A stretch of DNA of 36,284 nt from Bacteroidaceae bacterium (GTDB lineage Bacteria; Bacteroidota; Bacteroidia; Bacteroidales; Bacteroidaceae): assembly GCA_017938245.1 (NCBI GenBank), contig JAGBBX010000044.1, positions 1 through 36,284 on the forward strand, given 5' to 3'. A program made the translations under genes and the position numbers. This document shows positions 1-36,284 of the stretch, piece by piece. Position 1 is the stretch's first letter. Every line of letters starts with the position of its first letter. The notes under the pieces are model-generated. The model was not told the origin of the DNA and did no database searches. It saw nothing but the letters and a program-made list of their open reading frames with translations.

Positions 1-137
1 TCTTTAAGTTCGCGGATGGTTGCATCGGAACCTATACCAACATATAAGTCGCCATACGTAGCAGCCTCCTTAAAAAATGCCACGTGTCCCGAGTGTAACA
101 TATCGTAACATCCCGAAACAAAAACTTTCTTAGCCAT
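1..137 (-). CDS. Nucleotidyltransferase (cytidylyl-/adenylyltransferase fold), N-terminal part only
   Basis: The gene runs off the left edge of the window; only about the first 45 codons are visible. The reverse complement starts at ATG 137 and reads MAKKVFVSGCYDMLHSGHVA and onward. The HSGH near residue 16 is the HxGH nucleotide-binding motif of the cytidylyltransferase-like superfamily (TagD, RfaE C-domain, CoaD types), preceded by the usual hydrophobic strand VFVSGCYD. Members transfer NMP from CTP or ATP to phosphorylated or phospho-sugar substrates. The substrate cannot be told from this fragment. Its start codon lies only 24 bases past the last tRNA-like element (162-218), so the repeat array would form its 5' leader if both are co-transcribed. 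Confidence 0.8.
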   Translation of the reverse strand, partial: MAKKVFVSGCYDMLHSGHVAFFKEAATYGDLYVGIGSDATIRELK

Positions 138-161
138 AATAATATGTGTTTATTCTTTTGT

Positions 162-277
162 AGCAACCGGTGGAATTGAACCACAAACTTTTCACAAAGT
201 CCCTCCTGTGCGGTTGCTCACACCCTCGATAATTATTGTTATTATGGATTTTTTTTTCCTTTGGAGCAGAGGGTGTG
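162..277 (-). ncRNA. tRNA-like structured element, copy 1, with 5' hairpin
   Basis: Read on the minus strand, a hairpin stem CACACCCTC/GAGGGTGTG (277-269 with 227-219) is followed without a gap by the 8-bp acceptor-like stem AGCAACCG/CGGTTGCT (218-211 with 169-162). Inside lie an anticodon-like hairpin with loop TTGTGAAA and a T-arm GTGG-TTCAATT-CCAC that fits the tRNA T-loop consensus. Relative to the other copies one base is lost in the D-arm-position linker (GGAGGG instead of GGTAGGG). One G-C pair of the anticodon-like stem has become G-U, which keeps the pairing. It lies directly upstream of the nucleotidyltransferase start. Confidence 0.6.
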
Positions 278-390
278 TTTTCCTATATTATACCTGGTTA
301 CCCAAAAATGGCTGTTGCAGTGTTTAACCATTTTGGCGTTTGGTATTGTTTTTGATTTTGTATAAATCTCGTTTGTAATTTACTCTTTGT

Positions 391-503
391 AGCAACCGGT
401 GGAATTGAACCACGAACTTTTCACAAAGTCCCTACCTGTGCGGTTGCTCACACCCTCGATTATTGTTATTATGGAATTTTTTTCTTTTGGGGCTGAGGGT
501 GTG
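391..503 (-). ncRNA. tRNA-like structured element, copy 2, with 5' hairpin
   Basis: Minus-strand fold: a 9-bp hairpin (503-495 with 457-449, 37-nt loop) abuts an 8-bp acceptor-like stem (448-441 with 398-391). The linker CACAGGTAG stands where a D-arm would be. It is followed by stem GGACT/AGTTC (431-427 with 418-414, one G-U pair) around loop TTGTGAAA, and then T-arm GTGG/CCAC with loop TTCAATT. The core without the extra end pair is 56 nt, against about 73 nt for a normal tRNA. There is no D-arm, no variable loop and no encoded CCA. The loop triplet GTG would read as a His anticodon, and the extra A-U pair at position -1:73 recalls the -1 nucleotide of tRNA-His. An alternative pairing CACA (440-437) with TGTG (425-422) competes with the anticodon-like stem. 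Confidence 0.6.
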
Positions 504-619
504 TTTTCCTATATTATACCTGGTTCCTTAAAAAATGGCTGTTGCAGTGTTTTAACCATTTTGGCGTTTGGTATTATTTTTGAATTTGTAAAAAATCTCG
601 TTTGTAATTTATTTTTTGT

Positions 620-731
620 AGCAACCGGTGGAATTGAACCACGAACTTTTCACAAAGTCCCTACCTGTGCGGTTGCTCACATCCTCATTAAATGTTATTA
701 TGGATTCGACGTTTTTTAGAATTGAGGATGT
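620..731 (-). ncRNA. tRNA-like structured element, copy 3, with covarying 5' hairpin
   Basis: The tRNA-like core (677-620) matches copy 2. The upstream hairpin has changed sequence but not pairing: ACATCCTCA/TGAGGATGT (679-687 with 723-731). The C-G pair 453:499 of copy 2 is T-A here (682:728), a compensatory change, and a T-A pair is added at the loop end. The loop keeps only the segment TCCATAATAACA (minus strand) in common with the other copies. A promoter-like TAACTTTG lies 28 bases upstream on the same strand, so this is the promoter-proximal copy. Confidence 0.6.
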
Positions 732-758
732 ATGTTGCTGTTTTTATCTAATGTTCCG

Positions 759-766
759 CAAAGTTA
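759..766 (-). promoter_or_regulatory. TAnnTTTG -7 element upstream of the tRNA-like array
   Basis: The minus strand reads TAACTTTG, an exact match to the Bacteroidota -7 consensus TAnnTTTG. A transcript would begin near 750 and enter the covarying hairpin of copy 3 about 20 bases later. No clear -33 TTTG was seen at the usual distance. Confidence 0.5.
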
Positions 767-800
767 GCTAAAAAGTTTTATTTTTGAGGTATGTCTCCTT

Positions 801-1298
801 TTATTTAAGTTCTATGACTCTGTTAATATCGGCAATATACCCGGTTTCGTCTTTGAAGCGCGCTCTGGCAACATTACAGGCTGTAACTGCTTTTGGCCTT
901 TGTTTATTGCATAATTGTGCTTTAATGGTTGAGGTGCACAATATCTCGGGGTGTGCTTTCTTGAAATGCTCTATGCTTGATTTTAACTGTAAAAGCCCAT
1001 CGCTAACCCAGCCTTGTGAGTCTCTGTCTTTCAGTTCTATAAAGATAAGATTGTTGTCGTGCTTTAAAAGACCATCGCAACGGTTATCCATAGAATTATC
1101 GGGGCGCAGAGTAGTAATGCAATTATCTATAGGGTAGAACGTTGCTGTTTTATTCCGGTGGTTTACTACTTGGGCAACCCACTTGCTGATATCTGTAATG
1201 TCAATATATGCAGGTGTCAGGTTTTGATCGTCGCATAAACCAAAATCTTTTGCATTGGTGGTTTGGGCATATATGCTGTTAAAGAAATTTACTTGCAT
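801..1298 (-). CDS. Small PD-(D/E)xK-like nuclease candidate paired with an ATPase
   Basis: The protein has 165 residues and no name I recognise. Residues 75-90 read DGLL, then LIFIELK, giving Asp75, Glu88 and Lys90 in the D-(x)n-E-x-K spacing of PD-(D/E)xK nucleases. The strand before ELK is hydrophobic. A QLKSS segment about 14 residues later resembles the helix motif that follows the core in Mrr- and VRR-like enzymes. It overlaps the 3' end of the upstream ATPase gene by 10 bases, implying translational coupling and a shared function. No membrane segment or signal peptide is seen. Nuclease activity is inferred from the motif only; it could also be a substrate-binding partner that kept the fold. 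Confidence 0.6.
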   Translation of the reverse strand: MQVNFFNSIYAQTTNAKDFGLCDDQNLTPAYIDITDISKWVAQVVNHRNKTATFYPIDNCITTLRPDNSMDNRCDGLLKHDNNLIFIELKDRDSQGWVSDGLLQLKSSIEHFKKAHPEILCTSTIKAQLCNKQRPKAVTACNVARARFKDETGYIADINRVIELK

Positions 1299-2497
1299 AG
1301 GTCTTCTAATTCTAAAAGTTTGGTAAATCTCTCGTTGCTGCCTGCCAGGCTGTTATTGAGGAGGTTCTCGTCCGATGGCATTCCTTTGTAGCTGTCCAAT
1401 AGCGAGTATTTGCCAGTGGCATCATTGAACTCATATACATGCAGTTGGGACGGATGTATATATGAACCGGATGGTACTATCTGTTCAAGTTGTTCGGTTT
1501 GCTCGGAATTTGCTATTTGTTTTATTGAGTGGGCCTTGACAAATAGTGCCAAATAGTTGATGATGTATGGACTGTGTGATGTCATTATCAACTGGTTTTT
1601 ATCGCATATATTGTTCATGCGGAGCAGACTGGCAAGAACTTCCCATTGGCTTGAGGGAAAAAGATTCTGTTCGGGTTCTTCGACAATGTTTATGAAACTG
1701 GACTTGTTGAACCGTGCCGGAAGTGTAGAGATGGCGGCACGCCTCTGTTCTTCGGTAAACTTTTTATTCTTGACAATGTCAGATAACAATTTCTTGAATC
1801 TCTCTCTTTCGTCTTCGGACATTGGCGTCTGTTCCGATTTAGTCAATATTGATTGTGATAGATTATCTGAAACTATATAAAGAGGTATAAAAGACTGATA
1901 GCCACTGGAAACTTCGCTAACGCGCAGTTTGTAGTCTTTGCCTTTTAGATGGAGAATGTCGTTTTGACGGTCGTACTCTAAACTGGCATCGGCTATTGGT
2001 AGCTTGTACTGACCTTTGATGTTTTTTTGAGCATTTTTGTATTCATCGCGAAACTCTCGTAAAGATGGTGATGATACTTTGAGTTCTTTGAAGGTTTCGA
2101 TATATGTCAAGAAGTTGCGCTCGGCCGGAACATACATTATCTGGGGCAGTTCAAAGGTTGTATTGTTTTTAGTCCTGGTAATGTGTAGATTTCCCTCTTC
2201 GAATGTGAAGTTATAGGAGTCACCTATATATTCGATTCGAGTATCAGGCATCAGATAGTTATGGATTCTATTATAGGACAAGAATGTGTTCTTGAATTTC
2301 GATTTGCGCTCAATGTTCTTGATTGTATAGTCGCCTCTGTTCAGTGCTTTCTCTATCCACAAGAACGTAGAAATGAGCTTGGCTACTGTGCTCTTTCCAG
2401 AACCTTGGTTGCCTATTAGAAGGGTTACTTTATCTATGTCGATCCAATTATCGTTATCTTTTAAAGGACCGAAGTTCTGTACTCTTATTTTTGACAT
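1289..2497 (-). CDS. AAA family (ABC-like, AAA_15/AAA_21) ATPase, putative defence component
   Basis: A 402-residue cytoplasmic ATPase of the OLD/RecF-like ABC class. Walker A is GNQGSGKST at residues 29-37. VPAERN near 123-128 is typical of these predicted defence ATPases. The ABC-type signature SSGYQ is at 197-201. Walker B with the catalytic Glu is INIVEEPEQNLF at about 269-280, and the H-switch TSHSP is at 306-310. The protein is complete, starting at ATG 2497 just past the WecC region. Such ATPases usually act as sensors or motors for a partner effector, and here the overlapping downstream nuclease-like gene is the obvious partner. Known comparable pairs include PARIS (AriA/AriB) and Septu (PtuA/PtuB), but the partner fold differs, so I assign no system name. 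Confidence 0.8.
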   Translation of the reverse strand: MSKIRVQNFGPLKDNDNWIDIDKVTLLIGNQGSGKSTVAKLISTFLWIEKALNRGDYTIKNIERKSKFKNTFLSYNRIHNYLMPDTRIEYIGDSYNFTFEEGNLHITRTKNNTTFELPQIMYVPAERNFLTYIETFKELKVSSPSLREFRDEYKNAQKNIKGQYKLPIADASLEYDRQNDILHLKGKDYKLRVSEVSSGYQSFIPLYIVSDNLSQSILTKSEQTPMSEDERERFKKLLSDIVKNKKFTEEQRRAAISTLPARFNKSSFINIVEEPEQNLFPSSQWEVLASLLRMNNICDKNQLIMTSHSPYIINYLALFVKAHSIKQIANSEQTEQLEQIVPSGSYIHPSQLHVYEFNDATGKYSLLDSYKGMPSDENLLNNSLAGSNERFTKLLELEDLCK

Positions 2498-2607
2498 ATC
2501 TAGAAAAGGTTACAAATGAGTGATAAACAAATTGATGCTTATAACATTCGCATAACAAATATTGTTGTATAATGATATATTACGGGTTGTGTGTATATCA
2601 TTGCTTC

Positions 2608-3813
2608 TTATTTCTTGTATATTCCGCAGAAATCGAGTATTACTTTGTTCTTGTCGTAGGGTAGTGTCTTGAATTGGTCGTGCGCGGTGAGCATTACAAC
2701 GATGTCGGCTTTTGCAAAAGCATTCTCGTAGGGAGTGAGCTTGTATACGTTGTGTTCTTTTACATTGGGCTCGACAACGAGGATGCTTGCTCCATTGCAT
2801 ATTTGCATTACTTTGCCTACTATGTGGCTCGAGGGCGACTCGCGAAGGTCGTCGATGTTGGGCTTGAAGGCGAGGCCCATCATTGCTACAACGGGCTTGC
2901 AGTTGTTTTTCAACTCGAACTCGAGTATGGCGCTGCGTACTTTCTCGGCACACCACATCGATTTATAATTGTTTATCTCGCGTGCTGTGGCTATGATGCG
3001 TGCTTCGGCAGGGTAGTCGGCTGTGATGAAATAGGGGTCTACTGCGATGCAGTGGCCGCCTACACCGCAACCGGGTTGCAGAATGTTCACGCGGGGGTGT
3101 TTGTTGGCGAGGGTTATCAGCTCCCATACGTTGATGCCTGCTTTTTCGCAGATGAGCGAGAGCTCGTTGGCAAAGGCTATCTGTACGTCGCGGCTGCTGT
3201 TCTCGGTGAGCTTGCACATCTCGGCGGTGCGGCAGTTGGTTCGGTGTAACTCTCCTTGTACAAATTGTGAGTAGAATTCTATTGCTTTTTCGGTGGACTC
3301 GGGGGTGAGACCGCCTATAACGCGGTCGTTATGCACAAGTTCGTATATTACATTTCCGGGGAGTACGCGCTCGGGGCAGTAGGCTATGTATATCTTATCT
3401 TTTAGCTCGGGGCGCTCGGTGAAGATGATATCGGCCATCTTCTCGGTGGTGCCTATGGGTGAGGTCGATTCTATGACGTAGAGGTCGCCCTCTTTTAAAT
3501 AAGGTAATACGGCACGTGTGGCTGCTTCGACGTATGAAACGTCGGGTTCGTGGTCGCCTTTGAAGGGGGTGGGGACTACCATAAAGTAGGCATCGCTCTC
3601 CCGAGGTGTGGTGTAGGCTTTGAACTTGCCTGTGGCGATAACCTCTTGTAACATCTCTTCCATTCCAGGCTCTATAATGTGCAGAATGCCTTGGTTCGTT
3701 ACTTCAACAACTTTTTCATTTATATCAACTCCAATAACGTCTATTCCGTGTTTTGCAGCTATTATCGAGGTGGGAAGGCCGATGTAGCCGAGTCCCATAA
3801 AACAGGCTTTCAT
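2608..3813 (-). CDS. wecC: UDP-N-acetyl-D-mannosamine dehydrogenase
   Basis: A 401-residue cytoplasmic NAD-dependent dehydrogenase that oxidises UDP-ManNAc at C6 to UDP-ManNAcA, a precursor of surface polysaccharide. The Rossmann motif GLGYIGLPTS sits at residues 7-16 and the second strand ends in Asp30, which selects NAD. Nucleophile Cys255 lies in GGHCIAVDP and the conserved Lys is at about 201 (MCKLTENS). The length fits the family. It lies 45 bases downstream of wecB, whose product supplies its substrate, so assignment as WecC rather than another UDP-sugar 6-dehydrogenase is well supported. Confidence 0.93.
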   Translation of the reverse strand: MKACFMGLGYIGLPTSIIAAKHGIDVIGVDINEKVVEVTNQGILHIIEPGMEEMLQEVIATGKFKAYTTPRESDAYFMVVPTPFKGDHEPDVSYVEAATRAVLPYLKEGDLYVIESTSPIGTTEKMADIIFTERPELKDKIYIAYCPERVLPGNVIYELVHNDRVIGGLTPESTEKAIEFYSQFVQGELHRTNCRTAEMCKLTENSSRDVQIAFANELSLICEKAGINVWELITLANKHPRVNILQPGCGVGGHCIAVDPYFITADYPAEARIIATAREINNYKSMWCAEKVRSAILEFELKNNCKPVVAMMGLAFKPNIDDLRESPSSHIVGKVMQICNGASILVVEPNVKEHNVYKLTPYENAFAKADIVVMLTAHDQFKTLPYDKNKVILDFCGIYKK

Positions 3814-3858
3814 TATGCGTATCTTATTTTTTCTGTTTTTTATGGTTTATATGTGTAC

Positions 3859-5010
3859 TTATTTCAATGCTTCGACTATTCTGCCGCAAGCGAGTCCGTC
3901 GCCGTAGGGGTTGACGGCTTTGCTCATTGCATCGTAATGTGTAGGACTGTCGAGCAGAAGCGATACTTCGCTTACTATCTTGTTGTAGTCGGTTCCAACG
4001 AGTTTTACTGTGCCGGCTTCGAGGGCTTCGGGGCGCTCGGTGGTGTCGCGCATAACCAGTACGGGCTTACCAAGGCCGGGGGCCTCTTCCTGAATACCGC
4101 CGCTGTCGGTGAGGACAATGTGGCTCTTTTCCATAAGGTAAACAAAGGAGAGGTATTCCAATGGCTCGATGAAGAACATATTGCCAAGGCTGCTGAGGTC
4201 TTGCCCGAACACTTCGTGGATGGGTTTGCGTACGTTGGGGTTCAGGTGCATAGGGTAGACAAAATCTACATCGGGATACTTCTGTGTCAAGTTTTTGATG
4301 GCTGTGCACATACTGATGAATCCATCGCCGAAGTTTTCGCGTCGGTGACCGGTGATGAGAACTAATCGCCGGCCGCTTTCGAGACGTGTTACATCGTAAC
4401 CTGTTTCGGCAAGATGGCTCTTGAGTCCGCTTGCCAAGGTCTTGTTCTCGTTTATCTTGTTTACAACCCAATGGAGGGCATCAATTACAGTGTTTCCTGT
4501 TACGGTTATGCTTTCGGCTTTGATTGCTTCGCACAGCAGGTTTTGTTTGCTAAGGGTGGTGGGGGCAAAGTTGTAAGCTGCTATTCGGCTTGTTATCTGC
4601 CTGTTCATCTCCTCGGGCCAGGGGCTGTATATGTTGTGTGTGCGTAGGCCTGCCTCGACGTGTCCGACGGGTATCTGTTGGTAGAATGCTGCGAGGGCTG
4701 CTGCTGTACTTGTTGTTGTATCGCCGTGAACAAGAACGACATCGGGGGTGGACTCTTTCAGTACGTCGCGCATTCCTGTGAGGACGCGTGCTGTGACATC
4801 GTAAAGGTCTTGTCCCTGTTTCATTATGTTCAGGTCGTAGTCGGGGGTTATCTCAAATAGCTGTAATACCTGGTCGAGCATCTGACGGTGCTGGCCCGTT
4901 ACACATACTATTGTCTTGAAGGTTTCGGGATGTTTCTGGAACTCTTTTACAAGTGGGGCCATCTTAATGGCTTCGGGGCGGGTTCCAAAAACCAACATTA
5001 CTGTTTTCAA
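3859..5010 (-). CDS. wecB: UDP-N-acetylglucosamine 2-epimerase (non-hydrolysing)
   Basis: A 383-residue enzyme converting UDP-GlcNAc to UDP-ManNAc by an elimination/addition mechanism in a GT-B fold. The N-terminus VFGTRPEAIKMAPLV is diagnostic. Also present are VHGDTTTSTAAALAAF, HVEAGLRT and PWPEEMNRQI, which carry the conserved acidic residues, and TGHRRENFG with the catalytic His. The C-terminal TDSGGIQEEAP and RDTTERPEA motifs bind the UDP portion. It lies between ugd and wecC in a leftward operon (64 and 45 bp spacers) and feeds WecC directly. Confidence 0.95.
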   Translation of the reverse strand: MKTVMLVFGTRPEAIKMAPLVKEFQKHPETFKTIVCVTGQHRQMLDQVLQLFEITPDYDLNIMKQGQDLYDVTARVLTGMRDVLKESTPDVVLVHGDTTTSTAAALAAFYQQIPVGHVEAGLRTHNIYSPWPEEMNRQITSRIAAYNFAPTTLSKQNLLCEAIKAESITVTGNTVIDALHWVVNKINENKTLASGLKSHLAETGYDVTRLESGRRLVLITGHRRENFGDGFISMCTAIKNLTQKYPDVDFVYPMHLNPNVRKPIHEVFGQDLSSLGNMFFIEPLEYLSFVYLMEKSHIVLTDSGGIQEEAPGLGKPVLVMRDTTERPEALEAGTVKLVGTDYNKIVSEVSLLLDSPTHYDAMSKAVNPYGDGLACGRIVEALK

Positions 5011-5074
5011 ATTCGCTAATATATTATTAAATGTTTGTATTTTGGTTATTGTCGTCTCTTGCGAGATGAGTAGT

Positions 5075-6394
5075 TTAATCTCTTTGGAATATATCTCGGG
5101 TGTATACTTTATCTCTTACATCGTCGAGACAAGTATCGTAGCGGTTGGCTATAATGGCTTGCGACATCTCTTTGAACTTGTCGAGGTCGTTTACAATGCG
5201 GCTGCCGAAGAAGGTGCTGCCATTCTCTAATGCAGGCTCATATATAATAACTTCGGCACCTTTGGCTTTTATACGTTTCATCACTCCTTGAATAGAGGAT
5301 TGACGGAAATTGTCGCTGTTGCTCTTCATCGTCAGTCGGTATACGCCTATTATGCACTCTCTTTCGTCGGTGGCGCTGTAGTCGCCTTTGCTATAGTAGT
5401 CGTAATAACCGGCTTTTCGCAGCACTTGGTCGGCAACGAAGTCTTTACGGGTGCGGTTGCTGTCGACAATGGCGGTCATCATATTCTGGGGCACGTCCTG
5501 ATAGTTGGCAAGTAGCTGTTTGGTGTCCTTAGGGAGGCAGTAACCACCATATCCGAAGGATGGGTTGTTGTAGTGGTCGCCGATGCGTGGGTCGAGGCCT
5601 ACGCCTTGGATGATTGCCGCCGAGTCGAGTCCTTTTACCTCGGCGTAGGTGTCAAGCTCGTTGAAGTAGCTTACACGCAGCGCTAAATATGTATTCGCGA
5701 AGAGTTTAACAGCCTCGGCCTCCTTGAGTTCCATAAACAGGGTGGGGATATTCTCTTTTATCGCTCCTTGTTGCAGGAGTTTTGCGAAGGTGTGTGCTGC
5801 CTCTTCGAGGTGATTGCCGGCAATGGCTTTTATGGCTTCGTTCTCTTCGCCGAACTTCTCTATCATCTTGGGGTAGCCAACGATAATGCGGCTGGGGTAG
5901 AGGTTGTCGTAAAGTGCCTTGCTCTCGCGAAGGAACTCGGGTGAGAAGAGCAAACGGAACTTATGTGTTGTGTCCCAACCTTGCTCCTTGAATTTCTGTG
6001 CATACTTTACATATAGGCTGCGGCAATAACCTACGGGTATGGTACTTTTAATAACCATTGTTGCCTCGGGGTTTGCCTCAAGTACAAGGTCGATAACATC
6101 CTCGATGTGATGTGTGTCGAAGAAGTTCTTCTGTGGATCGTAGTTTGTTGGTGCTGCAATAACCACAAAATCGGCATCTTTGTATGCTGCTGCTCCGTCA
6201 AGTGTGGCTGTGAGGTCAAGTTCCTTCTCGGCAAGGTATTTCTCGATGTATTCGTCCTGAATAGGCGAGATGCGATTGTTTATCATTGCTACCTTTTCGG
6301 GGACAATGTCTACCGCAATAACCTTATTATGCTGTGCCAAAAGGGTGGCTATGCTTAACCCTACATATCCTGTGCCGGCAACTGCTATTCTCAT
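5075..6394 (-). CDS. ugd: UDP-glucose 6-dehydrogenase
   Basis: A 439-residue nucleotide-sugar dehydrogenase making UDP-glucuronate from UDP-glucose with 2 NAD. The Rossmann motif GTGYVGLS is at residues 7-14, APTNYD at 81-86, STIPVGY at 117-123, and catalytic Cys286 in [10 protein letters not shown]. The N-terminal half resembles the enterobacterial Ugd type more than WecC. The protein is about 50 residues longer than the roughly 390-residue enterobacterial enzyme. It is the first gene of the ugd-wecB-wecC group, so the operon would supply both UDP-GlcA and UDP-ManNAcA for capsule or O-polysaccharide. No glycosyltransferase or polymerase is encoded nearby in this window. Confidence 0.9.
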
Positions 6395-6831
6395 AAAAAT
6401 GTGATGCTATTTGATGGCGTACTGTTTTTGTACTCGATTTCTTTGTGAATTATGGGTATAACAAAGGGACGCCAAAATTCAGCGAAACGTGGCTTTATAG
6501 TATAATCGGGGGACATCGATAATCTTGTATTTATTTGATTATCAATCTGTTGCGCGCGAATATATGCTGTTTTTTGTTTCTCTGTTTTTTGATATTCGGC
6601 GCACTATGCAGGTACTTAGTCATACCAATATATGGCAAAATTAACTTATTATTTGAAACCTTGCAAATTATTCGCAATATATTTTGTTTTAACTATTATT
6701 GTGGTAATTGGTTGTAATTGGAATTGTAGAAACGCGATTTTAATGAGAATAACAGTTTTTTTGATTTTTTTTCTGAAATAGCAACCTTGTGAAAAATTAT
6801 TGTTGTATCTTCGCAACGCAAAGAAATGTTT
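6395..6831. other. AT-rich intergenic region upstream of ugd and tRNA-Gly
   Basis: This 437-base region between divergent ugd and tRNA-Gly has no credible coding frame. It should contain the leftward ugd promoter, but no good TAnnTTTG match was found near the start. A short inverted repeat GTAC/GTAC lies at 6419-6433. The right end holds the tRNA promoter. Confidence 0.5.
6806..6813 (+). promoter_or_regulatory. -7 element of the tRNA-Gly gene
   Basis: TATCTTCG, one base from the TAnnTTTG consensus, begins 26 bases before the tRNA. A TTG at 6787-6789 could serve as the -33 element. Confidence 0.5.
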
Positions 6832-6904
6832 GCGGTAGTAGCTCAGTTGGTAGAGCATTGGCTTCCCAAGCCGAGGGTCGCGGGTTCGAGTCCCGTCTAC
6901 CGCT
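6832..6904 (+). tRNA. tRNA-Gly (anticodon CCC)
   Basis: A complete 73-base cloverleaf: acceptor GCGGTAG/CTACCGC, D-arm GCTC with loop AGTTGGTAGA, anticodon stem TTGGC/GCCGA with loop TTCCCAA (anticodon CCC), variable loop GGGTC, and T-arm GCGGG-TTCGAGT-CCCGT. The discriminator base is T and CCA is not encoded. It reads GGG glycine codons. It serves as an internal contrast to the D-arm-less tRNA-like elements at the left end. Confidence 0.97.
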
Positions 6905-7170
6905 CAAAAAAGATAATTGATTATTTTCCAATAATTTACATCGCGCAGAGAATAAAGACGACTTCACAAAAAGCCTTTTTTGTGTTTTTTTTCACCTAAA
7001 ATCGCGCAAACCTGCATACAAATAGCTTGCAAATTTCAAACCGTCAGTGTGGAGCCATTTTGTTGTTCTCCTATAAATGTTCTCTATACACAATCAAAGC
7101 ACGACATTCGGTGGACGATGATTTTGAATACTACGCCCGCTTCGGTGTCGAAACATTTATGGTAAAAATA

Positions 7171-7863
7171 TTATACAATATTCTCGAGTAGAATTGCGGC
7201 GCCCACAGTCATACATCCTGCCACTGCAACAGAGAGGCTGCTCATTGCTCCTTCTATCTCGCCAATCTCCATAGCCTTAGATGTTCCCATTACGTGAGTA
7301 GAGGTGCCTATGGCAATACCCTTTGCTACAGGATGCTTAATACCGAATATATTACAAAGAATATCTCCTGCTATATTACCAAAGAGGCCTGTGATTATAA
7401 TTGCTGCAACTGTTATTGCAATGTATCCGTCGAGTTCTTGTGATAGTCCTATGCCAATAGCTGTGGTAATTGATTTTGGCAACAGGGTGACATACTCTTT
7501 ATGCCCCAAAGTAAATAGAATTGACATTGCTGCTATTGTTACGCCGCTTGTCAGCACCCCCGATGCAATGCCTATGAGAATTGCCGTTGCATTCTTCCTC
7601 AGCAGTTGAATCTGCTCGTACAGAGGTATTGCCAAGCATACGGTGGCGGGTGTAAGCAGTGTGCTTATTTGGCTTGCTCCACTATTGTATTTGCTGTATT
7701 CTATACCTGTGATTGCAAGTACCGAGATTGATATTGCTATGGCAACAAGTAGGGGGTTGAAAATGAATATATTGAATCGCCTTTTCAGTACAACGCCAAG
7801 AATATAGGCACCCAAAGTGAGTATAATGCCAAAAAAGATGGAATTCTCGAAAAATTCTTTCAT
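7171..7863 (-). CDS. lrgB: LrgB/CidB family membrane protein
   Basis: A 230-residue, almost wholly hydrophobic protein with about six or seven membrane segments. Diagnostic family segments are LLTPATVCLAIPLYEQ, LLPKSITTAIGIGLSQELDG and GIAIGTSTHVMGTSKAMEIG. It overlaps lrgA by 4 bases (ATGA), so the two are translationally coupled. LrgAB/CidAB proteins have been linked to murein hydrolase export, cell death control and, in some species, pyruvate uptake or glycolate/lactate handling. The role here cannot be chosen from sequence. Confidence 0.9.
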   Translation of the reverse strand: MKEFFENSIFFGIILTLGAYILGVVLKRRFNIFIFNPLLVAIAISISVLAITGIEYSKYNSGASQISTLLTPATVCLAIPLYEQIQLLRKNATAILIGIASGVLTSGVTIAAMSILFTLGHKEYVTLLPKSITTAIGIGLSQELDGYIAITVAAIIITGLFGNIAGDILCNIFGIKHPVAKGIAIGTSTHVMGTSKAMEIGEIEGAMSSLSVAVAGCMTVGAAILLENIV

Positions 7864-8222
7864 TTGCGGCCTCCTTTCTCTTTAAGCCTGATTATAAGCT
7901 GCGTTATTCTTCCCGATACAGCGAGTACAAACACTGTCGACACCAGCGAAATTATTATTATTGCAGCCAAAAACTGTTGCATCACCTCCCACGACTCGAT
8001 GAGTCCGACTGTCGGTGGTATGAACATTATAGGCATAATGTATATAAGAAATTTACCCGTCTCCTTCACAGCCGAGAGTTTCAGCGCTCCTGTGCTGAGC
8101 AGTGTGAAAAGAATAGTCATACCATATATGCTTGCAGGGATAGGTAATGGAATTATCTTGTTGAGTAGTTCTCCTATAAGCGATATTGCAATAATAATTG
8201 TAAATTGTCCTATGTACTTCAT
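7860..8222 (-). CDS. lrgA: LrgA/CidA family holin-like membrane protein
   Basis: About 120 residues with four predicted membrane segments. LLNKIIPLPIPASIYGM and the following hydrophobic run match the LrgA/CidA family. I choose the internal ATG at 8222 (MKYIGQFTII) and not the in-frame ATG at 8252, because the promoter element at 8250-8257 overlaps the latter and the ten extra residues are polar and untypical. The gene is first in a two-gene operon with lrgB. Upstream lie two copies of a 38-base repeat, one of which supplies the promoter. Confidence 0.87.
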   Translation of the reverse strand: MKYIGQFTIIIAISLIGELLNKIIPLPIPASIYGMTILFTLLSTGALKLSAVKETGKFLIYIMPIMFIPPTVGLIESWEVMQQFLAAIIIISLVSTVFVLAVSGRITQLIIRLKEKGGRK

Positions 8223-8249
8223 TTTATGTGGCGGCAATATTTTTCGGTG

Positions 8250-8257
8250 CAAAGATA
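8250..8257 (-). promoter_or_regulatory. -7 element of lrgAB inside a dispersed repeat
   Basis: The minus strand reads TATCTTTG, matching TAnnTTTG, 28 bases upstream of the chosen lrgA start. It is part of the 38-base repeat 8251-8288 and of the same family as the promoter repeats at 30660-30916. Confidence 0.6.
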
Positions 8258-8364
8258 GTCACAAACGAGCAAGAAATATCAAGCTTGCTTGAATATTTTT
8301 TTCAGCGAGTGCCGTAAATCTTATTTAAAGATAGTCACAAACGAGCAAGAAATATCAAGCTTGC
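8251..8364 (-). repeat. Two direct copies of a 38-bp promoter-bearing repeat
   Basis: Positions 8251-8288 and 8327-8364 are identical over 38 bases, offset by 76. Read on the minus strand they contain GCAAGCTTGATATT, TTGCTCGTTT and TATCTTT. The same ordered motifs occur in the 83-bp repeats at 30660-30908, with the shared CACTCGCTG segment between copies. The distal copy carries TATCTTTA, not TATCTTTG. Confidence 0.8.
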
Positions 8365-8433
8365 CGGCACTTCAACTTGTTATACCTTTTCTATCGTTTG
8401 TAAAAAAAAGTTTTAATTGTGATAAATTTTTAC

Positions 8434-8441
8434 TATCTTCG
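8434..8441 (+). promoter_or_regulatory. -7 element of the DUF5715 gene
   Basis: TATCTTCG, one base off TAnnTTTG, lies 26 bases before the ATG at 8467. Confidence 0.45.
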
Positions 8442-8466
8442 CGCGGCATAAAATAAAACCCATCCA

Positions 8467-9348
8467 ATGAGCATAGAAGATAGAAGAAAAGAGGCATTGT
8501 CAAACCTTAAAGACGATTTTAAACTATTAGGAATTGCATTTCAACGATTGTGGCGCGATGTCGTAGAGTTAATAAAATGTATAAGAATAGGGAAAATTGA
8601 ACTCGGAAGAATCAACAATCGATTACTGTTGATGTTACTTCTCGTAGCAGTTGTTGGAGTGATTCTTTTCTTCACAATGCGCAGTTGCGATAGCAACGAA
8701 GCACCCGAAGACCCCGTCTCGACCGAGACGCGCCCACCTTATGCATTTAAACGTCAGCCACGTGTGCAGCGTCCCGAAGTCAAGCATAGAATTTTAGGAG
8801 CGAGCATAAGAAAGCATTTCAACGACCTTAACGATACCCATTTGGCAGTGGCAAAAAAGATTGGTATTGCACCATTGGCATCACGTGATGCTGTTGACGA
8901 CGCAAGCCGCAAACTTGTTGAGGTAAACGATTCCGACGCATATATTGTAGACAAACTTACACATTCGATTCCCTTTCTGGTTCCCGAAGCAGCAGCACTG
9001 CTAAAGCGTATTGGAGAGAATTTTCAGGATTCACTTGTGATGAAACACCTGCCTCCGCATAAGATAATTGTATCGTCGGTGTTGCGTACACAAAGTGATG
9101 TAAAGAGGTTGGGTCGAAACAATGTGAATTCCTCGAAGAATTCGGCACATTGTTATGCAACAACAATGGATATTACTTATAAGCGCTTTTTCTCGGAGTA
9201 TGGCGAGGAAATTGACAAAACAGGTAAACTTAAACACGTCCTCGAAGAGGTTCTTCGCGATCTTAAACTGCAAGGATGTTGCTACATTAAGCACGAAAAG
9301 AAACAGGCCTGTTTCCACATTACAGCACGAAGATTCCCGAAAGAGTAG
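8467..9348 (+). CDS. DUF5715-like, M15/LAS-type metallopeptidase, membrane-anchored
   Basis: A 293-residue protein: cytoplasmic N-terminal helical part (1-50), one membrane segment (about 53-69), then a periplasmic domain. The C-terminal domain has the D-Ala-D-Ala carboxypeptidase (M15, VanY/LAS) motif set: SSVLRT at 203-208 with the conserved Arg, S226-A-H228 with Asp235 (SAHCYATTMDI), and a second metal His in CFHIT at 284. Members cleave peptidoglycan stem peptides or related bonds. The canonical SxHxxGxAxD signature is degenerate (T replaces the small residues), which is typical of DUF5715. It is a single-gene unit ending in a strong bidirectional terminator. The exact substrate is unknown. 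Confidence 0.75.
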   Translation: MSIEDRRKEALSNLKDDFKLLGIAFQRLWRDVVELIKCIRIGKIELGRINNRLLLMLLLVAVVGVILFFTMRSCDSNEAPEDPVSTETRPPYAFKRQPRVQRPEVKHRILGASIRKHFNDLNDTHLAVAKKIGIAPLASRDAVDDASRKLVEVNDSDAYIVDKLTHSIPFLVPEAAALLKRIGENFQDSLVMKHLPPHKIIVSSVLRTQSDVKRLGRNNVNSSKNSAHCYATTMDITYKRFFSEYGEEIDKTGKLKHVLEEVLRDLKLQGCCYIKHEKKQACFHITARRFPKE

Positions 9349-9386
9349 TGGGGTGAAAAAACAGTGGCACCGAGAATATAGAACCT

Positions 9387-9417
9387 AAAAAAGGAGAGCA
9401 ACGTTGCTCTCCTTTTT
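9387..9417. terminator. Bidirectional intrinsic terminator
   Basis: A perfect 15-bp inverted repeat, AAAAAGGAGAGCAAC with GTTGCTCTCCTTTTT, with no intervening bases, lies between two convergent genes. It has a T run on each strand. Confidence 0.9.
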
Positions 9418-9441
9418 ATACAATGCAATTATTTCAATAGT

Positions 9442-11217
9442 CTAATTAAATAGCTCGTCTCGCTGAACGTAAGCAATAATGTCACCTCGGTTGACGTGTG
9501 CGCCTTGCTTTGCGCAAACCTCTACCACACGACCGCCAAGACCTGTGGCAACGGGCTGAAGTTCGCCCCACGATGTGATAATAGTGCAGAACTCCTCATC
9601 GGCTGCAAATTTCTTTCCTATTGCAGGGGGTAGTGAGTCGCCATCGGTAGAGACCTCCCACAACAGCTGTCCCTTTACAGGTGCTACAATGGGGTCGGCC
9701 TTAGCGTGTTTGATGGCAAGAATCTCCTCGGCGCTTACACCCTGTTTGGCAAGCTGAGCCTCCTTTGCTTTCTCAATGTCGGCAAGGAAACGCTCCTTTG
9801 CAACACCGCTTCTGAAATCGCGATATTGGCGATCGTGCATAGCAAACTCGAACAACTCTTCGTCATCCTCGCCTGTATCCCAACCAAGCTCTTCCATCTC
9901 TTTGCGATACTTGTCAAGTGCATCGGGATAGAAACTCTGCGGGTCGGCAGTGGTAAACTCATAGCCTTTCTCTTTGGCAAGCTCAATAATCTCGGGAGCA
10001 AGTTCGCCGGGCAGCTTACCGCTCTTACCAAGAATCATACCCCACATACTCTCGTCCATACGGCTGAAACGTGGCTCGTCCTGTGCGTTGCTGAGAAGGT
10101 TCATCAAAGCGATGTTTTTGACATACTGGCTGAAAGGTGTAACGAGTGGGGGATAGCCTACGCGGGGCCATACGTATGCAACCTCGTTGAATAGCTCAAC
10201 CATAAGCTCGTCGAGTGTGTATGTGGGTTTTCCTTTGCTTGCGAGAATACCGTTTATGCCTTTATGAACGCCTGCGAGGTCGGACATCATTGAACCCATC
10301 ATACCGCCGGGAAGTCCGCTGGTAAGCAGCAGTGAACTCATCAGCTTATTATTGCTATCCATAAAATGACCCATCCATTCGTCTATGAATTGCTGTGTTA
10401 AACTACGAGCTTTCATATAAGCATTCATATTGATTTCAGGGACTTTAAAGCCTGCATCTTTAAGCATTGCTTGAACACTTATTATATCGGGATGAACCTT
10501 ACCCCAAGATAGCGGTTCGATAGCAGTGTCGATGATATCACAACCATTTTTACATACCTCGATGATAGATGCCATAGAGAGGCCGGGGCCGCTGTGTCCG
10601 TGATACTGTATAATGATAGAGGGGTGTTTCTCCTTTATACTCTTTGTCAGGCGTCCGAGGAAATCAGGACGTCCTATTCCTGCCATATCCTTTAAACAAA
10701 TTTCGGCAGCTCCGGCTGCAATAAGCTCATCGGCCATATTGCTGTAATACTCTACAGTGTGTACCGGAGAAGATGTTATACAGAGCGTTGCCTGAGGAAT
10801 CATTCCTGCCTCAAGTGCATATTTAATCGAAGGTATGATATTTCGTACATCGTTCAGACCGCAGAAAATGCGTGTAATATCGGTTCCTTGCGCCTTCTTG
10901 ACCTTATACATCAGACGGCGAACATCGGCCGGCACAGGGAACATTCGCAGCGCGTTGAGTGCGCGGTCGAGCATATGTGTCTGTATTCCTGCTTCGTTAA
11001 AAGCTTTTGTGAAACTGCGTACAGCCTTGTTGGGGTTTTCACCTGCCATCAGATTCACCTGTTCAAATGCACCTCCGTTGGTCTCGACACGTGCAAAGCA
11101 ACCCATTTCGACAATAACGGGGGCTATTTTTTCTAACTGTTCAGCCAGTGGCTGGAACTTACCCGACGATTGGAACATATCGCGGTAGACCAAACTGAAT
11201 TTTATCTCTTTTTCCAT
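9442..11217 (-). CDS. OadA/PycB-like carboxyltransferase with a biotinyl-like domain lacking the biotin lysine
   Basis: A 591-residue protein of the oxaloacetate decarboxylase alpha/pyruvate carboxylase subunit B family. The N-terminal TIM barrel (about 1-310) has RDMFQSS in place of RDAHQS, then ARVETNGGAFEQV, FCGLNDVRN, CLKDMAG (the active-site Lys) and the metal ligands in YHGHSGPG. The PYC_OADA-like part contains LPGGMMGSMMSDL. The C-terminus (about 515-591) looks like a biotin/lipoyl attachment domain (APVKGQLLWEV, then GGRVVEVCAKQGAHVNRGD). Where the biotinyl Lys motif (A/V)MKM should be, near residue 550, it reads ITSWGE, so this domain cannot carry biotin. The enzyme may use a separate biotin carrier subunit or may not be a carboxylase. 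It is monocistronic, with a TAACTTTG promoter upstream. Confidence 0.8.
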   Translation of the reverse strand: MEKEIKFSLVYRDMFQSSGKFQPLAEQLEKIAPVIVEMGCFARVETNGGAFEQVNLMAGENPNKAVRSFTKAFNEAGIQTHMLDRALNALRMFPVPADVRRLMYKVKKAQGTDITRIFCGLNDVRNIIPSIKYALEAGMIPQATLCITSSPVHTVEYYSNMADELIAAGAAEICLKDMAGIGRPDFLGRLTKSIKEKHPSIIIQYHGHSGPGLSMASIIEVCKNGCDIIDTAIEPLSWGKVHPDIISVQAMLKDAGFKVPEINMNAYMKARSLTQQFIDEWMGHFMDSNNKLMSSLLLTSGLPGGMMGSMMSDLAGVHKGINGILASKGKPTYTLDELMVELFNEVAYVWPRVGYPPLVTPFSQYVKNIALMNLLSNAQDEPRFSRMDESMWGMILGKSGKLPGELAPEIIELAKEKGYEFTTADPQSFYPDALDKYRKEMEELGWDTGEDDEELFEFAMHDRQYRDFRSGVAKERFLADIEKAKEAQLAKQGVSAEEILAIKHAKADPIVAPVKGQLLWEVSTDGDSLPPAIGKKFAADEEFCTIITSWGELQPVATGLGGRVVEVCAKQGAHVNRGDIIAYVQRDELFN

Positions 11218-11285
11218 AGTTAGAAGTTTTTTAGGTTAAGCATAGAGTGGTGTAGCTCTATGCCGTCTTTTATATTCTTTCACCG

Positions 11286-11293
11286 CAAAGTTA
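11286..11293 (-). promoter_or_regulatory. -7 element of the OadA-like gene
   Basis: The minus strand reads TAACTTTG, an exact TAnnTTTG match, 69 bases upstream of the ATG at 11217. Confidence 0.6.
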
Positions 11294-11622
11294 CACGTAA
11301 TATTTAATTTTCATAACTTTTAGGTGTGAATTTTGTTTTTTTTAGAAAATCGGTGATAGATGTCTGTTTGTCTGTTGTTTGATAAATGGTTTAAGAAAGC
11401 GCAAACTATGCAATGAAAGCCACTGCATTAATTGAACTATTTAAAAAAAGTCCCTTTTTATTATCAAAATTTCACCCCTAAATACTATATTTCGCCACTA
11501 ATATTTGGTTTTAACCACTAAAAGCTTGTTTATATCGTAGAAAAACGAAAAACTAAAAAGTAAGTGTTTCCTTTGCAGAAAATATGAGAGCAAGAACCCA
11601 TTTTACTTCGTATCAGTTATAT

Positions 11623-11630
11623 TAAATTTG
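11623..11630 (+). promoter_or_regulatory. Possible -7 element of the acyl-CoA ligase group
   Basis: TAAATTTG matches TAnnTTTG and lies 41 bases before the ATG at 11671. The surrounding DNA is very AT-rich, so a chance match is possible. Confidence 0.4.
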
Positions 11631-11670
11631 AAATAAACAATCATTATTACAATCAATAAAAACTACTATT

Positions 11671-13350
11671 ATGTTGACACATTATTTGACTTTTATCAGC
11701 GAGGCCATAAAAACAAATTGGGATAAGCCCGCTATAACTAATTACGGTGCCAATACATTTACTTATGGACAGATGGCCGAAGGTATCGAGAAGATGCATA
11801 TTCTTTTCGAGAAGTGCGGTATAAATAAAGGAGAGAAAATTGCTATATGTGCAAAGAACTCGGCCGAGTGGTGTGTCGTGTTTTTGGGTATTGTTACATA
11901 CGATGCCGTAGCAGTGCCTCTTTTGGCCGATTTTCTCCCTCAGAACATAGCCGATCTTACAAAAATATCAGATAGTCGTCTGCTGCTGATTGACAAAGGT
12001 GTTGCAAGCAGTTTCTCACGTAACGGTATTTTTGAACAGTTCAAGGACGTTGAGGATTTTTGCGGAATCATCAATTTTGTAAATGAAAAAGTTGAGTTCG
12101 ATAACGGAAATTTGCAGGGCATAGGAAATTACATCGATGAGACATTTGCGCAACGTTATCCCGGTGGGCTGACTGCTGCCGATGTTGATTATAGCCGAGG
12201 AGCAGAGGCACTCGAAGATTTATCTATAATTAGTTATACATCAGGAACAAGCAGCGCTCCGAAAGGAGTAATGCTTCAAGCAAAATCACTCTCGGGAAAT
12301 ATTCGTTTTGCACGTGATTATGTGCCTACTGTCCCCAATGGAAACACCTTCTCCATTCTGCCTTTGGCACATATTTTCGGACTTTCGCTCGACTTCCTGT
12401 TTATGTTCTCAAAAGGATGTCACATCCATATATTCAGTGCAAAGCCCGTCCCTGCACTTTTGCTGAAAGCGCTTTCCGAGGTTAAACCTTTCCTTTTCCT
12501 TACCGTTCCTCTGCTGATAGAGAAGATTTTCAGAGCAAAGGTAATCCCCGTGCTTCGTAAGCCTGCAATGCGCATACTTACCGCTATCCCCGGTGTGCGT
12601 AATGTAATATATAAAAAGATTAGAAAAACCGTACTCGATGCATTTGGTGGGAATCTTCATATTGGCGGATTCTTTATCGGTGGCGCTGCCATCAGCAAAG
12701 ATGTAGACGAGATTATGCGTAAGGTGAAGATACCATACGCTGTTGGTTACGGAATGACCGAGTGTGGCCCGCTTATCAGTTATAAAGGATGGAACCACCC
12801 TGCACTTAAGAATAATGCAGGTATCATACGTCCCGATATTGAGGTTCGCATCGATTCTTCATCACCTGCCACAATTCCCGGTGAGATTCAAGTGCGTGGC
12901 ACACACGTTACAGCAGGATATTATAAAAATCCCGAGGCTACAAAAGCCGCACACACCGATGATGGCTGGTTCAAGACGGGTGATATGGGCACAATGGATG
13001 CAAATGAGTATGTAATTATTCGCGGACGTTGCAAGAATATGATTCTTACAGCAAACGGTCAGAATATATACCCCGAGGAGATTGAAGAGATAATCAATCA
13101 ACAGCCTCTTGTTATGGAGTCGCTTGTGGTTGGTCGCAAACACGGTCTTGTTGCTCTTGTTGTTATAAATCAGGAAGCAGCCAAGAGTATGGGAGTAGGT
13201 GGCGAAGAGCTTAGAAAAACAATAGAGGATGCTGTATTCGCTATGAATGAGCAACTTCCTATCTATAGCCGAATTGCCAAATGCGAGCTACGTGAGGCAC
13301 CTTTCGAAAAAACTCCAAAGCTTAGTATTAAACGATTTATGTATCAATAA
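11671..13350 (+). CDS. AMP-forming acyl-CoA ligase (long-chain fatty acid type), paralog 1 of 3
   Basis: A 559-residue ANL-superfamily adenylating enzyme that would activate a carboxylic acid, probably fatty, to acyl-AMP and then acyl-CoA or acyl-ACP. Visible motifs: P-loop A3 TSGTSSAPKG at 190-199, A5 VGYGMTECGP (about 360), A7 GWFKTGDMG (about 430), A8 hinge RGRCKNMILTANGQNIYPEEIEE and, near the end, the A10 catalytic Lys in EKTPKLSIKR. No signal peptide is seen. It is followed 15 bases later by a close paralog, with a third paralog after a 265-bp gap. The substrate cannot be inferred, and an acyl-ACP synthetase role is possible. Confidence 0.9.
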   Translation: MLTHYLTFISEAIKTNWDKPAITNYGANTFTYGQMAEGIEKMHILFEKCGINKGEKIAICAKNSAEWCVVFLGIVTYDAVAVPLLADFLPQNIADLTKISDSRLLLIDKGVASSFSRNGIFEQFKDVEDFCGIINFVNEKVEFDNGNLQGIGNYIDETFAQRYPGGLTAADVDYSRGAEALEDLSIISYTSGTSSAPKGVMLQAKSLSGNIRFARDYVPTVPNGNTFSILPLAHIFGLSLDFLFMFSKGCHIHIFSAKPVPALLLKALSEVKPFLFLTVPLLIEKIFRAKVIPVLRKPAMRILTAIPGVRNVIYKKIRKTVLDAFGGNLHIGGFFIGGAAISKDVDEIMRKVKIPYAVGYGMTECGPLISYKGWNHPALKNNAGIIRPDIEVRIDSSSPATIPGEIQVRGTHVTAGYYKNPEATKAAHTDDGWFKTGDMGTMDANEYVIIRGRCKNMILTANGQNIYPEEIEEIINQQPLVMESLVVGRKHGLVALVVINQEAAKSMGVGGEELRKTIEDAVFAMNEQLPIYSRIAKCELREAPFEKTPKLSIKRFMYQ

Positions 13351-13365
13351 ATTATAGTGGTGATA

Positions 13366-15039
13366 ATGAAACACTTTTTGTTTTATATTGGAGAGTCAAT
13401 AAAGGAAAATTGGAATGCACCTGCGCTTAGTAACTATGGTGCAAATACATTCACTTATGGCGACGTAGCATCTTTCATAAAGAGATACCATATTCTTTTC
13501 GAGAAATGCGGTATAGTAAAAGGAGATAAGGTCGCATTATGTGCACGCAACTCGGCCGAATGGTGTATTGCTTATTTTGCCATTGCATCGTATGAGGCAG
13601 TTGCCGTACCTTTGCTTCCCGATTTTTTACCACAGAATGTGTTGGACTTGACAAAACTTTCTGACAGTCGTCTGTTGTTGACCGATACTTCGATATTAAA
13701 CGGACTGAAACGTGACAAGGTACTTCCTCAATTCGATAATATCGATAATTTCTGCGGTGTTGTCGACATAATAACATTAAACTCTGTTTCCGAGTGTAAA
13801 TGTGTAGTTCCGGAATTGAGCGACGAAGTCGATAAGTGTTTCAAGAGCCGTTATCCCAACGGTGTAACACAAAAGCATATCGATTTTGGAAAAGGCAGCC
13901 TCGATGCAATATCGGTAATAAGTTACACCTCGGGAACAAGCAGCGCACCCAAAGGTGTTATACTGCCCGCACGTGCTATTTCGGCCAACCTCGAGTATGC
14001 ACGTTCCCATATGTATGCCGAGCAGGGATATACAATATTGTCAATTCTCCCATTGGCACATATATTTGGCCAGGCATTTGATTTTATTTTCCCATTCTCG
14101 AAGGGTTGTCACATATATATATATACCGAGAAACCTATTCCGGCGAAACTACTCAAGGCTCTTTCCGAGGTTAAACCTTTTATGTTCCTCACAGTGCCTT
14201 TACTGGTCGAGAAAATCTTCCGTTTGAAGATTATGCCTCTGCTCGAGGAGAGGTCGATGCGTATTCTTACATCACTCCCATTTGTAAAAGGAATAATATA
14301 TAATAAGATACGTGCAAAGCTAATTGAGACATTTGGAGGTAATGTTGATAAAGGAGGTCTGCTCATAGGCGGCGCAGCCATCAATAAAGAGGTTGAGAAT
14401 GTAATGTGTTGCATAAAATTCCCCTATGTGGTAGGTTACGGAATGACCGAGTGTGCTCCTCTTGTGAGCTACACACGTTGGCAGGATTTTATTCCTCACA
14501 CCTGCGGCGCTGTTGCCCATCCCTCGGTAGATGTGAGGATAGACTCCGAGAATCCCGCCGAGGTTCCCGGTGAGATTCTTCTCAAAGGCGACGCTGTTAC
14601 AACAGGTTACTATAAGAATCCCGAAGCCACAAAAGCATCATTTACCGTTGACGGATGGTTCAGGACAGGAGATATGGGTACTATGGATGCCAAGGAGAAT
14701 ATTGTTATTCGCGGCCGTTGCAAAAATATGATTCTCACTGCCAACGGACAGAACGTATACCCCGAGGAGATAGAAGAACTGGTAAACCAATTACCATACG
14801 TAGTTGAATCGTTGATAGTTGGTCGCAAACACGGTCTTGTCGCTCTTATTGTTCCCGATTACAATGCCGCAGGTGAATCAAACATATCTGACGAAGAACT
14901 TTGCAAGCAGATAAAAGAGGCGGTTTTCGGCATTAATTCCAGACTGCCTTTGTATAGCAAGATTACCGATTGCGAGATTATGAAAGAGCCTTTTGAAAAG
15001 ACACCAAAACTGAGTATAAAGAGATTTATGTATAAATGA
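13366..15039 (+). CDS. AMP-forming acyl-CoA ligase, paralog 2 of 3
   Basis: About 557 residues. The ATG at 13366 (MKHFLFYIGESIKENW) aligns with the N-terminus of paralog 1, so it is preferred over the GTG at 13357. Motifs: TSGTSSAPKGV (A3), VGYGMTECAPLVS (A5), GWFRTGDMG (A7), RGRCKNMILTANGQNVYPEEIEE (A8, with Val for Ile) and EKTPKLSIKRFMYK (A10). It lies 15 bases downstream of paralog 1, presumably in one transcript. It differs from paralog 1 mostly in the middle acid-binding region, suggesting a different substrate range. A hairpin follows at 15072-15109. Confidence 0.9.
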   Translation: MKHFLFYIGESIKENWNAPALSNYGANTFTYGDVASFIKRYHILFEKCGIVKGDKVALCARNSAEWCIAYFAIASYEAVAVPLLPDFLPQNVLDLTKLSDSRLLLTDTSILNGLKRDKVLPQFDNIDNFCGVVDIITLNSVSECKCVVPELSDEVDKCFKSRYPNGVTQKHIDFGKGSLDAISVISYTSGTSSAPKGVILPARAISANLEYARSHMYAEQGYTILSILPLAHIFGQAFDFIFPFSKGCHIYIYTEKPIPAKLLKALSEVKPFMFLTVPLLVEKIFRLKIMPLLEERSMRILTSLPFVKGIIYNKIRAKLIETFGGNVDKGGLLIGGAAINKEVENVMCCIKFPYVVGYGMTECAPLVSYTRWQDFIPHTCGAVAHPSVDVRIDSENPAEVPGEILLKGDAVTTGYYKNPEATKASFTVDGWFRTGDMGTMDAKENIVIRGRCKNMILTANGQNVYPEEIEELVNQLPYVVESLIVGRKHGLVALIVPDYNAAGESNISDEELCKQIKEAVFGINSRLPLYSKITDCEIMKEPFEKTPKLSIKRFMYK

Positions 15040-15071
15040 TATATTAGTTTGATTGTAGATTGTTAGACCCC

Positions 15072-15109
15072 GATTTCCCCAATGATGCCTATGCCTTGTT
15101 GGGGAAATC
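15072..15109 (+). terminator. Hairpin after the second acyl-CoA ligase
   Basis: An 11-bp perfect stem GATTTCCCCAA/TTGGGGAAATC with a 16-base loop is followed by an AT-rich stretch without a strong T run. It probably separates the first two ligase genes from the third. Confidence 0.6.
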
Positions 15110-15304
15110 AATTATTTAAGTAACTTTATCTAATAAATGTTAATGTAGATGTAAAAAAAACTTTAATTTGTTCAAAAAAGTACATATTAAATGTTAATTT
15201 TAGGCTGAAATATTCTTTAAAACAAAATATTTAAAGATATTTGTAAAAAATTTAGTTTCAGAAATTTAATATTACAGATAATACATTATTAAAACAATAA
15301 TATT

Positions 15305-16978
15305 ATGCAGCACTATTTAACCTATTTGAATAATGCCATTAAGATGCATTGGACAAAACCGGCATTCAGTAACTTTGGTGGCGAGACATATACATACGCT
15401 CAGGTTGCCGAAGGAATAGAGAAATACCATATTCTATTTGATGCCTGTGGATTGAAGAAAGGCGATAAGATTGCCCTATATGCACGTAACTCGGCCGAGT
15501 GGGGTATTGCCTATTTGGCAGTGGTGTCATACGATGCAGTTGTAGTTCCTTTCTTGCCCGACTTTCTTGCGAGTGCGGTTGTTGAGTTAAGCCGTTTCTC
15601 GGAGTGTCGTATGATGATTTGCGACAATGTGGCATTCGATATGTTGAAAGCCGATAAGGCTCTGCTTGACGGACTGAATGCGATTGAGAACTTTACTTGC
15701 ACAGTCAACGTAAAGGATATTTCTCTTTTGAATACCGAGTGTAAAAAATGCGAAGAGGTGGCAACCAATCTCAATTTGGCATTTGCCGAGCGTTTCCCTC
15801 AAGGCGTAAAGCCCGAAATGGTAGACTACTGCAAGACCGATATGGAGGCTGTAGCTGTTATCAGCTTTACTTCGGGTACAACAAGCGCAACCTCCAAGGG
15901 TGTTGTGCTTCCGGCTCGCAGTCTCTCGGCCAATCTCGAGTTTGCACGTCGCGAGATTCCTATGTGCGAGGGTAACACAATTTTCTCGGTTCTTCCGATG
16001 GCACATATGTTTGGCCAGACATTCGACTTCCTGTTCCCTCTCTCGGGCGGTTGTCACATAACAATTCTTAATGGTAAGCCGGTTCCTGCACGTCTGTTGG
16101 CCGGATTGGCAGCAGTTAAGCCCTTTATGTTCCTTACCGTGCCTCTCGTTGTAGAGAAGATTTTCAAATCGAAGGTATTCCCCACACTGCGCAAGCCGCA
16201 TATGCGCGTGCTAATGGCAATCCCCGGTCTTAACAAGATTATTCTTGGTGCTATACGTAATAAACTTGTTGCTGCATTCGGCGGTGGATTGACAACAGGT
16301 GTCATCATTGGTGGTGCAGCGCTCAACAAGGAGGTAGAGGATTTGATGAAGAAGATGGATTTCCCCTATTGTGTCGGTTACGGAATGACCGAGTGTGGTC
16401 CGCTTATCTCGTACAGCGACCGTTCGACATTTGTGAAAAACTCTTGCGGACGTCGTGCCGACCCTCTTGAGGTTCGTATCGACTCTAAGGATCCCCGTCG
16501 TATTCTTGGTGAGATTCAGTGCAAGGGCGATGCTGTAATGATTGGCTATTATAGAAACGAAGAGGCAACAAAAGCATCATTCACAAAAGATGGTTGGCTT
16601 AAGACCGGTGATATGGGTATTATCGATAAAAAGGGTAACATCTTTATTAAAGGTCGTTGCAAGAATATGATTCTCTCGGCAAGCGGCCAGAATATTTACC
16701 CCGAGGAGATTGAAGATAAGATAAATAACCTTCCTTACATTACCGAGTCATTGGTTGTCGGCCGTAAGAATGCGCTTGTAGCACTTGTAGTTGCCGACTA
16801 TGAGGCCGGTAAGAAAGACGAACTTGACGAGGCTGCGGTAAACAAAGCTATCAGCGAGAATGTTCAAGGACTTAACAAAGAGCTTCCTGCTTATAGTCAA
16901 ATTGCTTCGACTGAGATACGTGTAGAGCCTTTTGAAAAGACTCCTAAGCAGAGTATACGTCGTTTTATGTACTCATAA
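15305..16978 (+). CDS. AMP-forming acyl-CoA ligase, paralog 3 of 3
   Basis: 557 residues, starting at ATG 15305 and aligned with the other paralogs from MQHYLTYLNNAIKMHW on. The P-loop A3 reads TSGTTSATSKG, one residue longer than the TSGTSSAPKG of its neighbours and without the Pro before Lys-Gly. The rest is intact: VGYGMTECGPLIS, GWLKTGDMG, KGRCKNMILSASGQNIYPEEIE and EKTPKQSIRRFMYS. It probably has its own promoter, because 265 AT-rich bases and a hairpin precede it. It ends before a very strong palindromic terminator. Confidence 0.88.
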   Translation: MQHYLTYLNNAIKMHWTKPAFSNFGGETYTYAQVAEGIEKYHILFDACGLKKGDKIALYARNSAEWGIAYLAVVSYDAVVVPFLPDFLASAVVELSRFSECRMMICDNVAFDMLKADKALLDGLNAIENFTCTVNVKDISLLNTECKKCEEVATNLNLAFAERFPQGVKPEMVDYCKTDMEAVAVISFTSGTTSATSKGVVLPARSLSANLEFARREIPMCEGNTIFSVLPMAHMFGQTFDFLFPLSGGCHITILNGKPVPARLLAGLAAVKPFMFLTVPLVVEKIFKSKVFPTLRKPHMRVLMAIPGLNKIILGAIRNKLVAAFGGGLTTGVIIGGAALNKEVEDLMKKMDFPYCVGYGMTECGPLISYSDRSTFVKNSCGRRADPLEVRIDSKDPRRILGEIQCKGDAVMIGYYRNEEATKASFTKDGWLKTGDMGIIDKKGNIFIKGRCKNMILSASGQNIYPEEIEDKINNLPYITESLVVGRKNALVALVVADYEAGKKDELDEAAVNKAISENVQGLNKELPAYSQIASTEIRVEPFEKTPKQSIRRFMYS

Positions 16979-17014
16979 GAATTGCTCTTTAAAACAGTTT
17001 TTTCGAGCAGTTTT

Positions 17015-17068
17015 ACATAAAAACAAAAAATCTTCAGAAAATTTTCTGAAGATTTTTTGTTTTTATGT
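17015..17068. terminator. Strong intrinsic terminator, 27-bp perfect palindrome
   Basis: Positions 17015-17041 and 17042-17068 are perfect reverse complements with no loop bases. The core is ATCTTCAGAAAATTTTCTGAAGAT, flanked by A-rich and T-rich arms. It follows the ligase gene and precedes the sigma factor gene. Confidence 0.88.
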
Positions 17069-17139
17069 GTTCACTTTTGCTATCTATTGCGTCTTATATA
17101 TGTAACACATAAAAAAGGTGCATTTGTAGAAGCAGGACG

Positions 17140-17616
17140 ATGAGTTTCGAAGAGTTTTATAGAACAAATTATATATCATTATACCGTATAGCAATTGGTA
17201 TACTGCACAACGAAGAGGATAGCCGAGACGTTGTTGCCGATACATTTAAAAAACTTTGGCAGGTATGGGATAGTGCCGACGACCCGTTGGCATTGTCAAA
17301 ATCGATGTTGCGTAATGCCTGTGTAAGTCACATAAGGCATTTGGAGGTTCACGAGAGGTTTGTAAGAAGAACCGCATCGGATAGCAGGATAAACGAAAGT
17401 ACCGACCTTTCACACGAAAAACGCATTGAACTCTTGCGTCTTTATATGGCAACACTCGACAGAGAAGAGCAGCGCCTGATACATCTTGTTATATATGAAA
17501 AAAGAACTCTTAAAGAGGTTGCCGAACTTCTTGGATGCAGTTACGCCACCGTAAGACGTCATTTTGCATCATTGATGTGCACACTTAAGGAATATATGTC
17601 TGACTGCGAAATATGA
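17140..17616 (+). CDS. ECF-type RNA polymerase sigma-70 factor
   Basis: 158 residues with the two-domain ECF layout. Region 2 is at about 1-60 (FEEFYRTNYISLYRIAIGIL, then DSRDVVADTFKKLWQ). Region 4 is at about 105-155, with helix-turn-helix TLKEVAELLGCSYATVRRHFA. There is no region 1 or 3. It is first in a three-gene unit: the next gene overlaps by 4 bases (ATGA) and encodes a single-pass membrane protein, and the third is an outer-membrane receptor. This is the usual Bacteroidota trans-envelope signalling order, so it probably directs transcription of its own operon or nearby envelope genes. Confidence 0.9.
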   Translation: MSFEEFYRTNYISLYRIAIGILHNEEDSRDVVADTFKKLWQVWDSADDPLALSKSMLRNACVSHIRHLEVHERFVRRTASDSRINESTDLSHEKRIELLRLYMATLDREEQRLIHLVIYEKRTLKEVAELLGCSYATVRRHFASLMCTLKEYMSDCEI

Positions 17617-18317
17617 TGAGTATGGAAAAAACAGATAAAAACAGCAATATTGAACGCCTTCTGCAAGCTGTAGAAACACCCGATTACTTCGACGAGAAAG
17701 AGCTCGAGGCGGTTATGAACGAGGAGGAGACAAAAGATTTTTACTCGTTGTTGAGCGATATTGAGACAGTAAAATCAATAGATAACGCTCCGTTGCCCGA
17801 CGTTAACGCCGAGTGGAACAACTTCGCACGTTGGTTGCGTATACGTCGTCTGCGACTACGTGGCAATAAACTGCGCAAAATACATAATTGGCACGCATAT
17901 ATATCTGTGGCGGCAGTCGTTCTGTTCGTCCTATTTATATCGGTACCACTTATGAATATAGACAGAATTGAAAATGATGCAGCTATAGTGCATACAACCG
18001 ATGAGGTTGTAGTTGGTCTGAACAGTAGCGATAAATCTTTTTGCAAAAAGATTGGAGAGTGGGACAATGATATGTTTTTCGATTACAGGATTACTCCTGC
18101 CCACAGTTATACACTGCCAAAGAACTACTTCGATTTAGAAACAGATTTTATGGTCGACAAAATATTGGGATTATCGACTACAGGTCTTGAATATCTATTT
18201 GATAATTTTTCCAAATTCGACGAGATTAGTCCATTTAATATTACTATTGGTGAATTTACTCCAAAAGAATATTCATATACCGATGCTTTTTTTGTTGAAA
18301 ATTCAGACAACAATTGA
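17613..18317 (+). CDS. Putative anti-sigma factor, single-pass membrane protein
   Basis: 234 residues, start codon overlapping the sigma gene stop (ATGA). ATGs at 17616 and 17622 are alternatives. The acidic, helical N-terminal part (about 1-75) would sit in the cytoplasm and hold the sigma factor. A basic stretch (RIRRLRLRGNKLRK) precedes one membrane helix at about 95-115, and the rest is periplasmic. It lacks a recognisable FecR/DUF4974 domain, which usually follows ECF factors in this phylum, so it is named by position and topology only. The periplasmic part has no motif I recognise. Confidence 0.6.
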   Translation: MMSMEKTDKNSNIERLLQAVETPDYFDEKELEAVMNEEETKDFYSLLSDIETVKSIDNAPLPDVNAEWNNFARWLRIRRLRLRGNKLRKIHNWHAYISVAAVVLFVLFISVPLMNIDRIENDAAIVHTTDEVVVGLNSSDKSFCKKIGEWDNDMFFDYRITPAHSYTLPKNYFDLETDFMVDKILGLSTTGLEYLFDNFSKFDEISPFNITIGEFTPKEYSYTDAFFVENSDNN

Positions 18318-18406
18318 ATAATAATGCAAATATTGTATCGTTACAATAATTATTGTGAAATAAATGTTGTATATTGCCATTCATTTTTAATGACACAATT
18401 CTGTTA

Positions 18407-21244
18407 ATGATGAAACGTTTCTATTTATATCTGTTTTTGGTGTTTGCAAGTGTTCAACTTGCAGCTCAGAATTTTACTATCTCGGGTAGGGTGGTCGATG
18501 CCGAAAATAACAAAGAGACTTTGCCTTTTGCACAACTGCGTATTTTTGAGAAAGATACAGTGCAGGTTGCAACAGCCGTCTCGGACGAAGATGGCAATTT
18601 TTCCGTTAAACTCAAAAGTGCAGGCGACTATCGCCTATCGGTATCTTTCTTAGGATATAAGACTCTTTATAAGAGATTTAAACTAACTAAAAAGAGCCCT
18701 AAACTACGTATGGGGAAACTGCAATTATCTCCCGATAGCAAGATGCTTAAAGAGGCACTTGTTACGGGGCTTGCTAATGAACTTACAATAAAAGCCGATA
18801 CGTTTGTTTATAACAGCAATGCTTATCGTGTTCCCGAGGGAGCTACCATAGCAGTGCTTATAAAACAGTTGCCTGGTCTTTCGATGGATAGTGACGGCAA
18901 TCTAACCTTTCAGGGAAAGAAAATAGATAATATCCTGGTAAATGGTAAACCGTTTTTTGGGGATATGAAAACTGCAATGTCCAATATGACAACCGAAGCT
19001 GTGGACAATGTGCAGATATATAAAAAGAGCAACGAGGATAGTGATTTTGCAGGTAAGCACGATACAAATAAGTCAACGGTAATAGACCTTAAAATAAAAA
19101 AGGAGTATATGAGCTCGTGGAGTGTAAATGCCAATATGGGTGGCGGTACAAAAGAGCGTTATATAGGTAAGGTTTATGCTTCCAACTTCAGTGATAAGTA
19201 TCGCGCAGCTGTTTTTGCACAGGCAAATAATATAAGTCAAGACGAGCAGGTCGACGAGAATGGCAATTGGTACCATTGGGGTGGTGGAAACGGTTTTTAC
19301 ACCTATCGTAAGGCAGGTGCGGTGCTCTCGTGGGACAACGGTCGCAAGAACAACGAAGGCGGATATATAAGAGGTAATCTTAATATTACAGCCTCGCACG
19401 ACAATAGTAACAGAAATACAATCTCCAATACCGAGACGTTCCTCTCGCAAGGTTCGCATTTTGGCTATAGCAGTAGTAATAACAACGGTCGCGACCGAGA
19501 CATTCGTGCATACGGCTCTCTTACGTGGAACATCGATACTCTTAATCGAGTGAATGTTGGTTTCAATTATGGTTATAACGACAGTAACAATAGTAATAAC
19601 TCGAATAGTTCTATATATAAGAGCGCGCAGAGTATGCAGGATGCTCACTTGGGACTGATAGGCGAGAGTATCGACAGTGTATTGCGTGAGCAGGGAGTAA
19701 ACTCTACATTGGATATTGGCGGTAGCGGTTCACGTTCTATAGATGCACGTATTAACGTCGATTACACACATCGTTTTGGCAGTTCGGGAAATTCTCTCTC
19801 ATTGAATGCCTCTTATTCGGTTAATTCGAGCAGGGGTAGTGGAGACTATCTTTCGCACTACCGTTATTTCAGTCCCGATGCTCCAAAATCGGAGCACCTT
19901 ATGCGCAGATATACACTCTCGCCCAATGACAACAGTAACTATGACGCCTCGGTAAATTTCTCGGGAAAGATAACCGATGAAATTCAGTATCATCTGAGAT
20001 ACTCGTATGCTCATAATGATAGAAATGGTGTAAACAGCCTATACGACCTAAACCGATACGATGCTTACAACTCGCCACTGTTACCACCGGGCATACACCC
20101 ATCTACAGCCGATTCTCTGCGTGCTGTAATTGATATTGTAAACTCATATAATTCGGCAGAGTACAGTAATAATCACTCTTTGAATGCGGGAATGTCTGGA
20201 CGATGGGAGAAAATTGAGACACATTTTAATGTTACCGCTGCACACAAGAACGAGCATCTTTATTACAGTCGCAACAATAACTTTTATGCTCCTGCACGCA
20301 AATTCATCGACTGGAGTGTAAATTATGATGTTACTTTAAGACCGATTAAAAATGGTGAACTTAACATCTACTATTATGGCTCTACAAGCCGACCTTCGCT
20401 CGTGAGCCTGTTACCGCTAACCGATACATCGAACGAGATGGTTGTCTCGGTTAACAATCCTAATCTTAAGACAGAGTGGAATAACTCAATAAATATGCAC
20501 GGTAACTGGTTTAACGAAAAACGTGGCGATAACTATAGTATGTTTGGATACTTCAGTTGGAACCGCAATGCTGCAACATCAATATCACAGACCGATGAGA
20601 CGACAGGTAAGCAGATACTGACGACAAAGAATGTAAATGGTAATTACCATACTCTTCTGCATATGTCAACCGAACAACCTTTGGATACGGCCCGACATTG
20701 GACACTCAGACTATCGGCGAATATATATCATTCACACCGTAAGAGCTACGTGGGTTCAATGGGCGACGACCTTGGACTCTCGGTGGTTAACAACTATACT
20801 CCTACGGCGCGAATATCGCTTAAGTGGAGAAAAGATATATGGAGTGTAAATCTTAGTTCGTCGTACAGCAAGGAGATTACGCGATATAAATACGATAAAC
20901 AATATAACCAGTCGGGTAGTGTCTTCGAATTTAACTTTCAACCGCAGGTTGAGTTGCCGTTCGGTCTAAGGATAAACACAAGCTTCGGACTTTTCGACCG
21001 CTCGGGTTACGACTCCGAGATTCTTAATCACGGACAGTGGTTGTGGAATGCAACAATATCGCAATCGCTGCTCAAGAGCAAGGCGCTTACTCTGCAACTC
21101 GAGGCAGTAGATATTCTGCACGAAAGAACTTCGGAGTGGAGTTCTTCTACTGCAACATCGAGAAACTTTGGTCGCATAGAGACTTTTCATAGTTATATAA
21201 TGCTTTCTGCAATATACCGTTTCTATCTTGGTGCGGGAAAATAA
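18407..21244 (+). CDS. Outer-membrane beta-barrel receptor with carboxypeptidase-regulatory-like domain (TonB-dependent receptor-like)
   Basis: About 945 residues from ATG 18407 (ATG 18410 equally possible). The N-terminus MKRFYLYLFLVFASVQLAAQ is a signal peptide. A CarboxypepD_reg-like beta-sandwich follows (ISGRVVDAEN to FLGYKTLYK). Next comes a plug-like domain with GKKIDNILVNGKPFFGDMK and AVDNVQIYKK. The remainder is a large barrel rich in aromatic, Asn and Ser beta strands, ending in YRFYLGAGK. This architecture occurs in the outer membrane protein beta-barrel family related to TonB-dependent receptors. No SusD partner follows, so it is not a typical polysaccharide uptake locus. Location after sigma and anti-sigma genes suggests it is their signal input or target. 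The ligand is unknown. Confidence 0.82.
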   Translation: MMKRFYLYLFLVFASVQLAAQNFTISGRVVDAENNKETLPFAQLRIFEKDTVQVATAVSDEDGNFSVKLKSAGDYRLSVSFLGYKTLYKRFKLTKKSPKLRMGKLQLSPDSKMLKEALVTGLANELTIKADTFVYNSNAYRVPEGATIAVLIKQLPGLSMDSDGNLTFQGKKIDNILVNGKPFFGDMKTAMSNMTTEAVDNVQIYKKSNEDSDFAGKHDTNKSTVIDLKIKKEYMSSWSVNANMGGGTKERYIGKVYASNFSDKYRAAVFAQANNISQDEQVDENGNWYHWGGGNGFYTYRKAGAVLSWDNGRKNNEGGYIRGNLNITASHDNSNRNTISNTETFLSQGSHFGYSSSNNNGRDRDIRAYGSLTWNIDTLNRVNVGFNYGYNDSNNSNNSNSSIYKSAQSMQDAHLGLIGESIDSVLREQGVNSTLDIGGSGSRSIDARINVDYTHRFGSSGNSLSLNASYSVNSSRGSGDYLSHYRYFSPDAPKSEHLMRRYTLSPNDNSNYDASVNFSGKITDEIQYHLRYSYAHNDRNGVNSLYDLNRYDAYNSPLLPPGIHPSTADSLRAVIDIVNSYNSAEYSNNHSLNAGMSGRWEKIETHFNVTAAHKNEHLYYSRNNNFYAPARKFIDWSVNYDVTLRPIKNGELNIYYYGSTSRPSLVSLLPLTDTSNEMVVSVNNPNLKTEWNNSINMHGNWFNEKRGDNYSMFGYFSWNRNAATSISQTDETTGKQILTTKNVNGNYHTLLHMSTEQPLDTARHWTLRLSANIYHSHRKSYVGSMGDDLGLSVVNNYTPTARISLKWRKDIWSVNLSSSYSKEITRYKYDKQYNQSGSVFEFNFQPQVELPFGLRINTSFGLFDRSGYDSEILNHGQWLWNATISQSLLKSKALTLQLEAVDILHERTSEWSSSTATSRNFGRIETFHSYIMLSAIYRFYLGAGK

Positions 21245-21281
21245 ACAGGTTTGTAATAATAATCAGGTAGTTAAACTGTGT

Positions 21282-21315
21282 AAAAGGAGGGGAAATTAAT
21301 TTTTCTTCTCCTTTT
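21282..21315 (+). terminator. Intrinsic terminator after the receptor gene
   Basis: The stem AAAAGGAG/CTCCTTTT (21282-21289 with 21308-21315) contains a partly pairing interior and ends in a T run. It separates the receptor gene from glyA. Confidence 0.75.
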
Positions 21316-21351
21316 ATGTCATTACGTGCTAATTATTATACAAAAAAGCAG

Positions 21352-21359
21352 TATCTTTG
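21352..21359 (+). promoter_or_regulatory. -7 element of glyA
   Basis: TATCTTTG matches the TAnnTTTG consensus exactly and lies 61 bases before the glyA ATG, immediately after the preceding terminator. Confidence 0.65.
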
Positions 21360-21419
21360 CAATTCATTATCGAAAAGGTGGTTTTTTAATGTAAAAAAGT
21401 AAACAATTAAATAAATACT

Positions 21420-22700
21420 ATGAAAAGAGACAACACTGTTTTTCAGTTGATTGAGATGGAGCAGCGCCGTCAGCTCAAGGGTATCGAGCTTATTGCGTCT
21501 GAGAATTTCGTTAGTAATGAGGTAATGCAGGCTATGGGTTCTATCCTCACAAACAAATATGCCGAGGGTTATCCCGGCAAGCGCTATTATGGCGGTTGTG
21601 AGGTGGTAGACGTAGTAGAGGATCTTGCTCGCACACGTCTTAAAGAGCTTTATGGAGCCGAATGGGTGAATGTTCAGCCTCACTCGGGTGCTCAGGCCAA
21701 TGCAGCAGTTTTCCTTGCAGTACTTAATCCCGGAGACAAGTTTATGGGTCTTAACCTTGCACACGGTGGTCATCTCTCGCACGGTTCGGCTGTAAATACA
21801 TCGGGTATTATATATACTCCCGTAGAGTATAATCTCAATCCCGAGACAGGTCGCGTCGACTACGACCAGATGGAGGAGATTGCTCACCGCGAGCAGCCCA
21901 AGCTCATCATTGGTGGTGGCTCGGCCTATTCACGTGAGTGGGACTACAAGCGTATGCGCGAGATTGCTGATAGTGTAGGTGCATTGCTTATGGTCGATAT
22001 GGCACACCCCGCAGGACTTATCGCAGCAGGTCTTCTCGATAATCCCTTGAAGTATGCTCACATTGTGACATCTACAACACATAAGACTCTTCGTGGTCCT
22101 CGTGGAGGTATCATTCTTTTGGGTAAGGATTTCCCCAATCCTTGGGGTAAGACAACTCCTAAGGGCGAGATTAAGATGATGTCGGCGCTTCTCGACAGTG
22201 CAGTGTTCCCCGGTATTCAGGGTGGCCCTCTTGAGCACGTTATTGCAGCTAAGGCTGTTGCTTTCGGCGAGGCTCTTCAGCCCGAGTTCAAGGAGTATCA
22301 GGCACAGGTTAAGCTGAATGCAGCCACACTTGCAAACGAACTTATGAGTCGTGGCTTCGGCATCGTATCGGGTGGAACTGATAACCACTCAATGCTTGTC
22401 GACCTGCGCAGCAAATATCCCGACCTGACAGGTAAGGTTGCCGAGAAAGCACTTGTTGCTGCCGATATTACAGCAAACAAGAATATGGTTCCTTTCGACT
22501 CACGCAGTGCATTCCAGACATCGGGCATTCGTCTTGGTACACCTGCAATCACAACTCGTGGCGTTAAGGAGACACTTATGCCTTTCGTGGCCGAGATGAT
22601 TGAGACTGTTCTTAATGCTCCCGAGGATGAGAAGGTAATAGCAGCTGTTCGTCGTCAGGTAAATGAGACTATGGCCGAGTATCCTCTATTTGCTTATTGA
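21420..22700 (+). CDS. glyA: Serine hydroxymethyltransferase
   Basis: 426 residues, cytoplasmic, PLP-dependent. It interconverts serine plus tetrahydrofolate and glycine plus 5,10-methylene-THF, the main one-carbon source. Diagnostic stretches are [10 protein letters not shown] near the N-terminus, [18 protein letters not shown], the PLP-binding Lys in [14 protein letters not shown], and [13 protein letters not shown]. The C-terminal [14 protein letters not shown] is also present. The length fits the bacterial family. It is monocistronic, with a consensus promoter in front and a 17-bp stem terminator behind. Confidence 0.98.
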
Positions 22701-22720
22701 TTATATAATAGGAGATAAAA

Positions 22721-22762
22721 ACAATATTGGCGCAACATCCTAAAGTGTTGCGCCAATATTGT
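22721..22762. terminator. Bidirectional terminator between glyA and the pyr operon
   Basis: A 17-bp perfect stem ACAATATTGGCGCAACA/TGTTGCGCCAATATTGT with an 8-base loop lies between two convergent transcription units. Confidence 0.85.
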
Positions 22763-22773
22763 TTATATTCTGT

Positions 22774-23481
22774 TTAGAAAATAATTCCTAACGAGAAACT
22801 AAGTAGGTTGTCGCTGCGTTTCGAGTAGAATTTCTCGCCACTCTTTTTTGATATAATTCCATTAGTGTTATTGTTAAGCCCTATATCATAAACAAAGTCG
22901 AAACAAATATTGGATATTTTAACACCAAAGCCAAGTTCCCAATAGTAAACAATTTTGCGTAACGACTCTTCGAGGTCGGTATATTTAAAGTGCTTGAATC
23001 GTTGTTTATCGTGTCCTGTAAATATGAATTTTGCTTTAGGTCCGGTAAAGAAACTCATTCCGTATGGGCCGCTATCTACAAACTTATAGCCGAAAAGCAG
23101 CGGTACTTGCGTACAATAGGTTATCAGATTATATTGTGGTTTACTGCATCCCTCTAGCTGTTCGTCGTTTTTGTAAGTTGTTTCGTTAAACTCAAAGTTG
23201 TGACGCGAAATGCTCATTGTAGCCTCGGTCTGTATGTAATATCTGTTTTTAGAGAGTCTAATGAATGGACTCACCGAGTAGCCAATCTTGTTGCTTTGTA
23301 TTATGCGGTCGTCATATTCATAACCATCGATTTCGAATATGGTGGTATTGTATGTAGCTGCGTGAAATCCCACCTTAAATCCGTAATTGATGTGTAACTT
23401 GTCGCTCTTCCCTTGCGCTTGTAAAAGCAACGGTAAGAAGAGGAACACTATTATTGATGATAGACTATGACGCAGATGCAT
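22774..23481 (-). CDS. Small outer-membrane beta-barrel protein (PorT-like)
   Basis: 235 residues. A signal peptide (HSLSSIIVFLFLPLLLQAQG) is followed by alternating beta strands starting NYGFKVGFHAATYN, a typical first strand of PorT-family/outer_membrane_beta-barrel proteins, and ends in LLSFSLGIIF with an aromatic last residue. It starts one base after the stop of the flavin reductase gene, so it is last in the pyrB-pyrI-flavin reductase unit. Despite that context it should sit in the outer membrane. The function is not identifiable, and PorT-like proteins range from secretion components to uncharacterised barrels. Confidence 0.72.
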   Translation of the reverse strand: MHLRHSLSSIIVFLFLPLLLQAQGKSDKLHINYGFKVGFHAATYNTTIFEIDGYEYDDRIIQSNKIGYSVSPFIRLSKNRYYIQTEATMSISRHNFEFNETTYKNDEQLEGCSKPQYNLITYCTQVPLLFGYKFVDSGPYGMSFFTGPKAKFIFTGHDKQRFKHFKYTDLEESLRKIVYYWELGFGVKISNICFDFVYDIGLNNNTNGIISKKSGEKFYSKRSDNLLSFSLGIIF

Positions 23482-23482
23482 A

Positions 23483-24061
23483 TTATCTCTTTTTATTTGT
23501 ATCCTTCTTTACGCTCCAACCGAATTTGCCAATAAACTCGCCCAGATGGAAATATTTTCCGTGAGTATATACCAGTGGATCTGCTGCCGACAAATCCCAT
23601 TCGCCTGTCTCGGGATTCAGCAGGCTGTCGTCGGCCTGCACATTGACAACCTCGGCAAGAAACATATCGTGCGAACCCAGCGGTATAATCTGTTTCACCT
23701 TGCACTCTATGCTGAGTGGCGACTCCATAATAACAGGTGCCTTAATCTCTTTCGAGGGGCCGTATGTCAGTCCGGTCTCCTTTCTCTTGTCGAAGTCTTT
23801 GCCCGAGCGTACACCACACCAGTCGGTGGCACGTGCCATCGCTGCCGTTGTAAGGTTGATGACAAACTCTCCATTTTCTTTTATTATAGGGTAGGAGTGG
23901 CGTTCGGGACGCACCGATATATAGCACATTGCAGGGTTGGTACACACGGTACCAACCCAAGAGACTGTGAGCATATTGTAGTTCTCGGGACAATTGCCGC
24001 AACTGACAAGTACTGCAGGTAGCGGATATATCATTGTTCCGGGTTTCCAGTTTAATTTCAT
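23483..24061 (-). CDS. Flavin reductase-like domain protein (FMN-binding)
   Basis: 192 residues, soluble. The N-terminal WKPGTMIYPLPAVLVSCG, then NMLTVSWVGTVCTNPAMCYISVRPERHSYPII and EFVINL, match the flavin reductase-like split-barrel family (DIM6/NTAB, FlaRed). ECKVKQIIPLGSHDMFLAEVVNV is the family's conserved C-terminal strand pair. Members bind FMN and reduce flavin with NAD(P)H or act as small flavoproteins. It lies 13 bases downstream of pyrI. Co-transcription with pyrimidine genes is likely from spacing, but no biochemical link is evident. Confidence 0.85.
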   Translation of the reverse strand: MKLNWKPGTMIYPLPAVLVSCGNCPENYNMLTVSWVGTVCTNPAMCYISVRPERHSYPIIKENGEFVINLTTAAMARATDWCGVRSGKDFDKRKETGLTYGPSKEIKAPVIMESPLSIECKVKQIIPLGSHDMFLAEVVNVQADDSLLNPETGEWDLSAADPLVYTHGKYFHLGEFIGKFGWSVKKDTNKKR

Positions 24062-24074
24062 TCTATTATTCTAT

Positions 24075-24536
24075 TCAGAGTAGTTCAATATCTTTTACAT
24101 TCTTTTCCTTTTCGCAGTAGTGGCATTTTAGTATGCCCTCGCTACGGTTGACAAGATGAAAGCGAGTAGCCATAGGCTCGTTGTTGGTAATGCAGTTGGG
24201 GTTGCTGCACTTTACAATGTTATTTAACTCGTCGGGCATATGTACCTCTCGTTTATCTACAACCTTGTAATCCTGAATTATGTTCAGTACTACGTTGGGA
24301 GCAACCAATGAAATGCGGTTTACCTCGTCGTCGGTAAAGTATTTGTCGGCAATCTTTATAAGTCCCTTTTTGCCGAGTTTTTTGCTCTCGAGATAGTTGC
24401 CGATAGTTACGTTGCTCTCCATCTCGGGGATGTTCAGCAGATTTACCACCTCGAATAGTTTGTCGGCCGGAATGTGATCTATTACTGTTCCGTTGCATAG
24501 TGCCGACACCTGCATTGCAGTCTTATTATCTTTCAT
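24075..24536 (-). CDS. pyrI: Aspartate carbamoyltransferase regulatory subunit
   Basis: 153 residues, the allosteric subunit of ATCase. The N-terminal nucleotide-binding domain contains [19 protein letters not shown]. The C-terminal zinc domain has four Cys at about 110, 115, 138 and 141 (KCSNPNC and KCHYCE), all present. It binds CTP/ATP effectors and ties catalytic trimers together. It is 12 bases downstream of pyrB, as in classical pyrBI operons. Confidence 0.97.
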
Positions 24537-24548
24537 AATTGCAGTTTT

Positions 24549-25463
24549 TTAGATGTTAATACCCAATACATCGCAGATGAGTGCCTCTCGTACGTAAAGA
24601 CCATTTTGTGCCTGCCGGAAATAGTAGGCTCTGGGGTTGTCATCTACGTCATAAGCAATCTCGGTAACACGTGGCAGAGGATGTAGTATGCGCATACTCT
24701 CTTTGCAGTCGGCAAGCATTGCGTTGGTAAGGCGGTAGCAGTTCTTTACCTTTTCATACTCCATAAGGTCGCTGAAACGCTCGCGCTGTACGCGTGTCAT
24801 ATATATAATATCGGCATTTGCAATAACCTCCTCGTTGAATTCTGTTGTCTCGGTAAAGGCAATGTTATTCTCGCGGCAGAAGATGCGATACTCCTCGGGC
24901 ATCTGCAGCTCTTGGGGAGCAATGAAATGGAATGTTGGGTTAAAGTGACGCATCGCGTGCAGAAGTGAGTGTACGGTGCGGCCATATTTAAGGTCACCTA
25001 CAAGGTGTATGTGCAGATTCTCGAGCGTGCCTTGAGTCTTTTGGATAGAGTAGAGGTCGAGCATCGTTTGTGAGGGGTGCTGGTTGGCGCCGTCACCTGC
25101 ATTTATAATAGGAACGGGGGAAATCTCGCTTGCATAACGTGCGGCACCCTCGAGTCGGTGGCGCATAACAATAAGGTCGGCATAATTGGATACCATCATA
25201 ATGGTATCCTTTAGTGTCTCGCCCTTGCTCGTAGAACTTGTTGCCGCGTCACTGAATCCAATGACACGTGCGCCTAGACGCATTGCAGCAGTCTCGAAAC
25301 TGAGTCGTGTACGGGTCGATGGCTCAAAAAACAGTGAACCTATGACTTTTCCTGCAAGAATGTCGCGGTTGGGATTTTCTTCGAATTTCTTTGCAACATC
25401 GAGCAATTGAAGAATCTTTTCGCGCGACAAGTCGTTGATTGATACTAAACTTCTCTTTTCCAT
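24549..25463 (-). CDS. pyrB: Aspartate carbamoyltransferase catalytic subunit
   Basis: 304 residues, catalysing carbamoyl phosphate plus aspartate to N-carbamoylaspartate, the committed step of pyrimidine synthesis. The carbamoyl-phosphate site [12 protein letters not shown] is at about 46-57, [12 protein letters not shown] carries the 80s-loop Lys, HPSQTMLD is near the domain junction, and RVQRERF and HPLPRV complete the aspartate site. It is first in the operon with pyrI, and a near-consensus promoter (TATCTTTA) is present. No attenuator-like leader was seen in the short upstream region. Confidence 0.97.
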
Positions 25464-25501
25464 ATTGAGTGGTTTACGTGATAGAACTGAATAATTTCCC
25501 G

Positions 25502-25509
25502 TAAAGATA
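25502..25509 (-). promoter_or_regulatory. -7 element of the pyrB operon
   Basis: The minus strand reads TATCTTTA, one base from TAnnTTTG, 39 bases upstream of the pyrB ATG. Confidence 0.45.
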
Positions 25510-25636
25510 TATAAAATCTCAGAACAAATCTGTTTTAAGGTCGATATTTATGCTATTTTTTTCTAATAATGGTTTTAAGGAAAAAAGCTCGATGTTTTTA
25601 ATCTCCATCATATCCTTGTATTTAAATTTTTATTAT

Positions 25637-25644
25637 TAACTTTG
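25637..25644 (+). promoter_or_regulatory. -7 element of the PBP1A gene
   Basis: TAACTTTG is an exact consensus match in the divergent intergenic region, about 125 bases before the chosen ATG at 25769. Confidence 0.6.
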
Positions 25645-25768
25645 CATTTTAATATATTGGAAAAGTAGGGCTGTTTGGGTCGATGACAGACTTTGAATAG
25701 TGTAAACCTTGCTTTTGCTGTTTTTTGGAAATAATGAGGTTTCTTTAATTGGTAATTCGCGACAATCT

Positions 25769-28150
25769 ATGATAAAGAAGATAATAATAGCGTTATGGGC
25801 ACTGCTTGTGTGTGGAATATTATCGGTTGTTTTTGTATTCTATGCAATAGCTAAAGGGTGGATTGGATATATGCCCGATATGTCCGAGCTCGAGAACCCC
25901 TCTTACAAGTATGCGGCACAGGTTATTTCGGCCGATGGAAAAGTAATGGGAACTTGGTCATACAGCAAGGAGAACCGTACCCTTGTAGAGTATAACGAGA
26001 TTTCGCCAAACCTTATCAAAGCTCTTATAGCTACCGAGGACGAGCGCTTTATCGAGCACTCGGGAATAGATGCGCGAGCTTTAATGCGTGCTATAATTAA
26101 GCGCGGAATATTAGGACAGGAGAGCGCCGGTGGCGGTAGTACAATTACACAGCAGTTGGCAAAATTGCTCTATACTCAGGTTACGGCCGAGGACGAAATG
26201 GAGCGTATGATGCAGAAACCCATAGAGTGGGTCATTGCCGTTCAGTTAGAGAAACGCTACACCAAAGAGGAGATAATTACAATGTATCTGAATAAGTACG
26301 ACTTTGGATACAATGCAGTTGGTATACGCAGTGCTGCACAAATCTATTTTGGTAAACATCCCAAGGATTTAAATATGCAAGAGGCTGCTATGCTTGTGGG
26401 AATGTGCAAGAACTCATCGCTCTATAACCCACGTCGCCGTCCCGAAAAGACGAAGATGCGTCGTAACGTGGTATTCGGACAGATGGCAAAGGCAGGATAT
26501 ATTACTGTTGCCGAGGCCGACAGCCTTAAACAGACCGAGCTGACACTGAATTTTCACTCTTCCGACCACAAGGCAGGTCCGGCTCCCTATTTCCGCGAAT
26601 ATCTGCGTCTTATGATGAATGCAAAAAAGCCCGAGAAGAAGAACTATCGAGGCTGGGAGATGCAGAAATTCTACGAAGACTCGCTCGATTGGGAAAACAA
26701 CCCTCTTTTCGGATGGTGCAACAAGAATAAGAAGGCCGACGGCACAAACTACAACCTATATACCGATGGATTGAAAATATACACGACAATTGATTCGCGT
26801 ATGCAGCAATACCTCGAAGAGGCTGTAAAAGAGCACGTTGCCGACTATATGCAGCCCCGCTTCTTTAAGTCGAAGAAAGGGCAACGTACAGCGCCCTTTA
26901 CCGACGAACTGACAGTAGAGGAGGTAAACAAAATTATGGACCGTGCAATGCGCCAAAGCGACCGCTACCGCATAATGAAAAAGAACGGTGCAAGTGAGGA
27001 GGAGATAAGAAAAGCTTTCAACACCAAAGAGGATATGCAGGTGTTCAGTTATAACGGCTCTATAGATACGGTTATGACACCTATGGATTCTCTAAAATAC
27101 TACAAATACTTCCTAAGAACCGGCGTTGTGTCTATGGATCCGCATACGGGCGAGGTTAAAGCATACGTAGGTGGAACAAACTACTACAATTTTAAATACG
27201 ATATGGCTTTTAGCGGTCGTCGCCAGGTTGGTTCTACAATCAAACCCTACCTCTATTCTTTGGCGATGGAGAATGGCTTTACTCCCTGTGACGAGACGCG
27301 TAACGTAGAGCAGACACTGCTCACCGAGGATGGGAAAATATGGAGTCCAAAGAATACCTCTAAAGCACGTTATGGCGAGGTGGTGACACTGCGCTGGGGA
27401 CTTGCCAACTCGAATAATTGGATTTCGGCTTATCTGATGAGCAAACTCAATCCCTATTCATTCAAAAAGCTGCTGCACCAGTATGGATTACGTAATAAGG
27501 AGATTGAACCTACACCGTCGCTCTGTCTGGGTGTGTGTGATGCATCGGTGGGCGAGATGGTAAGTGCTTACACCGCATTTGTCGGTAAGGGAATACGCAC
27601 AGCACCTCTTTTCGTAACAAGAATCGAAGATAATGTTGGTAATACTATTGCCACATTCACCGCACAGAAGAATGAGGTTATCAGCGAAGAGAGTTCTTAT
27701 AAGATGATTGAGATGTTGCGTGCCGTTATCAACGAAGGAACAGGAGGACGTCTGCGTCGCGTATATAAACTCACTGCCGATATTTGCGGAAAGACAGGAA
27801 CAACACAGAATAACTCGGATGGATGGTTTATGGGCTTTACTCCCTCGCTGGTGACCGGTTGTTGGGTAGGTGGCGAGGAACGTGATATTCACTTCGACCG
27901 TATGAGCGATGGTCAGGGTGCATCTATGGCGCTGCCAATTTGGGGAATATATATGAGTAAGGTATATGCCGATAAGACTCTGCCATATTCACAAGAAGAA
28001 CGGTTTGATATACCAAAAGGTTGGGACCCCTGTCTGGGACAGATATTTACTATGACCGAGGAGGGCGATACTATAATGCTTAAAGAAAATGATTCTCAGC
28101 CGATTACTCCATCTGCAACATCGGGCGGATTCGACGACCTTTTCCAATAA
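25769..28150 (+). CDS. Bifunctional penicillin-binding protein 1A (transglycosylase/transpeptidase)
   Basis: About 793 residues from ATG 25769 (MIKKIIIALWALLV), chosen because the membrane anchor follows directly. The GT51 glycosyltransferase domain has ATEDERFIEHSGID with the catalytic Glu, GGGSTITQQLAK, KRYTKEEIITMYLNK and the KNSSLYNPRRRPE motif. The transpeptidase domain has the SxxK serine in GSTIKPY, SNN (SxN) and KTGTTQ (KTG). It polymerises and cross-links peptidoglycan on the outer face of the inner membrane. The family name is clear; mrcA/ponA usage varies, so no symbol is given. kdsB follows after a 169-base spacer. Confidence 0.93.
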   Translation: MIKKIIIALWALLVCGILSVVFVFYAIAKGWIGYMPDMSELENPSYKYAAQVISADGKVMGTWSYSKENRTLVEYNEISPNLIKALIATEDERFIEHSGIDARALMRAIIKRGILGQESAGGGSTITQQLAKLLYTQVTAEDEMERMMQKPIEWVIAVQLEKRYTKEEIITMYLNKYDFGYNAVGIRSAAQIYFGKHPKDLNMQEAAMLVGMCKNSSLYNPRRRPEKTKMRRNVVFGQMAKAGYITVAEADSLKQTELTLNFHSSDHKAGPAPYFREYLRLMMNAKKPEKKNYRGWEMQKFYEDSLDWENNPLFGWCNKNKKADGTNYNLYTDGLKIYTTIDSRMQQYLEEAVKEHVADYMQPRFFKSKKGQRTAPFTDELTVEEVNKIMDRAMRQSDRYRIMKKNGASEEEIRKAFNTKEDMQVFSYNGSIDTVMTPMDSLKYYKYFLRTGVVSMDPHTGEVKAYVGGTNYYNFKYDMAFSGRRQVGSTIKPYLYSLAMENGFTPCDETRNVEQTLLTEDGKIWSPKNTSKARYGEVVTLRWGLANSNNWISAYLMSKLNPYSFKKLLHQYGLRNKEIEPTPSLCLGVCDASVGEMVSAYTAFVGKGIRTAPLFVTRIEDNVGNTIATFTAQKNEVISEESSYKMIEMLRAVINEGTGGRLRRVYKLTADICGKTGTTQNNSDGWFMGFTPSLVTGCWVGGEERDIHFDRMSDGQGASMALPIWGIYMSKVYADKTLPYSQEERFDIPKGWDPCLGQIFTMTEEGDTIMLKENDSQPITPSATSGGFDDLFQ

Positions 28151-28193
28151 CATATCAACAGAAAATCAATAAGAACCTAACTCAATTACAATT

Positions 28194-28300
28194 ATGAGAA
28201 ACACTGTTCTTATCAGCTCGTATTGTAATTACCCCCAGATGATTTATAAAATCATAAAATAAATACAAGATGTTTAACCGGTCTCAGACAATAATGAGAC
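28194..28300 (+). promoter_or_regulatory. Structured leader upstream of kdsB
   Basis: Between the PBP1A gene and kdsB lie a stem AATTACAAT/ATTGTAATT with inner pairing ATGAGAA/TTCTTAT, and then a small hairpin GTCTCA/TGAGAC at 28281-28300, 20 bases before the kdsB ATG. The first hairpin could be a weak terminator without a T run. A 22-codon frame starting at ATG 28194 (MRNTVLISSYCNYPQMIYK and onward) spans the first structure; I do not claim it is translated. Confidence 0.3.
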
Positions 28301-28319
28301 ATTAATAGAAACAGATACT

Positions 28320-29084
28320 ATGAAATTTGCAGGAATTATCCCGGCTCGATATGCATCGACACGTTTTCCCGGCAAGCCATTGGCAATGCTTGGCGGTAAG
28401 ACTGTTATTCAGCGCGTTTATGAGCAGGTAAAGGATTGTTTCGATATTCTTTATGTTGCAACCGACGACAATCGCATTGCCGACTGTGTAAAGTCTTTTG
28501 GCGGTAATGTGGTTATGACATCCGAGGATTGCAAGAATGGCACCGAGCGCTGTTTGGATGCCTATCGTAATCTTAATCTCGATTGCGACGTAATTGTAAA
28601 TATTCAGGGTGATGAGCCTTTTATACAGCGCAAGCAGGTCGAGGCTCTTATCGCCTGCTTCGACTCGCCCGAGACCGATATTGCAACACTCGTAAAACCC
28701 TTTGAGAAAGAGGATGGTATAGAGCGTCTCGAGTGTCCCAACTCGCCTAAGGTGGTAATGGATATTAACGGCTTTGCTATGTACTTCAGCCGTTCGGTAG
28801 TGCCTTATTTGCGCGGGGTTGATAAGTCGGAGTGGCTCGAGAAACACACTTTCTACAAGCATCTTGGAATATATGCCTATCGTACCAATGTACTCGAACG
28901 CATAACAACATTGCCACAATCGCCCCTGGAGATATGCGAGTCGCTCGAACAGTTGCGTTGGCTCGAAAACGGTTACCGCATCAGAGTGGGAAAAACCGAT
29001 ATCGAGACAGTGGGTATTGACACTCCCGAGGATTTGGAGCGCGCAAAGGAGTTTGCAGCCTCTATAGGTCTCGACTGGAAATAA
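28320..29084 (+). CDS. kdsB: 3-deoxy-manno-octulosonate cytidylyltransferase (CMP-Kdo synthetase)
   Basis: 254 residues, cytoplasmic. It activates Kdo with CTP to CMP-Kdo for lipid A/LPS core assembly. The N-terminal IIPARYASTRFPGKPL is the nucleotide-binding signature. Further family motifs are VATDDNRI, MTSEDCKNGTERC, VNIQGDEPFI and, near the C-terminus, ESLEQLRWLENGY with VDTPEDLE-like GIDTPEDLERA. The length matches the family (about 250). It is followed 11 bases later by an M16-like gene with a good Shine-Dalgarno, so the two are likely co-transcribed. Confidence 0.96.
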   Translation: MKFAGIIPARYASTRFPGKPLAMLGGKTVIQRVYEQVKDCFDILYVATDDNRIADCVKSFGGNVVMTSEDCKNGTERCLDAYRNLNLDCDVIVNIQGDEPFIQRKQVEALIACFDSPETDIATLVKPFEKEDGIERLECPNSPKVVMDINGFAMYFSRSVVPYLRGVDKSEWLEKHTFYKHLGIYAYRTNVLERITTLPQSPLEICESLEQLRWLENGYRIRVGKTDIETVGIDTPEDLERAKEFAASIGLDWK

Positions 29085-29095
29085 TAGGGAGGATT

Positions 29096-30358
29096 ATGCC
29101 GCAGCCGCCGATAATCAGACCAATGGAAAAACCCTGTTTGATAATGCCGCATAAAGCGGTGTTATCAAATGGTGTTCCCGTATATATTATAAAAGGAGGA
29201 ACACAAGATGTGTTGCGAATAGACCTTCTTGTGCGTGGTGGCTACTCTATACAGGAGCGCCCGTTGCAGGCACTCTTTACAAACAGAATGTTGCGTGAGG
29301 GGACAAGCGACTACAAGGCCGAAGAGATTTCTCGACTGCTCGATTACTATGGCGCTTGGATAGAGATGTACTCGCTGCAAGAGTGCAATAGAATAACCCT
29401 TTACACGCTTGGTCGCTATTTAGAACCAATGCTCGATATGTTGGAGTCTATGGTTAAGCGTCCGCTTTTTCCATCCGAGAATTTAGAGACGATAAGAGCC
29501 AATAACAAAGCATTTTATCATATTAACAGCCGAAAAGTGGATGTCGTTGCGCAGCGACACTTCGAGAAGGCAATCTGGGGCGAGAATCATCCGTTGGGAC
29601 ACATTGTCTGTGCCGAGGATTATGATGCTATTACAGAGGAGCTGTTAAGAAAGTACCACTCGCTGTATTATGGTTCGCAGAGTATGGCATTCTTTATCTC
29701 GGGAAATGTTGATGACAAATGCGTTGCGGCAATAGAGAAACGCTTTGGCGACATTTGGGGAAGCAATGAGAATATCGATTTTGCAGTAGCGCCCCCTGTC
29801 TCTGTTCCCGGTGCATCGAAAGTGAAAATCAATGGAGTGCTGCAAAGTGGAATAAGGGTGGGGCGAATGGTTATGGATACCTCGCACCCCGATTTTCATC
29901 GTTTTCGCTTTCTGACAGTTATATTAGGCGGATATTTCGGTAGTCGACTAATGAGTAATATACGTGAGAGAAACGGATATACCTATCACATCGAGGCCGA
30001 AATTGATGCTTACGGCTGTAGAAACGCCTTTATGATAAGCACCGAGACTGACAACGAGTATGTCGAACCATTGCTTGCCGAGGTCGATAAAGAACTGAAA
30101 CGTTTGAGAGACGAGTATGTTCCCAAAGAGGAACTCGAACTTGTACGAAACTATACCCTTGGCGAATTATGTCGCGAATACGAGGGTGTATTGCCTAAAG
30201 CCGAGGTCTTTATCACTCTTTGGCTCTCGGGGCAACCTTTCGAGGCTGTTAACGACTATCTCGATACTGTTTGCAGCGTATCGCAAACTGAACTGCGCTC
30301 ATTGGCACAGGAATATCTTTCTCCCGAACAGATGTCTCAAATAGTCGTTGGAGAATAA
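29096..30358 (+). CDS. M16 (insulinase-like) peptidase family protein without the zinc motif
   Basis: 420 residues, no signal peptide. The two-domain M16B fold is recognisable from LSNGVPVYIIKGGTQDVLRIDLLVRGGY, ILGGYFGSRLMSNIRERNGYTY (the conserved R/Y substrate-binding segment, about residue 285-305) and the C-terminal EYLSPEQMSQIVVGE. Where active members have HxxEH after the GG(A/S) strand, residues 56-63 here read RPLQALFT, so no zinc can be bound. It resembles the non-catalytic subunit of M16B pairs (PqqF/MPP-alpha type). No active partner is encoded beside it. Strong GGGAGG ribosome site at about 29088-29093. Operon partner: kdsB. Confidence 0.82.
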   Translation: MPQPPIIRPMEKPCLIMPHKAVLSNGVPVYIIKGGTQDVLRIDLLVRGGYSIQERPLQALFTNRMLREGTSDYKAEEISRLLDYYGAWIEMYSLQECNRITLYTLGRYLEPMLDMLESMVKRPLFPSENLETIRANNKAFYHINSRKVDVVAQRHFEKAIWGENHPLGHIVCAEDYDAITEELLRKYHSLYYGSQSMAFFISGNVDDKCVAAIEKRFGDIWGSNENIDFAVAPPVSVPGASKVKINGVLQSGIRVGRMVMDTSHPDFHRFRFLTVILGGYFGSRLMSNIRERNGYTYHIEAEIDAYGCRNAFMISTETDNEYVEPLLAEVDKELKRLRDEYVPKEELELVRNYTLGELCREYEGVLPKAEVFITLWLSGQPFEAVNDYLDTVCSVSQTELRSLAQEYLSPEQMSQIVVGE

Positions 30359-30460
30359 TCGGGGGAATCCATTGTTGACCGGAACATTTATACTGTATAA
30401 ATGCGCTTGACAATGTTCTTTTAAAAGATTTTTCAAAGAGTTTCTTAAACGGCTATAATT

Positions 30461-30555
30461 CGGGCGATTGAAAATCGCCCCTACAAGCAATGAGTTTTAT
30501 CAATGAATATTAAGCGTTTATTTCGCGAACAGTAGGGGCGATTTTCAATCGCCCG
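30461..30555. repeat. Inverted pair of 24-bp repeats, each itself palindromic
   Basis: Positions 30461-30484 and 30532-30555 are exact reverse complements. Each contains the imperfect palindrome GGGCGATTGAAAATCGCCC next to CTAC/GTAG. The 47-base interior is AT-rich. The layout resembles a miniature element with terminal inverted repeats or a REP-type pair. No target-site duplication is obvious. Confidence 0.75.
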
Positions 30556-30593
30556 CAACACGCTCGCAACACGCCCGCAACACGCCCGCAACC
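30555..30593 (+). repeat. Short tandem repeat GCAACACGCC
   Basis: About three and a half head-to-tail copies of a 10-base unit GCAACACGC(C/T)C follow directly on the right repeat of the preceding inverted pair, ending in GCAACCGCG. Confidence 0.75.
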
Positions 30594-30659
30594 GCGAAGT
30601 AATGAGTAAAGCTTCTTAAAATTTCTCTTTTTTTTTTGTCATTTATTGAGTATATTTCG

Positions 30660-30916
30660 TATCTTTGAGATAAATCTCGAAGATTTAATGCACTCGCTGC
30701 AAAATATTCAAGCAAGCTTGATATTATTTTGCTCGTTTTTCGTATATTTGAGATAAATCTCGAAGATTTAATGTACTCGCTGTAAAATAATCAAGCAAGC
30801 TTGATATTATTTTGCTCGTTTTTCGTATCTTTGAGATAAATCTCGAAGATTTAATGTACTCGCTGTAAAATAATCAAGCAAGCTTGATATTATTTTGCTC
30901 GTTTTTCGTATCTTTG
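30660..30916 (+). repeat. Three tandem 83-bp repeats, each with a Bacteroidota promoter element
   Basis: TATCTTTG, TATATTTG, TATCTTTG and TATCTTTG start at 30660, 30743, 30826 and 30909, an exact 83-bp period. Each unit runs: -7 element, GAGATAAATCTC palindrome, GAAGATTTAATG, (C/T)ACTCGCTG, CAAGCAAGCTTGATATTATT, TTGCTCGTTTTTCG, next -7 element. The last -7 element is followed by a different sequence leading to the MORN gene. The motif order also occurs, inverted, upstream of lrgA (8251-8364). Confidence 0.85.
30909..30916 (+). promoter_or_regulatory. Gene-proximal -7 element of the MORN gene
   Basis: TATCTTTG, an exact consensus match, is the last of four regularly spaced elements and lies about 133 bases before the chosen ATG. 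Confidence 0.55.
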
Positions 30917-31048
30917 CGGTAAACGCAAATATGCGCTGCAAAGAGTAGATGTTGTGGTGAGACTGTACTATTGGTGATGTCCGGCTACTTTGTTTGCTGT
31001 AATACAGAGTGTCAATTTTGGCGCTTGCTACATACAAAAAAGACAAAA

Positions 31049-32260
31049 ATGAAAAAGAATATATATCTATTTCTATCTTTATTGCTTCTTTCGGGTGCCG
31101 TATATGCCGATGCACCTATAACCGATACGGCAATTTCTGCCCCTGTCGATGACAAAAAGAATGAAAAATCGGGGCAGAATGTTAAAGCACTGAGACTTAA
31201 AGACGGCTCATCATATATTGGCGAAGTAAAAGGTAAGCGCCCGCACGGCAAAGGGAAGCAGATTTTTCTTAATGGTGATGTTTACGAAGGCTCCTTTGTA
31301 AAAGGCAAGATGCAGGGTAAAGGCAAATACCGTTTCCACGATGGCGAGACATACGAAGGCGATTTTTTCGAAGGGCGTCAGCAGGGGAAAGGTATCTGTC
31401 ATTTCGTAGATGGAAAATGCTACGATGGCGAGTGGTACTGCGATTATCAGCACGGATACGGTAAAATGACATATCCCAACGGAGATGTCTACTCGGGCAA
31501 CTGGGTCGAGGATAAGCGCGAGGGGGCGGGCAGTTATTTCTATGCCAACGGTGCCTCATACGTGGGTGAGTGGAAAAATGATGTTCACGAAGGAATGGGA
31601 ACATTCATCTGGAGCGACAACAGCAAATACATTGGAATGTGGAAAAACAATCTGCGCGAGGGTGAGGGTACCTATACCTTTGCCGAGGGTGCTGTTTATG
31701 TTGGCGATTGGAAAAATGATATGCGTCACGGAAAAGGAAAATTCACATTTCCCAACGGCGACACCTACGAAGGTAACTATGTAAACGGTGAATGGCACGG
31801 TGAAGGTGTCTATAAAAGTAACTCCGGCGTAACATATATAGGCTCTTTCGAGAATGGCAAGCGCAATGGAAAGGGTACAATGACTTTTGAAGGTGGTGCT
31901 GTTTATGTTGGCGAATGGAAAGACGATATGCGCCACGGAAAAGGAAAATACACTTGGGCAAACGGTGATGTGTACGAAGGCGATTGGCAGAACGATACAA
32001 TGCACGGTGCCGGAATATTACGTCTGTCGAGTGGTCTTAAATATCGTGGTGGATATTTCGACGGTTATGAGCACGGAACAGGCATTGCAATTGACGAGAA
32101 TGGTTACCGTTACGAGGGTACATTCTCCGAAGGACAGCGACACGGCCTTTTTACGGTAAAGGATAGTATAGGAAACGTTGTCCGTGAGTGCGAATATAAT
32201 CTTGGGCAGCAGGTCGATAAGAAAAATGTTAACGAAAAGAAAAACGTTAAAAAGAAATAA
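31049..32260 (+). CDS. Exported MORN-repeat protein (14 repeats)
   Basis: About 403 residues from ATG 31049. The in-frame codons upstream lack a signal sequence, while MKKNIYLFLSLLLLSGAVYA from this ATG is a clear signal peptide with an AxA-like cleavage site. After a 30-residue polar linker come 14 consecutive 23-residue MORN units of the type Y-x-G-x-W-x-x-x-x-x-x-G-x-G, from YIGEVKGKRPHGKG to YEGTFSEGQRHG. The C-terminus is Lys/Asn-rich (NVNEKKNVKKK). Each MORN unit forms a beta hairpin, giving a long beta ribbon. MORN proteins bind lipid or act as scaffolds; an exported one would act in the periplasm or at the surface. No enzymatic domain is attached. Confidence 0.85.
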   Translation: MKKNIYLFLSLLLLSGAVYADAPITDTAISAPVDDKKNEKSGQNVKALRLKDGSSYIGEVKGKRPHGKGKQIFLNGDVYEGSFVKGKMQGKGKYRFHDGETYEGDFFEGRQQGKGICHFVDGKCYDGEWYCDYQHGYGKMTYPNGDVYSGNWVEDKREGAGSYFYANGASYVGEWKNDVHEGMGTFIWSDNSKYIGMWKNNLREGEGTYTFAEGAVYVGDWKNDMRHGKGKFTFPNGDTYEGNYVNGEWHGEGVYKSNSGVTYIGSFENGKRNGKGTMTFEGGAVYVGEWKDDMRHGKGKYTWANGDVYEGDWQNDTMHGAGILRLSSGLKYRGGYFDGYEHGTGIAIDENGYRYEGTFSEGQRHGLFTVKDSIGNVVRECEYNLGQQVDKKNVNEKKNVKKK

Positions 32261-32304
32261 GAAATTTACTTTATAATACCGATTCTAACTTAAAATCAAC
32301 AGAT

Positions 32305-32751
32305 ATGATACTCGATTCATTAGAAAACATCAAGGCCTACGAGGCTATGAATCCTAATTTTGTCAAGGCAATAGAGTTTATTCAGAACACCGACCTTGCA
32401 GCGCTTCCATTGGGACGTAACGAGGTTTGTGGCGACCTTGTATTTGCCAATGTTATGGAGGTTGGGCCCCGTTCAAAGGAGGAGGCGCCCATTGAGATAC
32501 ACCGCAAATACATCGATATTCAAATTCCTCTGACTGCCGACGAGGTGATGGGTTACATTGCCAAGAACGAGCTCCCCGAGCGCGAATATGACGAGGCAGG
32601 TGATGCTTCGCTATATCCTTTGGGAATGTTGGCAACCGACTATGTAAATGTGAAACGCGGAATGTTTACAATGTTCTTCCCACAAGATGGACACGCACCC
32701 GCAGTGACACCTGTAAAACTTAGAAAGGTAATCGTAAAGGTTGCCATCTGA
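32305..32751 (+). CDS. YhcH/YjgK/YiaL family protein
   Basis: 148 residues, single cupin-like domain. Family signatures are the N-terminal MILDSLENIKAYEAMNPNF, EIHRKYIDIQIPLTADE with the metal-binding His, and FFPQDGHAPAV with the second His pair. Members are linked to sugar metabolism (YiaL/NanQ-type anomerases acting on sialic acid or related sugars), but the substrate here is not known. It lies 44 bases after the MORN gene and 54 bases before glgB. Confidence 0.88.
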   Translation: MILDSLENIKAYEAMNPNFVKAIEFIQNTDLAALPLGRNEVCGDLVFANVMEVGPRSKEEAPIEIHRKYIDIQIPLTADEVMGYIAKNELPEREYDEAGDASLYPLGMLATDYVNVKRGMFTMFFPQDGHAPAVTPVKLRKVIVKVAI

Positions 32752-32805
32752 GAAAGCACAAACCAATAGAGTAGAAAACAAATTATTAACTAAACCTTAT
32801 ATCTT

Positions 32806-34821
32806 ATGCTGAATCTTATTGCACGTGACAGCTACCTCGAGCCCTACACGCTGGAGATTGACGGACGTTACCGCTATTTCCTGCAAAGAGAGAAAGAGTT
32901 AACAAAGAACGGCAGACAGACACTGTCGAGCTTTGCATCGGGCTATCTTTATTTTGGATTGCACCGCACATCAACAGGCTGGTGCTTCCGCGAGTGGGCA
33001 CCAAATGCTAAAAAAATTGTCCTTGTCGGAGACTTCTCGAATTGGGAGGAGCGTCCCGAGTACGAACTGAAAGCTCTACCCGGTGGAGTGTGGGAGCGTC
33101 GTCTTCCACGTAAAGCACTTGTACACGGCCAGCACTACAAGATGAAGGTATATTGGGACGGTGGCTGTGGCGAGCGTATTCCCGCTTGGACACGTCGCGT
33201 TGTGCAGGACGAAGAGACAAAAATCTTCAGTGCACAGGTGTGGTGTCCCGAGGAGGAGTACAAGTTTAAACACACAAAATTCACGCCAAAGACAGCGCCT
33301 CTGCTCATCTACGAGTGCCACATCGGTATGGCACAAGAGGAGGAGAAGGTTGGCTCATACAAGGAGTTCCAAGAGAAGATTCTTCCCCGTATAGTTGCCG
33401 ACGGATACAACTGTATTCAGATTATGGCTATACAGGAGCATCCTTATTATGGCAGCTTCGGTTATCACGTATCGAATTTCTTTGCTCCTTCATCGCGTTT
33501 CGGAACACCCGAGGAACTGAAGGAACTCATCGATACTGCACACGGAATGGGCCTTGCCGTTATTATGGACCTTGTTCACTCACACGCCGTTAAAAACGAA
33601 CTCGAGGGACTTGGACTGCTCGATGGCGACCCTGCACAATATTTCCACTCGGGCGAGAGACGTATTCACTCGGCTTGGGACTCTCTTTGCTTCGACTATG
33701 GCAAGAATCAGGTTGTTCACTTCCTGCTCTCGAACTGTAAATATTGGCTCGAAGAGTTCAAATTCGATGGTTTCCGTTTCGATGGTGTAACATCAATGAT
33801 ATATTACAGTCACGGTCTTGGTGAGGCATTCTGCAACTATGGCGACTACTTCAACGGACATCAGGATGGCGATGCAATATGCTATCTGACGCTTGCCAAC
33901 CGCCTTATTCACGAGGTTAACCCCAAGGCAATCACTATTGCCGAGGAGGTATCGGGTATGCCGGGTCTTGCAGCTCCCATTGAGGATGGTGGTTACGGCT
34001 TCGACTACCGTATGGCAATGAATGTTCCCGATTATTGGATTAAGGTTATCAAAGAGTGCCGCGACGAGGATTGGAAGCCCTCTTCAATATTCTGGGAACT
34101 TACCAACCGTCGTAAAGACGAAAAGACAATCTCGTATGCCGAGAGCCACGACCAGGCGCTTGTGGGTGACAAGACAATCATATTCCGTCTTATCGATGCC
34201 GATATGTATTGGCACTTTAAACGTGGCGATGAGACAGGTACCGTAACACGTGGTATTGCGCTGCATAAGATGATTCGCCTCATAACCCTTGCTACCATCA
34301 ACGGTGGTTATCTTAACTTTATGGGTAACGAGTTTGGTCATCCCGAGTGGATTGACTTCCCGCGCGAGGGTAACGGCTGGAGCCATAAATATGCACGTCG
34401 TCAGTGGAGTCTTGTCGATAATCCCGACTATTTCTACACCGTTCTTGGCGAGTTCGACAAGGAGATGACAAAGATTATCGGTGGTGCAAAGAATTTCCAG
34501 GAGCGTCCTGTGAAAGAGATTTGGCACAACGATGGCGACCAGGTACTTGCCTTCTCGCGTCGCGACCTGATTTTTGTGTTCAACTTCCATCCCACACGCT
34601 CGTTCACCGACTATGGTCTGCTTGTCCCCGAGGGCGATTACTCTATAGTAATGAGCAGCGACAACGAGCGATTCGGAGGATACGGACTGGTCGATGAGAC
34701 ACAGACACACTTTACACAGTACGACAAACTGCACGCACGTCGCAAGAAGGGTTGGCTACAACTCTATCTGCCGGCTCGTACAGCCCTTGTGCTTAAGAAA
34801 AACCGCAAGAACAGTAAATAA
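32806..34821 (+). CDS. glgB: 1,4-alpha-glucan branching enzyme, GH13_8-like
   Basis: 671 residues. It forms alpha-1,6 branches in glycogen. An N-terminal CBM48-like segment (FREWAPNAKKIVLVGDFSNWEE) precedes the GH13 barrel. The nucleophile is Asp326 in FDGFRFDGVTSM, the acid/base Glu380 in IAEEVSGMPG, and the transition-state His/Asp lie in AESHDQALVGDKT. NEFGHPEWIDFPREGNGWS is the conserved distal motif. These phrases match the eukaryotic-type GH13_8 subfamily more than the E. coli-type GH13_9, and the protein is shorter than the 728-residue E. coli enzyme. No other glycogen gene lies next to it in this window. Confidence 0.95.
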   Translation: MLNLIARDSYLEPYTLEIDGRYRYFLQREKELTKNGRQTLSSFASGYLYFGLHRTSTGWCFREWAPNAKKIVLVGDFSNWEERPEYELKALPGGVWERRLPRKALVHGQHYKMKVYWDGGCGERIPAWTRRVVQDEETKIFSAQVWCPEEEYKFKHTKFTPKTAPLLIYECHIGMAQEEEKVGSYKEFQEKILPRIVADGYNCIQIMAIQEHPYYGSFGYHVSNFFAPSSRFGTPEELKELIDTAHGMGLAVIMDLVHSHAVKNELEGLGLLDGDPAQYFHSGERRIHSAWDSLCFDYGKNQVVHFLLSNCKYWLEEFKFDGFRFDGVTSMIYYSHGLGEAFCNYGDYFNGHQDGDAICYLTLANRLIHEVNPKAITIAEEVSGMPGLAAPIEDGGYGFDYRMAMNVPDYWIKVIKECRDEDWKPSSIFWELTNRRKDEKTISYAESHDQALVGDKTIIFRLIDADMYWHFKRGDETGTVTRGIALHKMIRLITLATINGGYLNFMGNEFGHPEWIDFPREGNGWSHKYARRQWSLVDNPDYFYTVLGEFDKEMTKIIGGAKNFQERPVKEIWHNDGDQVLAFSRRDLIFVFNFHPTRSFTDYGLLVPEGDYSIVMSSDNERFGGYGLVDETQTHFTQYDKLHARRKKGWLQLYLPARTALVLKKNRKNSK

Positions 34822-36108
34822 ATGAGAGATCAGCGAGGCGAAAAGAAATTGCAACGTAGTGTCAGCCTTTTGTGCGCTATAGTATTTGCCATATTCAGTT
34901 TTACATTTATAGCAGTATATCAGTCGCCGTTACTCGAGGCACTCTACGACAAGGTTGCAACAGGAAAGCTGAACTATAACGGATATGTGGTGGCAGCAAC
35001 AGCCACCACTATCCTGTTGTTATTATCGTGGTGGATGAACCGTATAGCCCGTTTCCAGCGCGAGTGGACGGCAATGGCCTATCTGCCGGCAACACTGTTG
35101 TTGGCATTTATGACCGATATCGACCGTAATATCTACACAGCAGAAACCGAGTATCTATCTTGGACGATAATTCTGCTTATAGGATTCCTTATATATGCCT
35201 TTTTTGCCTTTCTGCTGCAAAGAATACTGTTTGCAAAGATTAAAAACCCCAAGATGGAGGGTAACAGAATCGTATGGCGCAATCTATTGCTCTTTACGAT
35301 GATGTTTCTTCTCACAGGATGGCTATCGAATGGTCACGAGAGCATAAAGTATGAGGCAACTGCTTACAGTCGTTTCAAGCAAGGCGATATTGACGGAGCG
35401 TTAAACGTAGCAAGCCGCTCATTGAATTCGACCCACGAACTCACCGCAGCACGCGCCTACTATCTGTCGCAATGCGGCAAGATGGGCGATAAGCTATTTA
35501 CCTATCCGCAATATTACGGTGCCGAGGGACTTCTGCCGCCTATGCACCAGTTGACACCCCTCTCGCCCGACAGCGTATATGCAGCCATAGGAGTAAAGCG
35601 CAATGCCGACGAAGATGCTATGGAGTACCTCTTTAGAGTAGTGAGGGCCGATAGCGTATCGCGCATTGCAGCCGACTATTTCCTGTGTGGACTGCTTTTG
35701 GAAAAACGTCTGACCGATTTTGTCGATTATCTTCCCCGGTTCTATAATCTTGAACAAGGCAACTGCCTGCCGCAACACTATAAAGAGGCACTTATCTATT
35801 ATGCGACAGTAATGTCCGATATTGAGTTGCCATTCGACTCCGAAGCTATGCGCGCCGGACTCATCACTATGGGACTTATGAATTGGCAGTATGGCGACGA
35901 ATTGCCTAAGCATTATGTCGAGGCATTCCGAGATTTTGCCATCCCAACGGAAAAATTAGCAAAGCTTTTCGACCTTGCGTCTCTTGGCAAGGAGTTTGCT
36001 GCAATGCTCGAACTCGAACGCCAACATCCCGAGCTGCAGGTGCGCTCAAATTACATTAGAAAGAACTTCGGACACACCTATTGGTGGTACTACGGCTATA
36101 GCGAGTAG
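34822..36108 (+). CDS. DUF6057-like integral membrane protein
   Basis: 428 residues. The ATG follows the glgB stop codon directly (0-bp spacer), so the two are translationally linked. The N-terminal third has about five membrane segments (around residues 14-33, 52-70, 80-98, 110-135 and 150-168). From about residue 170 a soluble helical part follows, with TPR-like periodicity (AYSRFKQGDIDGALNVASRSLNS, then EYLFRVVRADSVSRIAADYFLCGLLLEKRL), ending in HTYWWYYGYSE. This matches the layout of DUF6057 proteins of Bacteroidales. No catalytic motif is recognisable and the function is unknown. Confidence 0.7.
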   Translation: MRDQRGEKKLQRSVSLLCAIVFAIFSFTFIAVYQSPLLEALYDKVATGKLNYNGYVVAATATTILLLLSWWMNRIARFQREWTAMAYLPATLLLAFMTDIDRNIYTAETEYLSWTIILLIGFLIYAFFAFLLQRILFAKIKNPKMEGNRIVWRNLLLFTMMFLLTGWLSNGHESIKYEATAYSRFKQGDIDGALNVASRSLNSTHELTAARAYYLSQCGKMGDKLFTYPQYYGAEGLLPPMHQLTPLSPDSVYAAIGVKRNADEDAMEYLFRVVRADSVSRIAADYFLCGLLLEKRLTDFVDYLPRFYNLEQGNCLPQHYKEALIYYATVMSDIELPFDSEAMRAGLITMGLMNWQYGDELPKHYVEAFRDFAIPTEKLAKLFDLASLGKEFAAMLELERQHPELQVRSNYIRKNFGHTYWWYYGYSE

Positions 36109-36211
36109 GATAGGGTAGCTGTTGTTTGGTGTAGTTATGTTGTTTGCCCACTTTTTCATAAAATCATAAGGTTGTTCATTGGTGCGCCGTATGAAAATTA
36201 GTAAAATGGTA

Positions 36212-36277
36212 GATGTTTTTTGGATTAAGTGCGAGGATGTTTGAGCGAAGCGAGTTCCGCAGCACCCAAAAAACATC
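36212..36277. repeat. 12-bp inverted repeat at the window end
   Basis: GATGTTTTTTGG (36212-36223) and CCAAAAAACATC (36266-36277) flank 42 bases containing GTGCGAGGATGTTTGAGCG and GCAGCAC, which extend the pairing partly (GTGC with GCAC). It could form a long hairpin after the DUF6057 gene. A terminator or dispersed repeat cannot be distinguished at the window edge. Confidence 0.5.
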
Positions 36278-36284
36278 GTGAGCA

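Follow-up and report, generated by a model that had tools for sequence, protein, structure and literature searches.

Mitochondria possess tRNAs that are poor in D-arms, and their tRNA structures mark cut sites between genes, an arrangement known as tRNA punctuation. Structured RNAs also occur in exopolysaccharide operons, where the EAR and LoaP antitermination RNAs adopt a fold that differs from the one described here. Operators of the thrS style have a tRNA-like fold that is bound by a tRNA-binding protein, and integron attC sites carry conserved R and L core boxes in their stem. tRNA-like structures in mRNAs are already known as a kind, and work by Li and Altman (2003) is reportedly tied to those that are cleaved by RNase P. 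As presented in one source (PMC11143913), RNase P-cleaved tRNA-like structures are found in mRNAs, phage RNAs and plant-virus RNAs, some of them within a polycistronic message, and are individual cases. The yjdF riboswitch, as another source describes it (PMC9142559), combines a tRNA-like fold and a D-loop/T-loop elbow upstream of an ORF with a T-loop that pairs with the Shine-Dalgarno sequence, and it has no free 3' terminus.

Here we describe a family of compact RNAs, marked by strong covariation, which neither Rfam nor a tRNA finder reported where tested. It occurs in surface-polysaccharide operons of gut Bacteroidaceae, next to defence genes, and in one phage. In contrast to the individual RNase P-cleaved structures, it is a conserved family with a common signature and placement, and a predicted substrate. 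Unlike yjdF as portrayed in that source, its elements are intercistronic, have a tRNA-type 3' end and show no such platform that we noticed. They resemble the D-arm-poor mitochondrial tRNAs in their reduced D-arm and their position between genes, but they reside in bacterial and phage genomes and are not decoding tRNAs. With the EAR and LoaP RNAs they share the setting of a structured RNA within polysaccharide operons, although no linked NusG paralogue was found near them. No published description of the family turned up in the literature searched, a body that excludes subscription journals and preprints; intercistronic mini-tRNAs that form a conserved family in bacteria and carry a tRNA-type 3' end are, as far as checked, new.

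The DNA analyzed (the window) is a stretch of 36,284 nt from a Bacteroidaceae bacterium (GCA_017938245.1, contig JAGBBX010000044.1, positions 1 to 36,284 of the forward strand). Its minus strand encodes three near-identical mini-tRNA cores of 57-58 nt each: copy 1 at 162..218 (N73 at 161, C74 at 160; 73.9 bits with covariance model R3, described below), copy 2 at 391..448 (N73 at 390, C74 at 389; 72.3 bits) and copy 3 at 620..677 (N73 at 619, C74 at 618; 73.5 bits). By strand order, the distal copy 3 would be transcribed first. An earlier sequence-only reading of this DNA had placed three tandem tRNA-like cores at these same positions, and TRF recovered the 229-bp unit that it reported as a tandem array at 149..705, without strand assignment, of 2.4 copies and 91% matches. 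That reading's acceptor-like stem of 8 bp, end pair included, is likewise present as an 8-bp P1 (AGCAACCG/CGGUUGCU) in all three copies. In copy 2, P1 comprises 448-441/398-391, the mini D segment 440-432, P2 431-427/418-414 and the T-arm 413-410/402-399 with its loop at 409-403, all on the minus strand; the T-arm of the window copies reads GUGG-UUCAAUU-CCAC.

Flush with the 5' side of each core lies a minus-strand stem with a long loop: at 219..277 for copy 1 (219-227 with 269-277, 9 bp), at 449..503 for copy 2 (449-457 with 495-503) and at 678..731 for copy 3 (678-685 with 724-731). The stem was seen in the sequence of all three copies, for copy 2 also in a fold of window positions 385-525, and copy 3 differs from copies 1 and 2 by one compensatory change from C-G to U-A. 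No such stem was noted by eye in the flanks of elements from other genomes. Folded alone, the window cores are modestly more stable than shuffles (z of -2.32, -2.32 and -1.79); with the 5' flanking stem, z is -3.35. Just upstream of the array, at 759-766 on the minus strand, is the sequence TAACTTTG, which we take to resemble the Bacteroidetes -7 box and which may be a promoter for an array transcript.

Copy 1 adjoins the start of a gene that by eye is cytidylyltransferase-like (1..137, minus strand, cut by the contig end), its P1 ending 24 nt (counted by eye) before the start codon; a homologue of this gene in genome G003 (L137:7443-8582) matches PF01467. Upstream of the array on the minus strand are a gene for a 165-aa protein (801..1298), which has no Pfam match and matches the candidate defence protein PDC-M29B (5.3e-51), and one for an AAA ATPase (1289..2497), which matches PDC-M29A (3.1e-165). 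This candidate defence pair (801-2497) sits within a polysaccharide operon, directly upstream of the array. Nucleotide-sugar genes follow at 2608..6394 on the strand of the elements, namely a UDP-sugar dehydrogenase (2608-3813), a UDP-GlcNAc 2-epimerase (3859-5010) and a second UDP-sugar dehydrogenase (5075-6394). In the related genome G015, a single element separates a dehydrogenase gene from a cytidylyltransferase gene, both of the kinds seen here, and the defence pair is absent.

In order to find relatives, we searched 61 genomes at the DNA level, which gave six clear homologues, all in the genus, together with many short matches; the four of these that were looked at (L010-L013) were judged by eye to be coding or chance. 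Covariance models were then available from 7 sequences (R1) and from 12 sequences (R3). R1 gave strong matches (E < 1e-17) in 8 of 44 genomes of the genus, one per genome except for the three of the window genome, and across 393 genomes of the order a single strong new genome, G392, which was also the only hit of a pattern scan (1/393). Within the family of G392, model R2 matched one of 41 genomes. With R3 at E <= 1e-4, the family of the window yielded matches in 30 of 349 genomes, spread over 13 of 30 genera, seven of the 30 genomes being in the genus. The samples of genomes overlap between searches, and absence from a genome is weakly tested because in the large searches no more than 13-19 candidates were scored for each genome. 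Among 80 named loci (L023-L102), three carry an element, those of G015, G004 and G003 (L023, L025 and L030).

Applied to the retrieved contexts, R3 gave 39 members, 38 of them distinct, from eight genomes within the genus, 23 others within the family, G392 of another Bacteroidales family and one phage contig (L175). Doubtful rows were kept in the 39: the identical, GC-rich L212 and L213 with loop CCCGCUA, L215 (31.9 bits), L233, which has no sense ORF called downstream, and L230 8824-8876, which has hardly any P2. Three matches from the genus (L111-L113, 18.6-20.7 bits) were set aside. Thirteen of 17 weak matches from the order (L118-L134) are ARAGORN tRNAs; the other four are L119, L120, L124 and L133, and L120/L144 (G208; 29.0 bits with R3) may be a diverged member. 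Across 395 genomes of the class, R2 matched the window genome and nine genomes in which the matches are tRNA-Met or tRNA-Phe (L166-L174, rejected), and R3 in a phylum sample of 277 genomes matched only the window genome and G1359, the latter rejected as a tRNA-Ile. Viral pattern scans returned 0, 1, 1, 4 and 13 contigs, of which R2 at E <= 0.1 retained only L175; one element compared with a plasmid collection had no match. A covariance model built from the three copies and searched against Bacteroidales had been proposed at the outset, and the search carried out along these lines returned the 39 members with compensatory changes; judged on these sequences, the existence of the RNA family is practically certain.

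The element resembles a canonical bacterial tRNA (RF00005) in having acceptor and T stems that add up to 12 bp, a T-loop of the form UUCRANN, an elbow GG and an N73-C74 end; it differs in its core of 57-58 nt, a D-stem of at most 2 bp, and the lack of a variable loop and of a conserved anticodon. P1, the acceptor-like stem, has 8 bp and the T-arm (P3) 4 bp with a nearly invariant loop UUCRAUA, so that the ruler of 12 bp is divided as 4 + 8 versus 5 + 7 in tRNA. This bears out the claim of a tRNA-like T-loop, which is conserved across the family. Between the T-loop and C74 there is no gap or insert in 36 of the 39 rows, and the 14th base is C in 35 of those 36. The statement that there is no D-arm needs qualification: no D-arm of 3-4 bp was found in 38 rows, the D-stem having at most 2 bp, yet a nearly invariant segment CAYAGGUG is retained in its place, and most rows could form a mini D-stem of 2 bp (first pair C-G in 33, U-A in 3, other in 2; second pair A-U in 32, G-U in 2, other in 4, and missing in window copy 1). 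The first G of AGG would face the second T-loop base as an elbow contact (G-U in 34 rows, A-G in 2, G-C in 1 and A-U in 1); three rows have AAG for AGG, and two of these have G instead of U as second loop base, fitting a G18-U55-like contact, while the third (L214) does not; the elbow correlation rests on these three rows. The P2 hairpin is mostly 4-6 bp with a loop that is free in sequence, with 32 different strings in 38 rows and 2 to 20 nt in the alignment; a conserved anticodon arm with a 7-nt loop and a usable anticodon is thus absent. GUG does lie in the hairpin loop of the window copies as first described, but in the P2 loop nowhere else in the family (the trinucleotide turns up somewhere in the P2 arm in 7 of 38 rows, the three window copies among them), and the suggestion of a histidyl-tRNA synthetase decoy was abandoned on these counts.

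An ordinary tRNA was rejected: ARAGORN made no call at the element in the 33 of 39 rows that were covered (window, L106, L117, L175, L212-L235), and in the window both ARAGORN and Rfam reported only a tRNA-Gly at 6832-6905. The window elements do not reach the Rfam tRNA gathering score, their best sub-threshold match being tRNA-Sec with 17.4 bits versus 47. In the 24 of 39 rows tested against Rfam 15, some of them at gathering score only, no family matched, the yjdF riboswitch included, in keeping with the earlier remark that no bacterial family like this was known.

Across the 38 distinct rows, two-sided changes occur in every pair of P1 (8) and P2 (5) and in 3 of the 4 pairs of the T stem, and 96.7% of 630 cells hold a standard pair. 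Cells with a two-sided change number 210, where shuffles gave 65.5 +- 7.8 and slid controls 14-40, and the covariation score is 0.855 versus 0.278, results that are favoured by an alignment fitted to the structure of the model. A cruder and less telling measure, the number of pairs with any two-sided change, gives 16 of 17 against 13.2 in shuffles, with 3 of 500 shuffles reaching 16. An earlier alignment of 12 rows had 13 of 17 pairs with two-sided change, and seven rows aligned by MAFFT gave a small signal of 3 pairs, a number that 18 of 500 shuffles also attained. When 1.76 Mb of loci were scanned with a descriptor that fixed only the T-loop letters, the 11 elements known at the time and 3 others were found, versus 0-4 matches for each of four altered T-loops. 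The alignment holds 53 G-U cells versus 9 A-C cells (29 versus 9 without the G-U-rich pair 21-56); therefore, the RNA corresponds to the gene-sense strand. Competing pairings exist, the commonest of which lack covariation and fail in many rows. The absence of homologues with compensatory changes had been named as grounds for refutation; covariation is seen in the P1, P2 and T stems alike. By this comparative evidence, the element is a conserved RNA fold on the sense strand between same-strand genes. A tRNA pseudogene was rejected, as decay would not preserve pairing via compensated changes.

C74 is present in 38 of the 39 elements, position 75 is A in 31, and 18 end in ACAA, with N-C-A-A the most frequent tail; the sequence just downstream has 60 C among 585 bases (10%). 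As a control we took all 46 RF00005 matches of the window genome, of which one encodes CCA and 45 do not, so the absence of CCA that had been pointed out is true of the elements and is not distinctive. All 45 CCA-less tRNAs (42 of 42 distinct) have C74, 25 have A75, and ACAA is their commonest end (10/45); C makes up 14 of 225 bases at positions 77-81. A first sample of 44 CCA-less tRNAs (C74 in 44, A75 in 35, ACAA in 24) was replaced by this control as biased, because many of its tRNA-Phe and tRNA-Met loci were recruited by the model itself; without the model-recruited tRNAs, C74 occurs in 21 of 21, A75 in 14 and ACAA in 5. The control strengthens the likeness to a tRNA end at C74 and weakens it at position 75, and it did not shift our estimate for the mechanism proposed below. 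Since C74 is encoded throughout the window genome though CCA is not, and the elements share it, their 3' end is of the tRNA type. As an observation on the genome itself, the encoding of C74 in all 45 CCA-less tRNAs suggests its use by RNase P before 3' trimming.

The elements lie between same-strand genes. Counting the window array once, we tallied 37 sites, with a polysaccharide-type neighbour at about 30, some of these assigned by similarity to a tested homologue; elements often lie between nucleotide-sugar and assembly genes, and a UDP-sugar dehydrogenase-like gene is directly upstream at 16. The seven other sites are L234, with AbiLi and RloB-like genes upstream, L214, with an AbiLi-like gene upstream, the phage contig L175, and L219, L221 5617-5676, L233 and L215, which have no assigned context or are doubtful. 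The element begins 7-23 nt past a called stop codon in 18 of 39 rows and is not close to one in 21. A called downstream ATG, available for 33 rows, is 12-35 nt away in 20, 43-62 nt in 6, beyond 100 nt in 6 and 6 nt in 1; window copy 1 (24 nt) and L136 (15 nt), whose ORFs are cut by contig ends, fit this spacing by eye.

From this build and placement we propose that the elements are cis-acting tRNA mimics that expose operon mRNAs to RNase P and/or RNase Z, a proposal to which we assign nearly even chances. The acceptor/T stack, elbow and C74 would make the element an RNase P substrate that is cut 5' of P1, and RNase Z might also cut after N73. Such cuts would split the operon message, leave the downstream gene with a short A-rich leader, and uncouple the lifetime or expression of upstream and downstream genes. 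The anticodon-like hairpin would be filler, hence the free variation of P2. Of the features looked for in an RNase P substrate, the T-loop, the elbow and a stacked acceptor and T stem of about 12 bp are present, as judged by covariation. The RNase P RNA of the window genome contains GGU at what, judging by the layout, we take to be L15. In PMC11143913, L15 is the partner of R73-C74-C75. R73-C74 of the elements can match the L15 of the host; C75 is mostly absent, leaving two of the three pairs possible, as for nearly all of the genome's own tRNAs. Several findings count against processing: at N-1, 22 of 39 elements have A and 11 have U, versus U in 30 of 46 own tRNAs; by plain energy folding just 12 of 38 rows adopt the full fold and 14 the T-arm, the covariation fold lying a median of 3.6 kcal/mol above the minimum energy and within 2 in just 2 rows; CAYAGGUG is conserved beyond the needs of a bare elbow; and the placement is loose in the 21 of 39 rows away from a called stop codon and in the 13 of 33 whose called ATG falls outside 12-35 nt. 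Still, of the uses first suggested, that of a tRNA mimic or tRNA-processing substrate emerges as the best reading, via the T-loop, the GG of the mini D-loop, the 12-bp stack and the N73-C74 end. Were it true, the element would be a portable operon splitter linking tRNA maturation to glycan gene expression, and the family also appears to illustrate how small a part of a tRNA is enough for selection to maintain a tRNA-like end.

Next in rank, and unlikely in our estimate, is translation enhancement, whereby a tRNA-like leader contacts the ribosome and raises initiation of the next cistron, as is reported of yjdF and of cis-tRNA leaders, with no cleavage needed. Bacteroidetes mostly lack Shine-Dalgarno initiation, which suits this explanation, as does the 12-35 nt spacing to the ATG in 20 of 33 rows. 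However, six of those 33 called ORFs start more than 100 nt away (for the L175 row there is a shorter ORF at 41 nt), and C74 would have no obvious role. In PMC9142559, translation in vitro rose 2 to 6.3-fold when authentic tRNAs preceded an ORF, and changing ACCA to UAAU cost little. It is because of the C74 signature that we favour cleavage over mere ribosome contact.

Distinctly improbable is a ligand-binding switch, or an operator bound by protein, that controls the next cistron. The near invariance of CAYAGGUG and UUCRAUA would befit it, as would the recurrent dehydrogenase-like gene upstream, and the T-arm might face competition from a GGU/ACY pairing, which is present in some minimum-energy folds. 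That pairing lacks covariation, though, no conserved expression platform was noticed, the downstream genes are diverse, and the defence and phage contexts have no evident metabolite in common. A transcription-elongation (antitermination) RNA of long polysaccharide operons, like EAR, put or a LoaP leader, is more doubtful still. It would explain the roughly 30 of 37 sites in polysaccharide clusters, and of 17 genomes searched 16 encode NusG-domain proteins; yet in the nine element-bearing genomes searched they lie on contigs other than that of the element, 7 of 8 genomes without a found element have them too, and G032, which has an element, has a single match. An UpxY/NusG partner was rejected for want of linkage on the same contig, and antitermination offers no reason for the defence and phage contexts or for the tRNA-like 3' end. 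A DNA-level element by which polysaccharide, defence and phage genes are shuffled, either a recombination joint or a folded single-strand site like attC, is very improbable. In its favour, the contexts consist of mobile modules, the gene upstream of the element is common to G022 and G017 while the downstream side differs, and the window array is a tandem triplication of units about 91% alike. However, the strand-specific G-U excess, the C74 end and the ATG spacing are RNA properties, and P1 is free in sequence, with no fixed crossover core seen. An attC site as such was rejected, its core boxes having no counterpart in a P1 that varies freely with compensation.

To return to cleavage, it may well be, though we put the chances at somewhat below even, that Bacteroidales chromosomes and phages use a dedicated class of minimal non-decoding tRNAs as mRNA punctuation read by RNase P and RNase Z, a counterpart of mitochondrial punctuation, with one phage contig apparently doing so in several successive gaps. 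That contig, L175 (IMGVR_UViG_3300031994_002654), carries its family member at 8552-8616; a small ORF ends 9 nt ahead of it and another starts 41 nt beyond it, the small ORFs being mechanical calls. ARAGORN called no tRNA on it, and its region had no match in a phage collection; the primase encoded on it shares 45.5% identity, across 71% of the query, with the primase of Bacteroides phages, LoVEphage among them. Neighbouring gaps between small ORFs hold two more tRNA-like structures that are poor in D-arm and fall outside the sequence signature of the family: one at 7536-7592 on the plus strand, with a 7-bp acceptor, a 5-bp T-stem and a G-C (N73-C74) end, and one at about 7938-7996 on the plus strand, with an imperfect acceptor. 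Their shuffle z values are only -2.05 and -1.35, respectively. In LoVEphage itself, a single sequence near the Rha gene (L196 23592-23637; MW660583.1 59592-59637, minus strand) is another candidate, 46 nt long and similarly built, with ACAA directly after it.

Two repeat features were observed in addition. Palindromes of the CCCATA type flank the element, as seen by eye, in two genomes (L140 about 8522-8555 and 8684-8715; L141 about 10480-10515), and the window contains an 83-bp tandem repeat at 30655-30923, of 3.2 copies and 96% matches.
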